Shown: piece by piece, positions 1 to 64,000 of the stretch
How the letters are laid out: each line of letters starts with the position of its first letter
Position numbering within the stretch: position 1 is the first letter of the stretch
NCBI RefSeq assembly: GCF_011043735.1
Contig: NZ_JAAKGV010000012.1
Span: 1 to 64,000, forward strand
Length of the DNA stretch: 64,000 bases
Reading direction: 5' to 3'
From: Methylobacterium sp. DB0501
GTDB lineage: Bacteria; Pseudomonadota; Alphaproteobacteria; Rhizobiales; Beijerinckiaceae
The notes under the pieces: model-generated
The model's database searches: none
Told to the model about the DNA's origin: nothing
Seen by the model: only the letters and a program-made list of their open reading frames with translations
Position numbers and translations under genes: made by a program

Positions 1-621
1 CCGTTCCCGCACGCCCACGTCGTCACCACCACGACGCACAAGACGCTGCGCGGGCCGCGCGGCGGCATGATCCTGACCGACGACGAGGCGCTGGCCAAGA
101 AGCTCAACTCGGCGATCTTCCCCGGCCTGCAGGGCGGTCCGCTGATGCACGTGATCGCCGGCAAGGCGGTGGCGTTCGGCGAGGCGCTGCGGCCGGAGTT
201 CAAGGCCTATGCCCGCCAGGTGGTGGAGAATGCCCGGGCGCTGGCCGCGACGATCATCGCGGGCGGCTACGACATCACGTCGGGGGGCACGGACAACCAT
301 CTGATGCTGGTGGATCTGCGCGCCAAGGCGTTGACCGGCAAGGCGGCGGAGGCGGCGCTCGGCCGGGCGGGGATCACCTGCAACAAGAACGGGGTGCCGT
401 TCGACCCGCAGAAGCCGACGATCACCTCGGGGATCCGGCTCGGCACGCCGGCGGCGACGTCGCGCGGGTTCGGGGTGGCGGAGTTCCAGGCGGTGGGCGA
501 GCTGATCGTGCAGGTCCTGGACGGGCTGCACCGGGCCGGCGAGGGCGGCGATGCCGGCCTCGAGGAACAGGCCAAGCGCCAGGTCGTCGCCCTCACCGAC
601 CGGTTCCCGATCTACGCCTGA
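1..621 (+). CDS. glyA: serine hydroxymethyltransferase, C-terminal part
   Basis: The gene is cut by the left edge of the window; the reading frame is open from base 1 and 206 residues are visible. The enzyme is a cytoplasmic PLP protein that interconverts serine plus tetrahydrofolate with glycine plus methylene-tetrahydrofolate. The PLP-lysine motif [15 protein letters not shown] sits near the left edge, with the Schiff-base lysine at about the fourteenth visible residue. The later GLQGGP and SGIRLGTPA stretches also fit the family. In methylotrophs a GlyA also serves the serine cycle, but which copy this is cannot be told. glyA followed by nrdR and ribD is a common alphaproteobacterial order. 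A strong terminator follows the stop codon. Confidence 0.96.
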
Positions 622-749
622 GCGAAGGCGGTTCCGGCATCGCGAAAGCGATTGCGTCGCAATCGCCGAGCGATCGATCGGAAACCGGGAGCCCACCGGA
701 TCTCCCGGCTTCCCCTTCCGCCTGGAGCGCACTAGAACACGCCCCTTCC

Positions 750-782
750 GGGGCCGGTCCCGCGTGGGACCGGCCCCTTTTT
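750..782 (+). terminator. intrinsic terminator between glyA and nrdR
   Basis: A perfect 12-bp stem, GGGGCCGGTCCC pairing with GGGACCGGCCCC around a four-base loop, is followed by a run of T. It should end glyA transcription, so nrdR probably has its own promoter or depends on read-through. Confidence 0.85.
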
Positions 783-805
783 CGTAAGAGAGGAACGGGC
801 GGCCG

Positions 806-1342
806 ATGCGGTGCCCCTATTGCGGCGGCCTCGACACGCAGGTGAAGGATTCCCGCCCGAGCGACGACAGCTCGGCGATCCGGCGCCGGCGGATCTGCCC
901 GGATTGCGGCGGCCGCTTCACCACCTTCGAGCGAGTGCAGCTGCGCGAGCTGATCGTGGTAAAGCGCTCGGGCCGCAAGGTGCCGTTCGACCGCGACAAG
1001 CTGCAGCGCTCGGTCGAGACCGCCTTGCGCAAGCGTCCCGTCGAGCAGGAGCGGATCGAGCGTCTCGTCAGCGGCATCACCCGCCGGCTCGAGAGCACCG
1101 GCGAGGCCGAGGTGTCGAGCGAGGCGATCGGCGAGGCGGTGATGGAGGGGCTGAAAGGCCTCGACGACGTCGCCTATGTCCGCTTCGCGTCGGTCTACAA
1201 GAATTTCCGCGAGGCCCGGGACTTCGAGGAGCTTCTGGGCCACCTTGCCGCCGGCGCCGCGCAGGCGACCCCGCCGGCCGACGCCGTTGTCCCGGTCGAG
1301 GAGGCGCCCCCGTCCCGCCGCCCGCGGAGCCGCGCGTCGTGA
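806..1342 (+). CDS. nrdR: transcriptional repressor NrdR
   Basis: NrdR represses ribonucleotide reductase genes, sensing ATP and dATP through an ATP-cone domain. The 178-residue protein begins with the zinc ribbon (CPYCGG at the start and CPDCGGRF near residue 31, four cysteines) and continues with the ATP-cone (about residues 49-139, [15 protein letters not shown]). It is slightly longer than usual because of a proline- and arginine-rich tail. The start codon lies just after a GA-rich stretch, AGAGAGGAACGGG. Its stop overlaps the proposed ribD GTG start. A likely target, nrdJ, is at the right of this window and has NrdR-box-like sites upstream. Confidence 0.96.
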
Positions 1343-2493
1343 GCGCTCGGGAGCGAACCCATGATTTGGCCGACGACTTGGCCGACGATCTGGCCGACCG
1401 GCGCTACATGCGCCTCGCCCTGGCGCTCGGCCGGCGCCATCTCGGCCAGGCCTGGCCCAATCCCTCGGTGGGCGCCGTGCTGGTCGGCGGCCCGCCGGGC
1501 GCCCGGCGGATCCTGGCGCAGGGCGTGACGCAGCCGGGCGGCCGGCCGCACGCCGAGCGGGTCGCGCTCGCGGCGGCGGGCGAAGCGGCGCGGGGCGCTA
1601 CCCTCTACGTGACGCTCGAACCGTGCTCGCATCACGGCCGCACCAGCCCGTGCGCCGACGCCACCATCGCGGCCGGCGTCGCCCGGGTGGTGAGCGCGAT
1701 GGACGATCCCGATCCCCGGGTCGCCGGCCGCGGCCATGCCCGGCTGGCGGAGGCCGGCATCGCCGTCTCGGTCGGCCTGATGGGGGCCCAGGCGGCACGC
1801 GACCAGCGCGGGCACGTGTCGCGGATCCTGCGCGGCCGCCCCGCGGTCTTCCTCAAGCTCGCCCGCACGGCGGACGGCTACGCCGCGGGCGGGGAGGAGC
1901 GCCTGATGATCAGCGGTCCCCGCGCCAATGCCGAGATCCACCTGCAGCGGGCCCATTGCGACGCGATCATGGTCGGCATCGGCACGGTGCTGGCGGACGA
2001 TCCCCAGCTCACCGTGCGCCTGCCCGGGATGGCGGCGCGCTCGCCGCTGCGGATCGTCCTCGACCCGTGCCTCCGGACACCGCCGCAAGCCGGCCTCGTG
2101 CGGACCAGCCACGCCGTGCCGACCCTGATCCTCGCCGGCCGCGAGGCGCCGGACGCGGCCGCCGAGGCGCTGAGCGCCGCAGGCGCCGAGGTTCAGCGGG
2201 TGCCGGTCACCGCGGAAGGGCGCATCGATCTGCCGGCGGCCTTGCGCTACCTCGGCGCCCGCGGCCTGACCCGGATCTGCTCCGAGGGTGGGCCGACGCT
2301 CGCCGACGCGCTCGCCCGCGACGACCTCGTCGACGAGTGCCTGCTCGTCACCGGCGACTGCGTCCTCGGCCAGCCCGGCCTGCCGGCCGTCGGCCCGCAT
2401 CTCGCTGCCCGCCTCGCCTCCGGAGAGTTTCCGGTCGTGGAGGAGGTCCGGATCGGCACCGATCTCTTCACCTGCCACGCACGGAGCCCGTAG
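1339..2493 (+). CDS. ribD: bifunctional diaminohydroxyphosphoribosylaminopyrimidine deaminase / 5-amino-6-(5-phosphoribosylamino)uracil reductase
   Basis: RibD carries out the second and third steps of riboflavin synthesis. With the GTG start at 1339, which overlaps the nrdR stop, the protein has 384 residues. The zinc-binding deaminase motifs are HAE (residues 71-73) and PCSHHG plus a later Cys (about 95-105). The C-terminal half is the reductase domain ([16 protein letters not shown]). An ATG at 1408 is an equally plausible start; the extra N-terminal part between the two contains a threefold DLAD repeat and may not be conserved. ribE follows directly, so the two genes are surely cotranscribed. 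Confidence 0.94.
1363..1398 (+). repeat. threefold 12-bp tandem repeat at the ribD 5' end
   Basis: Three nearly identical 12-bp units (GATTTGGCCGAC, GACTTGGCCGAC, GATCTGGCCGAC) lie head to tail just before the conserved part of ribD and encode DLAD three times. This is slippage-type repetition in the stretch between the two candidate start codons. Confidence 0.85.
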
Positions 2494-3156
2494 ATGTTCA
2501 CCGGCCTCGTCTCGGATGTCGGCCGCGTCGCCGCGGTCTCCGGCGATTCCAAGCTGAAGCGCATCGCCATCGACTGCGCCTACGACCCTGCCGGCATCCT
2601 GATCGGCGCCTCGATCGCCTGCTCGGGGCCCTGCCTCACCGCCGTGACGGTGACGCCGCGGGATGGCGGCTGCACCTTCGAGGTCGACGCCGCCGCCGAG
2701 ACCCTGGCCCGCACCACGGTCGGCGAGTGGGTGCCGGGGCGGCGGGTGAATCTCGAGCGCTCGCTGAAGATCGGCGACGAGCTCGGCGGCCACCTCGTCA
2801 CCGGCCACGTCGATGGCCTCGCCGAGATCGTCGCCCGCGAGCCGGTCACGGCCAAGGTCGACGATGCGTCCCAGGCAGGGAACAGTTGGGCGGCAAGCGA
2901 GCGCTTCGTGCTCCGCGCGCCTGCGGGCCTGTCGCGCTTCATCGCCGAGAAGGGCTCGGTCTGCCTCGACGGCACCTCGCTCACCGTCAACGGCGTCGAG
3001 GGCGACACCTTCACGGTGCTGCTGATCCCCCACACGCTCGCGGTCACCACCTGGGGCGAGCGCCGCGCCGGGGACCGGCTGAACCTGGAGGTCGACCTGA
3101 TCGCCCGCTACGCGGCGCGGTTGACGGAGGCGCGAGCGACGGTCGGGCGAAGCTGA
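2494..3156 (+). CDS. ribE: riboflavin synthase alpha subunit
   Basis: This enzyme dismutates two molecules of 6,7-dimethyl-8-ribityllumazine to riboflavin and the pyrimidine precursor. The 220-residue protein starts MFTGLVSDVG, typical of the family, and has two lumazine-binding halves, with TGHVDG in the first part of the repeat and SVCLDGTSLTVNGV in the second. It follows ribD without a gap, which supports translational coupling. The partner lumazine synthase ribH lies 6 kb away on the other strand in this genome. An inverted repeat after the stop probably ends the transcript. Confidence 0.96.
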   Translation: MFTGLVSDVGRVAAVSGDSKLKRIAIDCAYDPAGILIGASIACSGPCLTAVTVTPRDGGCTFEVDAAAETLARTTVGEWVPGRRVNLERSLKIGDELGGHLVTGHVDGLAEIVAREPVTAKVDDASQAGNSWAASERFVLRAPAGLSRFIAEKGSVCLDGTSLTVNGVEGDTFTVLLIPHTLAVTTWGERRAGDRLNLEVDLIARYAARLTEARATVGRS

Positions 3157-3166
3157 CGGAATCCGG

Positions 3167-3196
3167 CCTCACCCGCGCGCGGCTGAGCGGGTGAGG
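3167..3196 (+). terminator. inverted repeat after ribE
   Basis: CCTCACCCGC pairs perfectly with GCGGGTGAGG across a ten-base loop. No T run follows, so it is a terminator-like hairpin rather than a certain intrinsic terminator. Confidence 0.5.
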
Positions 3197-3221
3197 CGCG
3201 CGGTGAAAAACCCGGCGCCAG

Positions 3222-3371
3222 GGGCTCCCGAAGCCCCTCGCCTCGCGCATCCCGATGGGCCGGGTCGGCGAGGCGGACGAGATCGCGAGAGCTGCCCTGT
3301 TTCTGGCCTCGGACGACGCGAGTGTCGTCAACGGGATCGAGCGGTTCGTCGATGGCGGAAAGGCACAGGTC
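3222..3371 (+). pseudogene. C-terminal remnant of a short-chain dehydrogenase/reductase (SDR)
   Basis: In the frame that later becomes hsp20, the DNA encodes [20 protein letters not shown], then [14 protein letters not shown], then a VDGGKAQV-like end. This is the usual C-terminus of classical SDR enzymes (GR.G...EIA.A..FLASD.AS..NG....VDGG). The Rossmann fold and the catalytic Tyr-Lys are absent because the preceding bases are the ribE terminator region. No stop follows the VDGG end; the frame stays open into hsp20. It is best read as a decayed fragment. The start given here is approximate. Confidence 0.75.
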
Positions 3372-3533
3372 CGACCGTGTGCCGCGCGAGCGCGAAAAAA
3401 ATCGCCGTGCGGCGGAACCCGATCCCGACATCCGGGTTTCACCCGCGCGAGGCCCGAGCGGGCTCGCGATTGGGCGCCGGGCAAGGGTGTCCGGCGGCCC
3501 TCGTCATCACGTTGCTCCCAGGAGGATGTGGTC

Positions 3534-4028
3534 ATGAGGACCTACGACTTCGCGCCGCTGTACCGTTCCACCGTCGGCTTCGACCGCCTGTTCTCGATGC
3601 TGGACCAGGCCGCCCGGATCGAGCCGTCGACGCAGTGGCCGCCCTACGACATCGAGAAGGTCGCCGACGACGCGTACCGCATTACCATGGCGGTGGCCGG
3701 CTTCTCGCAGGACGAGATCGAGCTGACCCAGCACGACACCACGCTGCTGGTCACCGGGCAGAAGAAGGACAAGGACGGCGAGCGCGATTATCTGCACCGC
3801 GGCATCGCGGCACGCGCCTTCCGCCAGACCTTCAGCCTCGCCGACCACGTGAAGGTGACGGGCGCCAGCCTGGAGAACGGCCTGCTCTCGGTCGAACTCA
3901 AGCGCGAGGTTCCGGAAGCGCTGAAGCCGCGCCGCATCGCCATCGGCGGCCAACAGGCGGCCATCGGGCAGGACAACGCGCCGGCCCAGATCGACGGCCA
4001 CGCCGAGGATCGCTCGAAGGCTGCCTGA
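3534..4028 (+). CDS. Hsp20 family small heat-shock protein
   Basis: A 164-residue cytoplasmic holdase-type chaperone of the IbpA class. It begins [20 protein letters not shown], as in IbpA-like proteins, then carries the alpha-crystallin domain (about residues 35-130, with [18 protein letters not shown] and [10 protein letters not shown]). An IxI motif (RIAIG) lies after it, and the tail is acidic and Gln-rich. The ATG at 3534 is preceded by AGGAGGA at an ideal distance. The frame is open further upstream only because it runs into the SDR remnant. A conserved hypothetical gene follows and may share its transcript. Confidence 0.95.
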
Positions 4029-4194
4029 CGTCCAGGCTGCCTGATTTGAAGGCCGCGGGGCTCCCAAGGCGGCTCGCCCTGAGTTTGCCCGGCCGCTCCG
4101 GCCATCCACTGACGAACGGAACCCCGGAGGCATGCGCCCCCGGGGCCTGAACCCCTTGTCGTGCACCGTCACGCACCATCAGGGAGGATGACCC

Positions 4195-4710
4195 GTGTCG
4201 CTGGAAACGAAACCCACCCCCATCGATCGAATCCCTGCCGGTCCGATGAACCCGCCAGCCGGCCCATCCGCCTCATTCGAGGCCTGGCAGGCGCTCGTCG
4301 CACCCGGCGACGTGTTCCGGCATCCGCGCGAGGTGCTCTCGCACCCGCACCTGTCGAGGACCGAGAAGCGCGCGATCCTGGCATCCTGGGCCTCGGACGT
4401 CTGCGCCCTGGAGAACGCGCCGGGCTTGCGTTGCCTGACCGGTTGCCGGGCCGAGCCGGTCTCGGTCGACGCCGTGCTCGGCGCACTCGCCGAACTCGAC
4501 CACGACGCTCCGCGGATTGCCGGGGCAGGTCCGACGAGACGCCCGTCTCCGCGGCGTCGCCCGCGCGCGTCGTGGAAGCCGGGCTGGACTCTTCGCCCGG
4601 GCCGTCGGGACGACGACGACGATCCGCCGCCCTGTCCCGCCGCGGTCATGCCGGCGCCGCGTCCCCGGACGCCCCCCGCCGCTATGCCGGCACTCTGCGT
4701 GCCGGCATAG
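4195..4710 (+). CDS. conserved hypothetical protein downstream of hsp20
   Basis: 171 residues. The conserved core spans about residues 20-100: FEAWQALVAPGDVFRHPREV, then LSRTEKRAILASWASDVCAL. The rest is a low-complexity Arg/Pro-rich tail with a DDDDDPPP patch. I recognise the SHP.LS..EKRAILASWASD pattern from small proteins found beside Hsp20 genes in Methylobacterium and other Hyphomicrobiales, but no function is known to me. The start follows an AGGGAGGA sequence at a good distance. The stop codon lies inside a perfect palindrome at 4682-4709. Confidence 0.8.
   Translation: MSLETKPTPIDRIPAGPMNPPAGPSASFEAWQALVAPGDVFRHPREVLSHPHLSRTEKRAILASWASDVCALENAPGLRCLTGCRAEPVSVDAVLGALAELDHDAPRIAGAGPTRRPSPRRRPRASWKPGWTLRPGRRDDDDDPPPCPAAVMPAPRPRTPPAAMPALCVPA
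4682..4709. terminator. palindrome at the end of the hypothetical gene
   Basis: TATGCCGGCA pairs with TGCCGGCATA around an eight-base loop. It overlaps the last codons of the preceding gene and may act as a hairpin at the mRNA 3' end. No T run is seen. Confidence 0.5.
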
Positions 4711-4800
4711 GAGAGGTCCGGATCGGCGCACGCCGCTCGCCCGCGCGGAATGTCTGGGTATATGGAAGGCGCGCCCGGGTCCGACCCGAGGCGCGCCGCC

Positions 4801-4837
4801 GGCTGCGATCCGCCGACGGCTCCGGCGGATCGCAGCC
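4801..4837 (-). terminator. long hairpin after hppA
   Basis: A perfect 15-bp stem, GGCTGCGATCCGCCG with CGGCGGATCGCAGCC, has a seven-base loop and begins 17 bases after the hppA stop on the minus strand. It is a strong structure without a clear U tract, and it could act in both directions between the converging transcripts. Confidence 0.65.
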
Positions 4838-4853
4838 GGTCATCTCCGGCCGA

Positions 4854-7001
<2,148 letters not shown>

Positions 7002-7221
7002 TCTACCGTCCTTGATTGTCGGGCATTCCCGCGACGTCGGACGGCCGAGATGGCGAGCGGCCGTGAACGCGCGACGCGGGCCTCCCTCCCTGTTGAGCGG
7101 GCCTGCGCGCCAGCGCCGATCCGCACTCCTAGTCGTGCCAAACTTCCCACCTGAGCGCAAACGCTCCCAAGCTTCCCCCGCTTGAGACTTTCGACGCCCG
7201 GGCCCGGGTCTTCGGAACAGT

Positions 7222-8253
7222 TCAGAAGTGGCTGAACGAGCCGGAGCGGAAGCGCCGCTGGCTGCCGTCCGGCGCCCGGAAGACCGGCGGGGCGCTGCCC
7301 TCGGTCACGGTGCCGATCTCGGTCAGCGGCAGGCCGGCCCGCCGGGCCGACTCCGTGAGCGCCGGCACCTGCGCCGGGTCGGCGGCGCACAGGATCTCGT
7401 AATCGTCGCCGCCGGTGAGCGCGGTGTCGAGGGGCGCCCCCGCCGCGAGCGCCGCCCGGGCGGATTCCGAGAGGGGGATTTTCGCGATCTCGACCTCGGC
7501 GCTCAGGTCGGCGGCCCGCATCATCTTGGCGAGGTCGCCCACGAGCCCGTCGGAGACGTCCATCGCCGCGCGGGCATGGGCGCGCAGGGCCGGGGCGAGG
7601 GGAAGGCGGGGCTGCGGATGCAGGTAACGGTCGACCAGGAAGGCGCGGGCCGGGAAGGACAGCGCCTCGCCCCAGGGTGCGGCAGGCTTCCCCCGCAGCT
7701 TGAGGCCGAGGGCCGCATCGCCGATGCTGCCCGAGACCAGCAGCCGGTCGCCGACCCGGGCCGCACCCCGCCGGACCATCGTGCCGGCCGGCACCTCGCC
7801 CAGGGCGGTGATGCCGACCAGCGTCGGGCCCGCCGCCCGCACGGTGTCGCCGCCGAGCAGCGGGCAGCTCGCGAGCGCCGCGGCCTCGCTCAGGCCGGTG
7901 CAGAACCCGGCGAGCCAGGCCTCGTCCCAGTCCTCGCTGAGCGCCAGGGTCAGGAGGAAGCCCCGCGGCTCGGCGCCCTTGGCCGCGAGGTCCGACAGGT
8001 TCACGCCCAGCGCCTTGCAGGCGATCGAGGCGGCCGGGTCGTCGGGGAAGTAGTGCACGCCGGCCACCACCGCGTCGGTGGTCAGGACCAGGTCGTGACC
8101 CGGGCTCGGCGTCAGCAGGGCCGCGTCGTCGCGCAGGGACAGCCCGCCGGCACCGGCGAGCGGCGCGAAGTAGCGGGCGATCAGCTCGTCTTCCGTGGGG
8201 CGGGGCAGATCGTGCCGGGGCGGGTCTTGACGGGTCAAATCGGGGCGGGCCAT
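7222..8253 (-). CDS. thiL: thiamine-monophosphate kinase
   Basis: ThiL phosphorylates thiamine monophosphate to the active cofactor thiamine diphosphate. The 343-residue protein shows the AIR-synthase-like fold motifs: [10 protein letters not shown] near residue 40, [21 protein letters not shown] and DVSDGLVGD. The first 20 residues are Pro/Arg-rich and may lie upstream of the true start. It sits between nusB and hppA on the minus strand; the order ribH-nusB-thiL-hppA is frequent in Hyphomicrobiales. A gap of about 170 bp separates it from nusB. Confidence 0.95.
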
Positions 8254-8420
8254 CGCATGGCGGTCTCGCGGCGGGAGGCTGATGGACGCTTAAACCGCCA
8301 CTCGCCCGGACCTGAACCGACAGCTAGAGCCCGGGGCGCCGGAGGCCACAACGATCTAACGGCAAAAACCGGAAAATCTTCCGAACATCCGCGCCGGTAG
8401 CGAGGAACGCCCCGCGGCCC

Positions 8421-8891
8421 TCAACCGGCGCGGGACCCCTTGGTGAAGTCGTCCGGCCGCACCGCGCGGCCGACCTTGTCGAGCACCGCGTTGACGAGGC
8501 CCGGCTCCTCGCCCTCGTAGAAGCTGTGGGCGACGTCGACGTATTCCGAGATCGCGACCTTCACCGGCACGTCACGGCGGAACATCACCTCGTAGGCGCC
8601 CGCGCGCAGGATCGCCCGCACCACCGCCTCGAGGCGGCGCAGGGGCCAGCCGGCGGCGAGCGCCGCGTCGAGGCGCTGGTCGATCGCCCGCTGCTCCTCG
8701 ACGGTGCCGCGCAGGAGGTCGCGGAAGAAGGCGGTCTCGGCCGGCGGGTGCTCGACCTCGTCGATGACCTGGCCGATCCAGAATGCCTCGAACTCGGCGA
8801 GGGCGTCGATCACGCCCTTGCCGGAGATCTCCATCTCGTAGAGGGCCTGGACCACCGCGAGGCGGGCGCCGCTGCGCTCGGCGGGCTTCAT
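8421..8891 (-). CDS. nusB: transcription antitermination factor NusB
   Basis: NusB binds boxA RNA with NusE (ribosomal protein S10) in antitermination complexes, chiefly on rRNA operons. The 156-residue protein begins with RSGARLAVVQALYEMEISG and ends with the helical segment ISEYVDVAHSFYEGEEPGLV, then NAVLDKV, all typical of NusB. It starts immediately after the ribH stop, which makes a ribH-nusB operon nearly certain. Confidence 0.96.
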   Translation of the reverse strand: MKPAERSGARLAVVQALYEMEISGKGVIDALAEFEAFWIGQVIDEVEHPPAETAFFRDLLRGTVEEQRAIDQRLDAALAAGWPLRRLEAVVRAILRAGAYEVMFRRDVPVKVAISEYVDVAHSFYEGEEPGLVNAVLDKVGRAVRPDDFTKGSRAG

Positions 8892-8892
8892 C

Positions 8893-9435
8893 TCACTCGG
8901 ACTCCGGATTGCGGCGGGGGGTGAAGCCGATGGTGCGGTCCTGGCGGCCCGCCTCCTCGGCCCGGCGCAGGGCCAGCACCGCGAGGGCGGCTTCCGCCGC
9001 GCCGCCGCCCTTGTTCATCTCGGCGACGCGGGCGCGGGCCTGGGCCTGGGCCTCGGTCTCGACGGTGAGGATGCCGTTGCCGAGCGGCAGGCGCAGGCCC
9101 ACCGAGAGATCCATCAGCGCCCGGGCGCTCTCGCCGGCGACGATGTCGTAATGTCCGGTCTCGCCGCGGATGACGCAGCCGAGCGCCACCACGGCGTCGT
9201 AGGGCCTGCGGGCGCGGGCCGCCGCCTCGAGCAGGATCGCGACCGTCTGGGGGATCTCCAGCGCGCCCGGCACCGTGACGACCACGGCCTCGGCCTCGGC
9301 GGCCTCGATCGCAGCCGTGGCCCCGGCGAGGAGCTCGTCGGCGATGTCCTCGTAGTAGCGGGCCTCGACGACCAGCACCCGGGCTCCGGTGAGCCGGGGG
9401 CGGTCGGCTCCGCTGTCGCGGCGTGGCGTGACCAT
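8893..9435 (-). CDS. ribH: 6,7-dimethyl-8-ribityllumazine synthase
   Basis: RibH condenses 5-amino-6-ribitylaminouracil with dihydroxybutanone phosphate to give lumazine, the substrate of RibE. The 180-residue protein has [25 protein letters not shown] and [14 protein letters not shown], the last including the catalytic His region. The C-terminal part is longer than in minimal family members and ends in a charged tail. It is the first gene of a ribH-nusB-thiL-hppA group. I looked for an FMN riboswitch in the 300 bp upstream and found no RFN-like core. Confidence 0.95.
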
Positions 9436-9753
9436 GGCGAAACTTCTTGCATCTCGAACGAGCGCCGGTGCGGGCGCGCGGCCGAACGGCCTCGCTGCGA
9501 TGCATCACCGGCGGGGGAGGGGAGCACTAGACCGAAGCGGGTCCTGCCACAAGTGGCGCGCCCGCCCGCAGATCGTCGCGACTTGCCGGGGCCCTGCCCG
9601 GCGGACGTGCCGAGTGTCCTTGCCAGGGTGTCCTTGCCGGGGCGTCCTTGCCAATCGTCGACAATCCGGTCATCCCGGGCGCCGGAGCCGGGTCGCGACC
9701 CTGGCCGCAACAAGAATCCTGCCACAACCAGATCCGCCCGGGAGGGGAACGCC
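9436..9753. other. divergent intergenic region between ribH and the MFS transporter
   Basis: About 320 bp without a gene. It must hold promoters for ribH (minus strand) and for the transporter (plus strand). The visible structure is a threefold 14-bp direct repeat at 9614-9655. The only ribosome-binding-like sequence is GGAGGGG just before the transporter's GTG. Confidence 0.6.
9614..9655 (+). repeat. three direct 14-bp repeats upstream of the MFS gene
   Basis: Units GTGTCCTTGCCAGG, GTGTCCTTGCCGGG and GCGTCCTTGCCAAT follow each other with an exact period of 14 and share the core GTCCTTGCC. They lie about 100-140 bp before the transporter start, where a regulator could bind. Confidence 0.8.
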
Positions 9754-11058
9754 GTGACGACCGACATCGAAGCCCGTACCATCAAGCGCATCAGCTGGCG
9801 GCTGATCCCGTTCCTGATCGTCTGCTACTTCATCGCCTATCTCGACCGGGTCAACGTGGGCTTCGCCTCGCTGACCATGAACCGGGACCTCGGCATCTCG
9901 GCTACCGCCTACGGCCTCGGCGCCGGGCTGTTCTTCATCACCTACTTCATCTTCGAGGTGCCGTCGAACCTGGCGCTCGAGAAATTCGGCGCGCGGCGCT
10001 GGATCGCCCGCATCATGCTGAGCTGGGGCGTGATCTCCGGCGGCATGGCCTTCATCGGCGGCGAAACCAGCTTCTACATCATGCGCCTGCTCCTCGGCGC
10101 GGCCGAGGCCGGCTTCTTCCCGGGCATCATCTTCTACCTGACGCTCTGGTTCCCGGCCGCCTACCGCGCCCGCATCGTGTCGCTGTTCATGGTGGCGATC
10201 CCGCTCTCGAGCGTCATCGGCTCGCCGATCTCCGGCCTGCTGCTCGAGCTCGACGGCGTGCTCGGCTTCAGGGGCTGGCAATGGCTCTACGTGATCGAGG
10301 CGCTGCCGGCGGTGGTGCTGTCGGTGATGACCTACTTCTACCTCACCGACCGTCCGGCCGACGCCAGGTGGCTCGCCCCCGACGAGCGCGCCTGGCTCGA
10401 GCAGACGCTCGCCGCTGAAGCCGCCCGCAGCCCGCGCCAGGGCCATGTGCCGCTCACGCAGGAGATCCTCAACCCGCGGGTGCTCGCCATCGCGGTCGTG
10501 TATTTCGGCGCCGTCGCGCTGCTCTACGCCTTCGGCTTCTTCCTGCCGCAGATCTTCAAGGGCTTCGGGCTCACCAACGCCCAGACCGGCTTCCTGATGA
10601 TCGTCCCGTACGCCGTCGGCACCGTCGGCATGCTGTGGTGGGGCAAGCGCTCGGACGCCAAGCGCGAGCGGCGCTACCACCTCGCCGCGGCGCTCGCCTG
10701 CGCCTCGCTCTGCACCATCGGGGCGGCCCTCGTCGGCGACCCGGTCGTCAAGGTGCTGCTGTTCTCGGGTGCGGCGCTCGGCATCTTCGGGGCGCTGCCG
10801 ATCACCTGGACGCTGCCGACCGAGACCCTGTCGGGAGCCGCCGCCGCCGGGGCGATCGCGGTGGTCAACTCGATCGGCAACCTGTCGGGCTTCGTCGCGC
10901 CCTACGCCGTCGGCGCGATCAAGGACTGGACCGGGAGCTTCACCGGCGGCCTGCTGCTCATCGCCTGCGCGGGCATCGTCGGCATGATCACGGTCCTGCG
11001 CCTGAGCCATACGGGCGCACCCGCGGCGAGCGGCCGCGTCGGCGCCCCGGCCGAGTAG
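9754..11058 (+). CDS. MFS transporter, anion:cation symporter (ACS) type
   Basis: A 434-residue inner-membrane protein with about 12 hydrophobic segments. The N-terminal part, IPFLIVCYFIAYLDRVNVGF, with NRDLGIS and IFEVPSNLALEKFGARRWIA after it, is characteristic of ACS-family carriers for organic anions such as tartrate, phthalate or hexuronates. The substrate cannot be told from sequence. The GTG start at 9754 is chosen because GGAGGGG lies eight bases before it and the family begins there; the frame is open much further upstream only by GC-rich chance. No catabolic genes accompany it. A 12-bp perfect hairpin follows the stop. Confidence 0.88.
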   Translation: MTTDIEARTIKRISWRLIPFLIVCYFIAYLDRVNVGFASLTMNRDLGISATAYGLGAGLFFITYFIFEVPSNLALEKFGARRWIARIMLSWGVISGGMAFIGGETSFYIMRLLLGAAEAGFFPGIIFYLTLWFPAAYRARIVSLFMVAIPLSSVIGSPISGLLLELDGVLGFRGWQWLYVIEALPAVVLSVMTYFYLTDRPADARWLAPDERAWLEQTLAAEAARSPRQGHVPLTQEILNPRVLAIAVVYFGAVALLYAFGFFLPQIFKGFGLTNAQTGFLMIVPYAVGTVGMLWWGKRSDAKRERRYHLAAALACASLCTIGAALVGDPVVKVLLFSGAALGIFGALPITWTLPTETLSGAAAAGAIAVVNSIGNLSGFVAPYAVGAIKDWTGSFTGGLLLIACAGIVGMITVLRLSHTGAPAASGRVGAPAE

Positions 11059-11368
11059 GTCCCGGCACGCCCATTGTCCCGCCCGGGACGGCCCCGTCGG
11101 GCCGTCCCGGAAACCCGCGCCACACTCACGGGAAATCTGGAATTCCTCCGGATCGGGAGGCGGTTTCGCCCTTTATTCCGGGGCTTGGCCGTGCAAGAGA
11201 GCTACCCGCGCGGCGACGCCCGGTCGCATTGCCGCCACGAGCGGGGAGGTGCTTCGGTCCGTCAGGACCGGGGAACAAGAACCCCGCCGACCCTTCCAGC
11301 GGGCCTCCACGCCTTCTCGCCGCGGATCGCGGCCCGCGCCGTCAACGATTTCTCGGGAGAGCCGGAAC
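11059..11368. other. intergenic region ahead of petABC
   Basis: About 310 bp. The first 50 bp hold the hairpin listed separately. The remainder must contain the promoter of the bc1 operon, but I could not identify convincing -35/-10 elements. No coding potential is seen in it. Confidence 0.5.
11083..11110 (+). terminator. hairpin after the MFS gene
   Basis: CCGGGACGGCCC pairs perfectly with GGGCCGTCCCGG around a four-base loop, 25 bases after the stop. There is no T run. Confidence 0.6.
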
Positions 11369-11932
11369 TTGGCCACCACCGCCGCCCCCTCCGACGCCGC
11401 GCACCCCCACGGGACGACCCGCCGGGACTTCCTGTTCCTCGCCACCGGCGCGGGTGCCGTGGTCGGGGCCGCCGCTCTGGCCTGGCCCTTCGTCGCCTCG
11501 ATGGCGCCCGACGCCGAGACCGTGGCCGCCGGCGCACCCATCGACGTCGACCTCACGCCGATCGCCGACGGCCAGATCGTCAACGTGTTCTGGCGCGGCA
11601 AGCTGATCTTCGTGCGCCACCTCACCGAGAAGGAGGTCGCCGACATGAAGGCTGTCGCCCCGGCGAGCCTGATCGACCCGGCGCCGTTCTTCGGCCGCGT
11701 GAAGGAAGGCCACGACCGCTGGCTCGTGACCTACGGCAATTGCACCCATCTCGGCTGCGTGCCGATCGCCAATGCCGGCGGACACGAGGGCTGGGGCTGC
11801 CCCTGCCACGGCTCGCAGTTCGACGCCCTCGGCCGCGTGACCCGCGGTCCGGCGCCGATCAACCTGCCGATCCCGCCCTACGCCTTCCAGGGCGACACCA
11901 AGGTCCGCATCGGCGAAGCGGCCACCGCCTGA
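11369..11932 (+). CDS. petA: ubiquinol-cytochrome c reductase, Rieske iron-sulfur subunit
   Basis: This subunit of the bc1 complex carries the 2Fe-2S cluster that takes an electron from ubiquinol to cytochrome c1. With a TTG start the protein has 187 residues, the usual length. It has a twin-arginine motif (TTRRDFLFLATG) followed by one membrane anchor, and the cluster-binding boxes CTHLGC and CPCHGS. TTG at 11369 is preferred because GGGAGA lies just before it and the family starts a few residues before the twin arginine. An ATG at 11249 would add 40 Arg/Ser-rich residues. petB starts 40 bp downstream. Confidence 0.94.
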   Translation: MATTAAPSDAAHPHGTTRRDFLFLATGAGAVVGAAALAWPFVASMAPDAETVAAGAPIDVDLTPIADGQIVNVFWRGKLIFVRHLTEKEVADMKAVAPASLIDPAPFFGRVKEGHDRWLVTYGNCTHLGCVPIANAGGHEGWGCPCHGSQFDALGRVTRGPAPINLPIPPYAFQGDTKVRIGEAATA

Positions 11933-11972
11933 TTGAGCCGATCGTGAAGCAACGCCAGACGCGGGCTGCCCC

Positions 11973-13259
11973 ATGAGCGCACACGCTACAACCTACGTTC
12001 CCAAGAGCCGCATCGCGAAGTGGTTCGAGGCCCGGCTGCCGATCGTCGGCCTGGTCCATTCCTCGTTCATCGCGTTCCCGGTTCCGCGCAACCTGAACTA
12101 CTTCTGGACGTTCGGCGCCATCCTGATGGTGATGCTGGGCTCGCAGATCATCACCGGCGTCTGGCTGGCGATGCACTACCAGCCCTCGGCGACCGAGGCG
12201 TTCAACTCCGTCGAGCACATCATGCGCGACGTGAATTACGGCTGGCTCCTGCGCTACATGCACGCCAACGGCGCCTCGATGTTCTTCATCGCGGTCTACG
12301 TGCACATGTTCCGCAACCTCTATTACGGGTCGTACAAGGCCCCGCGTGAGGTGCTCTACATCCTCGGCGTGATCATCTACCTGCTGATGATGGCGACCGC
12401 GTTCCTCGGCTACACGCTGCCGTGGGGCCAGATGTCGTTCTGGGGCGCTACCGTCATCACCAACATCCTGGCGGCGATCCCGATCGTCGGCGACACCATC
12501 CAGAGCCTGCTCTGGGGCGGCTACTCGGTCGGCAACCCGACCATCAACCGCTTCTTCTCGCTGCACTACCTGCTGCCGTTCATGATCGCCGGCGTCGTCG
12601 TCCTGCACGTCTGGGCACTGCACGTCACCGGCCAGAACAACCCGACCGGCATCCCGATCAAGACCGGCAAGGACGCCGTTCCCTTCACCCCCTACGCGAC
12701 CATCAAGGACGTGTTCGCGGTGGTGGTGTTCTTCGTCTTCTTCGCCTACTGGATCTTCCTGCAGCCGAACTACCTCGGCCACGCCGACAACTACATCCCG
12801 GCGAACCCCGCCGTGACGCCGGCGCACATCGTGCCCGAGTGGTACTTCCTGCCCTTCTACGCCATCCTGCGCGCAGTGCCGGACAAGCTCGGCGGCGTCA
12901 TCCTGATGTTCGGCGCGGTGATCATCCTGGCGCTGGCCCCCTGGCTCGACACCTCGCGGGTTCGCTCGGCCAATTACCGGCCGATCTACCGCCAGTTCTT
13001 CTGGGTCTTCATCTTCTGCTGCTTCCTGCTCGGCTGGCTCGGCTCGAAGCCCCCGGAGGGCGGCTACGTCCTCGCCTCGCGCCTGGCCACCTTCTACTAC
13101 TTCGCCCACTTCCTGATCGTGATGCCGCTGGTCGGCCTCTTCGAGACCCCGAAGCCCCTGCCGGGCTCGATCCTCGAGAGCGTCACCGGCCCGGGCAAGC
13201 AGGTCGGCTCCTCCGGCATGCCGGCCGGCGCCACCGCGGCTCCTCCGACCAAGGGCTGA
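11973..13259 (+). CDS. petB: cytochrome b of the bc1 complex
   Basis: A 428-residue membrane protein carrying two b hemes and both quinone sites. Visible markers are [60 protein letters not shown] and, in the second part, [14 protein letters not shown] at the Qo site. About eight transmembrane segments are present. The C-terminus is extended by a short Ser/Gly/Thr/Pro-rich tail. It lies between petA and petC. Confidence 0.97.
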
Positions 13260-13351
13260 TGGATGCCCCCGGGCGGGCGGGTGCCCCGCGCATCCGCCCG
13301 CCCCACGACCGCGATGAAGCACTAACGACGCCGCAAGGGGCATCGAGGGGA

Positions 13352-14248
13352 ATGATCAGAACACGCACTCTCGTGGCGGCCGCCTTCGCCGCGATCCTGT
13401 CGATCGGCGGCGCCTCGGCGGAGGAGCACGGGCCGCTGCCGCACCGCGAGAAGTGGACCTTCTCGGGGATGTTCGGCACCTTCGACCAGGCGCAGCTGCA
13501 GCGCGGCTTCCAGGTCTACCGCGAGGTTTGCTCGAACTGCCACAGCCTGAACTACATCCGCTTCCGCAACCTCGAGCAGGAGGGCGGGCCCGACTTTTCC
13601 GCCGCCCAGGTCAAGGCGCTGGCGGCCGAGTACAAGGTCAAGGACGGGCCGAACGATTCCGGCGACATGTTCGAGCGGCCCGGCCGCCCGGCCGACAAGA
13701 TCCCGGCGCCGTTCCCGAACGAGCAGGCCGCGGCCGCCGCCAATGGCGGCAAGGCGCCGCCGGACCTGTCGCTGATGGCCAAGGCCCGCACCTTCGCCCG
13801 CGGCGGCCTGTGGTTCATCATCGATTGGCTCCCCTTCATCGGCTATACCGAGCAGGGTCCAGACTACATCCACGCCCTCCTCAACGGCTACAAGGAGGAG
13901 GTGCCGAAGGGTGTGACCGTGCCGGAAGGCGGCCATTACAACGAGTACTATCCGGGCCACGTCATCGCGATGCCCAAGCCCCTCAGCGACGGTCAGGTGA
14001 CCTACGCCAAGGGCGCGAACGGCCAGCCGGTCGCGCCGGAGACCGTCGACCAGTACTCGCGCGACGTCACCGCCTTCCTGGTGTGGACGGCCGAGCCGCA
14101 CCTCCTGGCGCGCAAGTCGCTGGGATTGCGGGCGCTGCTCTTCCTCATCGTGCTCGCCGGCCTGCTCTACTACGTGAAGAAGAAGATCTGGTCGGACGTG
14201 GGCGGCGAGACGCACGGGCTGCAGCCCGAGCTGCACAAGACGCACTGA
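13352..14248 (+). CDS. petC: cytochrome c1 of the bc1 complex
   Basis: A 298-residue c-type cytochrome exported by an N-terminal signal (LVAAAFAAILSIGGASA). The heme site is CSNCH, followed by SLNYIRFRN; HVIAMPKPLSDG probably supplies the axial methionine. A single C-terminal anchor (LRALLFLIVLAGLLYYV followed by KKK) holds it in the membrane. The start at 13352 follows GAGGGGA. The frame is open for 900 bp upstream, overlapping petB, but only as a shadow. A strong terminator follows the stop. Confidence 0.96.
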   Translation: MIRTRTLVAAAFAAILSIGGASAEEHGPLPHREKWTFSGMFGTFDQAQLQRGFQVYREVCSNCHSLNYIRFRNLEQEGGPDFSAAQVKALAAEYKVKDGPNDSGDMFERPGRPADKIPAPFPNEQAAAAANGGKAPPDLSLMAKARTFARGGLWFIIDWLPFIGYTEQGPDYIHALLNGYKEEVPKGVTVPEGGHYNEYYPGHVIAMPKPLSDGQVTYAKGANGQPVAPETVDQYSRDVTAFLVWTAEPHLLARKSLGLRALLFLIVLAGLLYYVKKKIWSDVGGETHGLQPELHKTH

Positions 14249-14270
14249 CCGTCCACACCCTACTTCGTCC

Positions 14271-14294
14271 AGAGGCCCCGAAAGGGGCCTCTTT
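14271..14294 (+). terminator. intrinsic terminator of the petABC operon
   Basis: AGAGGCCCC pairs with GGGGCCTCT around a GAAA tetraloop, followed by TT. It closes the bc1 operon 23 bp after petC. Confidence 0.8.
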
Positions 14295-14312
14295 CGTTAC
14301 AGGAGAACCCTG

Positions 14313-15191
14313 ATGGCCAAGGCCGTGCTCGGAGTGATCGGCGGTTCGGGCGTCTACGACCTGCCCGGGCTGGAGGATGTGCGCGAGGAGGCGATCACCT
14401 CGCCCTGGGGCGAGCCGTCGGACGCCTTGCGCATCGGTCGCATCGGGCAGACCCCGGTGGTGTTCCTGGCCCGTCACGGCCGCGGCCACCGGCTCTCGCC
14501 GTCCGGCATCGATTACCGCGCCAATATCGACGTGATGAAGCGCGCCGGCGTCACCGACATCGTCGCGCTCTCGGCCTGCGGCTCGTTCCGGCAGGAACTC
14601 TATCCCGGCCTGTTCGTGCTCGTGGACCAGTTCGTCGACCGGACCGTCGGCCGGACCTCGTCGTTCTTCGGCAACGGCTGCGTCGCCCATGTCTCGATGG
14701 CCCATCCGGTCGGACCGGGCCTTCAGGCCCGCATCCTGGCCGCCGCGGACGCCGAGGAGATCGCGGTCCGGAAGGGCGGCACCTATGTCTGCATGGAGGG
14801 GCCGCAATTCTCCTCCTACGCCGAGTCTCTCACCTACAAGGCGCAGGGCTACGACGTGATCGGCATGACCAACATGCCGGAGGCCAAGCTCGCCCGCGAG
14901 GCCGAGATCACCTACGCGACGATCGCGATGGTGACCGACTTCGATTGCTGGCACCCGGAGCACGACGTCGTCGATGTCGCCGCCGTGGTGGCGGTGGCCC
15001 GCGCCAACGCCGCCAAGGCTGCCCGCCTGGTGAGCCGTCTCGCCCGCGACTTTCCGGCCGAGCACGAATCCTGCCCGGCGCGCTCCGACCGGGCGCTGGA
15101 CGGCGCGATCATGACCGCGCCGAGCCATCGGGATCCGGTACTGATGGCCAAGCTTGACGCGGTCTGCGCACGGGTGCTGGCGGAGGGGTGA
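14313..15191 (+). CDS. mtnP: S-methyl-5'-thioadenosine phosphorylase
   Basis: This enzyme phosphorolyses methylthioadenosine, a by-product of polyamine and quorum-signal synthesis, to adenine and methylthioribose-1-phosphate. The 292-residue protein begins VLGVIGGSGVYDLPGL and has FLARHGRGHRLSPSGIDYRA, SACGSFRQELYPG and a CMEGPQFSS segment, as in purine nucleoside phosphorylase family 2. AGGAGAA lies eight bases before the ATG. No other methionine-salvage genes are next to it. A hairpin terminator separates it from hisB. Confidence 0.95.
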   Translation: MAKAVLGVIGGSGVYDLPGLEDVREEAITSPWGEPSDALRIGRIGQTPVVFLARHGRGHRLSPSGIDYRANIDVMKRAGVTDIVALSACGSFRQELYPGLFVLVDQFVDRTVGRTSSFFGNGCVAHVSMAHPVGPGLQARILAAADAEEIAVRKGGTYVCMEGPQFSSYAESLTYKAQGYDVIGMTNMPEAKLAREAEITYATIAMVTDFDCWHPEHDVVDVAAVVAVARANAAKAARLVSRLARDFPAEHESCPARSDRALDGAIMTAPSHRDPVLMAKLDAVCARVLAEG

Positions 15192-15250
15192 ACCCTCCCG
15201 CTCCGACTCGCATGACGGTATAAAGCCGGGATCACCCCTGGCCTTTCCGC

Positions 15251-15279
15251 GGGCTGCCTTTTAACAAGGCAGCCCGTTT
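15251..15279 (+). terminator. intrinsic terminator between mtnP and hisB
   Basis: GGGCTGCCTT pairs with AAGGCAGCCC around TTAAC, followed by GTTT. It isolates mtnP from the histidine operon. Confidence 0.75.
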
Positions 15280-15303
15280 CCCGTTGGCGACAGTACTCCC
15301 GCG

Positions 15304-15906
15304 ATGACCGAGATCACCCCCCGCGCCGGCCGCGTCGACCGGCGCACCGCCGAGACCGACGTCAGCGTCGCGCTCACCCTCGACGGCACCGGCAAGGCCA
15401 GCATCGCGACGGGTGTCGGCTTCCTCGACCACATGCTGGAGCTGCTCGCCCGCCACGCCCTGTTCGACCTGGACGTCAAGGTGGCCGGCGACCTCCACGT
15501 CGACCAGCACCATACCACCGAGGATTGCGGCATCGCGCTGGGTCAGGCCTTCGCCCAGGCGCTGGGCGACAAGCGCGGCATCCGCCGCTATGCCGACCTG
15601 CACCTGCCCATGGATGAGGCACTGACCCGGGTTGCCGTCGACATCTCGGGACGGCCCTTCCTGGTGTTCCGCACCGAATTCGCTCGCGAGAAGATCGGCG
15701 TCTTCGACACCGAACTGGTGCGGGAGTGGTTCCAGGCCTTCGCGATGAATGCCGGGATCACGCTGCACGTCGAGACGCTGTACGGCGACAACCAGCACCA
15801 CATCGCCGAGAGCTGCTACAAGGGGCTGGCACGTGCCTTGCGGCACGCCGTCGAGGTCGATCCCCGCGAGGGCGGCCGGGTCCCTTCGACGAAGGGCTCG
15901 CTCTGA
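15304..15906 (+). CDS. hisB: imidazoleglycerol-phosphate dehydratase
   Basis: HisB makes imidazole acetol phosphate in histidine synthesis. The 200-residue product is the dehydratase only, without the phosphatase domain found in enterobacteria. The manganese-binding motifs [28 protein letters not shown] and [11 protein letters not shown] are all present. It is the first gene of a his cluster in the order hisB, DUF2628, hisH, hisA, DUF29, hisF, hisE, followed by coaA. Confidence 0.97.
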
Positions 15907-15982
15907 GGTTGCAAAACGACCGGCAAGGCGCCGCGCCGAACGCCGAGACGGATCCCAGAAGACCGGATCCCGGGGAGACCGG

Positions 15983-16477
15983 ATGACCACCTATACCCTG
16001 CACCTCCCCGACGCGGTCGATCCCGGCGAGCCGGAGGCCCTCGATCAGGCCAAGCTGGTGCCCGACGCCTTCGTCTGGCCGGCCTTCTGGTTCTCAGGCT
16101 TATGGTTCTTCTGGCACCGGCTCTGGCTCGCCGGGCTGATGGTGCTGGCGGCCGAGATCGTGGTCTGGGCTCTGGGCTTCGTTCTAGGGCTGAACCCGGT
16201 CGCCGGCTTCCTCATCGCGCTGCTCCTGTCCTGGCTCATCGGGTTGGAGGCCTCGTCGTTGCGGCGCTGGACCTATGCCCGCACCGGCCGGCCGATCCGC
16301 GACGCGGTGACGGCGTCGGATATCCGTGAGGCGGAGGTGAAGTTCGTCGCCCGCTGGCTGCGGGAGGAGGGCGCCCGCCTCGGGACGACACCGGCGCCGC
16401 GCCCGGCGACGCCGACCAGCGTCCGGGCCGAGAGCCCGGCGCTCGGCCTGTTCCCGGAGGCGCAGAGCCCCCGGTGA
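15983..16477 (+). CDS. DUF2628 membrane protein
   Basis: 164 residues. The start is [20 protein letters not shown], then a cytoplasmic stretch ([20 protein letters not shown]) leads into two or three hydrophobic segments (about residues 40-85), followed by a charged helix and a Pro/Ala tail. DUF2628 proteins of unknown role regularly lie between hisB and hisH in Hyphomicrobiales. GGGGAGA precedes the ATG. No function in histidine synthesis is implied by its sequence. Confidence 0.85.
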
Positions 16478-16541
16478 GCTGCGCAACCCTAGACTCGTCC
16501 GGTCGGTTGAGTCCGGCCACCGCGACCCGGGAGGACCTCCG

Positions 16542-17201
16542 TTGAGCGCGGACACCGTCGTCATCATCGATTATGGCTCGGGCAACCTGCACTCGGCCGC
16601 CAAGGCGTTCGAGCGCGCCGCGCGCGAGAGCGGGACCGACGCCCGCATCGTCGTCACCTCGGATCCCGAGACCGTGGCTCGCGCCGACCGGGTCGTGCTG
16701 CCGGGCGTCGGCGCCTATGCGGATTGCCGGCGCGGGTTGGAGGCCGTCTCCGGCATGGTCGAGGCGATGACCGAGGCGGCGCATGGCCGCGGCCGGCCGT
16801 TCCTCGGCATCTGCGTCGGCATGCAGCTGCTGGCGAGCCGCGGCCTCGAATACGAGGTCACGCCCGGTCTGGGCTGGATTCCCGGCGACGTCGCGCCGAT
16901 CACCCCGGCCGATCCCGGGCTGAAGGTGCCGCATATGGGTTGGAACACGCTTCAGGAGCGCCGCTCCCACCCGCTCCTCCACGGCATCCCGACCGGGGAG
17001 CAAGGCCTGCACGCCTACTTCGTGCACAGCTACGCCCTCGTTCCGGCGCAGCCGGATGACGTCGTGGCGAGCGCCGATTACGGCGGCGCGGTCACCGCCA
17101 TGGTGGCCCGCGGCACCATCGCCGGCACCCAGTTCCACCCCGAGAAGAGCCAGACCCTCGGGCTGCGTCTGATCGGCAACTTCCTGCGCTGGCGGCCCTG
17201 A
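16542..17201 (+). CDS. hisH: imidazole glycerol phosphate synthase, glutamine amidotransferase subunit
   Basis: HisH releases ammonia from glutamine and passes it to HisF. The 219-residue protein has [17 protein letters not shown] at the start, the nucleophile elbow [11 protein letters not shown] with the catalytic Cys, and the C-terminal His in [14 protein letters not shown]. The start is TTG, with GGGAGGA nine bases upstream. hisA follows after about 40 bp. Confidence 0.96.
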
Positions 17202-17241
17202 GGCCGCCGCTCCCACCTCTCAAGCCTTGCGGTGACGACGC

Positions 17242-18003
17242 GTGATCCTGTTTCCGGCCATCGATCTCAAGGAAGGGCGCTGCGTCCGCCTCGTGCAGGG
17301 CGACATGGCCCAGGCCATCGTCTTCAGCGACGATCCCGCGGCGCAAGCCGCGACGTTCCAGGAGCAGGGGTTTTCCTGGCTCCACGTCGTCGATCTCGAC
17401 GGCGCCTTCGCGGGCGCGCCGATGAACGCCGCGGCGGTCGATGCGATCCTCGGCGCCGTGAAGATCCCGGTCCAGCTCGGCGGCGGCATCCGCGAGATGC
17501 GCACCGTCGAGGGCTGGCTCGCCAAGGGGGTCAGCCGGGTCATCATCGGCACCGCGGCCGTCAAGGACCCGACCTTCGTGCGCGAGGCCGCCCGCCGCTT
17601 CCCCGGCAAGATCGCCGTCGGGATCGACGCCAAGGACGGGCGTGTCGCGGTCGAGGGCTGGGCCAAGACCTCGACGGTGACGGCGGAGGAGCTCGGCCGC
17701 CGCTTCGAGGATGCCGGCGTCGCCGCGATCATCTATACCGACATCGCCCGCGACGGCATCCTGAAGGGCCTCAACATCCCGATGACGCTGGCCCTGGCGC
17801 AAGCGGTGAAGATCCCGGTCATCGCCTCCGGCGGGCTGGCCTCGATCGAGGACGTGCACCGCATCCTGGAGCCCGATTGCGCGGGGCTGGCCGGCGCCAT
17901 CACCGGCCGTGCCCTCTATGATGGCCGGATCGATCCGAAAGAGGCACTTGCGGCCATCGCGCGGGCGAAGGCCGCGCAGGGCAAGGGTGCGCCGACTGCT
18001 TGA
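17242..18003 (+). CDS. hisA: ProFAR isomerase (phosphoribosylformimino-AICAR-phosphate isomerase)
   Basis: HisA opens the ribose of ProFAR by an Amadori rearrangement. The 253-residue TIM barrel begins [20 protein letters not shown], with the catalytic Asp in PAIDLK, and has the second catalytic Asp in [12 protein letters not shown]. Phosphate-binding glycines are seen in LGGGIRE and ASGGLAS. The start codon is GTG. A DUF29 gene separates it from hisF, its paralogue. Confidence 0.96.
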
Positions 18004-18061
18004 AGCGGAGGGGGCTGCCTCGTGATAGGATGAGGCAGCTTATCCAGAGGCGTGAGACGAC

Positions 18062-18535
18062 GTGACCGCCGCGACCCGCAAATCCAAGCCGGCTCCCCCG
18101 CCGCCCATGACGGCCTATGCCGATGATATCTACGGCTGGGCGATGGAGCAGGCCGCGGCTCTGCGTGCCGGCAACCTCTCGGCCCTCGACCGCGAGAACC
18201 TGGCCGAGGAGATCGAGAGCTTGGGCCGCTCAGAGTTCAACCGTCTCGTCAGCTTCTACGCGCTGATCCAGCTCCATATCCTGAAATGGCAGTGTCAGCC
18301 GGGTCATCGCAGCGCCAGCTGGGCCATCTCGATCGCGACGCACCGGCAGCACGTCGTCGAGGTCATCGGCGACAATCCGAGCCTGAAGCCGCGCCTCGAT
18401 GAGGCGTTCGAGCGCGCCTACCGTCAGGCCCGCCTCGACGCGATGCGCGAGACGGGGCTTGCCGCTGCGACCTTTCCGGCGACCTGCCCTTTCACGCGCG
18501 ACGAGGCGATGTCGCGCCCCTTCCTTTACGAGTAG
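18062..18535 (+). CDS. DUF29 protein inserted in the his operon
   Basis: 157 residues, GTG start. After a short Pro-rich leader comes the DUF29 core: YADDIYGWAMEQAAALRAGN, LDRENLAEEIESLGRSE, and a helical stretch ending with the aromatic/Pro C-terminus. DUF29 proteins are small, all-alpha and of unknown function; they are common in cyanobacteria and in Methylobacterium, often in many copies. It sits 58 bp after hisA and 12 bp before hisF, so it must be cotranscribed. I know of no role in histidine synthesis. It is probably a late insertion. Confidence 0.88.
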   Translation: MTAATRKSKPAPPPPMTAYADDIYGWAMEQAAALRAGNLSALDRENLAEEIESLGRSEFNRLVSFYALIQLHILKWQCQPGHRSASWAISIATHRQHVVEVIGDNPSLKPRLDEAFERAYRQARLDAMRETGLAAATFPATCPFTRDEAMSRPFLYE

Positions 18536-18547
18536 AGCCAAGCCCCC

Positions 18548-19330
18548 GTGCTCAAGACCCGCATCATCCCCTGCCTGGACGTCAAGGACGGCCGCGTCGT
18601 CAAGGGCGTGCAGTTCCTCGAACTGCGCGACGCCGGCGATCCGGTCGAGGCCGCCAAGGCCTATGACCGCGCCGGGGCCGACGAGCTCTGCTTCCTCGAC
18701 ATCACGGCGAGCCACGAGGACCGCGGCATCCTGCTCGACGCGGTGAGCCGCACGGCGGAGGCCTGCTTCATGCCGCTCACCGTCGGTGGCGGGGTGCGCA
18801 AAGTCGAGGACATCCGCACGCTCCTACTCGCCGGCGCCGACAAGGTCTCGATCAACACCGCGGCGGTGAACGACCCGGACCTGGTGGCGCGGGCGGCGGA
18901 GAAGTTCGGCGCGCAATGCATCGTCGTGGCGATCGACGCCAAGCGCGTCTCGCCGCCCGGCGAGCCTCCCCGCTGGGAGATCTTCACCCATGGCGGCCGC
19001 AAGCCCACCGGCATCGACGCGATCGACTTCGCCCGCCTCGTGGCCGGGAAGGGGGCCGGCGAACTCCTGGTCACCTCGATGGACCGGGACGGCATGCGCT
19101 CCGGCTACGATCTCGGCCTGACCCGGGCGATCAGCGACGCCGTGAACGTGCCGGTGATCGCGTCCGGCGGCGTCGGCAGCCTCGACGATCTCGTGGCCGG
19201 CGTGCGCGACGGCGGGGCGAGCGCGGTGCTCGCCGCCTCGATCTTCCATTTCGGCCAGCACACCGTGGCGGAAGCCAAGGCCCACATGGCGGCGGCCGGG
19301 CTGGCGATGCGGCTCGATCCGATGCCCTGA
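18548..19330 (+). CDS. hisF: imidazole glycerol phosphate synthase cyclase subunit
   Basis: HisF closes the imidazole ring using ammonia from HisH, giving imidazole glycerol phosphate and AICAR. The 260-residue barrel starts [20 protein letters not shown] (catalytic Asp in PCLDVK) and has [13 protein letters not shown] with the second catalytic Asp. [10 protein letters not shown] and [10 protein letters not shown] bind phosphate. GTG is the likely start. Confidence 0.97.
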
Positions 19331-19437
19331 CGCATCTGCCTCGTCGGCAGTCGGCGCGGGACAGGTCGCCGGTTGCCGCTTGACCGCCCGGCACGGCCGG
19401 CCCCAGGGTTCACCCCGGACATATCAACGGCCGCCGC

Positions 19438-19761
19438 ATGACCACCTTCACCCTCGCCGATCTCGACCGCATCGTCCGCGAGCGGGCCGCCGCCTCGCCG
19501 GAGGAATCGTATACCGCCAAGCTCGTCGCGGGCGGGCCGGCGCGGCCGGCGAAGAAGCTCGGCGAAGAGGCGGTCGAGGCTGCCATCGCCGCGGTGCAGG
19601 GCGACCGCGACGGGCTGACGGCGGAGGCCGCGGACGTGCTCTACCACCTGCTCGTCGTCCTGCGGGCCGCCGAGGTGCCGCTCGACGCAGTAATGGCGGA
19701 ACTGGAGCGGCGCACGGCGCAGAGCGGCATCGCCGAGAAGGCGGCAAGGAGGCCGGCATGA
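19438..19761 (+). CDS. hisE: phosphoribosyl-ATP pyrophosphatase
   Basis: HisE removes pyrophosphate from phosphoribosyl-ATP, the second step of histidine synthesis. The 107-residue all-alpha protein has the MazG-like metal-binding pattern [18 protein letters not shown], then [13 protein letters not shown]. It is a free-standing HisE; hisI must be elsewhere. Its stop overlaps the coaA start (ATGA). Confidence 0.96.
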
Positions 19762-19787
19762 CCATCACCGGCATGACCATCACCGGC
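19758..19787 (+). repeat. 15-bp tandem duplication carrying the coaA start codon
   Basis: ATGACCATCACCGGC occurs twice in direct succession, so the gene reads [10 protein letters not shown]. Only the first copy overlaps the hisE stop. Confidence 0.95.
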
Positions 19788-20825
19788 CTGTCCGACGTCA
19801 GCACGAACGACGCCGGCCTGACCGGAACCGGCCCGGCCCCGACCCTCGGCGCGGCGCAACTGGCGGCGAGCCTCGACGAGGCAACCGACCACCTCTCGCC
19901 CTACAGGGTCTTCGCCCGCGAGGAATGGGCGCATTTGCGCGCCGACACGCCGCTCACCCTCACGGCCGACGACGTGATGCGGCTGCAATCGCTCAACGAC
20001 CCGATCTCGCTGGAAGAGGTCATCGCGATCTACCTGCCGCTGTCGCGGCTGCTCTCGCTCTACGTCGCGGCGACGCAGGGGCTGTTCAAGGCGACGCAGC
20101 GCTTTCTCCTCGCCGAGCGCGAGGTGAAGGTGCCCTACATCATCGGCGTCGCCGGCTCGGTCGCGGTCGGCAAGTCGACCACGGCCCGGGTGCTGAAGGC
20201 GCTGCTCGCCCGCTGGCCCAACACGCCGAAGGTCGACCTCGTCACCACCGACGGGTTCCTGTTTCCCAATGCCGAGCTGAACCGCCTCGGCCTGATGGAG
20301 CGCAAGGGCTTCCCGGAGAGCTACGACACCCCGACGCTCCTGCGCTTCCTCGCCGACATCAAGGCCGGCAAGCGCCACGTCGCGGCGCCGCTCTATTCCC
20401 ACCTCGTCTACGACGTGGTGCCGGGGGAGACGACGGTGGTCGACCGGCCCGACATCCTGATCGTCGAGGGGCTGAACGTGCTCCAGCCGGCCCGCCTGCC
20501 GCGGGACGGCACCGCGATCCCGTTCGTCTCGGACTTCTTCGACTTCTCGGTCTATCTCGACGCGCACGAGGACGACCTGCACCGCTGGTACGTCAACCGC
20601 TTCCTGCGACTGCGCAACACGGCCTTCCGCGACCCGCTCTCCTACTTCCGCAAATATGCCGAGGTGAGCGAGGAGGAGGCGCTGACCATCGCCGACGGGT
20701 TGTGGAACCGTATCAACCTCCTGAACCTGCGCGACAACATTGTGCCGACGCGCCAGCGTGCCAGCCTGATCCTCGCCAAGGGCGCGAGCCACCGCATCGA
20801 GAGCGTGGCGTTGCGGAGGTTGTGA
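19758..20825 (+). CDS. coaA: type I pantothenate kinase
   Basis: CoaA phosphorylates pantothenate, the committed step of coenzyme A synthesis. The 355-residue protein has a P-loop, [17 protein letters not shown], at about residue 130, and [28 protein letters not shown], split here only for description, typical of prokaryotic type I enzymes. The start overlaps the hisE stop. The first ten codons are a perfect 15-bp tandem duplication, giving two possible ATG codons. The N-terminal 30 residues are Thr/Gly-rich and poorly conserved. hisE followed by coaA is usual in Hyphomicrobiales. Confidence 0.95.
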
Positions 20826-21125
20826 GAACGCCGCGTGATGATGCGCGCTTCATCGTAGAGTTCCACCCTGTCCCGGACGGCCTCGGCGTCAGCGCAGGGA
20901 GATCCGGGTTCCAGAGCAAGAATTCCCGAAGCGTCCTCCTGTCTGCAATGGTGCAGGACAGAAGGCCGATTCGCGGCACGTCTCCCCTGGGGGCCGAATC
21001 TGCTTGCGCTGATGCCGCACTCGCCCGGGAAAAGGGCCGGAGCGGACGAGCACGACAGTCTGAAATCTCGGGTTGACCGTCCTCCCATCCCCCGCCAGCA
21101 TGGGGAAAAATCGGGAGGACACATC
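20826..21125. other. intergenic region before the binding-protein gene
   Basis: 300 bp. No gene is recognised. The sequence contains short imperfect inverted repeats, for example around CCTGTCTGCAATGGTGCAGG, and the last part ends with GGGAGGA ten bases before the next ATG. It should hold the promoter of the downstream gene. Confidence 0.45.
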
Positions 21126-22358
21126 ATGAAACGAGCCCTACGGCGCGCCGGCCTGGCGCTGGCCGCGACCCTGTGCGCGAGTGCGGCGCAGGCGCAAGTG
21201 TCCGACGACGTGGTGAAGATCGGCGTCCTGTCGGACATGAGCGCGTCCCAGGCCGACAGCACCGGCCCCGGCTCGGTCACCGCGGCCCGGATGGCGGTGG
21301 AAGATTTCGGCGGCACGGTGCTGGGCAAGCGGATCGAGGTCGTCTCCGCCGATCACCAGAACAAGCCGGATGTCGGCTCGAACATCGTCCGCCAATGGCT
21401 CGAATTGCAGCAGGTCGACGTCGTGGCCGACGTGCCGACCTCGTCGGTCGCGCTCGCCGTCCAAAACCTCACCCGCGAGCGCGACCGCCTCTTCTTGAAC
21501 TCATCGGCCGGCTCCTCCGACCTGTCCGGCCCGGCCTGCTCGCCGAACGCGATCCACTGGACCTACGACACGTACTCGCTGGCGAACGGTACCGCCGGCC
21601 CGCTGGTCCAGCAGGGCGCCAATTCCTGGTACTTCGTCACCGCCGATTACGCGTTCGGCCACGCGCTGGAGCGCGATACCGGCCAGGCGGTCACCAGGGC
21701 CGGCGGCACGGTGATCGGCTCGGTGCGCCACCCAATGGGGATGGCGGACTTTTCCTCGGCCCTGCTCCAGGCGCAATCCTCGGGCGCCAAGGTAATCGCG
21801 CTCGCCGATCCGGTCGGCGACACCGCGACGGCGGCGAAGCAGGCGGGCGAGTTCGGCATCCAGCAGCAGGGTCAGAAGCTCGTCGGGCTCCTCATCGACG
21901 TGGTCGACCTGCGGGCGATCGGCCTCGAGACCGCGCAAGGAATGCTGCTCACCACCAGCTTCTACTGGGACCGCGACGACGAGACCCGGGCCTTCGCCCA
22001 GCGCTTCCTCAAGCGCCACGGCCGCATGCCGACGCAGTTCCAGGCCGGGGTCTATTCCAGCATCTCCAACTACCTGAAGGCGGTGCAAGCGGCCGGGAGC
22101 GATGCCGCCAAGGCGGTGGTGGCGAAAATGCGCGAGACGCCCGTCAACGACTTCTACGCCAAGAACGGCCGGGTGCGCGAGGACGGCCGCATGGTCCACG
22201 AGATGTACCTGATGCAGGTGAAGGCACCGTCCGAATCGAAGGGCGAGTGGGACCTGCTGAAGCTCGTGGCGACGATCCCCGGCGACCGGGCGTTCCGGCC
22301 GATCGAGGCGGGGAACTGCCCCTATATCGGCAAGACCGAGACGGGAAAGGCCGGCTGA
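21126..22358 (+). CDS. ABC transporter substrate-binding protein, branched-chain amino acid type
   Basis: A 410-residue periplasmic protein of the Leu/Ile/Val-binding (Peripla_BP_6) class. The signal peptide is AGLALAATLCASAAQAQ, cleaved before VSDDVVKIGVLSDMSASQAD. KIGVLSDMS, the GPGSVTAARMAVEDFGG helix and the NPDV-like segment NKPDVGSN are typical. Similar proteins in alphaproteobacteria bind amino acids, amides or aromatic compounds, so the ligand is open. No permease or ATPase gene is beside it; it is an orphan binding protein. An 11-bp inverted repeat follows the gene. Confidence 0.9.
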   Translation: MKRALRRAGLALAATLCASAAQAQVSDDVVKIGVLSDMSASQADSTGPGSVTAARMAVEDFGGTVLGKRIEVVSADHQNKPDVGSNIVRQWLELQQVDVVADVPTSSVALAVQNLTRERDRLFLNSSAGSSDLSGPACSPNAIHWTYDTYSLANGTAGPLVQQGANSWYFVTADYAFGHALERDTGQAVTRAGGTVIGSVRHPMGMADFSSALLQAQSSGAKVIALADPVGDTATAAKQAGEFGIQQQGQKLVGLLIDVVDLRAIGLETAQGMLLTTSFYWDRDDETRAFAQRFLKRHGRMPTQFQAGVYSSISNYLKAVQAAGSDAAKAVVAKMRETPVNDFYAKNGRVREDGRMVHEMYLMQVKAPSESKGEWDLLKLVATIPGDRAFRPIEAGNCPYIGKTETGKAG

Positions 22359-22375
22359 GCGGCGTTGAGAAGGAA

Positions 22376-22419
22376 GCGCCCACGCCAAGTCCGGTGGTGG
22401 AGGTGAACGGCGTGGGCGC
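22376..22419 (+). terminator. inverted repeat after the binding-protein gene
   Basis: GCGCCCACGCC pairs perfectly with GGCGTGGGCGC across a 22-base loop, 17 bases after the stop. There is no T run. The rest of the gap to 22649 shows nothing recognisable. Confidence 0.5.
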
Positions 22420-22649
22420 ATGCCCGTCATCGGGGCAGTGGTCGTGAGCCTAAGCCGAATGGTTGTCGCCGCCATACCCCATTCGGGGGTCTTGCGTCAC
22501 CTCGGGAATGGTGGGCGAGCCCCAGAGCATCGTTCGACGAAGTGGATATCGGCTCGTCGCAGACAATGCGGCAAGATCGAAGCGGCAAGATCGAAAATTG
22601 AGACCAGCGTCCGGTGGCGACGCGATCGGGCGCTGCTCCAGGAGGGCCG

Positions 22650-23204
22650 TCAGGCGTCGTCTTCCTCGGCCAGCGGATACGCCGCCTCGACCACGTAGGG
22701 ACCGCCGCCGACCGAGTCCCGGGCCGAGTACAGGGCCACTCGCCCGGCGATGAATGACAGCCGCGGGAAGACCGGCTGCATCGCCAGGTATTGCGCCACC
22801 CCGTCCGGGCCGGCGCCGCGCTTGAGCCGCGCCAGCGTGACGTGGGGCGTGAAGCGCCGCGTATCGGGCGGGACGCCGAGCTGGCGCAGGATGCGCTCGT
22901 GCTCGGCCTGCAGCTCGCCGAGGTCGGGATCGGGCTCGACGCGGGCGAAGAGCGAATGCGGCTTCTCGCCGCCGAACACCGCCAGTTCGTCGAGGACGAG
23001 CGTCAGGGGAGGGCGGGGCCGGATCGCGGACAAGGCCTCGGTGATCTCGTCCGCGAGCCCGCCATCGACGTCGCCGATGAAGCGCAGGGTAACGTGGTAA
23101 TCGGCAGGCTCGACCCAGCGGGCCCCGGGCAGGCCGCCCCGGAAGGCGCCGAGCAGGAGCCCGGTCTCGGGCGGGACCTCGATCCCGGTGAACAGCCGCG
23201 GCAT
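22650..23204 (-). CDS. thpR: RNA 2',3'-cyclic phosphodiesterase (LigT/2H family)
   Basis: A 184-residue 2H phosphoesterase. The two catalytic HxTx motifs are HVTLRF (near residue 40) and HVTLARL (near residue 124), at the usual distance. It begins MPRLFTGIEVP, as ThpR proteins do. These enzymes hydrolyse cyclic phosphates on RNA or nucleotides, though the natural substrate is often unclear. It starts four bases after the arylesterase stop, so the two are cotranscribed. Confidence 0.93.
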   Translation of the reverse strand: MPRLFTGIEVPPETGLLLGAFRGGLPGARWVEPADYHVTLRFIGDVDGGLADEITEALSAIRPRPPLTLVLDELAVFGGEKPHSLFARVEPDPDLGELQAEHERILRQLGVPPDTRRFTPHVTLARLKRGAGPDGVAQYLAMQPVFPRLSFIAGRVALYSARDSVGGGPYVVEAAYPLAEEDDA

Positions 23205-23208
23205 GGGC

Positions 23209-23913
23209 TCACGCCCCCTTCCGCAGGCGCGCCAGGAAATCCTCGACGCTCGGCAGGATGCCGGAGACGATCCGGGCGACGCCGTCCTTGGTCGGGTGCA
23301 GGCCGTCCGCGAGGTTGAGGCCGCGGTCGCCCGCGATGCCGTCGAGGAAGAACGGGTAGAGGATCAGGCCGTATCGCGCGGCCAGCCGCGGATAGATCGC
23401 GTCGAAGCGCTTGCCGTAATCGGGCCCGAGATTCGGCGGTGCCCGCATGCCGGCGAGCATCACCGGGATGCCGCGAGCCTTCAGCCTGGCGATGATCGCG
23501 TCGAGGGCCTTCTCGGTGACCGCCGGATCGACGCCGCGCAGCATGTCGTTGGCGCCGAGCTCCAGGATCACCCCGTCGGTCCCGTCCGGCACCGACCAGT
23601 CGACCCGGTCGAGCCCTCCGGTCGCGGTGTCGCCGGACACACCCGCATTGGCGACCGTGACCGCGTGGCCGCGGGCCTTCAGCGCCGCTTCGAGCTGCAT
23701 CGGGAAAGCGGCCGCCGCCGGCAGGCCGTAACCGGCCATCAGGCTGTCGCCCAGGGCGACGAGGTTCAGGGGCCGCGCCCTGGAGGCAGTGTCGGGGACC
23801 CTGGACGTGTCCTGCGCGCGGAGCGGCGTCACGAGCGTCATCAGCACCGAAACGATCAGAAATGCGAGCGCCGCGCGGCGGCCATCATGGCGAACCACCC
23901 TTGCACGGCCCAT
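23209..23913 (-). CDS. arylesterase / SGNH-GDSL hydrolase of the TesA type
   Basis: A secreted 234-residue hydrolase. A hydrophobic signal (ALAFLIVSVLMTLVTPLRAQ) is followed by block I, VALGDSLMAGYGL, with the nucleophile Ser; NAGVSGDT; LELGANDMLRG with the oxyanion Asn; and DGLHPTKDGV with the catalytic Asp-His. The start at MGRARVV is one choice; the frame is open 15 residues further. It lies divergent to an ABC exporter of YbbA/YbbP type, the same arrangement as tesA-ybbAP in Escherichia coli. Confidence 0.92.
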   Translation of the reverse strand: MGRARVVRHDGRRAALAFLIVSVLMTLVTPLRAQDTSRVPDTASRARPLNLVALGDSLMAGYGLPAAAAFPMQLEAALKARGHAVTVANAGVSGDTATGGLDRVDWSVPDGTDGVILELGANDMLRGVDPAVTEKALDAIIARLKARGIPVMLAGMRAPPNLGPDYGKRFDAIYPRLAARYGLILYPFFLDGIAGDRGLNLADGLHPTKDGVARIVSGILPSVEDFLARLRKGA

Positions 23914-24015
23914 ATCGGGCCGACGGGCCGTTTGTCCTGCGTAGGTCCGTCCCAACACGTCACCTCCGGCGGCGACCCTTGAGCGGTCGCCGCGCTACAG
24001 ATCGGCTTTCCCTGC

Positions 24016-24747
24016 ATGACCGACAAGGCCACCGGACCGGCGATCGCGCTCGACGGCGTCGATCTCAGCCTCGGCCGCGGCGCAGCCCGGGTCCATATCC
24101 TCAAGGGCATCTCGCTCGCCGTGGCTCCCGGCGAGGCGGTCGGCCTCGTCGGCCCCTCGGGCTCGGGCAAGTCGACCCTGCTGATGACCATGGCCGGGCT
24201 GGAGCGGCCGGATTCGGGGCGGGTGGTGATCGAGGGAACCGATCTCGCCGGGCTCGACGAGGACGCGCTGGCCCGCTTCCGCGGCCGGCGCATCGGCATC
24301 GTGTTCCAGTCCTTCCACCTCGTGCCGACCATGACGGCGTTGGAAAACGTCGCGCTGCCGCTCGAACTCGCCGATGCGCCCGATGCCCATGTCCGGGCGG
24401 CGCGGGAGCTGGAGGCGGTCGGCCTCGGCCATCGCCTGCACCATTACCCGGCCCAGCTTTCCGGCGGCGAGCAGCAGCGCGTGGCGATCGCCCGGGCGGT
24501 GGCGCCCGAGCCGGCGATCCTCGTCGCCGACGAGCCGACCGGCAACCTCGACGAGGCGACCGGCGCGCAGATCGTCGACCTGCTCTTTTCCCTCAAGCGC
24601 GACCGCGGCGCCACCCTGGTCCTCGTCACCCACGATCCCGGCCTCGCCCGCCTGTGCGACCGCACGGTGCGGCTGCGTTCGGGGTTGATCGACACATCCC
24701 TCGACGCTCGCCCCGACGCGCGTCTCGACGCTCGCGCGAGCGCCTGA
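24016..24747 (+). CDS. ABC transporter ATP-binding protein, YbbA/LolD type
   Basis: A 243-residue ATPase. Walker A GPSGSGKST is at residues 46-54, the Q-loop is in GIVFQSFHLVPTM, the signature LSGGEQQRVAIARA near residue 153, and Walker B ILVADEPTGNLD follows. This subfamily pairs with FtsX-like permeases in lipoprotein or macrolide-type export machines. The permease gene begins four bases downstream. The C-terminal tail has an Asp-Ala-Arg repeat, DARPDARLDARAS. Confidence 0.95.
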   Translation: MTDKATGPAIALDGVDLSLGRGAARVHILKGISLAVAPGEAVGLVGPSGSGKSTLLMTMAGLERPDSGRVVIEGTDLAGLDEDALARFRGRRIGIVFQSFHLVPTMTALENVALPLELADAPDAHVRAARELEAVGLGHRLHHYPAQLSGGEQQRVAIARAVAPEPAILVADEPTGNLDEATGAQIVDLLFSLKRDRGATLVLVTHDPGLARLCDRTVRLRSGLIDTSLDARPDARLDARASA

Positions 24748-24751
24748 CCCC

Positions 24752-27322
24752 ATGCACGGCACGTTCCCGAAGGTCCCCGGACAGCCGTCTCGCCTGCCGC
24801 TCACCTTGCGCCTCGCGATGCGCGAGCTGCGCGGGGGCCTGCGCGGATTCGCGGTGCTGCTCGCCTGCATCGCCATCGGCGTCGCCACCATCGCGGGCGT
24901 CGCATCGCTGTCGCGCTCGCTCTCCGACGGGCTTGCCCGCGAGGGGCGGCGGATCCTCGGCGGCGACATCACCTTCGGGCTGATCCATCGCGAGGCGAGC
25001 CCGCAGGAGAAGGCCTTCCTCGATGCGCGTGGCCGCGTCTCGGTCGTGGGCTTCACCCGCGCCATGGCCTCGGCCGGGGACAAGGGCGCAGCCCTCGTCG
25101 AGCTGAAGGCGGTCGGGCCCGATTACCCGGCGGTCGGCGCGCTGACGACCGAGCCTGCGATGCCGCCGGCCGAGATCTTTGCCCTCCGCGACGGGGCCTA
25201 CGGCGCCGCCGCCGACACGGCGCTGCTGGCTCGCCTCGACCTCAAGCTCGGCGACCGGCTCACCGTCGGCGGGGCCCAGATCGTGCTGCGCACGGTGCTG
25301 ACAGCCGAGCCGGACAAGATCGCCGGCGGCATCGGCTTCGGGCCCCGCCTGATGGTGTCGCTCGACGCGCTCCGGGCCTCGGGGCTCGTTCAGCCCGGCA
25401 GCCTCAACAAGTTCGTCTACCGGGTGACGCTGCCGGAGGGCGACGATGCCGCGGTCGAGACGGCCATGAGCGAGGCCAAGACGGCCCTGCCGGAGGCAGG
25501 CTGGGAGATCCGCTCGCGGCTCAACGCCGATCCGCGCTTCGCCCGCAGCATCGAGCGCTTCACCCAGTTCCTGACCCTGGTCGGCCTCACCGCGCTCCTC
25601 GTCGGCGGCGTCGGCGTCGCCAACGCGGTGCGGGCCTTCGTCGAGCGCAAGCGGGCCTCGATCGCGACCCTCAAGAGCCTCGGCGCCCCCGGCAGCCGGG
25701 TGGTCGGGATCTACCTGACGCAGGTCATGCTGATCGCCGGGATCGGCATCGCCGCCGGCGTCGTCGTCGGCGCGGTGCTGCCCTTCGCGCTCGACGCCGC
25801 CTTCGGATCCCTGCTGCCGCTGCCGCTCAACCCGACGCTGGCGCCGGGCGAGCTGGCGGTCGCCGCCCTCTACGGCGTGCTCACGGCGCTCGCCTTCGCG
25901 ATCGGGCCGCTCGGCCGCGCCCACGACGTCGCGGTCTCGGGGCTGTTCCGCGACACCGTCGATCCGAACCGGCGCTGGCCGCGGCCGTTCTACCTGGCGA
26001 TCCTGGCGCTCGCCCTCGCCGGCCTCGTCGGCCTCGCGCTCGCCACCGCCTACGACCGCGGGGTGGCGCTGATCTTCATCGCGGCGGCCGGCCTCGCCTT
26101 CGGGCTGCTGCGCCTCGTCGCTGCCGGGCTGATGGCGCTCGCCCGCCGCCTGCCGCGCCCGACCAGGGCCGCGCCGCGCCTGGCGCTTGCCAACCTCCAT
26201 CGCCCGGGGGCGCTGACCCCCTCGATCGTGCTGTCGCTCGGGCTCGGGATCACCCTGCTGGTGACCTTGAGCCTGATCGACGCCAACATCACCCGGACGC
26301 TGACCCGTTCGCTGCCGGCCCGGGCGCCGAGCCTGTTCTTCCTCGACATCCCGAGCCGCGACTCGGAGGCGTTCGACCAGTTCCTCGGGCGCGCCGCGCC
26401 CCGGGGCAAGATCGAGCGGGTGCCGATGATGCGGGGGCGGATCACCGCGCTGAACGGCGTGCCGGCCGGCCAGATCAAGGCCGGCGAGGACGCCGCCTGG
26501 GTGCTCGACGGCGACCGCGGCATCACCTACGCGGAAGACCTGCCGGACGGCTCGCGGATCACCGCCGGGCAATGGTGGAAGGGCGAGGAGGCCGGGAAGC
26601 CGCTCGTCTCCTTCGACGACCAGCTCGCCCGCAGCCTCAAGCTCAAGGTCGGCGACACGGTCACCGTCAACGTGCTCGGGCGCAGCCTGACCGTCACGAT
26701 CGCCAACCTGCGCCACGTCGAGTGGCGCAACCTCGGCATCAACTTCGTGATGGTGTTCTCGCCGGGCACCTTCCGGGGGGCGCCGCACAGCGACCTCGCG
26801 ACCCTGACCCTGCCGGAGGGGCCGGACGCCGCCCTCGAGGCCCGCATCCTGCGCGACGCGGCCAGGGAATTTCCCTCGGTGAGCAGCGTGCGGGTGAAGG
26901 ACGCCCTCGACGCGGTCAACGACCTCGTCGGCAAGCTCGTGTTCGCGATCCGCGGCGCCAGCGCGGTGGCGATCGCCACCAGCCTCTTCGTGCTGGCCGG
27001 CGCGCTCGCCGCCGGCCACCGGGCCCGGCTCTACGACGCGGTGGTGCTCAAGACCCTCGGCGCCACGAGGGCGCGCCTGCTCTCCGCCTACGCGATGGAG
27101 TACGGGGCGCTGGGGATCGCCACGGCGCTTTTCGGCCTCGCCGCCGGGACGCTGGCCGGGTGGGTGATCCTCACCAGGGTCATGCACCTCGATTTCGCCC
27201 TCGACCTCTCGGGGGCCGTGCTGGCGGCTTTCCTGGCCGTCGTGGTGGCGATTCTGCTCGGGCTCGCCGGCACTTGGCGCATTTTAAGCCAGATGCCGGC
27301 CCAGTACCTACGTAATCTGTAG
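24752..27322 (+). CDS. FtsX-like ABC transporter permease, YbbP type
   Basis: An 856-residue inner-membrane protein with about ten hydrophobic segments. It has one N-terminal helix (GFAVLLACIAIGVATIAGVA), a large periplasmic domain, a first FtsX domain (VGLTALLVGGVGVANAVRAF, ATLKSLGAPGSRV), several internal helices, a second periplasmic domain, and a C-terminal FtsX domain (AVVLKTLGATRARLL). This is the duplicated-FtsX layout of YbbP. With the upstream ATPase it forms a complete exporter of unknown substrate; the divergent arylesterase suggests a cell-envelope or lipid link. Confidence 0.94.
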   Translation: MHGTFPKVPGQPSRLPLTLRLAMRELRGGLRGFAVLLACIAIGVATIAGVASLSRSLSDGLAREGRRILGGDITFGLIHREASPQEKAFLDARGRVSVVGFTRAMASAGDKGAALVELKAVGPDYPAVGALTTEPAMPPAEIFALRDGAYGAAADTALLARLDLKLGDRLTVGGAQIVLRTVLTAEPDKIAGGIGFGPRLMVSLDALRASGLVQPGSLNKFVYRVTLPEGDDAAVETAMSEAKTALPEAGWEIRSRLNADPRFARSIERFTQFLTLVGLTALLVGGVGVANAVRAFVERKRASIATLKSLGAPGSRVVGIYLTQVMLIAGIGIAAGVVVGAVLPFALDAAFGSLLPLPLNPTLAPGELAVAALYGVLTALAFAIGPLGRAHDVAVSGLFRDTVDPNRRWPRPFYLAILALALAGLVGLALATAYDRGVALIFIAAAGLAFGLLRLVAAGLMALARRLPRPTRAAPRLALANLHRPGALTPSIVLSLGLGITLLVTLSLIDANITRTLTRSLPARAPSLFFLDIPSRDSEAFDQFLGRAAPRGKIERVPMMRGRITALNGVPAGQIKAGEDAAWVLDGDRGITYAEDLPDGSRITAGQWWKGEEAGKPLVSFDDQLARSLKLKVGDTVTVNVLGRSLTVTIANLRHVEWRNLGINFVMVFSPGTFRGAPHSDLATLTLPEGPDAALEARILRDAAREFPSVSSVRVKDALDAVNDLVGKLVFAIRGASAVAIATSLFVLAGALAAGHRARLYDAVVLKTLGATRARLLSAYAMEYGALGIATALFGLAAGTLAGWVILTRVMHLDFALDLSGAVLAAFLAVVVAILLGLAGTWRILSQMPAQYLRNL

Positions 27323-27555
27323 GGTTGTTAATCCTCCGTATGGCCTGCGGCGGATTGACCTTGGGTTTTTCAGTGATCCGACGCGGGTCGGATTCGCTCA
27401 CGCCCTTGTGCGCGCCCGCCGCACCCCACATATTCCCGTCAAGGCGGACGGGCCCGCGAGGGCGAGGCCGCCGATCCGACGCGCAAGCGTCCGAGGGTCG
27501 CGTGAGAACCTCGCACCAGGATCCACGCTAGAGTGAGCTTCCGAAGGAATCTCCC

Positions 27556-28359
27556 ATGGCATTCGAGAACAGCCCGTTCCGGCAGGGCAACGCGAGCGGC
27601 TACGGGGGCCCCACGGGCTACGCCCCGAGCCAGGTCCAGGTCGACCAAGGCCTGCGCGCGTTCATGCTCGGCGTCTACAACAACATGATCGTCGGCCTCG
27701 GTATCTCGGGGTTGGTGGCGGTCGGCATCAACAAGCTCGCGGTGGCGACGTCGCAGGCGGATGCGGTGGCGCGGATCGGCTCGATCCCGCTGACCAGCTT
27801 CGGCCGCACGCTCTACGCCACGCCGCTGATGTGGGTGATCGCGCTCGCGCCGCTCGCCTTCATCTTCCTGTTCTCGTTCCGGATGGACCGGATGTCGGCC
27901 TCGTCGGCCCGCACCACCTTCTTCGCCTTCGCGGCGGTGATGGGTGCGTCGCTCTCGACGCTGCTGCTCCGCTACACCGGCGCGAGCGTGGTCCAGGTCT
28001 TCTTCATCACCGCGGCCGCCTTCGGCGGCTTGAGCCTCTACGGCTACACGACGACCCGCAGCCTCTCAGGCATCGGCTCGTTCCTGGTGATGGGCCTGAT
28101 CGGTCTCGTCATCGCCAGCCTGGTCAACATCTTCCTGGCCTCTTCCGCGCTCCAGTTCGCGATCTCGGTCATCGGCGTGCTGATCTTCGCCGGCCTGACT
28201 GCGTACGACACGCAGAAGCTCAAGGAAATGTACCTCTACGGCAATTTCGACGGTGAGACCGCCGCGAAGGTGTCGGTGGTCGGCGCTCTGACGCTCTACC
28301 TCGACTTCATCAACATGTTCCAGTTCCTGCTCTCGCTGATGGGCAACCGGAACAACTAA
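27556..28359 (+). CDS. Bax inhibitor-1/YccA family membrane protein
   Basis: A 267-residue protein with seven hydrophobic segments. The Gly/Tyr/Pro-rich cytoplasmic N-terminus is followed by RAFMLGVYNNMIVGLGISGL and the family end segment LTAYDTQKLKEMY, then LTLYLDFINMFQFLL. Family members behave as calcium-leak channels or interact with the FtsH protease system; which applies here is unknown. GAAGGAA lies before the ATG. A strong terminator follows. Confidence 0.95.
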   Translation: MAFENSPFRQGNASGYGGPTGYAPSQVQVDQGLRAFMLGVYNNMIVGLGISGLVAVGINKLAVATSQADAVARIGSIPLTSFGRTLYATPLMWVIALAPLAFIFLFSFRMDRMSASSARTTFFAFAAVMGASLSTLLLRYTGASVVQVFFITAAAFGGLSLYGYTTTRSLSGIGSFLVMGLIGLVIASLVNIFLASSALQFAISVIGVLIFAGLTAYDTQKLKEMYLYGNFDGETAAKVSVVGALTLYLDFINMFQFLLSLMGNRNN

Positions 28360-28406
28360 GGCAAGCGAGGCCGGGGCGGGCGACCGCCCCTGACACGCGA
28401 TACGGA

Positions 28407-28438
28407 AGCCCCGGCCGTCCAGGCCGGGGCTTTTTTTT
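28407..28438 (+). terminator. intrinsic terminator after the Bax-inhibitor gene
   Basis: AGCCCCGGCC pairs with GGCCGGGGCT around a five-base loop, followed by eight T residues. It is the clearest intrinsic terminator in the window. Confidence 0.95.
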
Positions 28439-28492
28439 GGGCGGCGACCGGAGCCGATTGACGGCACGGATTGTCTGACTTAGGTCAGCGAC

Positions 28493-29368
28493 ATGCCGAT
28501 CGACGCCGTTTCCCGCATCCGCCGCTTCAACCGGGCCGTGACCGCCGAGGTCGGGGCCCTCGACACCTCGTTCCTCGGCCGCGGCCGGCCGCTCGGCGCC
28601 GCCCGGGTGCTCAACGCCATCGGGCATGGGCGCGGCGAGGTCGGTGCGCTTCGCGACTATCTCGGGCTCGATTCCGGCTTGATGAGCCGGCTCCTGCGCG
28701 GCCTCGAGGAGGAAGGGCTGGTGGTCACGCTGCCTCATCCGGGAGACGCCCGCCGCCGCGTCGCCGCCCTGACCGAAGCCGGCCGCAGGGAATTCGCCGC
28801 CTACGAGGCGCTGTCGAACGCCCAGGCCTCGTCCCTGGTGGAACGCTTCCCGCGCGCCGAGGAACTTCTGCGCGCCATGGACCTCGTCGCCACCGCGCTC
28901 GGCCGTGAGCGGATCGCCGTCGAGGAATGCGACCCGCGCTCCGAGGCGGCCGTCCATTGCCTCACCGAATACTACGCCGAACTCGGTCGGCGCCTCGCGA
29001 CCGGGTTCGACGTCGCGCTCTCCCGCGACCCCGAGGCCGCCGACATGATGCGGCCGCGCGGCGCCTTCCTGGTCGCGCTGTCGGACGGGAGGCCGATCGG
29101 GTGCGTCGGGCTGAAGGGCAAGGGCGGCGAGAGGGCGGAGATCAAGCGCCTCTGGGTCTGCCCCTCCGCCCGCGGCCTCGGACTCGCCCGGCGGCTGATG
29201 AAGGCGGCGGAGGACGCGGCGCGGAATCTCGCGATCACGACCCTGCGGCTCGATTCGAACAGCGCGCTCACCGAAGCGCTGCAGCTCTACCGTCGGACGG
29301 GGTGGGTGGAGATCGACCGGTTCAACGACGATCCGTATCCGGATTTCTTCTTCGAGAAGCGCCTGTGA
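28493..29368 (+). CDS. MarR-GNAT fusion: helix-turn-helix regulator with acetyltransferase domain
   Basis: 291 residues in two domains. Residues 1-145 are a MarR-type winged helix (IRRFNRAVTAEVGALD, LGLDSGLMSRLLRGLEEEGL, then the wing PHPGDARRRVAALTEAGR). Residues about 150-291 are a GNAT domain, with the acetyl-CoA loop seen in VCPSARGLGLARRLMKAAE and LRLDSNSALTEALQLYRRTG. Such fusions are widespread in proteobacteria and actinobacteria; the acetylated substrate and the operator are unknown. The gene stands alone between two transcription units. Confidence 0.92.
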   Translation: MPIDAVSRIRRFNRAVTAEVGALDTSFLGRGRPLGAARVLNAIGHGRGEVGALRDYLGLDSGLMSRLLRGLEEEGLVVTLPHPGDARRRVAALTEAGRREFAAYEALSNAQASSLVERFPRAEELLRAMDLVATALGRERIAVEECDPRSEAAVHCLTEYYAELGRRLATGFDVALSRDPEAADMMRPRGAFLVALSDGRPIGCVGLKGKGGERAEIKRLWVCPSARGLGLARRLMKAAEDAARNLAITTLRLDSNSALTEALQLYRRTGWVEIDRFNDDPYPDFFFEKRL

Positions 29369-29425
29369 CGACCCCGATCCAGGGCGTCCTCCGGTGCCGC
29401 CGCCCTTCGCGTCATCGACGGAGGT

Positions 29426-30124
29426 TCACCCTCGCGCCCCCCGCAGGATCAGCCGGCTCCCCCGCACCTCGTACGAGGCCAGCCGCTCCAGAAAGCTCAT
29501 CCCGAGCAGGTTGACGCTCAAGGCCCCGGGCCGCGTCACCAGGGCGGCCACCCGGGTCTCGCTGATCGCGCCGACCGCCACCGTGTCGAGGACCACCGGC
29601 GCCGCAGCCGTGCGGCCGTTGGCGGTCTGGACCTGGACCCGGTAGGCGGCGGCGCCCGGGCGGATGCCGAGTGCGGCGGCGGTCTCGGCGGTGAGCACCA
29701 CCGCGCTGGCGCCGGTATCGAAGATGAAGGCCTCGGCGCGGCCGTTGACCGTCGCCTGCACGGTGAAGCCGCCATCGACCCGGCGCGCGATCACCACCTC
29801 CTTGCCGGGCCCGGAGACCGGCTGGCCGGGGCTCATCTCGGCCAGCGTCCGGAACGCCATGTCCCGCGCCTGGTCGCGATGGGTGTAGAGCACGGCACCC
29901 CCGGCGCCGACGAGGCCCCAGGCCAGCAGCGCGACCAGCCCCTCGCCGATGCCCGCCCGGAACCGGTGGCCGACGCCGTTCAGCACCATCAGGGCGGCTC
30001 CGCCCGCACCTGCGAGAGCGGCCGCCTCGTCCGGCCGCAGGCCCGCGACCTCGCGCCCGCCGAGATGCGCCAGGGCGGCGGCGCAGGCGAGGAGCAGGAA
30101 CCCGATGCCGACGGCGCCCGGCAC
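29426..30124 (-). CDS. retropepsin-like aspartic protease, clan AA (TIGR02281 type)
   Basis: A 232-residue membrane-anchored protein. Two to three hydrophobic segments occupy the first 85 residues. The protease domain follows, with the active-site motif FIFDTGASAVVLT, then VNLLGMSFLERL near the C-terminus, as in single-domain retropepsins that dimerise. Rhizobial homologues are described as periplasmic-facing. The start is GTG, three bases after the DUF1289 stop. It ends a cobS-DUF1289-protease operon. Confidence 0.9.
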   Translation of the reverse strand: MPGAVGIGFLLLACAAALAHLGGREVAGLRPDEAAALAGAGGAALMVLNGVGHRFRAGIGEGLVALLAWGLVGAGGAVLYTHRDQARDMAFRTLAEMSPGQPVSGPGKEVVIARRVDGGFTVQATVNGRAEAFIFDTGASAVVLTAETAAALGIRPGAAAYRVQVQTANGRTAAAPVVLDTVAVGAISETRVAALVTRPGALSVNLLGMSFLERLASYEVRGSRLILRGARG

Positions 30125-30127
30125 CGG

Positions 30128-30340
30128 TCAGGCGACCGCCGCGGCCGGATCGGGCGCCGGTCCGGCCCCGGCGTCGAGGGCGGCGAGGCGCGCCGGCAGG
30201 GTTGCCATGATCCGCAGCCGCTCGGCCTCGGACAGGGAGCCCCAGGCGGCGATCTCGGCGCCGGTGCGGCCGCAGCCCTCGCACAGGCCGGTGACGGGAT
30301 CGAGGATGCAGAGGCGGATGCAAGGGCTGGAGGCGGGCAT
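30128..30340 (-). CDS. DUF1289 protein, small Cys-rich
   Basis: A 70-residue protein with the four-cysteine pattern SPCIRLCILDPVTGLCEGCG, characteristic of DUF1289 (YdhL-like). The spacing suggests metal or iron-sulfur binding, which is not proven. The helix after it, EIAAWGSLSEAERLRIMATL, is also conserved in the family. Its start overlaps the cobS stop as ATGA. It was too short to be obvious and lies inside a longer open frame. Confidence 0.9.
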   Translation of the reverse strand: MPASSPCIRLCILDPVTGLCEGCGRTGAEIAAWGSLSEAERLRIMATLPARLAALDAGAGPAPDPAAAVA

Positions 30341-31212
30341 CAGGCGGGAATCGCGATCACGAGGGCGAGGAGGGCGGCGATCTCGGCCATCTGCTGGCTC
30401 GCCCCGATCACGTCGCCGGTCTGGCCGCCGACGAGGCGCGCGGCCATCCGGGTCAGGGTCCAGGCGGCCAGAAAGGCGAGGAGGCCGGCAAGGCAGAGGC
30501 CGAGCCAGGGCAGGCCGAGGAGAAGCGCGCCGGCCAGCAGGACGAGGCAGAGCGCCCAGGCGGTGGCGTGGGTTCCGCCCGTCGGCCGGCCGACCGCGTG
30601 GGCGGCGCCGTCCGGGCGGGCGGGGGGCAGCCGGCAGAGCGGCCACAGGGCGGCGGTGCGCGACAGGGATGCGGCCGCCAGGAACGCCACGGCGACGCGC
30701 CAGCCGATCCGGTCGGCCAAAGTCGCCAGGGCACCGATGCGGAGCGCATAGGACAGGACCAGCGCGGCGGCCCCGTAGGCGCCGATCCGGCTGTCGCGCA
30801 TGATCTCGAGGCGCCGGGCAACCGTCAGGCCGCCTCCGAACCCGTCCGCCACGTCGGCGAGGCCGTCCTCGTGCAGCGCCCCGGTGACCAGGGTGGCGAA
30901 GGCGAGCGCCAGGGTCGCGGCAAGGAACGGCCCGAGCCCGAGCGCCAGGGATGCGGCCAGCGCGACGGCGCCGGGCAGGCCGATCACCAGGCCGGCGAGC
31001 GGCAGCATCCTGGGCACGGTGCGGAAGTCGGGCGCGGCGTGACGGTCGGTCTCGCCCGGCAGGGCCGGGACCGGCAGGCGGCTGTAGAAGCGCAGGCAGG
31101 CGGCGAGGTCGGCGAGGGGCGGCCACGGGGCGGACGGGGGCGGAGGCGGCACGACATCGTCGTCGGCCCGATCGTCCGCCCGGCCGGACCCGGCGTTCAT
31201 CTCGGTCGCCAT
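30340..31212 (-). CDS. cobS: adenosylcobinamide-GDP ribazoletransferase (cobalamin synthase)
   Basis: CobS joins adenosylcobinamide-GDP to alpha-ribazole (phosphate), the final assembly step of cobalamin, in the inner membrane. The 290-residue product has about six hydrophobic segments and the motifs FYSRLPVPAL, HEDGLADVADGFGGG, the metal-binding EIMRDSRIGAYGA, and VGGQTGDVIGASQQ. The N-terminus is Asp- and Pro-rich; ATG codons at 31224, 31212 and 31200 are all possible and I chose the middle one. It is divergent from cobT with 135 bp between; I saw no cobalamin riboswitch there. Confidence 0.94.
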   Translation of the reverse strand: MATEMNAGSGRADDRADDDVVPPPPPSAPWPPLADLAACLRFYSRLPVPALPGETDRHAAPDFRTVPRMLPLAGLVIGLPGAVALAASLALGLGPFLAATLALAFATLVTGALHEDGLADVADGFGGGLTVARRLEIMRDSRIGAYGAAALVLSYALRIGALATLADRIGWRVAVAFLAAASLSRTAALWPLCRLPPARPDGAAHAVGRPTGGTHATAWALCLVLLAGALLLGLPWLGLCLAGLLAFLAAWTLTRMAARLVGGQTGDVIGASQQMAEIAALLALVIAIPA

Positions 31213-31347
31213 CACACAACTCATCCCGACGCCATCGACCCGCGGGCGGGTTCGCCCTGCGGATTCGCTCCTCGGCGCCATTTTGCTGTATCTGCACGCC
31301 GCACGAAAGCCCGCCGCCCGGGTTGCCCCCGCAGGACACCGCTCGCC

Positions 31348-32412
31348 ATGGCCGACATTCCCGCAAACGACACTCCGCCGACTGCCGGCATCCCGACCGA
31401 CGCGACGCCGTTCGACGACATCCGCCGCCTGATCGCCACCATGCCGGGGCCGGACGAGGCCGCCGCCGCCGAGGTCTCGGCCCGCGACTCGCTGCTGACC
31501 AAGCCCGCCGGCAGCCTCGGGCGGCTCGAATTCCTCGCCGCCTGGATGGCCGCCTGGCAGGGCAAGGCGCCGCCGAGCCTCGACCGGCCGCTGGTCTGCG
31601 TCTTCGCCGGCAGCCACGGCGTGGCGGAGCGGGGCGTCTCGGCCTATCCGTCGGCGGTCAACCGCCAGATGCTCGACAACTTCGCCGCCGGGGGGGCGGC
31701 GATCAACCAGATCTGCGCCGCCTACGGCCTCGGCTTCAAGGTGTTCGACCTCGCCCTCGACATGCCGACCGGGGACATCACCACCGAGCCGGCGATGACC
31801 CAGAAGGCCTGCGTCGCCACCATGGCGTTCGGCATGGAGGCGGTGGCGGCGGGCACCGACGGTCTCGCCGTCGGCGAGATGGGCATCGGCAACACCACGG
31901 TGGCGGCGGCGATCTACGCCGCTCTCTACGGCGGCGAGCCGGCCCGGTGGGTCGGCCGCGGCACCGGCATCGACGAGGCGGGCTTTCGCCGCAAGGTCGC
32001 GGCGGTGGAGGCGGCGCTCGCCTGTCACCAGGGCCACCTCGACGATCCGCTCGCGGTGATGGCCCGTCTCGGCGGCCGCGAGATCGCCGCGATGGCGGGC
32101 GCCATCCTGGCGGCCCGGCTGCAGCGGGTGCCGGTGGTGATCGACGGCTACGTCTCGACCGCCGCGGCGGCCCTGCTCCACGCCATCGATCCCCGCGCCC
32201 TCGACCACTGCCTCGCCGGCCACGTCTCGGCCGAGGGCGACCATTCGGCGGTGCTGGAGCGCCTCGGCCTGCGCCCGCTCCTCGATCTGGGGCTTCGCCT
32301 GGGCGAGGGCAGCGGCGCGGCCCTGGCGCTCGGGGTCGTCAAGGCGGCGGTGGCCTGCCACCGCGAGATGGCGACCTTCGACCAGGCAGGGGTGTCGGGG
32401 CCGGTCGCCTGA
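31348..32412 (+). CDS. cobT: nicotinate-nucleotide--dimethylbenzimidazole phosphoribosyltransferase
   Basis: CobT activates the lower ligand dimethylbenzimidazole as alpha-ribazole phosphate, which CobS then uses. The 354-residue protein has DSLLTKPAGSLGRLE, FAGSHGVAERGVSAYPS, MGIGNTTVAAAI, GRGTGID and near the C-terminus HVSAEGDHSAVLERLG, then LDLGLRLGEGSGAALAL, all family hallmarks. An ATG at 31348 was chosen; the N-terminal 25 residues are variable. The nucleotide-loop pathway's cobU is not in the window. Confidence 0.95.
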   Translation: MADIPANDTPPTAGIPTDATPFDDIRRLIATMPGPDEAAAAEVSARDSLLTKPAGSLGRLEFLAAWMAAWQGKAPPSLDRPLVCVFAGSHGVAERGVSAYPSAVNRQMLDNFAAGGAAINQICAAYGLGFKVFDLALDMPTGDITTEPAMTQKACVATMAFGMEAVAAGTDGLAVGEMGIGNTTVAAAIYAALYGGEPARWVGRGTGIDEAGFRRKVAAVEAALACHQGHLDDPLAVMARLGGREIAAMAGAILAARLQRVPVVIDGYVSTAAAALLHAIDPRALDHCLAGHVSAEGDHSAVLERLGLRPLLDLGLRLGEGSGAALALGVVKAAVACHREMATFDQAGVSGPVA

Positions 32413-32415
32413 GCG

Positions 32416-33597
32416 TCAGGCCGGCCGCGCCATCGCCTTGCGCACCCGCCCGACCAGCGCCCACAGCCGCGGATCGCGCTTGATCCGCCGCTTCAGGCGC
32501 CCGCCGGCCTCCGCGGCGAGGCCGAAGGCCCGGCCGCGCAGGCTCACCGGCAGCACGGTGTCGACGAGGCCGATGGACTGGTCGCAGACGCTGGCCTTGT
32601 AGCGCGCCTCGCCGACGCCGAGATCGAGGGCGGTACGGCCGCGTAAGGACTGGTCGCGGATCAGCGACTGGAGCAGCAGGTCGCCGGGGCTGAACCGGGC
32701 GAGCGCCGGATCGGGATCGAACGAGGTCAGCATGCCGCTGAACCGGCGCGCATCGACGGCGCCGACGAAGGTCGCGAGGACGCGCCCGCCCTCCGTGCGC
32801 AGGGCGTGCAATTCCAGGGCACCGGCCCGGTGCGCGTCGGCGAGGAAGCGTCGCGCCCCGGGGTCGGCGAAGGGATCGGCGATCCCGAGTTGGGCGAAGC
32901 GCTCCGCCTTCTGGGCGAGGTAGGCGGCGAGGATCGCCTCGCCCCCGGCCGCATCCGCCGCGACGTGATGCTCCACCGGGCCATGGGCGGCGACCAGCCA
33001 CTTCTCCTTCTGGCGCAGCTTGCGCCGGGCATCGCCGCTGAGGACGCGCTTGAGCACCGCGTCCGGATCGGCCTCGAGCGCCAGGCCGTAGCCGTCGCTC
33101 GGCGAGGCCGGGCCCCGCGCCAGGGGGTTCACCACCCCGTTCCAGAGGCGCGGCTGGTCGACGAGGTGGATCACGTCGATGCCCGCGCGGCGCCCGGCCT
33201 GGGCGAGGGCCTCCCGGTAGGCCGCCTCAGGCAGGGCGGCGGCCTCGGGACCGGCGAAGACCGGCATGTGGTAGTTCGCGTGCTTGCCACCGATCACCCG
33301 GGCGACCCGGATGCCGGCCTCGCGCGTCACCGCCAGCGGCAGCAGCGCCCGGGGCCGCCCGTCGGCGTCGCGCAGCAGCACCGGGCAGGGGCGGGCGCCT
33401 CCGGGCAGGGCGGTCGCGAAGGCGCTCACCCAGTCGAAGCGCTGGTAGGGCGTCATCAGGACGCCGGGCATCGCCTCGAGGGCGCGCCAGGGACCTTCCG
33501 CCGCCGCGAGAGTCGAGAAGATCTCCGCGATCAGCCCGACGGCCGGCATCGCCTCGGCCGCCGCGCCGTCCGCCGCGAGTTGCACCGTCCCGCCCAT
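32416..33597 (-). CDS. FemAB/BioF2-like acyltransferase (GNAT superfamily, PF13480 type)
   Basis: 393 residues. Segments of the family include PYQRFDWVSAFATALPGGA, LPLAVTREAGIRVARVIGGK, HLVDQP, an SGDARRKLRQKEKWL core, and LDLGVGEARYKASVCDQSI near the C-terminus. These proteins resemble FemX/CelD and are often tied to exopolysaccharide or envelope synthesis. The donor and acceptor are unknown. It is divergent from a polysaccharide deacetylase, about 100 bp apart, which fits an envelope role. The ATG used follows an alternative longer frame. Confidence 0.88.
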   Translation of the reverse strand: MGGTVQLAADGAAAEAMPAVGLIAEIFSTLAAAEGPWRALEAMPGVLMTPYQRFDWVSAFATALPGGARPCPVLLRDADGRPRALLPLAVTREAGIRVARVIGGKHANYHMPVFAGPEAAALPEAAYREALAQAGRRAGIDVIHLVDQPRLWNGVVNPLARGPASPSDGYGLALEADPDAVLKRVLSGDARRKLRQKEKWLVAAHGPVEHHVAADAAGGEAILAAYLAQKAERFAQLGIADPFADPGARRFLADAHRAGALELHALRTEGGRVLATFVGAVDARRFSGMLTSFDPDPALARFSPGDLLLQSLIRDQSLRGRTALDLGVGEARYKASVCDQSIGLVDTVLPVSLRGRAFGLAAEAGGRLKRRIKRDPRLWALVGRVRKAMARPA

Positions 33598-33699
33598 CGC
33601 CTCAACCCTCGCATGGTCCTCCGAAGGGCTACCGGGCAAGCGTGCAGAATCCGCAAACGACGTAACGAAGCTTTGGCGGACCCGGGTGAGGATGCGGTC

Positions 33700-34755
33700 A
33701 TGCTCTCCGCCGCCGCCCGCCATCGCCTGTTCCACGCCGGCTTCGCCGCCATCACGGCTACGGGGGCCGACCGCTGGCTGGCGCCGGCCGCTCGCGGCCG
33801 CGGCGTGATCCTGACGTTCCACCACGTCCACCCGGACGAGCCGCCGCCGGGCGCCTATGCGCCGAACCGGCTGCTCGCGATCACCCCGACCTTCCTCGAC
33901 CGCACGCTGATCACCCTGCGGGCGCGCGGCTTCGCGATCGTGCCGCTGTCCGAGCTGCCGCGGCGCCTGGGTGAGGACGGCCCGCCCTTCGCGGTGCTGA
34001 CCTTCGACGACGGCTACCGCGACAACCTCGAACACGCGGCCCCGGTCCTGCGCCGCCACGGCGCGCCCTGGACCCTGTTCGTCACCCACGATTTCGCCGC
34101 CGGGACCGGCCGGCTGTGGTGGATCGAGCTCGAACGCGCGATCGGCGCCCTCGACCGGGTGCGGCTGCCTGAGGTCGGGCTCGACCTTGCCGCCGGCGAT
34201 GCGGGCCGGAAATCCTCCGCCTTCGCCGAGGCCTACCGTGCCCTGCGGGCCGGGCCGGAGGAGCGGTTGCGCGCCGCAACCCTGCGGCTCTGCGCCGAGG
34301 CGGGAGTCGCGGCGGAGCGGATCGCCGGCGAGTTGTGCCTGTCGGGGCCCGAGCTGCGCGATCTCGCCCGCGACGAGGCGGTGACGCTCGCCGCCCACAC
34401 CCTGTCGCATCCGATGCTCGCCAAGCACGACGACGCGACCGCCCGGCGGGAGATCGTCGAGGGGCGGGCCCGGCTCGCCGCCTTGCTCGGCCGGGTGCCG
34501 GAGCATTTCTCCTACCCGGTCGGCGATCCGGGCTCGGCCGGGGTGCGGGACTTCGCGCTCGCTCGCGAGGCCGGCTATCGCACCGCCGTGACGACGCGGC
34601 CCGGCCACCTGTTCTCCGGGCACGCCGCGCACCTGCATGCCCTGCCGCGGGTCTCGGTCAACGGCTGCTTCCAGAGCGATGCGGCCCTGAGCGCCCTGCT
34701 TTCGGGCGTGCCGTTCCTGGCCTGGAACCGTGGCCGACGCCTCAATGTCGGGTGA
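33700..34755 (+). CDS. polysaccharide deacetylase family protein
   Basis: 351 residues of the carbohydrate esterase 4 (NodB homology) class. The metal- and catalysis-related motif TFDDGYRDN is at about residue 105; the second, HTLSHPMLAKH, carries the two histidines; FSYPVGDPGS and GYRTAVTTRPGHL follow. An ILTFHHVHPDE segment precedes the first motif. It lacks an obvious signal peptide, so it may act in the cytoplasm or be exported otherwise. GTGAGGAT precedes the ATG. Confidence 0.92.
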   Translation: MLSAAARHRLFHAGFAAITATGADRWLAPAARGRGVILTFHHVHPDEPPPGAYAPNRLLAITPTFLDRTLITLRARGFAIVPLSELPRRLGEDGPPFAVLTFDDGYRDNLEHAAPVLRRHGAPWTLFVTHDFAAGTGRLWWIELERAIGALDRVRLPEVGLDLAAGDAGRKSSAFAEAYRALRAGPEERLRAATLRLCAEAGVAAERIAGELCLSGPELRDLARDEAVTLAAHTLSHPMLAKHDDATARREIVEGRARLAALLGRVPEHFSYPVGDPGSAGVRDFALAREAGYRTAVTTRPGHLFSGHAAHLHALPRVSVNGCFQSDAALSALLSGVPFLAWNRGRRLNVG

Positions 34756-34758
34756 GGC

Positions 34759-35121
34759 TCACCGGTGCCGCCGGCGGCGGTAGTGCCGGCCCTCGCCGCC
34801 GCCGCTGATGACCGCGAAGGTCGCGCTCTGGCGCCCGCCGCGCAGGCGCCGGGTCCAGCCGCGGCGGCCGCGCGGAGCCGCCGGCTCGGCGGCCTCACCC
34901 AGGGACGGAGGCTCGGGCAGGCGCGGGATCGCGGTCGTGGCCGCCGGGACTGCGGCGGCCGCGAGGCTCTTCGCGGCGGGGCCGAACAGCGACAGGCACT
35001 GGTTGTAGGCCAGGTCGCCCTTGATGCGCTCGCAATCGCCGACGGAGCGCGGGGCACCCTGGGCCAGGGCGGCGCCGGTGAGGGAGCCGAGGAGGAAGAA
35101 GAGCGCGAGCGCGTGGCGCAT
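34759..35121 (-). CDS. hypothetical exported protein
   Basis: 120 residues with a signal peptide (ALALFFLLGSLTGAALAQ). The mature part has SVGDCERIKGDLAYNQCLSL with two cysteines about 13 residues apart, possibly a disulfide, followed by an Ala/Pro stretch and a very basic tail rich in Arg and Gly. I recall similar small secreted proteins in Hyphomicrobiales with the same Cys pair, but no function. It converges on the deacetylase gene with three bases between stops. Confidence 0.75.
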   Translation of the reverse strand: MRHALALFFLLGSLTGAALAQGAPRSVGDCERIKGDLAYNQCLSLFGPAAKSLAAAAVPAATTAIPRLPEPPSLGEAAEPAAPRGRRGWTRRLRGGRQSATFAVISGGGEGRHYRRRRHR

Positions 35122-35249
35122 GGGCCTGGGGCTGCCTTGCGGGGTTCGAGAGGACTGTACGGGACGAGGGCGCGCGCCGGACGGCCGCATCCCGGTCTCT
35201 GGCAGCGGTTTTGGGCGAAAAGCCGGCGTGAACCGGACGGTTCACACCG

Positions 35250-35465
35250 TCAGGCCGGATCGCGGTCGGGCCGTTCCATCCAGCGGATCAGCGGCATCAG
35301 CGGGAAGATCCAGGCGATGCCGAGGATCGCGTAGAGCACCGACTGCACCACCGCCGGCGTCTCGGCGATGCGGCTGTCCGCAAGCGCCATGGCGAGGGGC
35401 GCGTAGACGATCACGAAGGCAATCATGGCGATCGCCCCGAGGAAGGAACGGGTCCGGCGACGCAT
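35250..35465 (-). CDS. DUF2842 small membrane protein
   Basis: 71 residues with two transmembrane segments: SFLGAIAMIAFVIVYAPLAM and VQSVLYAILGIAWIFPLMPL, ending in IRWMERPDRDPA. This is the DUF2842 layout (MRRRTRS start, W.FP..P.I.WM end). Its function is unknown. The start chosen is the ATG at the conserved MRRRTR; the frame is open 18 residues further upstream. Confidence 0.88.
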   Translation of the reverse strand: MRRRTRSFLGAIAMIAFVIVYAPLAMALADSRIAETPAVVQSVLYAILGIAWIFPLMPLIRWMERPDRDPA

Positions 35466-35681
35466 CGAGGCAACCTGTGGCGGTGGCGGCGTTGCGATAC
35501 CGCCTACGCGAGGCGCCATCCCGCCGCAATCAGGCTGGCCGACGCAGGGGGGGGAAGATCTCGATTGGTCGATTGTGTCGAAGAGAGCTCGGGGGCCTTC
35601 CCTATCCTGCCCTCGCCCTCATCCTGGAAGTGCTGCTGCACGCAGCCCCCAGGATGAGGTGAGAGAATGGCATGACCGGCA

Positions 35682-38600
35682 TTATCGGGCCGACCCCGCC
35701 CGCGACAGCGGCGCCCCCGCATCGTTGCCGGCGCGCGCCGCCGCCAGCAGCGCCTCGCTCCGCGCGCGCCAGTCCGCGATCGCCCGCGCCTTGACCGGGC
35801 CGAAGCCGCGGATCGCCTCCGGCGCGGCGAGGAGGTCGCGCAAGGTCGCGGGGTCGGCGCGGCCGACGAGGGCGAGCGCGGCGTCGATCTGCGCCTCGTA
35901 GGCACCCAGCACCGCCCGTTCCTCCCGCCGCTCGGCGATCAGTCGCAGGGGATCGAGGCGGCGGCCGCGCAGGCCCTTCAGGGCGGCGATCCCGCGCAGG
36001 ACCGGCAGCATCCAAGGCCCGAACGCGATCTTGCGCGGCTCGGATTCACCGGGCCGGGTCCGGGCGAGGAAGGGCGGGGCGAGGTGGAAGGTCGGGCGCA
36101 GCGGGCCGCCGGGGCCCGGGCCCTCGAACTCCGCGGCGAGGCGGGCGTGGAAGGCGGAATCGGACTGGAGGCGCGCCACCTCGTACTCGTCCTTGACCGC
36201 CATCAGCTTGAACAGCGAGCGGGCGACGGCCTCGGCCAGCGCATCGCCGCCCCGCTCCCGCACGGCCGCCACCCGGGCGCGGTAGCGCGCCGCGTAAGCT
36301 CCGTCCTGGTAGGCAGCCAGGTACTCCGCCCGGCGGGCGGTCACCGCGTCGAGATCCTCGGCCGGCGGCGCCTCCGGCGCGACCTGCGCCTCGACGAAGG
36401 CCGGGTCGGCGGCGAGCAGCCGGCCCCAGGCGAGGGCCAGGCGGTTGCCCGCGACCGCGACGCCGTTCAGCGCCACCGCCTGGTCGAGGGCGGCGCGCGA
36501 GACCGGAACCAGGCCGCATTGCCAGGCGAAGCCGAGGAGCAGCACGTTGGCGGCTTGGGCGTCGCCGATCAGCCGCGCGGCCATCGCCTGGGCGTCGAGG
36601 CTGCGCAAGGCCCCGGCGCGGACCCGGCGGGCGAGCAGGCTCTCGAGCATGCGGGTGTCGATGCGGGCATTCGGGTCGCGCAAGGTGGCGCCGGTCGGGA
36701 TCTCGTGGGTGTTGGCGACGATGCGGGTGCGGGCGGGGTCGATCACCGCGGCGGCGTCGGGGCTGGCCGCCACCACGAGGTCGCAGGCCAGCACCGCATC
36801 GGCCCGGCCGCGATCGATCCGCACCTGATGGAGGGCACCGGGCTCCGCGGCCAGCCGCACGAAGGAGAGCACTGGCCCGCCCTTCTGGGCGAAGCCCATG
36901 AAGTCGAGCACGCTGGCGCCGCGCCCCTCGAGATGCGCCGCCATGGTGATGAGCGCGCCCACCGTCACCACCCCGGTGCCGCCGACGCCGGCGACCAGGA
37001 TCTCGTAGGGCGCGGGCCCGAGCGCGGTGTCGGGCTCCGCGAGCGCGGCGGCGCGGGACGCGACGGCCTCGGGCGCGACGGCGACGCCCGGCCGGCGCCG
37101 CGGCGTCGCGCCCTCCAGGGTGACGAAGGACGGGCAGAAGCCCTTGAGGCAGGAGAGGTCGCTGTTGCAGCCGGTCTGGTCGATGGCGCGCTTGCGGCCG
37201 AACTCGGTCTCGACCGGGACGACCGAGAGGCAGTTCGACTTCGCCTGGCAATCGCCGCAGCCCTCGCAGACCAGCGGGTTGATGACTGCGCGACGCGGGG
37301 CGGGGGCGGTCAGGCCGCGCTTGCGCCGCCGGCGCGCCTCGGTGGCGCAGGTCTGGTCGTAGACGAGAACCGTGACGCCCTTCGTCTCGCGCAATTCGCG
37401 TTGCACGGCGTCGAGGTCGTCGCGGTGATGCACGGTGACGCCGGGGCCGAGGGGATCGCGGGTGGCGGCCTGCGCCACCCGGTCGGGATCGTCGGACACC
37501 ACCACCACCCGGCGCGCGCCTTCGGCGGCCATCAGGCGGGTGATCTGCGGCACGGTGAGCACCCCGTCGACCGGCTGACCGCCGGTCATCGCCACGGCGT
37601 CGTTGTAGAGGATCTTGTAGGTGATGTTGGTCCCGCTCGCGACCGCCTGCCGGATCGCCGCGTGGCCGGAATGGAAATAGGTCCCGTCGCCGAGATTCTG
37701 GAAGACGTGGGTCTGGCGGGTGAATGGCGCCTGGCCGGTCCAGTCCACGCCCTCGGCGCCCATCGGCACGATGCCGGTGGTGTCGCGCTCCATCCAGTTC
37801 GCCATGAAGTGGCAGCCGATGCCGGCCCGCGCCTGCGAGCCCTCCGGAACCCGGGTCGAGGTGTTGTGCGGGCAGCCGGAGCAGAAATACGGCGTGCGGA
37901 CCGGCAGCGGCCGGGAGGCGGGAGCCGGGGCGGCCTGAACGGGCTCCGGCTCTCGCACCGCGAGGCCGAGGCCGCGCAAGGTGTCGGCCAGGAGGCCGAT
38001 GAGGCGTGAGGGACGCAGCTCCTCGACCTCCGGGACGAGGGGGGCTCCCGCCGCGTCGCGCTTGCCGAGGATGCGCGGGCGCCGGTCGGCGGGGAGGTCG
38101 TAGAGCCCGTCGCGGAGCTGGCGCTCGACCAGCGCCGCCTTCTCCTCGATCACCAGCACGGTTTCGACCCCCGCCGCGACGGCGGCGATCCCTGCGGTGT
38201 CGAGGGGATGGACGAGGCCGACCTTCAGGACCGCGACGCCGGCAGCCCCGAGCGCGTCCGGGTCCTGGCCGAGGAGGCGGAACGCCTCCATCGCGTCGCC
38301 ATGGGCCTTGCCGACGGTGACGACGAGCAGCCGGGGTCTCTCGGGCGCCACGACCAGCCGGTCGAGGGGGTTGGCGCGGGCGAAGGCGCGGATCGCGTCG
38401 AGCTTCCCGAGGGCCCGGGCCTCGATGGCGAGGCTCGGCAGGTCGGGCCAGCGGATGTGAAGGCCGCCCGGCGGGGGGGTGAAATCGGGGGGAGCGAAGC
38501 GCGGCAGCGGCGCGAGCTCGATCGAGGCGGCGCCCTCGACCACCTCGGAGATCGCCTTGAAGCCGACCCAGGCGCCGGAGAAGCGCGATGCGGCGAAGCC

Positions 38601-39161
38601 CCACAGGCCGAACGCCTCGTACTCGGCGATTCCCGCGGGATGGATCACCGGCATGTGCCAGGCGGCGAGCGCGAGGTCGCTCTGGTGCGACATCGACGAG
38701 GAGACGCAGCCATGGTCGTCGCCGGCGACGACCAGAACGCCGCCCTTCGGCGACGACCCGTAGGCGTTGCCGTGCTTGAGCGCGTCGCCCGAGCGGTCGA
38801 CCCCCGGGCCCTTGCCGTACCACAGCCCGAACACGCCCTCGACGGTGGCGGCCGGATCGAGCGCCACCCGCTGGCTGCCGAGCAAGGCTGCCGCCGCCAG
38901 GTCCTCGTTGATGCCGGGCTGGAAGCGGATGCCGGCCGCGGCGAGGCGGTCCTTGGCGCGCCACAATTCCTGGTCGACGGCGCCCAGCGGCGAGCCGCGA
39001 TAGCCCGAGACGAGGCCGGCGGTGTCGAGCCCGTCGCGCCGGTCGATCGCGGCCTGGGCCAGGACGAGCCGCACCAGCGCCTGCGTGCCGGTCATGTAGG
39101 CCCGGCCGGCGGAGCGAGCGAAGCGGTCGTCGAGGCGGTAGGCACGGTCGAGCGTGGGCAT
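35682..39161 (-). CDS. indolepyruvate ferredoxin oxidoreductase, fused alpha and beta subunits
   Basis: A 1159-residue cytoplasmic thiamine diphosphate and iron-sulfur enzyme that oxidatively decarboxylates aryl-pyruvates (or other 2-oxoacids) to acyl-CoA using an electron acceptor such as ferredoxin. In order: pyrimidine-binding domain (GLVSGYRGSPLGAVDQ, NEDLAAAALLGSQ), a middle part with KVGLVHPLD, the TPP domain (GCPHNTST, GAEGVDWTGQAPF), Cys clusters CEGCGDCQAKSNC (about residue 630) and CNSDLSCLKGFCP, then the IorB-like domain (LVAGVGGTGVVTVGALI). The adjacent divergent Lrp-family gene probably regulates it. The natural substrate is inferred. Confidence 0.93.
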   Translation of the reverse strand: MPTLDRAYRLDDRFARSAGRAYMTGTQALVRLVLAQAAIDRRDGLDTAGLVSGYRGSPLGAVDQELWRAKDRLAAAGIRFQPGINEDLAAAALLGSQRVALDPAATVEGVFGLWYGKGPGVDRSGDALKHGNAYGSSPKGGVLVVAGDDHGCVSSSMSHQSDLALAAWHMPVIHPAGIAEYEAFGLWGFAASRFSGAWVGFKAISEVVEGAASIELAPLPRFAPPDFTPPPGGLHIRWPDLPSLAIEARALGKLDAIRAFARANPLDRLVVAPERPRLLVVTVGKAHGDAMEAFRLLGQDPDALGAAGVAVLKVGLVHPLDTAGIAAVAAGVETVLVIEEKAALVERQLRDGLYDLPADRRPRILGKRDAAGAPLVPEVEELRPSRLIGLLADTLRGLGLAVREPEPVQAAPAPASRPLPVRTPYFCSGCPHNTSTRVPEGSQARAGIGCHFMANWMERDTTGIVPMGAEGVDWTGQAPFTRQTHVFQNLGDGTYFHSGHAAIRQAVASGTNITYKILYNDAVAMTGGQPVDGVLTVPQITRLMAAEGARRVVVVSDDPDRVAQAATRDPLGPGVTVHHRDDLDAVQRELRETKGVTVLVYDQTCATEARRRRKRGLTAPAPRRAVINPLVCEGCGDCQAKSNCLSVVPVETEFGRKRAIDQTGCNSDLSCLKGFCPSFVTLEGATPRRRPGVAVAPEAVASRAAALAEPDTALGPAPYEILVAGVGGTGVVTVGALITMAAHLEGRGASVLDFMGFAQKGGPVLSFVRLAAEPGALHQVRIDRGRADAVLACDLVVAASPDAAAVIDPARTRIVANTHEIPTGATLRDPNARIDTRMLESLLARRVRAGALRSLDAQAMAARLIGDAQAANVLLLGFAWQCGLVPVSRAALDQAVALNGVAVAGNRLALAWGRLLAADPAFVEAQVAPEAPPAEDLDAVTARRAEYLAAYQDGAYAARYRARVAAVRERGGDALAEAVARSLFKLMAVKDEYEVARLQSDSAFHARLAAEFEGPGPGGPLRPTFHLAPPFLARTRPGESEPRKIAFGPWMLPVLRGIAALKGLRGRRLDPLRLIAERREERAVLGAYEAQIDAALALVGRADPATLRDLLAAPEAIRGFGPVKARAIADWRARSEALLAAARAGNDAGAPLSRAGSAR

Positions 39162-39285
39162 CGGCGGGGGTCTCCTCTGCCGCCAGGCTATGCCTCCCTG
39201 GGAGGTAAAACCTGCCTGTCTACTTCCTCGAACGCCGTGGTGAAGGTATGAACGGGGGCGAAATCACCGAAAATGGGAAACGCTC

Positions 39286-39765
39286 ATGCCCGAACGCGCA
39301 GACGCGCCCGACCGCTTCGAGCGGGCGATCCTCGACGCGCTGCAGGACGATGCACGGCTCTCGGTGCAGGACCTCGCCCAGCGGATCGGGCTCTCGACCT
39401 CGCCGACCTGGCGGCGCCTGAAGGCACTGGAGGAGCGGGGGATCATCCGCGGCTACGTCGCGCTCGTCGACGCGGCGGCGCTCGGCCACGGCCAATGCGT
39501 CTTCGCCCACGTGACGCTGGCCAAGCACGACCGCGAGGGCGTCGCCGAGTTCGAGCGGGTGATCGGCGGCCGCGACGAGGTGCTCGAATGCTTCTCGACC
39601 ACCGGTCAGGCCGATTACCTGCTGCGGGTCGTGGTGCGGGACGCCCAGCACTACGAGCGCTTCCTGCAGGAAGCGGTGTTCTCCTGCCCGGCGGTGCAGC
39701 AGATCCACTCGAACTTCGCCCTGCGCGAGGTGAAGTTCAGCGTGAAGGTGCCGACGGGCGCGTGA
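39286..39765 (+). CDS. Lrp/AsnC family transcriptional regulator
   Basis: 159 residues. The N-terminal helix-turn-helix is AILDALQDDARLSVQDLAQR, then IGLSTSPTWRRLKALEERGI; the C-terminal RAM effector domain follows (VFAHVTLAKHDREG, CFSTTGQADYLLRVVVRD). It is divergent from the indolepyruvate oxidoreductase gene with a 124-bp gap, the standard place for a regulator of amino-acid catabolism. The ligand is probably an amino acid such as an aromatic one. Confidence 0.95.
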   Translation: MPERADAPDRFERAILDALQDDARLSVQDLAQRIGLSTSPTWRRLKALEERGIIRGYVALVDAAALGHGQCVFAHVTLAKHDREGVAEFERVIGGRDEVLECFSTTGQADYLLRVVVRDAQHYERFLQEAVFSCPAVQQIHSNFALREVKFSVKVPTGA

Positions 39766-39768
39766 GCA

Positions 39769-39800
39769 TAAAAAAAGAGCCCGGCCGTGAGGCCGGGCTC
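39769..39800 (-). terminator. shared terminator between the Lrp gene and the porin
   Basis: GAGCCCGGCC pairs with GGCCGGGCTC around GTGA. On the minus strand it is followed by a run of seven or more U, so it terminates the porin transcript; as a stem it can also help the converging Lrp transcript. Confidence 0.9.
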
Positions 39801-39829
39801 CGCTCCGTCGCGGGGACGGAGTGTGACGA

Positions 39830-40747
39830 CTAGAAGCCGTTGAACTTGTAGTTCAGGCCGGCGCGGACGACCGCGAACTCGGTCTCGCGACGGTACAGGT
39901 TGGCCGGGCCGACCGACACCACGCCCGGCGAGAACACCGAGTACTGCGTGCCGTTGGTGGTCTGCGCGAACACGCCGTTGTTGCGGTTGCCCTGATCCAG
40001 GTTCACGTACAGGCCTTCGACCTTGAGGGTCACGGCCGACGAACGGAAGAAGTTCAGGAACGAGTCGGTGGGCAGAGCGTACTCGACGCCGCCGCCGACG
40101 ACCCAGCCGGTCTGGAACTCGTCGCGCGAGCTGTTGGTCAGGCCGAAGTCGCGACCGCCGCCCGAGCCGTAGGCGAAACCGCCGGTGGCGTAGACGAGGG
40201 TGCGGTCCCAGGCGTAGCCGAGACGGCCGCGCACGGTGCCGAAGTAGTCCAGGCCCGAGATGCCGTTCGGGTTGAACACCAGGGTGCCGGGGACGATGCC
40301 GCCGCCCGGAGCGGTGGCGAAGGCGTAGCGGTTGCGGTCACGGCCGAAGTCGACGTACTGGGCGTCGGCCTCGATGCCGACGACCACGCCCGAGCCCGGG
40401 GTGAACTGGTAGTTGTAGCCGATCTGGCCGCCGCCGACGAAGCCGTCGCCGCTGTTGCGGTTGCCGAAGGCGAGCACGCCGGTGGTCGGAGCGCCGGCGG
40501 CGTTCACGAACACGGTGCTGCCGAGGTTGGCGCCGGCCGGCACGCCGACGACGGTCGGGGCGCGGGTGTCAGCGGTGTTGAAGCCGTAGCCAGCGTTGAA
40601 ACCGGCGTAGAAGCCCGTCCAGGTGAAGACCGGCACCGGCGTGAAGACCGGCGGCGGGGCGACGCGGCGCGGCAGGTCGGCGGCGAAAGCCGAACCGGCG
40701 ACGACGATGCCAGCGAGGGCGGTAGCGCTCTTGAGAAGCGACTTCAT
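39830..40747 (-). CDS. outer-membrane beta-barrel protein, Omp25/31-like
   Basis: A 305-residue exported protein. The signal peptide MKSLLKSATALAGIVVAGSA ends at AFAADLPRR. The mature start APPPVFTPVPVFTWTGFYAG, then FNAGYGF, is the hallmark of rhizobial outer-membrane immunogenic proteins. Alternating hydrophobic strands follow and the C-terminus ends in an aromatic residue (GLNYKFNGF), the BAM recognition signature. Its codon use (ACC, AAC, GTC, GGC) looks like a highly expressed gene. A long leader of about 300 bp lies upstream. Confidence 0.93.
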   Translation of the reverse strand: MKSLLKSATALAGIVVAGSAFAADLPRRVAPPPVFTPVPVFTWTGFYAGFNAGYGFNTADTRAPTVVGVPAGANLGSTVFVNAAGAPTTGVLAFGNRNSGDGFVGGGQIGYNYQFTPGSGVVVGIEADAQYVDFGRDRNRYAFATAPGGGIVPGTLVFNPNGISGLDYFGTVRGRLGYAWDRTLVYATGGFAYGSGGGRDFGLTNSSRDEFQTGWVVGGGVEYALPTDSFLNFFRSSAVTLKVEGLYVNLDQGNRNNGVFAQTTNGTQYSVFSPGVVSVGPANLYRRETEFAVVRAGLNYKFNGF

Positions 40748-41057
40748 GGAACTGGTCCTTCCTACTATGCCGCGGCGACGGCGCCCGTTTGCGGGTCGGC
40801 GGTCATCCGAAGCAGTGTCCCCGACATACCCCGGTAGCCCCGGGAAAGCTGTGTCCTCGCGACAACGCTGGTGAGTTTCACCGCGGCCTTAATGGCTGTT
40901 CATCGCGAGCCTTCCCTCGGCTCCTTGACCCCTTTAACGCGCGCGAACGGCCAAGGTTCACGTGCCCACACATTTTTTTGCTACGCTTGCCGGGCCAATC
41001 CTAACGAATGACGAACGGCGCCCTGTCGGGGTGATTCGGAAGCTGCGTCGCCGCCCG
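40748..41057. other. intergenic leader of the porin gene
   Basis: 310 bp between the porin start and the pgeF stop. It should contain the porin promoter on the minus strand and possibly the 3' end of pgeF. An AT-rich patch, CACACATTTTTTTGCTACGC, is the only notable feature; no gene is seen. AAGGA lies before the porin start on its strand. Confidence 0.5.
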
Positions 41058-41849
41058 TCAGAGAGCGTCGGGCGTGAGCGCGATCGCCGAGACGAGCCGG
41101 CCGTAATCGGGCTCGGCGCGGTGGGTGGTGCGGCGGTAGCTGAAGAAGCGGTCCGGGTCGGAATAGGTGCACAGGCCGACATTCGCCACCTCGCCGATAC
41201 CGGCGCGGCCGAGCCGCGCGACGATGTAGGCCGGCAGGTCGAACAGGCTGTGGGCGTCGCGCGTCGGGCTCTCGGACGAGCCGCTTGTCGCGAAGAAGCG
41301 GGCATTCTCGGCGTCGGCAGCCTCGAAGCGCTCGCGGAATTCCGGGCCGACCTCGTAAGCCGTGGCCCCGATCGTCGGACCGAGCACCGCGACGGTCGCG
41401 GCGCGCGCCGCGCCCAGGGCCTCCATGGCGGCGAGCGTCGCCTCGATCACGCCGGTGAGCGCGCCCTTCCAGCCGGCATGGGCCGCGCCGACCACCCGGT
41501 TCTCCGGATCGGCGAACAGGATCGGCCCGCAATCGGCGGTCAGGATGCCGAGCGCCAGGCCGGGAACCCGGGTCACCATCGCGTCGGCGCGGGGCCGCTC
41601 GGCGAAGGGCGCCTCGACCACCACCACCTCGGGCGAGTGGATCTGGTAGAGACTGACCAGGTTCTCCGGCGCCACGCCGAGCTCGGCCGTCATGCGGCGG
41701 CGATTCTCGTGCACATGGGCGGGATCGTCGCCGGAGCCGAGGCCGCCGTTGAGGGAGGCGTAGAGACCCTGCGACACGCCGCCCTCACGGGTGAAGAAGG
41801 CGTGGCGGAGGCCGGCATGGGAGCTGAGTTCGGGCGCTTCGATGAACAT
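41058..41849 (-). CDS. pgeF: peptidoglycan editing factor / multicopper polyphenol oxidase (laccase-domain, YfiH family)
   Basis: 263 residues. Family motifs: HAFFTREGGVSQGLYASLN, YQIHSPEVVVV with the zinc His, LTADCGPILF with the Cys, GAAHAGWKG with the second His, and C-terminal CTYSDPDRFFSYRR. In Escherichia coli the homologue hydrolyses mis-incorporated L-serine from peptidoglycan precursors; other members show purine nucleoside activity. It lies downstream of midA and lgt on the minus strand, with about 155 bp between. Confidence 0.93.
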   Translation of the reverse strand: MFIEAPELSSHAGLRHAFFTREGGVSQGLYASLNGGLGSGDDPAHVHENRRRMTAELGVAPENLVSLYQIHSPEVVVVEAPFAERPRADAMVTRVPGLALGILTADCGPILFADPENRVVGAAHAGWKGALTGVIEATLAAMEALGAARAATVAVLGPTIGATAYEVGPEFRERFEAADAENARFFATSGSSESPTRDAHSLFDLPAYIVARLGRAGIGEVANVGLCTYSDPDRFFSYRRTTHRAEPDYGRLVSAIALTPDAL

Positions 41850-42004
41850 CGCGGCATCGTCCTGGCGGGAGGCGTCCCGCAGGATCGCCGGGGAATCGTA
41901 TCGGAACCGGTTATCACAGCGCAGCGCCTTCGAACGGACCCGTTCGAAGGCGCTGGCCGAGTCCGAGGGGGCGCCGGCGCCGATGCGCCGAACCCGCCGA
42001 GAGA

Positions 42005-43090
42005 TCAAAGACCCGGCAGGGCCGGCTGGCCGGGGCCGGCGACGCCCATCACCTTGAACAGGTTGCCCATGCCGCGCGGCGAGCGGTCGATCAGGCGGTC
42101 GGCCCCGGCCTTCACGGCGGCGGCCTGGACGGGATTCGCCCGTGCGGCGAGACGCTCGGCCCGTTGGGCAAGGCCGAGCGCCAGCAGGAAGTCGGCTTGC
42201 GTCACCGGCCCGTGCACCACGGCGCCGGCCGCCGCCGCGGCGCGGGCCAGGGCGGCGAAATCGACCTGGGCGGTGAGGTCGGTCTCCCCCGGGGCTGCGA
42301 GCGGATCGGCGAAACGGTGATGGGCCACCGCCTGGAGCGTGTCGGCGGTGCCGCCGTAGAGATCGCCGTAATCGATGGCGACGAGCGCGCCGCCCTCGCG
42401 GGCGAGCCGCTGGCCGAGCCGGCGGGTAAGGTCGAGGCCGACCGCCGGCAGGGTCAGGATCGCGCCCGGCACGGCTTGCGGGGTGGCTTCTGCCGCCGCG
42501 ATCTCCGGAGTCGCGTCCGGGCTCAGGCCGAAGGCGAGGGCATCGCCGTCGAGGCCGACCCGCCGCTCGCACCAGCCGCGCTCGGTGCGCTGGTACTGGC
42601 GCACCGGCAGGGCGTCGAAGAACTCGTTGGCGATGAGGATCGCCGGGCCGCCCGGCAGGGTATCGATGGCGTCGTGCCAGGTCGGCGCGACGGTCGCGAG
42701 GGTACGCGCTTGCGCGGCGCGCAAGGTCGGGCTGGTCTCGACGAGGTGGAGGTCGGCCGCCTCCAGGCAGTCGGGGGCGGCGGCCCGCAGGGCGCGCACC
42801 GCATCCGCCATCAGGGTGCCGCGGCCGGGGCCGAGCTCGACCAGCCGGAACGGGGCCGGGCGCCCGAGCCCGTGCCAAACCTCGGCCGTCCACAGGCCGA
42901 GAAGCTCGCCGAAGATCTGGCTGATCTCCGGCGCGGTGGTGAAGTCGCCGGCTGCGCCGAGCGGATCGCGGGTGCGGTAATAGCCGTGGACCGGGTGCCC
43001 GAGGCAGAGCGCCATGTAGCGTTCGATGGTGATCGGGCCGTCGACGGCGATCAGGCGGCGCAATTCGCCGAGGAGCGGCGTCTCGCTCAC
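42005..43090 (-). CDS. SAM-dependent methyltransferase of the NDUFAF7/MidA family (DUF185)
   Basis: 361 residues, GTG start overlapping the lgt stop. The N-terminal [19 protein letters not shown], then the SAM-binding [28 protein letters not shown] and [10 protein letters not shown] are characteristic. In mitochondria the homologue dimethylates an arginine of the complex I subunit NDUFS2; alphaproteobacterial members are thought to do the same. The NDUFA12-type gene of complex I is also in this window. Confidence 0.93.
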
Positions 43091-43995
43091 GCGGACTTCG
43101 CTTCCTGCGACTCGGTCTCGTCCGCCTCGCCCTCGTCGATCCGCGCCCGCGGGCGGGTGTCGCCGCGCAACGCCCGCAGGATGAAGACGGCGCCGACCAG
43201 CAGCATCGGCACGCAGAGCAGCATCCCCATGGTGATGCCGCCGCCGAGCGCGCCGACATGGGTCCCGAACAGGAAGCCGAGCTGCGGGTCGGGCTCGCGG
43301 AAGAACTCGCAGGCGGTGCGGGCGATGGCATAGCCGACGACGAAGATCCCGCCGAGCAGCCCGGGGCGGCGGAAGCCGAAGCGCCGCACCGCGATCGCCA
43401 TCAGGATGAACAGCACCAGCCCCTCGGCGAAGGCCTCGTAGAGCTGGCTCGGATGGCGCGGCAGCGGCCCGCCATTCGGGAACACGATGGCGTAAGCGAA
43501 ATCCGGCGCCGGCCGCCCCCATAATTCGCCGTTCACGAAATTGGCCAGCCGCCCGAAGAACAGCCCGATCGGCACCACCACGGCCGCGAGGTCGAGCATC
43601 GCGTACCCGTTGAGGCCGCGGCGGCGGGCGAACAGCACCAGCGCCAGCACCGCCCCGAGGAAGCCGCCATGGAACGACATGCCACCACGCCAGATCGCCA
43701 GGATCTCGGCCGGATGGGCGAGATAGGCGGCGAGGTTGTAGAACAGCACGTAGCCGATGCGGCCGCCGAGCACGACGCCGAGCGCCACCCAGACGATCAG
43801 GTCGTCGATGTCCAGCGGCGTGGGCCGCCGCACCGCGCCCCACAGGGCCGGCGCCGAGACGAGGCGCTTGGCATAGTACCAGCCGCCCACCAGGCCCACG
43901 ATGTAGGCGAGGGCGTACCACTTGATCTGCAGCGGCCCGATCGCGACCGCGACGGGGTCGATGGCGGGGAAGGGCAGGGCGAGGAGCGGAGGCAT
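43087..43995 (-). CDS. lgt: phosphatidylglycerol-prolipoprotein diacylglyceryl transferase
   Basis: Lgt puts the diacylglycerol on the Cys of prolipoproteins at the inner membrane. The 302-residue protein has about seven transmembrane segments, the conserved [42 protein letters not shown] with the essential His, and the signature [23 protein letters not shown] and the C-terminal GGITMGMLL also fit. The tail is acidic. midA is translationally coupled downstream. Confidence 0.96.
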
Positions 43996-44390
43996 CGGGC
44001 GATGAGGTGAACCGGTGGCGGGGCGGCGTCAAGGCGGGTGTCATGCCGCGCAAGCGTGTTGAGTGTGGGGCGTTGATGTCGCGGGTGGCGGCGCGTCACG
44101 CGCCGTCCCGGAAGCGATCGAGCGCGTGATCCCCCCTCCAGGCGATGCCGGCACGCCCGGTATCGCTGCAAGGTGCGGGCGAAGGGCGATTCGAAGATCG
44201 CGCAGGGCTGAACGCCTCAGCGTGACGCGGTGAGCGCCGTGCCGGCGGCTCGACGCCTGGTGCCGGCCTCGGAACCGCAGCACCCTCGTGCGGGATCGTC
44301 GATCCCCCGACCCCCTTCCATACGGGAGAGGGGAGTCGCGCCCCGTCTTGCGTCGGGCGGAGGAAGGGGACGCCGCCGTGACCGACGCCC
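43996..44390. other. intergenic region between lgt and ilvA
   Basis: 395 bp. It holds a small palindrome, CGGCGCG-TCA-CGCGCCG, at 44089-44105, and a C- and G-run-rich stretch at about 44282-44345 (GGATCGTCGATCC, CCCCCTTCCATACGGGAGAG) that resembles degenerate repetitive extragenic elements. The lgt promoter should lie at its left part. No gene is supported in either strand. Confidence 0.5.
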
Positions 44391-45983
<1,593 letters not shown>

Positions 45984-46102
45984 GTCCGGAGGGCGAGGGG
46001 CGACTCGCCGGGGGTGTTGCGCCGGGATATCGGGTGTCCCATACCGCCTTCCCCATACCGGGTTTCCCTGGGGGATGCGAGCTTGACAGGTGCGAATCCG
46101 CC

Positions 46103-47179
46103 TCAGCGGGCCTCGCCGGCACCGCGAGAGATCCACTTCGCCACCAGCGGGCCGGTGATGATGACGACGAGGAGCCGCAGGGTCTGCACCGCCAGGACGA
46201 AGGACACGTCCGAGTGGGTCCCGACCGCGATGATCGCCACCGAATCGAGCCCGCCCGGGCTCGTCGCCAGGTAGGCGGTGAGGAGGTCGATCGGCAGCCA
46301 GAAGGTCAGGCCCCAGGCCCAGAGCCCGCACAGCCCGATCAGCCCGAAGGTCGCCACCAGCACGCCCGGCAGGGCGAACAGGGTCGCCCGCACGGTGGCG
46401 GGGGTGAAGCGCAGGCCCACCGTCCAGCCGATGCCGGCATAGGCCAGCGCCAGCAGCCAGGACGGCAGGGCCATGCCGGCGAGCCCGGTGGCGTGCAACG
46501 TCGCCCCGATGGCCAGCGGACCGATCAGCGCGCCGGCCGGGACGCGCAGGCGCAGGCCCAGCCACGCGCCGATGCCCGCGACCGCGAGCGTGCCGGCGAC
46601 TGCGAGCGGGCCCGCCTCCATGTCGGAGCCGGGGGGAGCGGCGCCGGGATCGCCGGCGAGGAAGCGCGCGACCACCGAGGCGGTGAGCGCCACGCAGGCG
46701 ACGCGGACATATTGCATGAAGGCGACGAGGCGCGGATCGGCCCCGAAATCCTCCGCCATCGCCACCATGGCGGAGGCGCCGCCGGGGGAGGAGCCCCAGG
46801 CCGCGGTGGTGCCGGGCAGGAGGCGGATGCGGGTCAGGATCCAGCCGGCCATCGCGGCGGCCACCACCGTGACGCCGACCACCGCCAGAATCAGGAACCC
46901 GTCCTCGATCAGCGTCGCGGCGATCGAGGCGTTGACCGCGTGGGCGACGAGGCAGCCGATCAGCGCCTGCGAGGCCTGGAAACCGAGCTTCGGCACCCGG
47001 ATCGGCGCGCCGCGCACCCCGAACACGATCGCCGCGAGCATCGGCCCGAGCAGCAGGGCGGCCGGGAAGCCGGCAAGGTGGAACAGGCCGGCCAGCGCGC
47101 CCGAGGCCGCGACGAGCCCCGCCCACAAGGCCGCCGCGCGGGGGAGCGAGCGGTGGGGATCCGTCGAGGCGGGCTGCAT
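46103..47179 (-). CDS. AbrB-type membrane protein (formerly 'ammonia monooxygenase' family)
   Basis: 358 residues with about nine or ten hydrophobic segments in two similar halves. Each half has a GP-type turn (ALLLGPMLAAIVFG and AGALIGPLAIGATL) and a PGG motif (SSPGGASAMVAMAEDFGAD and TSPGGLDSVAIIAVGTHSDV), the hallmark of this duplicated family. Function is unproven; a transport role is assumed. It starts 35 bp after the oxyR stop, so it may be in the oxyR transcript. Confidence 0.9.
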   Translation of the reverse strand: MQPASTDPHRSLPRAAALWAGLVAASGALAGLFHLAGFPAALLLGPMLAAIVFGVRGAPIRVPKLGFQASQALIGCLVAHAVNASIAATLIEDGFLILAVVGVTVVAAAMAGWILTRIRLLPGTTAAWGSSPGGASAMVAMAEDFGADPRLVAFMQYVRVACVALTASVVARFLAGDPGAAPPGSDMEAGPLAVAGTLAVAGIGAWLGLRLRVPAGALIGPLAIGATLHATGLAGMALPSWLLALAYAGIGWTVGLRFTPATVRATLFALPGVLVATFGLIGLCGLWAWGLTFWLPIDLLTAYLATSPGGLDSVAIIAVGTHSDVSFVLAVQTLRLLVVIITGPLVAKWISRGAGEAR

Positions 47180-47214
47180 GGCGTCCGGGGTGAGGGGTGG
47201 GAATGGCCGGGCCG

Positions 47215-48180
47215 CTATACGGCAATCGCGCCCGCGCCGCGACGGGAGCCGGTCTCCTCGGGCTGCCCGCGGGGCAGCGTTGCGTGCGGCGCATGCTGGC
47301 GGAAGAACGCCGCCAGCTCGGCCAGCCCGTCCGCCCGCGGGTCGCTGGCGCGCCAGGCGAGCGCGATGGTTCGGCTCGGCCCGTCCGGCGCGAAGCGGCG
47401 GCAGATGGTGAGCCCGGCAGGATCCGGGCCCGGCGGGGCGGCGAGCGCCGGCAGCAGGGTGTAGCCGGCACCCGCCGCCACCATCGAGCGCAGGGTCTCG
47501 AGGCTGGTCGCGTGGCGCCCGCTCGCCGGACCGGCGCCGCAGGCCGCCACCGCCTGGTCGCGCAGGCAGTTGCCCTCGTCGAGGAGGAGCAGGTCGGGAC
47601 CGGCGAGGTCGCCGGGACGCGGCGGCTCGCCGCTGGCGAAGGCGTGCTCGGCCGGGCAGGCGAGCAGGAAGGGCTCGTCGAAGAGCGGCACGACCGTGAG
47701 CCCCGATTCGGGGATCGGCAGCGAGATCAAGGCCGCGTCGGTCCGCCCCTCGCGCAGGGCGTCGAGGATGTCGGCCGTGCGCCCCTCGCTCAAGGAGAGG
47801 GCGAGATGCGGGAAGGCCTGGCGCAGGCCGCGCAGGACCCGGGGGAACAGGTAGGGGCCGAGCGTCTGGATCGCCGCCAGGACGAGGCGGCCGCGCAGGC
47901 CCCGGCCGGCCCCCTCGCGGGCCAGCAGCAGCAGGGCCCGCGCCTCCGCCAGCACGGCGCGCGCCTGGCGCACCACCGCCTGGCCGCTCGGGGTGAGCAG
48001 CACCCGGCGGTTCGAGCGCTCGAACAGGGTGAGCCCCAGGGCTTCCTCCAGCTTGCGGACCTGGACGCTCAAGGTGGGCTGGCTCACGGCGCAGCGCTCG
48101 GCGGCACGGCCGAAATGGCCTTCTTCCGCGACCGCCACGACGTATTCGAGGTCCCGCAGGGACAGGCCGGAGACGTTCAT
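47215..48180 (-). CDS. oxyR: hydrogen-peroxide-inducible regulator OxyR (LysR family)
   Basis: 321 residues. The N-terminal winged helix is LRDLEYVVAVAEEGHFGRAA, then RCAVSQPTLSVQVRKLEE. The redox pair is in GNCLRDQAVAAC at about residues 205 and 214, the same nine-residue spacing and LRDQA context as Cys199/Cys208 of Escherichia coli OxyR; peroxide oxidises it to a disulfide. It is divergent from catalase with a 177-bp gap. An ATAG-N7-CTAT palindrome overlaps its own start codon, which predicts autorepression. Confidence 0.95.
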   Translation of the reverse strand: MNVSGLSLRDLEYVVAVAEEGHFGRAAERCAVSQPTLSVQVRKLEEALGLTLFERSNRRVLLTPSGQAVVRQARAVLAEARALLLLAREGAGRGLRGRLVLAAIQTLGPYLFPRVLRGLRQAFPHLALSLSEGRTADILDALREGRTDAALISLPIPESGLTVVPLFDEPFLLACPAEHAFASGEPPRPGDLAGPDLLLLDEGNCLRDQAVAACGAGPASGRHATSLETLRSMVAAGAGYTLLPALAAPPGPDPAGLTICRRFAPDGPSRTIALAWRASDPRADGLAELAAFFRQHAPHATLPRGQPEETGSRRGAGAIAV

Positions 48181-48193
48181 AGGCTGCGCCTAT
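48179..48193. promoter_or_regulatory. OxyR-type operator half-site overlapping the oxyR start codon
   Basis: ATAGGCTGCGCCTAT matches the OxyR element ATAG-N7-CTAT exactly and also the LysR T-N11-A pattern. It covers the last two bases of the oxyR ATG (read on the minus strand) and lies 165 bp before the catalase start. Seven bases further, TTCGCAACGATGCAT would be a much weaker second element at the expected helical spacing. Confidence 0.75.
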
Positions 48194-48357
48194 CACGAGC
48201 TTCGCAACGATGCATTTGTTTTTGGGTCACGCCGCGGTCATACGCTGGACCCAGACCAGTTCCAGGGTGTTGGCCCGTCGGCTGACACCCCATGTGAGCG
48301 GTCCCTCGCGCGGTATCCCGTCACGGCACGCCGCGCCTGCACGCCAGAGGAGTTTCC

Positions 48358-49947
48358 ATGAGCGACCAACGCCCGATCCTGACGACCCGCCAGGGCCATC
48401 CGGTCCGCGACAATCAGAGCATGCGCACGGTCGGGGAGCGGGGCCCGGCGACCCTCGAGAACTACCAGTTCATCGAGAAGATCACTCATTTCGACCGTGA
48501 GCGGATCCCCGAGCGCGTGGTGCACGCCCGCGGCGCCGGCGCCCACGGCTATTTCGAGGCCTATGGCACGATCGGCGACGAGCCGGCCTCCAAGTACACC
48601 CGCGCCCGCGTCCTCAACGAGACCGGCGTGAAGACGCCGATGTTCGTGCGCTTCTCGACCGTGGCCGGCGCCAAGGAGAGCCCCGAGACCGCCCGCGACC
48701 CGCGCGGCTTCGCGGTGAAGTTCAAGACCGTCGACGGCAACTGGGATCTCGTCGGCAACAACCTGAAGGTCTTCTTCATCCGGGACGCGATCAAGTTCCC
48801 GGACATGATCCACGCCTTCAAGCCCGACCCGGTGACCAACCGCCAGGAGGCCTGGCGCTTCTTCGACTTCGTGGCGGCGCACCCCGAGTCGATCCACATG
48901 GTGACCCACCTGAAGTCGCCGTGGGGCATCCCGGCCAACTATCGGGAGATGGAAGGCTCGGGCGTCAACACCTACAAGCTGGTCAACGACCAGGGCGTGG
49001 CGCATCTGTGCAAGTTCCACTGGATCCCGAAGCAGGGCGTCCGCAACCTGACCTCGGCCCAGGCGGCCGAGATCCAGGGGCGTGACGTCGGCCACGCGAC
49101 CAAGGACCTGTACGACAACATCGCGGCCGGCAACTTCCCCGAGTGGGAATTCGCGGTCCAGATCATGCCGGACGGCCCGAACGACCACCTGTCGTTCGAT
49201 CCGCTCGACGACACCAAGCTCTGGCCGGTGGACCAGTTCCCGCTTCTGCCCTGCGGCCGCATGGTCCTCGACCGCGTGCCGGACAACTTCTTCGCCGATG
49301 TCGAGCAATCGGCCTTCGGGACCGGCGTGCTCGTCGACGGGATCGACTTCTCGGACGACAAGATGCTCCAGGGGCGCACCCTGTCCTACTCGGATACCCA
49401 GCGCTACCGCGTCGGCCCGAACTACCTGCAGCTGCCGATCAACGCGCCGGCGCCGGGCGTGAAGACCGCCACCAACCAGCGCGACGGCCAGATGACGTTC
49501 TACGTCGACGGCGTCGGCGAGAACAAGCACATCAACTACGAGCCGAGCACCATCGGCCAGGGTCTGCGCGAGGCGCCGAAGCCCGCGAAGGAGTACCACC
49601 AGCCGGTCGAGGGCAAGCTCGGCCGCTACCAGGCCAGCCGCACCGAGGACGACTATACCCAGGCCGGCGTGCGCTACCGCTCCTTCGAGGAGTGGGAGCG
49701 TGAGGACCTGATCGCCAACCTCGTGGCCGACATGAAGGAATGCCCCGAGGCGATCCAGCTCCGGATGGTCTGGCACTTCTGGCACGCCGATGAGGATTAC
49801 GGTCGCCGCGTCGCCGAGGGCGCCGGCATCGACCTCGAGAAGGCCAAGGCCCTGCCGCCGCTGCCGGGCCGCGCCGCCCCGCACAAGCGCCTGGCCGCCG
49901 AGACCTACACCGACGGCACCCAGGCCCATAAGGTCGCGGCCGAGTAA
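48358..49947 (+). CDS. monofunctional heme catalase
   Basis: A 529-residue cytoplasmic catalase that converts hydrogen peroxide to water and oxygen. The distal active site [20 protein letters not shown] has the catalytic His at about residue 56; [11 protein letters not shown], the distal Asn region, and the proximal heme-ligand motif [17 protein letters not shown] with its Tyr follow. The length and the absence of a large C-terminal flavodoxin-like domain put it among small-subunit catalases. GAGGAG precedes the ATG. Divergent oxyR and its site indicate peroxide induction. A strong terminator follows. Confidence 0.96.
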
Positions 49948-49981
49948 GGCTGTAGTCGCAACGGCTTGAGTGAGTGACGAG

Positions 49982-50012
49982 CCCCGCCCGGAGCGATCCG
50001 GGCGGGGTTTTT
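49982..50012 (+). terminator. intrinsic terminator after catalase
   Basis: CCCCGCCCGG pairs with CCGGGCGGGG around AGCGAT, followed by five T. It lies 35 bp after the catalase stop. Confidence 0.9.
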
Positions 50013-50090
50013 ACGTGGGGGAAGGATGGCGGCGGAACCGTCGCGATGCGACCTTCGTTCGCGGTACGGTTGCGTGCCCGGATTCCCCGC

Positions 50091-50558
50091 ATGACCGCCG
50101 TCGCCTTCGACACCCTGAAGCTCGCCCGCACGCTGCGGGACAAGGCGACGCTGTCGCAGGACCAGGCAGAGGGCTTCGCCGAGGCAATCTCCGAGGCCGT
50201 GCAGGGCGACCTCACGACCAGGGCCGACTTGAAGTCGTCCGAGGCGGCATTGCGGCCCGATATCAAGGCAGTCGAGAAGGGCCTGCGCGCCGACATCGCG
50301 GCGGTTGAGACCGGCCTGCGTGCTGACATTGCCGCGGTCGAGACGAACTTGCGCGCTGAGCTTGCGGCTTTTCGTGCCGACAACAATGTCTTCGCTCACG
50401 ATTTGCGCGCGACTGAGGCGAACCTGCGCTTCGAATTGAAGGCACAGATCTCGGAGACGCGAGCCGAGGTCATCAAATGGATGGTCGGTGCGGTCGGCCT
50501 GCAGACCGTCGCCGTCGTTGGCGCGATGATCACCCTGGTTCGCATCCTGAAGCCCTGA
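50091..50558 (+). CDS. DUF1640-like coiled-coil membrane protein with hendecad repeats
   Basis: 155 residues. The start MTAVAFDTLKLARTLRDKAT, then QDQAEGFAEAISEA, resembles DUF1640 (CCDC90-like) proteins. Residues 60-92 are three 11-residue repeats (AVEKGLRADIA, AVETGLRADIA, AVETNLRAELA), followed by a further helical part and one C-terminal transmembrane segment (MVGAVGLQTVAVVGAMITLV). The topology, coiled coil then tail anchor, is that of mitochondrial MCUR1/CCDC90 relatives, which is only a family resemblance. Its codon use is a little less GC-rich than that of its neighbours. Function is unknown. Confidence 0.85.
   Translation: MTAVAFDTLKLARTLRDKATLSQDQAEGFAEAISEAVQGDLTTRADLKSSEAALRPDIKAVEKGLRADIAAVETGLRADIAAVETNLRAELAAFRADNNVFAHDLRATEANLRFELKAQISETRAEVIKWMVGAVGLQTVAVVGAMITLVRILKP
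50268..50366 (+). repeat. three 33-bp in-frame repeats (hendecads)
   Basis: Three consecutive 33-bp units encode AVEKGLRADIA, AVETGLRADIA and AVETNLRAELA. Amino-acid identity between the first two is 10 of 11, while the DNA differs at several third positions, so the repeat is old or kept by selection. Confidence 0.85.
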
Positions 50559-50602
50559 ACCGGCGTTATTCCGGGCGCTCTCACCCTTCAGGAGCCTCCG
50601 CC

Positions 50603-51070
50603 ATGGACACCACTCCCGAACCCGGCACCGGCGTCACCATCGGCGGGATGCAGGTGCGCTACCTCGCCCGCAGCGACGCCACCGGCGACGCGATCGGTAT
50701 CTACGCCGTCACCCTGGCGGCGCGCTCGCCCGGGGCCGGGCTGCACCGTCATGCCCGGCTCACCGAGGCGTTCGAGGTCCACGAGGGTGCGCTCACCCTG
50801 CGGCTCGGCGAGCGCGACGTGACGGCGGGGCCGGGCGATTTCGTGCTGGTGCGTCCCGGCGAGGCGCACGCCTTCGCCAATCGCGGCGACGCGCCCGTGC
50901 GCTTCACCCTGACCTTCACTCCGGCGCTGCACCGCGAGGGCTTCTTCGAGGGGCTGGCGGCTTTGGCGGCGGAGGACCGCCTGCGGGACGAGGGCGCCAT
51001 GCGCGCCCTGATGGCGGCCTACGATCAGGAGCCGCTCGCCGGTTTCGCGGGCTGGAGCGAGATCGCCTGA
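50603..51070 (+). CDS. cupin domain protein
   Basis: 155 residues with one cupin barrel. Motif 1 is HRHARLTEAFEVHEG (metal ligands His, His and Glu), motif 2 is PGDFVLVRPGEAHAFAN with the last His ligand. The C-terminal extension is helical. Such small cupins include quercetinase-like and many uncharacterised enzymes; no substrate can be assigned. CAGGAG precedes the ATG. A RidA gene follows 42 bp later. Confidence 0.9.
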   Translation: MDTTPEPGTGVTIGGMQVRYLARSDATGDAIGIYAVTLAARSPGAGLHRHARLTEAFEVHEGALTLRLGERDVTAGPGDFVLVRPGEAHAFANRGDAPVRFTLTFTPALHREGFFEGLAALAAEDRLRDEGAMRALMAAYDQEPLAGFAGWSEIA

Positions 51071-51112
51071 CCCGCCATGCTCGCCCGGTCACGAATCGGG
51101 AGGGCAGGGGAC

Positions 51113-51499
51113 ATGAGGCGGCGGATCGACGGCGGATCGAGCTTCGAGCGCGACTACGGCTATTCCCGCGCGGTGGTGCAGGGCGGCTTCGTGTTCGTCG
51201 CCGGGACCACCGGCTACGACTATGCCGCGATGACGATGCCCGACGGGGCCGGCGCCCAGGCCGAGGCGTGCTGGCGCACCATCGCGGGGGTGCTGGCGGA
51301 GGCGGGCTCGTCCCTGGAGCAGGTGGTGCGGGCGACCTACTACGTCACCGACCGGGCCGACGCCGAGGCGGTGCTGACGGTCTGCGGCCGGGTGCTGCGC
51401 GAGATCCGCCCCGCCGCGACCCTGGTGGTGGTCACAGGGCTGCTGCGGCCGGAGATGAAGGTCGAGATCGAGGTGACAGCGGCGCTCGCCGGGGCCTGA
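51113..51499 (+). CDS. RidA family protein (enamine/imine deaminase)
   Basis: 128 residues. The order of segments, SRAVVQGGFVFVAGTTGYDY, then AQAEACWRTIAGVLAEAGSS, VVRATYYVTDRADAEAV and RPAATLVVVTGLLRPEMKVE, then IEVTAAL, is the YjgF/RidA/UK114 fold. The conserved Arg that binds the carboxylate in canonical RidA is in the PAATLV segment's neighbourhood only as R of IRPAATL, so it may belong to a Rid2/Rid3-type subgroup. GGGGAC before the ATG at 51113 supports that start; the frame is open 12 residues upstream. Confidence 0.9.
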   Translation: MRRRIDGGSSFERDYGYSRAVVQGGFVFVAGTTGYDYAAMTMPDGAGAQAEACWRTIAGVLAEAGSSLEQVVRATYYVTDRADAEAVLTVCGRVLREIRPAATLVVVTGLLRPEMKVEIEVTAALAGA

Positions 51500-51559
51500 A
51501 TGTACTCGCGTGCGATCGGTACCATGAGCCCGGATCGCCTTGGTCGCACGAAACGAGAA

Positions 51560-51590
51560 GGGCGCGCGGTCCTCGTTGAACCGCGCGCCC
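51560..51590 (+). terminator. hairpin after the RidA gene
   Basis: GGGCGCGCGGT pairs with ACCGCGCGCCC around a nine-base loop, 60 bp after the stop and 140 bp before the nrdJ stop on the other strand. No T run follows on either side. Confidence 0.6.
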
Positions 51591-51730
51591 CACATCCCGA
51601 CCAGACTTGCGTCGGCAGGCCAACGCTTCGTCCGCTTGGACGCCTATTTTGTTGCAGATTTTTGCCGCAAAACCGGTCACCAATTTTGCGAAATCTGCTT
51701 AGAGCGCCGAGTCCAACCCGGCGAGAGCCG

Positions 51731-54700
51731 TCAGCTGCACCCGGTCGTGCTGCCGCAGGTGTCGCACTTCAGGCACGTCCCGTTCCGCACCAGGGTGAAA
51801 TTGGCGCATTCCGGGCAGGCCTCGCCGACATAGCCCTTCATGCGGGCCTCGGCGCGACGGTCCGAGACGCTGCGGCCGGCGGCCGCCGCATCGGGCTTCG
51901 CGAAGGGCAGTGCCTCCACCAGCGCCTCGACCTTGCCGGCAAGGCTCGGCTCGGTCTTGAGCGCCACCGCGCCCCGCACCGCGTGGACGGTGCCGCCGGC
52001 CGGCGCGGTCTGGCCCGTGCTCGGGGCGGCGACGCCGGCGGTGGTGCCGCCGGGGCCGCCATGGATCAGGGTCAGCCGGTCGCCGGAGCCGCGCAGCAGG
52101 CCGCGGGAGACGACGTTGTTCGCCGGCATCGAATCCGAGGCGCTGGGCTTTGCCGGGGTGACGCCGGTCGCCGCGTTACCGATCTCCGAGAGGTCGACAT
52201 GGGCAAGGTCGTTGCGGCCGAGATAGGAGATCGCCAGCTCGCGGAACACGTAGTCGAGCACCGAGGTGGCGTTCTTGATCGCGTCGTTGCCCTGCACGAA
52301 GCCGGCCGGCTCGAAGCGGGTGAAGGTGAAGGCGTCGACGTACTCCTCCAGCGGCACGCCGTATTGCAGGCCGAGCGAGACCGAGATCGCGAAGTTGTTG
52401 ATGAAGGCCCGGAGCGCCGAGCCCTCCTTGTTCATGTCGAGGAAGATCTCGCCGAGCCGCCCGTCGTCGTACTCGCCGGTGCGCAGGAAGATGGTGTGAC
52501 CGCCGATCTTGGCCTTCTGGGTGTAGCCCTTGCGGCGGCTCGGCAGCTTCTCCTGGGAGCGCAGGCGCTCGACGCGCTCGACGATCCGCTCGACGATCTT
52601 CTCCGTCACCGCGACGGTCTTGGCGGCGGCCGGCAGCGCCTGCAGCGCCTCGAGCACATCCTCCTCGTCGTCGGCCTCGTCGCTGATGAGCGCGGCGTTG
52701 AGGGGCTGCGACAGCTTCGAGCCGTCGCGGTAGAGGGCGTTGGCTTTCAGCGCCAGGGTCCAGGACAGCCGGTAGGCGTTCTTGCAATCCTCGACCGTGG
52801 CGTCGTTCGGCATGTTGATGGTCTTGGAGATCGCCCCCGAAATGAAGGGCTGCGCCGCCGCCATCATGCGGATGTGGCTCTCGACCGAGAGGTAGCGCTT
52901 GCCGATCCGGCCGCACGGATTGGCGCAATCGAAGACCGGGTAATGCTCCACCTTGAGGTGCGGCGCGCCCTCGAGCGTCATCGCCCCGCAGACATGGACG
53001 TTGGCGGCCTCGATGTCCTTGCGGCTGAAGCCGAGGAAGGCCAGCAGGTCGAAGGACGGGTCGGCGAGCTTGTCGGCCGGCACCTTCAGGGTCTGGGTGA
53101 GGAAGTCCTCGCCCAGGTTCCAGCGGTTGAACACGAACTTGATGTCGAAGGCCGATTTCAGGCCCGCCTCCACCGCCGCGATCTTGTCGTCGGTGAAGCC
53201 CTTGGCCCGGAGCGAGCCGGGGTTGATCGCCGGCGCCTGGCCGAGCGAGCCGTGGCCGACGGCGTAGGCCTCGATCTCGGCGATCTCGGCCTCGCCGTAG
53301 CCCAGCGTCCGCAGGGCATCCGGCACCGCCCGGTTGATGATCTTGAAGTAGCCGCCGCCGGCGAGCTTCTTGAACTTCACCAGCGCGAAGTCGGGCTCGA
53401 TGCCGGTGGTGTCGCAATCCATGACGAGGCCGATCGTGCCGGTCGGCGCGATGACGGTGGCCTGGGCATTGCGGTAGCCGTGCTCCTCGCCGAGCCGCAG
53501 CGCCCGGTCCCAGGCCGCCTTGGCGTGATCGACGAGCTCGCCCTGCGGGCAGCCGGCATGGTCGAGCGGGACCGGATTGGTGTTCAGGAACTCGTAGCCC
53601 GTCGCCTCGCCATGGGCGGCGCGACGATGGTTGCGGATCACCCGCAGCATCGCGTCGGCATTCTCCTCGTAGGCCGGGAACGGCCCGAGCTCGCGCGCCA
53701 TCTCGGCCGAGGTGGCGTAGGACACACCCGTCATGATGGCGGTGAGCGCACCGGCGAGCGCCCGGCCCTCACGGGAATCGTATGACAGGCCCATGGTCAT
53801 CAGGAGGCCGCCGATATTGGCGTAGCCGAGGCCGAGCGTGCGGTACTTGTAGGAGAGGTCGGCGATCTCGCGGCTCGGGAACTGCGCCATCAGCACCGAG
53901 ATCTCCAGGACCACGGTCCAGAGCCGGCACAGGTGCTCGTAGCCCTCGACGTCGAAGCGCTTCGCGCCGCGGTCGTAGAGCGCCAGCAGGTTCGCCGAGG
54001 CGAGGTTGCAGGCGGTGTCGTCGAGGAACATGTACTCGGAGCACGGGTTCGAGGCCCGGATCCGCCCGCCGACCGGGCAGGTGTGCCAGTCGTTCATCGT
54101 GGTGTTGAAGTGCAGGCCCGGATCGGCCGAGGCCCAGGCGGCCTCCGCGATCTTTTCCCACAGCTCCGCCGCCTTGACGGTCTTGGTCGCCTTGCCGGTC
54201 GTGCGCTGGGTCAGGGTCCAGTCGGCATCGGCATCGACCGCCCGCAGGAAGTCGTCGGTGAGCGAGACTGAGTTGTTGGAGTTCTGGCCGGCGACCGTGA
54301 GGTAGGCTTCCGAATCCCAGTCGGTGTCGTAGATCGGGAACGAGATGTCGGTGTAGCCCTGGCGGGCATACTGGATCACCCGCTTGATCGCGGCATCCGG
54401 CACCATCGCCTTGCGGGCGGTCCTGACCTCGCGCTTGAGGGCGGGGTTCCGCTCGGGATCGAAGCAGGCGTCGCCGGCGGCCTCGCAGTTGACGCAGGCC
54501 TTCATCACCGCCTTGAGGTGCTTCGACACCACCTTGGAACCGGTGACGAGGGCGGCGACCTTCTGCTCCTCCTTGACCTTCCAGTCGATGAAGGCCTCGA
54601 CGTCCGGGTGGTCGATGTCGACGATCACCATCTTGGCGGCGCGGCGCGTCGTGCCGCCCGACTTGATCGCGCCGGCCGCCCGGTCGCCGATCTTGAGGAA

Positions 54701-55468
54701 GCTCATCAGGCCCGAGGACTTGCCGCCGCCGGCCAGCCGCTCGTTCTCGCCGCGCAGGCGGGAGAAGTTCGAGCCGGTGCCCGAGCCGTACTTGAACAGG
54801 CGCGCCTCCCGCACCCACAGGTCCATGATGCCGCCCTCGTTGACGAGGTCGTCGGCGACGGACTGGATGAAGCAGGCGTGGGGCTGCGGGTGCTCGTAGG
54901 CCGTGGCCGACTGGGTCAGTTCGCCGGTCTTGTAGTCGACGTAGAAGTGGCCCTGCGCCGGGCCGTCGATGCCGTAGGCCCAGTGCAGGCCGGTGTTGAA
55001 CCATTGCGGCGAGTTCGGCGCCACCATCTGGCGGGCGAGCATGGCGCGCAACTCGTCGTGGAACGCCGCCGCGTCGTCCTCGCTCGAGAAGTAGCCGCCC
55101 TTCCAGCCCCAGTAGGTCCAGCAGCCGGCGAGCCGATCGAAGACCTGCACGGCCGAGGTCTCGGAGCCGGTCCGCTCACCCTCGGGGAGCCCGGCCAGCG
55201 CCGCCTCGTCGGGAACCGAGCGCCACAGGAAGGACGGGACGCCGTTTTCCTCGACCTTCTTCAGAGCCTTCGGGACGCCGGCCTTGCGGAAGTACTTCTG
55301 GGCCAGCACGTCGCAGGCGACCTGGCTCCAGGTCTCCGGCACGTCGATGCCCTCGAGGCGGAACACCACCGAGCCGTCCGGATTGCGGATCTCGCTCACC
55401 GCCTTGCGAAACGGGATGCTGGCATAGGGCGATTGCCCCGCTGAGGTGATGCGACGCTCGAACCGCAT
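51731..55468 (-). CDS. nrdJ: vitamin B12-dependent (class II) ribonucleotide reductase
   Basis: A 1245-residue adenosylcobalamin-dependent enzyme that reduces ribonucleotides to deoxyribonucleotides. Visible markers are [33 protein letters not shown], the active-site Cys-containing [38 protein letters not shown] and [15 protein letters not shown]. The C-terminus has a zinc-ribbon-like part with CPEC and [14 protein letters not shown], as in the long alphaproteobacterial form. The start at [18 protein letters not shown] is the family start. NrdR-box-like sites lie 160-210 bp upstream. Cobalamin supply connects it to cobS and cobT. Confidence 0.97.
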
Positions 55469-55628
55469 GGGATACTCTCCGGTCACGAACAGCCGGGGAC
55501 CGCCCGCATGGAAACGGGGTCCGCCGGTTACAGGGAATGGCGGGGCGCTGGAGGCTCGGCGACGGGCGCGACCCCGCTCGGGGATCGCCCGTCCTCTACC
55601 CTGGAAACTACCGACCCTGGCGGCCACA

Positions 55629-55644
55629 CGTCAACAACTAGTGT
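55629..55644 (-). promoter_or_regulatory. nrdR box: second, weaker NrdR-box-like site
   Basis: CGTCAACAACTAGTGT matches 10 of 16 positions of the NrdR-box consensus ACACWATATATWGTGT, and the half TAGTGT is perfect. It is exactly 32 bp from the stronger box, close to three helical turns, as in known NrdR operators. Confidence 0.6.
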
Positions 55645-55660
55645 CGACGGACTCCGTTCC

Positions 55661-55676
55661 TCCCTACATATAGTGT
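55661..55676 (-). promoter_or_regulatory. nrdR box: NrdR-box-like site upstream of nrdJ
   Basis: TCCCTACATATAGTGT matches 13 of 16 positions of ACACWATATATWGTGT, including all of ATATAGTGT. It lies about 190 bp before the nrdJ start on the minus strand. The companion box lies 32 bp nearer the gene. Confidence 0.75.
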
Positions 55677-55972
55677 TAAGGGCCGAATTCCTGTGGATAG
55701 CGCCGGACCCGCGCCTAAGCCCGCGGAGGGTATGGGAGAATCGCCGCGGACCCTCTCGCCGCCCACAGCAAGCGGGGCGGTGGGCCACCGACTTGTTCAC
55801 AGGCCGTTGACCGTTCGGGGGGCTGGAACCGGCCGCGGGCGGGCCCCGGGGCACGGATTTTCGCTGCGGCGCGGGACGCGCTGGACATCCGGGGGCCATC
55901 TCACCATAGTCCCGCGCGACGACGGGGGGGCTCCCTCCCATTCCCGGGGGCGTTAGCCCAGAGACGGTCGCG

Positions 55973-56389
55973 ATGGCGCTGAAAGACACCCTGCTTCGGA
56001 TCTTCACCTGGTGGAGCGGCTCGACCGTCAGCCTGGAATTCTACACCAAGCGCCGCGGCAGCTTCGTGGGCACGGACGAGCTCGGCAACCGCTACTACCG
56101 GGCGCAAGGCCCGCTGATCGACGCCTCGGTCGGCTCGGAGCGGCGCTGGGTCATCTATAACGGCTATGCCGACGCCTCGAAGGTGCCGCCCGGCTGGCGC
56201 GGCTGGCTGTGCCACGCCACCGACGTGGCGCCCTCCGAGGAGACTTACGTCCCGCGCGAGTGGCAGAAGCCGCACGAGGAGAACCTCACCGGCACGGTCG
56301 CGGCCTACCGGCCGCGCGGTTCGCAGCTCTCCTACGGCCAGCGGCCGGCGGCGACCGGCGATTACGTGCCGTGGGTCCCGGGCGAGTAA
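55973..56389 (+). CDS. NADH:ubiquinone oxidoreductase accessory subunit, NDUFA12 (B17.2) family
   Basis: 138 residues. The start LKDTLLRIFTWWSGSTVSLE, then FYTKRRGSFVGTDELGNRYY, RRWVIYNGYADASKVPPGW and a C-terminal GDYVPWVP are typical of alphaproteobacterial NDUFA12-like subunits, which sit on the peripheral arm of complex I near the quinone module. The gene is outside the nuo operon, as usual in this order. A DUF2155 gene follows, a pairing I recognise from relatives. Confidence 0.92.
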   Translation: MALKDTLLRIFTWWSGSTVSLEFYTKRRGSFVGTDELGNRYYRAQGPLIDASVGSERRWVIYNGYADASKVPPGWRGWLCHATDVAPSEETYVPREWQKPHEENLTGTVAAYRPRGSQLSYGQRPAATGDYVPWVPGE

Positions 56390-56574
56390 GCGTGCCGGGC
56401 GAGCCGCCCTTTTTCCACCATCCTCCGGGTGTCTATCGCGGGCCGTCCGAGGGGCGCCCGCGCGCCCGTGTGATTCGGGCACGAGAGGCCGGCCGAGATT
56501 CCGTCTTGGGCTTGGGCCGTCTCGCGAGCCAAGGGCCGTCTCGGAACGGCCGGGAGCGACTGGGTTTGAGCCGC

Positions 56575-57228
56575 ATGACTGCACGCCGCGCCGCGGGCGC
56601 CTTCCTGCTCCTCGGCGGCGTCGTGCTGGGGCCGGTGCTCGCGCCGGCCCCGGCCCGGGCCGACAAGATCCGCAACCCGACCGCGGTCTTCGCCGGCCTC
56701 GACAAGATCACCGGCCGCACCGTCTCGTTCGAGGTGGCGGTGGACGAGACGGTGCAGTTCGGCGCGCTCCAGCTCACGCCGCGGGTCTGCTACACCCGGC
56801 CCCCGACCGAGAGCGCCAAGACCACGGCCTTCCTGGAGGTCGACGAGGTCACCCTCGAGAACAAGTACCGTCGGATCTTCACCGGCTGGATGTTCGCCTC
56901 GAGCCCGGGCCTGCACGCGATCGAGCACCCGATCTACGACGTGTGGCTGGTCGACTGCAAAGGCGGCACCGACCTCGTGGCCGAGCCGAAGGAGCAGGAG
57001 GATGCGCCGGTGGCCGCCGCCAAGCCCGAGGGCCGCAAGCGCCGCGAGCAGGCCCGCGGCGAGGAGGCGCCCCGCGCCCGCCAGGTGAACCGCCAGGGCC
57101 AGGTCGATGTCGAGCCGTTGCGCGGCACGCCGGTGCAGCCGCGCCAGTCGCCCTCGCGGCGCTTCTTCCCGACCAATGACGGCCCGATGCCGGCCGGCGC
57201 CGACCCGATGAACCCGAACCCGCGCTGA
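56575..57228 (+). CDS. DUF2155 exported protein
   Basis: 217 residues with a signal peptide (GAFLLLGGVVLGPVLAPAPARA). The DUF2155 core is KIRNPTAVFAGLDKITGRTV, then VRFGALQLTPRVCYTRPPTE, RRIFTGWMFASSPGLHAIEH and IYDVWLVDCKG with two conserved Cys that may form a disulfide. After it comes a low-complexity charged and Pro-rich tail of about 70 residues. Function is unknown; rhizobial homologues sit beside the NDUFA12 gene. Confidence 0.9.
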   Translation: MTARRAAGAFLLLGGVVLGPVLAPAPARADKIRNPTAVFAGLDKITGRTVSFEVAVDETVQFGALQLTPRVCYTRPPTESAKTTAFLEVDEVTLENKYRRIFTGWMFASSPGLHAIEHPIYDVWLVDCKGGTDLVAEPKEQEDAPVAAAKPEGRKRREQARGEEAPRARQVNRQGQVDVEPLRGTPVQPRQSPSRRFFPTNDGPMPAGADPMNPNPR

Positions 57229-57988
57229 GGCGCGGGCGGGGCGAGGCGTGCCCGATCTTTCGCGGCCGGGCCGCTGGAACTCTTGCCGTCAAGGGCCAGT
57301 GTTTCCAGCAGCATGTGAAAAAAATTTGATTTTGTTTGTAGTTGACCGGAAATACAAATGCGGCTGACTGCGAATTGAGGGGATTTTTTATTTCCCGCGC
57401 CGATGCATCGTCGGAGGGGTATTTTTCAATTGCTATATCTGCGGTGGTTTGAAATTCGCCGACCGCCAATCCGAGATGCAGGTCAGATTGCTTGGAGATC
57501 TTGGTTCGAGGGAGGTTTTTTGCCTCTCCTGATTGTGTCCAGCTATTCGCTCCTCTGATTGTCATCCTCTGTCCTGTCCGACCGGATGCGCGCTTCCGCA
57601 GCCTCGCACGAATCCAAACGCTCGACTGTGTCGTTGCTACCGATACCGGCGATGATGAGGGAGGTCGGATCGTCCAGCCTCCGGGCGGCCGCGTCCCGGA
57701 CGGCCCGTCTCACCGTGAACGTGAAGGCTATCCGGTCGTTCTGCTCCTCGGCGATGCCGGTCTGATGCTTCAATTCCTCGCGGCGCCGACGCGGCGGCAT
57801 TGGCCGCTCGACCGGTGGGTGGAGGGGAGGGGGAGGCGACGGAACGATGCAGGATGGAACGACGACCGGATCCGTCTCGACGGACGCGACGTCCCACCCT
57901 CAGCCTGAGGTGCTGGGTGGGGGAAAAATGGCGTCGCGACCCGCTCTCGACCGGTCGCCCATGCCCGGGAGCGCGTCAGCGTCTCGCC
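57229..57988. other. gene-poor, partly AT-rich region before the PBP gene
   Basis: About 760 bp. The stretch 57311-57540 has A and T runs unlike the rest of the window (AAAAAAATTTGATTTTG, GATTTTTTATTTCC, GTATTTTTCAATTGC). On the minus strand it is open as part of a longer reading frame of ordinary amino-acid composition, but I recognise no family. The right part holds a weak small open frame listed separately. It may be the remains of acquired DNA. Confidence 0.6.
57543..57800 (-). CDS. possible small hypothetical or decayed gene
   Basis: An 85-residue frame on the minus strand, MPPRRRREELKHQTGIAEEQ and then a segment with AARRLDDPTSLIIAGIGSND. By my count about 80% of third positions are G or C against roughly half of second positions, a coding-like pattern but below the genome's usual third-position level. 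No family is recognised and no ribosome-binding site is obvious. It could be a remnant or chance. Confidence 0.25.
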   Translation of the reverse strand: MPPRRRREELKHQTGIAEEQNDRIAFTFTVRRAVRDAAARRLDDPTSLIIAGIGSNDTVERLDSCEAAEARIRSDRTEDDNQRSE

Positions 57989-60187
57989 TCAATCGATCCC
58001 GAACAGCCGCTCCAGGAAGTTCTTGTCCTCCCGCGTCGGCCCGCCGCCCCGCGGCGGCGGTGCCTGGCGAGCCGGGGGCTGGCCGCCGCCCACGAGGTCG
58101 TCGATCAGGCCGCCCAGAGTCTGGGGCTCGCCCGGGGCGGTGGCGGCCGCGACGGCGTTGCTGCCGCGGCGCCAGCGGGCGGCGCCGGGGAGCGGCACCG
58201 GCTTGTCGCTGCGGAGCGCCGCGGTCATCACCCGGTTCCAGATCTCGACCGGCAGGTTGCCGCCAGAGACCTTCTTCGTCGGCTCGCCGTCGTCGTTGCC
58301 GAGCCAGACGCCGGTGACGAGGGTACCGGAGAAGCCGACCACCCAGGCATCGCGGAAGTCCTGGCTGGTGCCTGTCTTGCCGGCCAGCTCCCAGCCCGGG
58401 ATGTCGCCCTTCCTGGCGGTGCCGCTGACGAAGACCTCGTGCAGCATCGCGTTCATCATGCCGACCGCGCCGGGCTCGATCACCCGGCCGAGGCCGCTCG
58501 GGCCGCGCTTGTAGATCGTGCGGCCGTCGACGGTCTTCACGCTGGCGATCACGTAGGGAATCACGCCCATGCCGCCATTGGCGAAGGCCGCGTAGGCGCC
58601 GACCAGTTCGAGCGGCGTGACCTCGGAGGTGCCGAGCGCGATCGAGGCGTTCGCCTGCAGGGGGGAGGCGATGCCGAGGCGCTGCGCCGTCTGCACCACC
58701 GCCTTCGGGCCGACCTCCTGGCCGAGGCGCACCGCCACGGTGTTGAGCGAGTGGGCGAGCGCGTCGCGCAAGGTCACGGGCCCGCTGTAGTTGCGCGAGT
58801 AGTTCTCCGGGTTCCAGCCCTTGATGGTGATCGGTGCGTCCTCGCGCACCGTATCGGGAGTCAGGCCGCGCTCGACCGCCGCGAGGTAGACGAAGGGCTT
58901 GAAGGCCGAGCCGGGCTGGCGCTTGGCCGTGGTGGCGCGGTTGAACTGGCTCTGGGCGTAGTCGCGCCCGCCGATGAGCGCGCGGATCGCCCCGTCCGGC
59001 CGCATCGACACGACGGCGCCCTGGCCGACATTGTAGCGGGCGCCCTTCTGGTTCAACTCGTCGACCAGCGCCCGCTCGGCGACCGCCTGGATCGACGGAT
59101 CGACGGTGGTCTGGACCGCGACGTCGGTTTCGATCTTGCCGACGTAATCGTCGAGCACGTCCATCACCAGGTCGGCGACGTAGTTGGCCGAGCCGCCGCC
59201 CTTGGCGCGCGCGGGCTTGGCCGGCTGGGCGAGCGCCACCTTCACGTCGGCGGGCTTGGCAAAGCCCAGTTCCTGCATCGCCGCCAGCACCTGGGCGGCG
59301 CGGGCCTGCGCCGCCGGCAGGTTGCGGTTGGGAGCGAGCCGCGACGGCGCCTGGACCAGGCCGCCGAGCATCGCGGCCTCTGCCAGCGTCACGTCCTTCG
59401 CCGGCTTGGCGAAGTAGCGCTGCGCCGCCGCCTCGACGCCGTAGGCGCCGGCCCCGAAATAGACCCGGTTGAGATAGAGTTCGAGGATCTCGTCCTTGGT
59501 GTACTTGTGCTCCAGCCAGAGCGCCAGGATCGCTTCCTGGATCTTGCGCGAGGCGGTGCGCTCCTGGGTCAGGAACAGGTTCTTGGCGAGCTGCTGGGTC
59601 AGGGTCGAGCCGCCCTGCGCGACACCGCGCCGGGTCAGGTTCTGGCCGATGGCGCGGGCGATGCCGATCGGGTCGATGCCCATATGGCCGTAGAAGCGCC
59701 GGTCCTCGATCGCCACGAAGGCGCGGGGCAGGTAGGGCGGCAATTCGCGGATGCTCACCGTGCGGCCGCCGGTCTCGCCGCGATTGGCGAGCAGCGAGCC
59801 GTCGGAGGCCAGGATCGCGATGTTGGGCGGGCGCTTCGGGACCGCGAGCTGGTCGATCGGCGGCAGCTGCGAGGCGTGGTAGGCGACGATGCCGGCCACC
59901 GCCACCAGCCCCCAGAGACCCAGGATCACCGTGCCGTAGACGAGGGTGCCGAAGAACGAGCGCCGCCGGCGCCGCGACACCGGCGCGGCCGCGCGGGCGG
60001 CCCGCTTCGGCGGCGCCTTGGACCCCTTGGCCGATCCGTTGGCCGACCCCTTGGAAGCACCTTTCGCCACGCCGCCCCCCGCCCGGTCGCCGCGGGAGAG
60101 GCGCAGGTCGAGGGAGGCCGGGTCCGTGGGCCCGTCCGCCTCGAAACGCGGCTCGACCCGACCTGTCCGCTCGCGACCCTTCGCCAT
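57989..60187 (-). CDS. class A penicillin-binding protein, PBP1A family
   Basis: A 732-residue bifunctional cell-wall synthase anchored in the inner membrane. A basic, Ala/Lys-rich cytoplasmic tail (RRRRRSF) leads into one transmembrane segment at about residue 75. The glycosyltransferase domain has IEDRRFYGHMGID (near residue 160) and GGSTLTQQLAKNLFL. The transpeptidase domain has SAFK (about 427), SLN, and KTGTS (about 604). The C-terminus is Gly/Pro-rich. The ATG at 60187, MAKGRERTG, was chosen over a longer frame with an odd leader. It is divergent from the amidotransferase gene. Confidence 0.94.
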   Translation of the reverse strand: MAKGRERTGRVEPRFEADGPTDPASLDLRLSRGDRAGGGVAKGASKGSANGSAKGSKAPPKRAARAAAPVSRRRRRSFFGTLVYGTVILGLWGLVAVAGIVAYHASQLPPIDQLAVPKRPPNIAILASDGSLLANRGETGGRTVSIRELPPYLPRAFVAIEDRRFYGHMGIDPIGIARAIGQNLTRRGVAQGGSTLTQQLAKNLFLTQERTASRKIQEAILALWLEHKYTKDEILELYLNRVYFGAGAYGVEAAAQRYFAKPAKDVTLAEAAMLGGLVQAPSRLAPNRNLPAAQARAAQVLAAMQELGFAKPADVKVALAQPAKPARAKGGGSANYVADLVMDVLDDYVGKIETDVAVQTTVDPSIQAVAERALVDELNQKGARYNVGQGAVVSMRPDGAIRALIGGRDYAQSQFNRATTAKRQPGSAFKPFVYLAAVERGLTPDTVREDAPITIKGWNPENYSRNYSGPVTLRDALAHSLNTVAVRLGQEVGPKAVVQTAQRLGIASPLQANASIALGTSEVTPLELVGAYAAFANGGMGVIPYVIASVKTVDGRTIYKRGPSGLGRVIEPGAVGMMNAMLHEVFVSGTARKGDIPGWELAGKTGTSQDFRDAWVVGFSGTLVTGVWLGNDDGEPTKKVSGGNLPVEIWNRVMTAALRSDKPVPLPGAARWRRGSNAVAAATAPGEPQTLGGLIDDLVGGGQPPARQAPPPRGGGPTREDKNFLERLFGID

Positions 60188-60428
60188 CCTGCCGAGTTCC
60201 CCTTCGCCCCGGACATGTCGGCCTCGCGGGGCGCTGCAGGCCTCGCGGGGCGCCACCGGCCTCGCGGGGCACTCAAGAGACGGTAAATGAGGCGGGTTTA
60301 AGGGCCGTTAACCGAAATTTTGTCGAAAGATACGAACGACTTAGGTGGGCGACTCGGGGGCTGCGGCAAGCCGCGCCCGGAACGGCGCCTCCCGGGGGAC
60401 GTTGCGCAGGCTCTGACAAGGAGCCGAC

Positions 60429-61280
60429 ATGTTGCACCTGCTGGTGGCGGATGGGAACGACCGGGCCGGTCGCGAGAGGCATCTCACGGTCTGCGCCAGG
60501 ACTTCCGCGGAGACCTATGCCGGCATCCTGACGACGCTCGCCCCGGAGGCGCGCTGCCACCTCGTCGCCCCGGCGGATCCGGAAGCGGTGCTGCCGCGGG
60601 CGCTCTCCGACTGCGACGCCCTGGTCCTCACCGGCTCGACCCTCCATGTCGAGGAGGGCGGTCCCGCGGTGACCCGGCAATGCGAACTGGTGCGGGCGGC
60701 ACTGACCGCCGGCATTCCGGTCTTCGGCTCGTGCTGGGGCGTGCAGGTCGCCGCCACGATCGCAGGCGGCCGGGCCGCCCGCAACCCGCGCGGCCCGGAA
60801 TACGGCCTCGCCCGCGGCATCAGCCGGACGGAAACCGGGATCGGCCACCCGCTCCTCGACGGACGGCCGTCGGCCTGGGACGCGCCGGCGATCCACGACG
60901 ACGCCGTGATCGAGCCGCCGCCGGGAAGCCGGGTGCTCGCCGGCAACGACCGGCTCGACGTCCAGGCGATCGAGATCCGCCTCGGCGACGGGGTGTTCTG
61001 GGGCACGCAGTACCATCCCGAGCTCGACCTCGACGAGGTTGCGGCGATGCTGCGGCTCTCGGCCGAGGGCGTCGTGGAGGCCGGCCTGTGCGGCGACGAG
61101 GCGGCGCTCCACGCCTATGCCGATGCCTTGCGCGACCTGCACCGCGACCCGGAGGGTCGGGCCGACCTCGCCTGGCGCCTCGGCGTGACCGCCGAGGTTC
61201 TGGTGCCGGATCGCCGCCGGCGCGAGATCGCCAACTTCCTCGACCGCCTGGTGCGGCCGAGGGCCGGAGGGCGGCGCTGA
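60429..61280 (+). CDS. class I glutamine amidotransferase-like protein
   Basis: 283 residues. The nucleophile elbow is PVFGSCWGVQVAATIAGG with Cys at about residue 101; the other triad members lie in WGTQYHPELD (His and Glu). A LVLTGSTLHVEE segment, the WDAPAIHDDAV loop and the long C-terminal helical extension of about 70 residues fit stand-alone amidotransferases (GuaA-N-like, DUF or YvdE-like). The acceptor substrate is unknown. AAGGAGCC precedes the ATG. Confidence 0.88.
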   Translation: MLHLLVADGNDRAGRERHLTVCARTSAETYAGILTTLAPEARCHLVAPADPEAVLPRALSDCDALVLTGSTLHVEEGGPAVTRQCELVRAALTAGIPVFGSCWGVQVAATIAGGRAARNPRGPEYGLARGISRTETGIGHPLLDGRPSAWDAPAIHDDAVIEPPPGSRVLAGNDRLDVQAIEIRLGDGVFWGTQYHPELDLDEVAAMLRLSAEGVVEAGLCGDEAALHAYADALRDLHRDPEGRADLAWRLGVTAEVLVPDRRRREIANFLDRLVRPRAGGRR

Positions 61281-61284
61281 GGCC

Positions 61285-62424
61285 TCAGGCCGTCCGCGCC
61301 GGGGCGAGGCGCGGCCCCGGGGCCGAACGCTCCTCGCCGACGAGGTGGAAGGCGGCCGGACGGCGGAACAGGAACCGGGCGGGGGTGTGGCGGACCACCC
61401 GCTCGATGGCGAGGGGAACCGTCACGGCGGCCAAAGTCACGAGCGCCGAGACCAGCCCGACATCCTCGATGACCCCGCTGCGGATCAGCACGGTGCGCAA
61501 GGCCGCCATCGGCAGGAAGAAGGCGAGGTAGATCACGATCGAGCGCTCGCCGCAGGCCCGGAAGGCGGCGGTGACGGGTCCGCCCGCCTTGGTCAGAAGG
61601 GCGGCCGCCGCCACGATGGCGACCGCGCCGGCCGCACCCAGCACGAGGTTCACGCCCGGCAGGCTCGCGAGGGTCGGATGCGACGGGAATCCGGTCGGCG
61701 TGACGACGAACACGGTCTCGATCACCGCCCAGAGGGCCAGCCCCGCCAGCGCCGGGCCGGCCTTCGCCCGCACCGTGTCGGCCAAGCCGAAGATGCGATC
61801 CGCGAACAGGTATCCGGCGACGAAGTAGACGAAGCGGGCGCAGAACTCGTCGATCAGGGTCGAGCCGGTATGGATCGGGGCGAGCTGCAGCAGGGCCGCG
61901 CCGATCAGCAGCGCCGGGCCGGGCAGCCGGCGCAGGAGCTTCACCGCGACCGAGAACACCGCCAGAAGGTAGATGAACCACAGGGTCGAGTACGGCTCGA
62001 CCAGCCCGTGGGCGAGGTGGGCGAGGAAGGCGCCCGGGCCTGCGCCGTCGGTGATCTGGGCGTATTTCACCGCCGACTGGAGCACCAGCCACAGCAGGTA
62101 GAAATACGCGAAGTGCACGATGCGCCGGTCGGCGAAGAGCCGCCAGTCGCGGTCCACCACGCGGCCGAGGAACAGGCCGGACAGGAGGAAGAAATCCGGG
62201 ATCCGGAACGGTTTGGCGAACTCCACGACGTGGTGCATGAAGCCCTCGCCCCCCATCGCCTCGCCGACCCCGAGGGTGGAGTGCATCATCACCACCAGGA
62301 TGATGCAGATGCCCTTCGCCACGTCGACCCAGGCGAGCCGCCCGGATTCGCCGGCGCCGCGCGGGCGCACCGGATCGTCCGGCCGGACCGAGAGGACGGG
62401 TTCGGTGTTGGGGCGGGCGGACAT
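61285..62424 (-). CDS. acyltransferase family 3 membrane protein
   Basis: 379 residues with about ten transmembrane segments. The start of the domain, RLAWVDVAKGICIILVVMMH, has the Asp and His typical of acyltransferase 3 (OafA/OpgC-like), followed by FRIPDFFLLSGLFLGR. An N-terminal Pro/Arg-rich stretch of about 30 residues is cytoplasmic. Such enzymes acylate polysaccharides or lipids in the envelope. It converges on the amidotransferase gene with four bases between stops. The start ATG at 62424 was chosen as nearest to the domain. Confidence 0.9.
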   Translation of the reverse strand: MSARPNTEPVLSVRPDDPVRPRGAGESGRLAWVDVAKGICIILVVMMHSTLGVGEAMGGEGFMHHVVEFAKPFRIPDFFLLSGLFLGRVVDRDWRLFADRRIVHFAYFYLLWLVLQSAVKYAQITDGAGPGAFLAHLAHGLVEPYSTLWFIYLLAVFSVAVKLLRRLPGPALLIGAALLQLAPIHTGSTLIDEFCARFVYFVAGYLFADRIFGLADTVRAKAGPALAGLALWAVIETVFVVTPTGFPSHPTLASLPGVNLVLGAAGAVAIVAAAALLTKAGGPVTAAFRACGERSIVIYLAFFLPMAALRTVLIRSGVIEDVGLVSALVTLAAVTVPLAIERVVRHTPARFLFRRPAAFHLVGEERSAPGPRLAPARTA

Positions 62425-62702
62425 CGGCGGTCTCCACGAGGCTGGTCCGAGGCTCGCAGGGAGACGTAAAGAACGGTGCCGGCACGGCCCGTCGAATCGC
62501 CTGAGATGCGGCAAGTCCGGATTTACCCTGGTGCGCCTTCGCCCGGTCGCGGGCGTCGGGATGTCCGGAAATCGGCCGGACGGCCCGCCCGGACCCGTGC
62601 CGCCCGCCCCCCGGCCATCGGGCTTGACCCTGCGGCGCGCCGCTTCCATCTCGGGCCGGCCGGGGCGCGACGGATTCGCGCGTGCGACGGGCTCGAACCG
62701 CG

Positions 62703-63893
62703 ATGCCGATCCAACGCCGGGCCGCCATCACCCTGGCCGTCCTCGCCCTGCTGGTCTTCCTGCTCTACCAGCTGCGCGACGTGCTCCTGCCCTTCGTGGC
62801 CGGCGCGGCCCTCGCCTACGCCCTCGATCCGGTCGCCGACCGGCTGGAGCGGCTCGGGGTCGGGCGGCTCGCCGCGACGCTGATCATCCTGGCGGTGTTC
62901 CTGTGCGGGCTGATCCTCGCCCTGATCCTGGTGGTGCCGCTCGCGGCGAACCAGGTCGCGGCCCTCGTCGCCTCGCTGCCGGCGATGATCGCGAAGCTCC
63001 AGGCGATCATCGCCGAGCGGGCGGGTCCCCTGATCGAGCGGGCCGGCGGCCACGGCGCGCTCCAGGAACTGCAATCCTCCGTCGGCAACCTGATGGGCCA
63101 GGCCGTGGCCTGGATCCTCGGGTTCCTGCGCTCGCTGTGGTCGGGCAGCCAGGCGGTCGTCGGCATCATCTCGCTCCTGGTGGTGACGCCGGTGGTGGCC
63201 TTCTACCTGCTCGTCGACTGGGACCGGATGATCGCCACCCTCGACCGCTGGGTGCCGCCGCGCCACCGCGACACCGCCCGGATGCTCGCCCGGGACATCG
63301 ACGGGGCGATCACCGCCTTCATCCGCGGCCAGAGCCTGGTCTGCCTGATCCTCGGCACCTTCTATGCGGTCGGCCTCTGGCTGGTCGGGCTGAATTTCGG
63401 CGTGCTGATCGGCCTGATGGCCGGCTTCCTCACCTTCATCCCGTATGTCGGCTCGCTCACCGGCTTCCTGCTCTCCACCGGCGTCGCCCTGGTGCAGTTC
63501 TGGCCGGACTGGGTCTCGGTGGTGCTGACGGTCGGGATCTTCCTGGTCGGCCAGTTCCTGGAAGGCAACGTGCTCCAGCCCAAGCTCGTCGGCGACGCGG
63601 TGCGGCTGCACCCGGTCTGGCTGATGTTCGCGCTGCTCGCCTTCGGCTCGCTGTTCGGCTTCCTCGGGCTGCTCCTGGCGGTGCCGGTGGCGGCGGCCCT
63701 CGGCGTCGTCGCCCGCTTCGGGGTGAAACGCTATCTCGAAAGCCGCCTCTACCACGACGGCACGCCGATCCTCGGACCCGACGCGACGGTGGTGGTGGCC
63801 AAGCCGGCAGTAGCAAAGCCGGCAGTAGCAAAGCCGGCGCTCGCCAATCCGGCGGTGGCGAATTCCGTCCCGCCCGCCATATCGAAGCCCTGA
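62703..63893 (+). CDS. AI-2E/PerM family transporter
   Basis: A 396-residue membrane protein with about eight hydrophobic segments. The start LRDVLLPFVAGAALAYALDP, the loop around VTPVVAFYLLVDWDRM, and LTFIPYVGSLTGFLL, then QFLEGNVLQPKLVGDAVRLHP, define the family. Members were named for autoinducer-2 export, but some are Na+/H+ antiporters, so the substrate is open. The C-terminal tail has a Lys-Pro-Ala-Val-Ala repeat. A GTG at 62682 could start seven residues earlier. An HdaA-like gene follows, an order seen in other alphaproteobacteria. Confidence 0.93.
   Translation: MPIQRRAAITLAVLALLVFLLYQLRDVLLPFVAGAALAYALDPVADRLERLGVGRLAATLIILAVFLCGLILALILVVPLAANQVAALVASLPAMIAKLQAIIAERAGPLIERAGGHGALQELQSSVGNLMGQAVAWILGFLRSLWSGSQAVVGIISLLVVTPVVAFYLLVDWDRMIATLDRWVPPRHRDTARMLARDIDGAITAFIRGQSLVCLILGTFYAVGLWLVGLNFGVLIGLMAGFLTFIPYVGSLTGFLLSTGVALVQFWPDWVSVVLTVGIFLVGQFLEGNVLQPKLVGDAVRLHPVWLMFALLAFGSLFGFLGLLLAVPVAAALGVVARFGVKRYLESRLYHDGTPILGPDATVVVAKPAVAKPAVAKPALANPAVANSVPPAISKP
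63801..63860 (+). repeat. 15-bp tandem repeats at the PerM C-terminus
   Basis: AAGCCGGCAGTAGCA occurs twice exactly, followed by two diverged copies. They encode KPAVA twice, then KPALA and NPAVA. The perfect copies use GTA and GCA codons, rare in this genome, which suggests recent slippage. Confidence 0.85.
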
Positions 63894-63918
63894 CCCGCAA
63901 GAGGCGCCCGACTCCCGC

Positions 63919-64000
63919 ATGTCCGACCAGCCGCGCCAGCTCGCCCTCGACCTGCCCGTCGCCCCCCGCTTCGGCCTCGAGGACTTCCTGGTCAGCCCGA
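63919..64000 (+). CDS. HdaA-like DnaA-family protein, N-terminal part
   Basis: The gene is cut by the right edge; 27 residues are visible, MSDQPRQLALDLPVAPRFGL, then EDFLVSP. The pattern QLALDLP....RFG.EDFLVS is the start of alphaproteobacterial HdaA, a DnaA-related ATPase that inactivates DnaA after initiation. The position after the PerM-type transporter supports this. The AAA+ domain is outside the window. Confidence 0.8.
   Translation, partial: MSDQPRQLALDLPVAPRFGLEDFLVSP

Follow-up and report, generated by a model that had tools for sequence, protein, structure and literature searches.

A conserved palindrome on the oxyR start codon as the proposed anchor of a divergent oxyR-catalase operator in Methylobacterium

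Introduction

In Methylobacterium sp. DB0501 an oxyR-like gene lies divergent from a catalase gene, and a palindrome of the ATAG-N7-CTAT type reaches into the first bases of the regulator gene. Which of the two genes would such a site control, and can a protein site that shares bases with a start codon serve both? A preliminary description of this DNA took the placement on the start codon strongly to favour autorepression of oxyR, and placed the catalase promoter on the opposite side. Here we follow up that single-sequence reading, starting from the window (the whole analysed stretch of 64,000 nucleotides, positions 1 to 64,000 of contig NZ_JAAKGV010000012.1) and extending the comparison across the genus and beyond. 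No paper on this site was found among the matches listed in the open-licence PMC literature.

Results

An OxyR-like regulator divergent from a catalase

The regulator combines a LysR HTH domain (PF00126, 81.5 bits) with a LysR substrate-binding domain (PF03466, 157.8 bits), and the solved structures that match it best are those of OxyR or peroxide activators, including the PDB OxyR chain 4x6g (E=4.2e-64). Its cysteine stretch aligns with GHCLHDQ....C of the peroxide-activator chain 6g1b, and both the cysteine pair, GNCLRDQ..AAC, and the motif SQPTLSVQ[VI]RKLE are found in 35/35 orthologues. The best NCBIfam family is the OxyR equivalog NF008361; because the score of 249.8 bits does not reach the cut-off of 329, we term the regulator OxyR-like and treat its function as putative. 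The next best LysR protein of the same genome is only 30% identical to it (E=5.3e-29). Downstream of the catalase gene, the product of an open reading frame at 49974-50558, a coiled-coil protein, scores narrowly above the Pfam CCDC90-like cut-off (34.3 vs 33.5). Coordinates of all features are collected in Table 1.

Table 1. Features of the oxyR-catalase region, in positions of the window
Feature	Position	Strand	Evidence and remarks
oxyR-like LysR regulator, 321 aa, cysteine pair CLRDQAVAAC	47215..48180	-	domain, family and structure-chain matches
Proposed OxyR anchor (recognition) element, ATAG-N7-CTAT	48179..48193	.	centre 48186, ~-65 from the inferred catalase start; 107/107 orthologues; E. 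coli comparison
Speculative oxyR -10, GATAGG, from the right arm of the palindrome	48189..48194	-	GATAG in 106/106; would give a leaderless mRNA or a very short leader
Invariant C flanking the right arm (CTATC)	48194	.	C in 106/106
Second element TTCG-N7-GCAT (T-N11-A), proposed site of a second OxyR dimer, directly next to the -35	48201..48215	.	centre +22 bp, ~-43
Catalase -35 candidate, TTGTTT	48216..48221	+	variants of 106: TTGCCA 22, TTGCCT 20, TAGCCA 19, TTGTTT 15, TGGCCA 12
Catalase -10 candidate, CATACG	48239..48244	+	17 bp from the -35; commonest genus forms CATAAC, CATAAG, CATACC
Conserved block near the inferred catalase +1	48253..48266	.	here AGACCAGTTCCAGG; genus majority AGAACGGTTCCAGG
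Monofunctional catalase, 529 aa	48358..49947	+	PF00199, 550.5 bits

A palindrome across the oxyR start codon

As the preliminary description had it, an exact ATAG-N7-CTAT palindrome, ATAGGCTGCGCCTAT, sits on the oxyR start codon (48180-48178 on the reverse strand), its left two bases being two of the three bases of the ATG, and the catalase ATG, at 48358, is indeed separated from oxyR by 177 bp. The window holds this one copy, against an expectation of 0.03 (the mean of 100 shuffles, three of which had one). Across the whole genome (7.58 Mb) the bare motif occurs at 5 places versus 9 for a reversed control pattern, and since this count shows no excess the bare motif alone is no evidence. A GC-extended motif with two mismatches allowed gave 138 forward matches versus 159 in the control and was likewise discarded as evidence. 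The evidence for the site is its register and its conservation, rather than the bare motif.

The four other exact copies in the genome (L001-L004) were examined as possible regulon members, with neighbouring open reading frames named by eye. The copy at L001:2411-2425, ATAGGCCACGCCTAT, has a LysR gene other than oxyR on one side and a Dabb-like open reading frame on the other and is perhaps that regulator's own site, and the copy at L002:2458-2472, ATAGGCGAGGCCTAT, also has GC-extended arms and lies near unrelated-looking open reading frames. The form ATAGGC-N3-GCCTAT is common to three of the five exact genomic copies. L002 to L004 were set aside as members of a peroxide regulon, the nearby open reading frames not being, by eye, peroxide genes.

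Conservation across the genus

A search of 111 genomes of the genus identified an oxyR orthologue in 107, with identities of 73-100%; two of these orthologues are partial. Three genus members (G025, G033 and G109) hold an oxyR relative of 45-46% identity only; G025 gave no match to the catalase of the window and the other two gave matches of only 43-44%. In a further genome, 70% complete (G111), oxyR was not found and a 94% fragment of the window's catalase was present. The upstream stretch was fetched for all 107 orthologues, and every one (107/107) carries the exact palindrome in the same register on the ATG; loss of the palindrome among relatives, the outcome that would have counted against the site as first described, did not occur. 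In 106 of these loci a catalase start was found, the starts being projections from tblastn; the remaining locus (L178) was kept out of the set of 106 because no catalase was found beside its oxyR.

The conserved arms stand in variable surroundings. Among the 106 loci the N7 spacer takes 53 different forms, and pairwise identity averages 0.38 over 21 hand-picked columns that are under weak constraint. The loci are not independent, 101 distinct 100-mers being present among the 106. Coding, by the ATG and codon 2, is enough to explain the left columns through the AT of ATAG, and the last two bases of ATAG together with CTATC are invariant with no coding reason. The left mirror base of the invariant C at 48194 is also C in 106/106, as the complement of the G in ATG, so that the flank is not symmetric. 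A palindrome due to chance would agree with the five exact genomic copies, which are no more numerous than the control predicts, and is refuted by conservation, with 107/107 at one place against an identity of 0.38 at weakly constrained neighbouring columns; its probability is practically nil.

Conservation extends outward from the palindrome. Palindrome, second element, -35 and -10 align gap-free in the 35 loci of a first set, from which L048 and L054 were excluded (distant OxyR, catalase of 43-44% identity, no exact palindrome), and the length of the whole oxyR-catalase gap ranges from 123 to 205 bp among the 106 loci. Searching a named genome collection with the composite pattern returned 79 stretches, 77 titled Methylobacterium or Methylorubrum and two from metagenome-assembled genomes of Methylobacteriaceae (L086) and Beijerinckiaceae (L102). 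The palindrome is on the oxyR ATG in 79/79, next to a catalase in 78 and to KatG in one; because the pattern itself selected these stretches, they tell how far it extends and say nothing of how well it is conserved. In a draw of 149 genomes of the family, a similar composite pattern was found in 4/7 genomes of the genus and 0/142 of other genera, counting exact matches only, which misses G080 and G075, where the palindrome is accompanied by a changed second element (L166, L209). At greater distance, the palindrome was on the ATG in 0/24 OxyR-like loci of 36-45% identity (330 bases upstream examined, start codons uncurated), comprising 21 from other families of the order, for which A. tumefaciens was not fetched by name, and 3 genus non-orthologues; three of the 24 (L062, L064 and L068) have an exact palindrome elsewhere upstream. 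In the locus of G109 (L220), the exact palindrome is absent from the 1901 bases available.

A composite block in register with a candidate catalase promoter

The palindrome opens a nearly rigid block of ~90 bp that includes the second element, a candidate catalase -35, a 17-bp spacer and a -10 of the form CATAnn. The genus-wide order, outward from the ATG, is ATAG-N7-CTATC; N6; TTYG-N2-ACGATGCAT; -35; 17 bp; CATAnn; and a AGAACGGTTCCAGG-like block. The picture of a catalase promoter standing apart finds no support here: the candidate catalase -35/-10 keeps a nearly constant distance from the palindrome, which lies at about -65, and the case for catalase activation is therefore no weaker than that for autorepression.

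The second element, of genus form TTYG-N7-GCAT, has T-N11-A at the +22 offset in 106/106. It matches 4/8 consensus bases of ATAG/CTAT in each of the 106 (mean = maximum = 4), so that the second half is indeed degenerate, as had been described, and it is strongly conserved in the genus despite this half-match (column alignment; alignment of 40 sites). Its degeneracy had been called unusual for a tetrameric OxyR site, a judgement that does not hold for comparable operators: in Gammaproteobacteria, conservation is lowest in IR2, the middle repeat, for each of OxyR, IlvY and CynR (PMC5002191). An alternative 15-mer at +18 has an equal consensus count (mean 4.08/8) but T-N11-A in only 10/106. An IR3-like element was not found at +31, where the mean is 2.60/8 consensus bases and T-N11-A occurs in 26/106.

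The catalase -35 is poor, lacking the second T in 37/106; at activator-dependent promoters this T may be missing. CATA lies at the same column in 105/106 loci and is shifted by one base in L171. The form CATAnn suits the M. extorquens -10, which is reported to be without the conserved -7 T (PMC9320726). Placing the catalase +1 at 7 nt past the -10 puts it at ~48251, from which the anchor and the second element would be centred at -65 and -43.

In the conserved block beyond the -10, TTCCA begins at column 91 in 85/106 loci and at column 89 in 12/106; the block (48253-48266) could be an initially transcribed element or the site of another protein. Separately, ACGATGCATT at 48207-48216 is invariant (105-106/106 per column), beyond what the OxyR consensus requires, and may double as an oxyR promoter element or as another regulator's site. 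A model of the composite site built from 40 of the 107 sites gave one match in its own genome and no second copy, at E up to 10 with 150 of 2332 candidates scored.

Translation start and promoter of oxyR

The oxyR ATG looks truly coding, because codons 2-4 have nearly fixed second and variable third positions (residues mostly N, L/V and S/A). In 106/106 loci the palindrome itself supplies an in-frame TAG, located 12 nt upstream of the ATG, so that no earlier in-frame start is usable, and an alternative earlier start codon was discarded. Translation signals differ sharply between the two genes, with a Shine-Dalgarno 4-mer core before 5/106 oxyR versus 92/106 catalase genes. Mean duplex energies, computed with what we take to be the 16S tail, are -1.72 kcal/mol for oxyR, -7.24 for catalase and -3.32 for shuffled oxyR upstream sequence; duplexes below -5 kcal/mol occur in 7/106 oxyR genes, one of them at -11.6.

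With a Shine-Dalgarno core missing from most oxyR genes, the oxyR mRNA may lack a leader. Leaderless mRNAs, defined by a leader of 0-9 nt, make up 7% of the mRNAs of M. extorquens (PMC9320726), and a transcription start-site table exists for strain DM4 (same source). The right arm of the palindrome offers a speculative -10 (Table 1), although no good -35 was seen 17 bp upstream of GATAG and TG at -15/-14 is present in 44/106. A convincing oxyR promoter was not found. An EcfG-type promoter, suggested by eye from the conserved GTTCC/GGAAC, was dropped because the spacing looked too short. We regard as a tentative possibility, rather doubtful on balance, that one arm of the palindrome runs into the oxyR start codon while the other forms the oxyR -10 of a leaderless mRNA.

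The same inverted repeat might instead act in RNA, as a hairpin in the oxyR mRNA that masks the AUG. In this genome it could form a perfect 6-bp stem (-6.8 kcal/mol), and over the 106 loci the 22-mers gain a mean of 1.15 kcal/mol in folding energy relative to shuffles, a gain for which the kept ATAG/CTAT arms alone might suffice. The outermost inner pair has a slight Watson-Crick excess (40 vs 33.0 expected); against this, the next inner pairs have none (65 vs 64.9 and 11 vs 13.1 expected), only 39/106 loci reach -3 kcal/mol, and the stem would be absent from a leaderless mRNA. With these covariation and folding tests the hairpin is disfavoured, and we hold it to be very improbable.

A catalase-peroxidase behind the same block

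In Methylobacterium sp. Leaf108 (L107, the same locus as G097/L178), the gene divergent from oxyR encodes the catalase-peroxidase KatG (L107:4194-6491; PRK15061, 1098.5 bits vs a cut-off of 981), and the catalase of the window has no match in this genome at E<=1e-20. The block is nevertheless retained, with palindrome, second element, TGGCCA, 17 bp, CATAAG and TTCCAGG. That the promoter appears to have outlasted a change of peroxide-removing enzyme is evidence for control linked to peroxide, from a single case.

This bears on the narrower reading in which OxyR at the palindrome would regulate oxyR alone and catalase would be controlled from another site. Such a reading draws on the overlap with the oxyR ATG in 107/107, on the repression by E. 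coli OxyR of its own gene (PMC5002191) and on a mention in the PMC11975290 text of oxidation-dependent OxyR autoregulation in A. tumefaciens. For a site with no duty other than autorepression, however, a near-fixed register with the second element and the catalase -35/-10 would be needless, and the block persists in the species that has KatG in this place instead of catalase. We consider this reading unlikely.

Discussion

In this work we propose that the divergent oxyR and catalase genes share a bipartite OxyR operator, anchored at the palindrome, which would activate catalase and limit oxyR; from conservation and geometry, we judge this proposal to be probable. Each regulatory step in it, from DNA binding and the redox switch to activation and autorepression, is inferred from sequence, as are the two start sites. 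Under this proposal an OxyR dimer would occupy 48179-48193, and upon peroxide stress oxidised OxyR would also engage 48201-48215, beside the -35. With both elements occupied, oxidised OxyR would recruit RNA polymerase to the catalase promoter and activate it. On the anchor, OxyR would obstruct oxyR expression, because the anchor covers the first bases of the gene, and would thereby keep the sensor low and self-limited.

The two arms of this proposal differ in their footing. Activation of catalase is the most likely function, with geometry and conservation both pointing to it. Autorepression of oxyR is plausible from position, and since no convincing oxyR promoter was found, it is position that has to carry it. 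The earlier view that placement strongly favours autorepression thus survives in part: the palindrome is where a bound protein should obstruct oxyR, and autorepression is not favoured over control of catalase.

The closest known arrangement is E. coli oxyR-oxyS, which also has ATAG-N7-CTAT-type elements with centres 22 bp apart and the regulator gene on the other side. Its repeats are placed at -66, -44 and -35 in PMC5002191. In our consensus matching on NC_000913, counted from the oxyS start as annotated, they fall at -67 and -45, each with one mismatch, and at -36, with two, and three weaker matches lie further up. The predicted -65/-43 in Methylobacterium agrees with the E. coli -66/-44 of that paper or the -67/-45 of our matching. 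Judged by the oxyR-oxyS pattern, the locus has the element near -65 and the +22 element next to the -35, and it shows no third repeat: with T-N11-A in 106/106 at +22 and 26/106 at +31, the first two repeats are spaced as in E. coli and the third, which E. coli has, is not seen. The systems also differ in that E. coli IR1 ends 22 positions upstream of oxyR, counted from the A of its ATG, whereas here the repeat overlaps the ATG, and in that the E. coli target is a small RNA, whereas here it is catalase and, once, KatG.

T-N11-A is generic to the LysR family, and the site could in principle belong to another LysR-type regulator, such as LsrB, with OxyR secondary. In A. tumefaciens, LsrB binds the oxyR-katG intergenic region (PMC11975290), and in the genome studied here the L001 copy has the same type of motif beside a different LysR gene. 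The palindrome, on the other hand, accompanies this particular oxyR in 107/107 orthologues, and its geometry equals that of E. coli oxyR-oxyS, so we give this alternative little chance. Under the OxyR operator that we prefer, the rhizobial oxyR-katG (katA) bidirectional promoter of A. tumefaciens offers a further parallel, with oxyR divergent from an OxyR-activated peroxide remover (PMC11975290); the target there is KatG, whereas here it is catalase.

For the oxyR side, a partial parallel is provided by acuR of Rhodobacter sphaeroides, an alphaproteobacterial regulator gene that likewise lacks a Shine-Dalgarno sequence and has an inverted-repeat operator overlapping its promoter (PMC3017554). 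The acuR mRNA starts at the AUG, its 5' end having been mapped experimentally (PMC3017554). AcuR is a TetR-family repressor of its own operon, in contrast to the divergent LysR-family arrangement in Methylobacterium, where a leaderless state is suspected only. If the suggested oxyR -10 is real, one 15-bp word would serve both as operator and as promoter element, and would also be the transcription start and a part of the start codon. Mutating the palindrome could then hardly separate catalase activation from sensor autorepression, and these shared roles would explain its genus-wide invariance.

In most respects the site would be a standard divergent operator of the LysR family, its uncommon features being the overlap with the start codon and the invariance across the genus. 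What began as a guess from a single sequence is now a putative module of peroxide regulation in methylotrophic bacteria that spans the genus and can be tested. The analysis names bases whose change should affect catalase activation and oxyR expression, among which the CTAT arm is free of the start codon. With a proposed protein site, a start codon and possibly a promoter on the same bases, the locus may allow selection on all of them to be read jointly.
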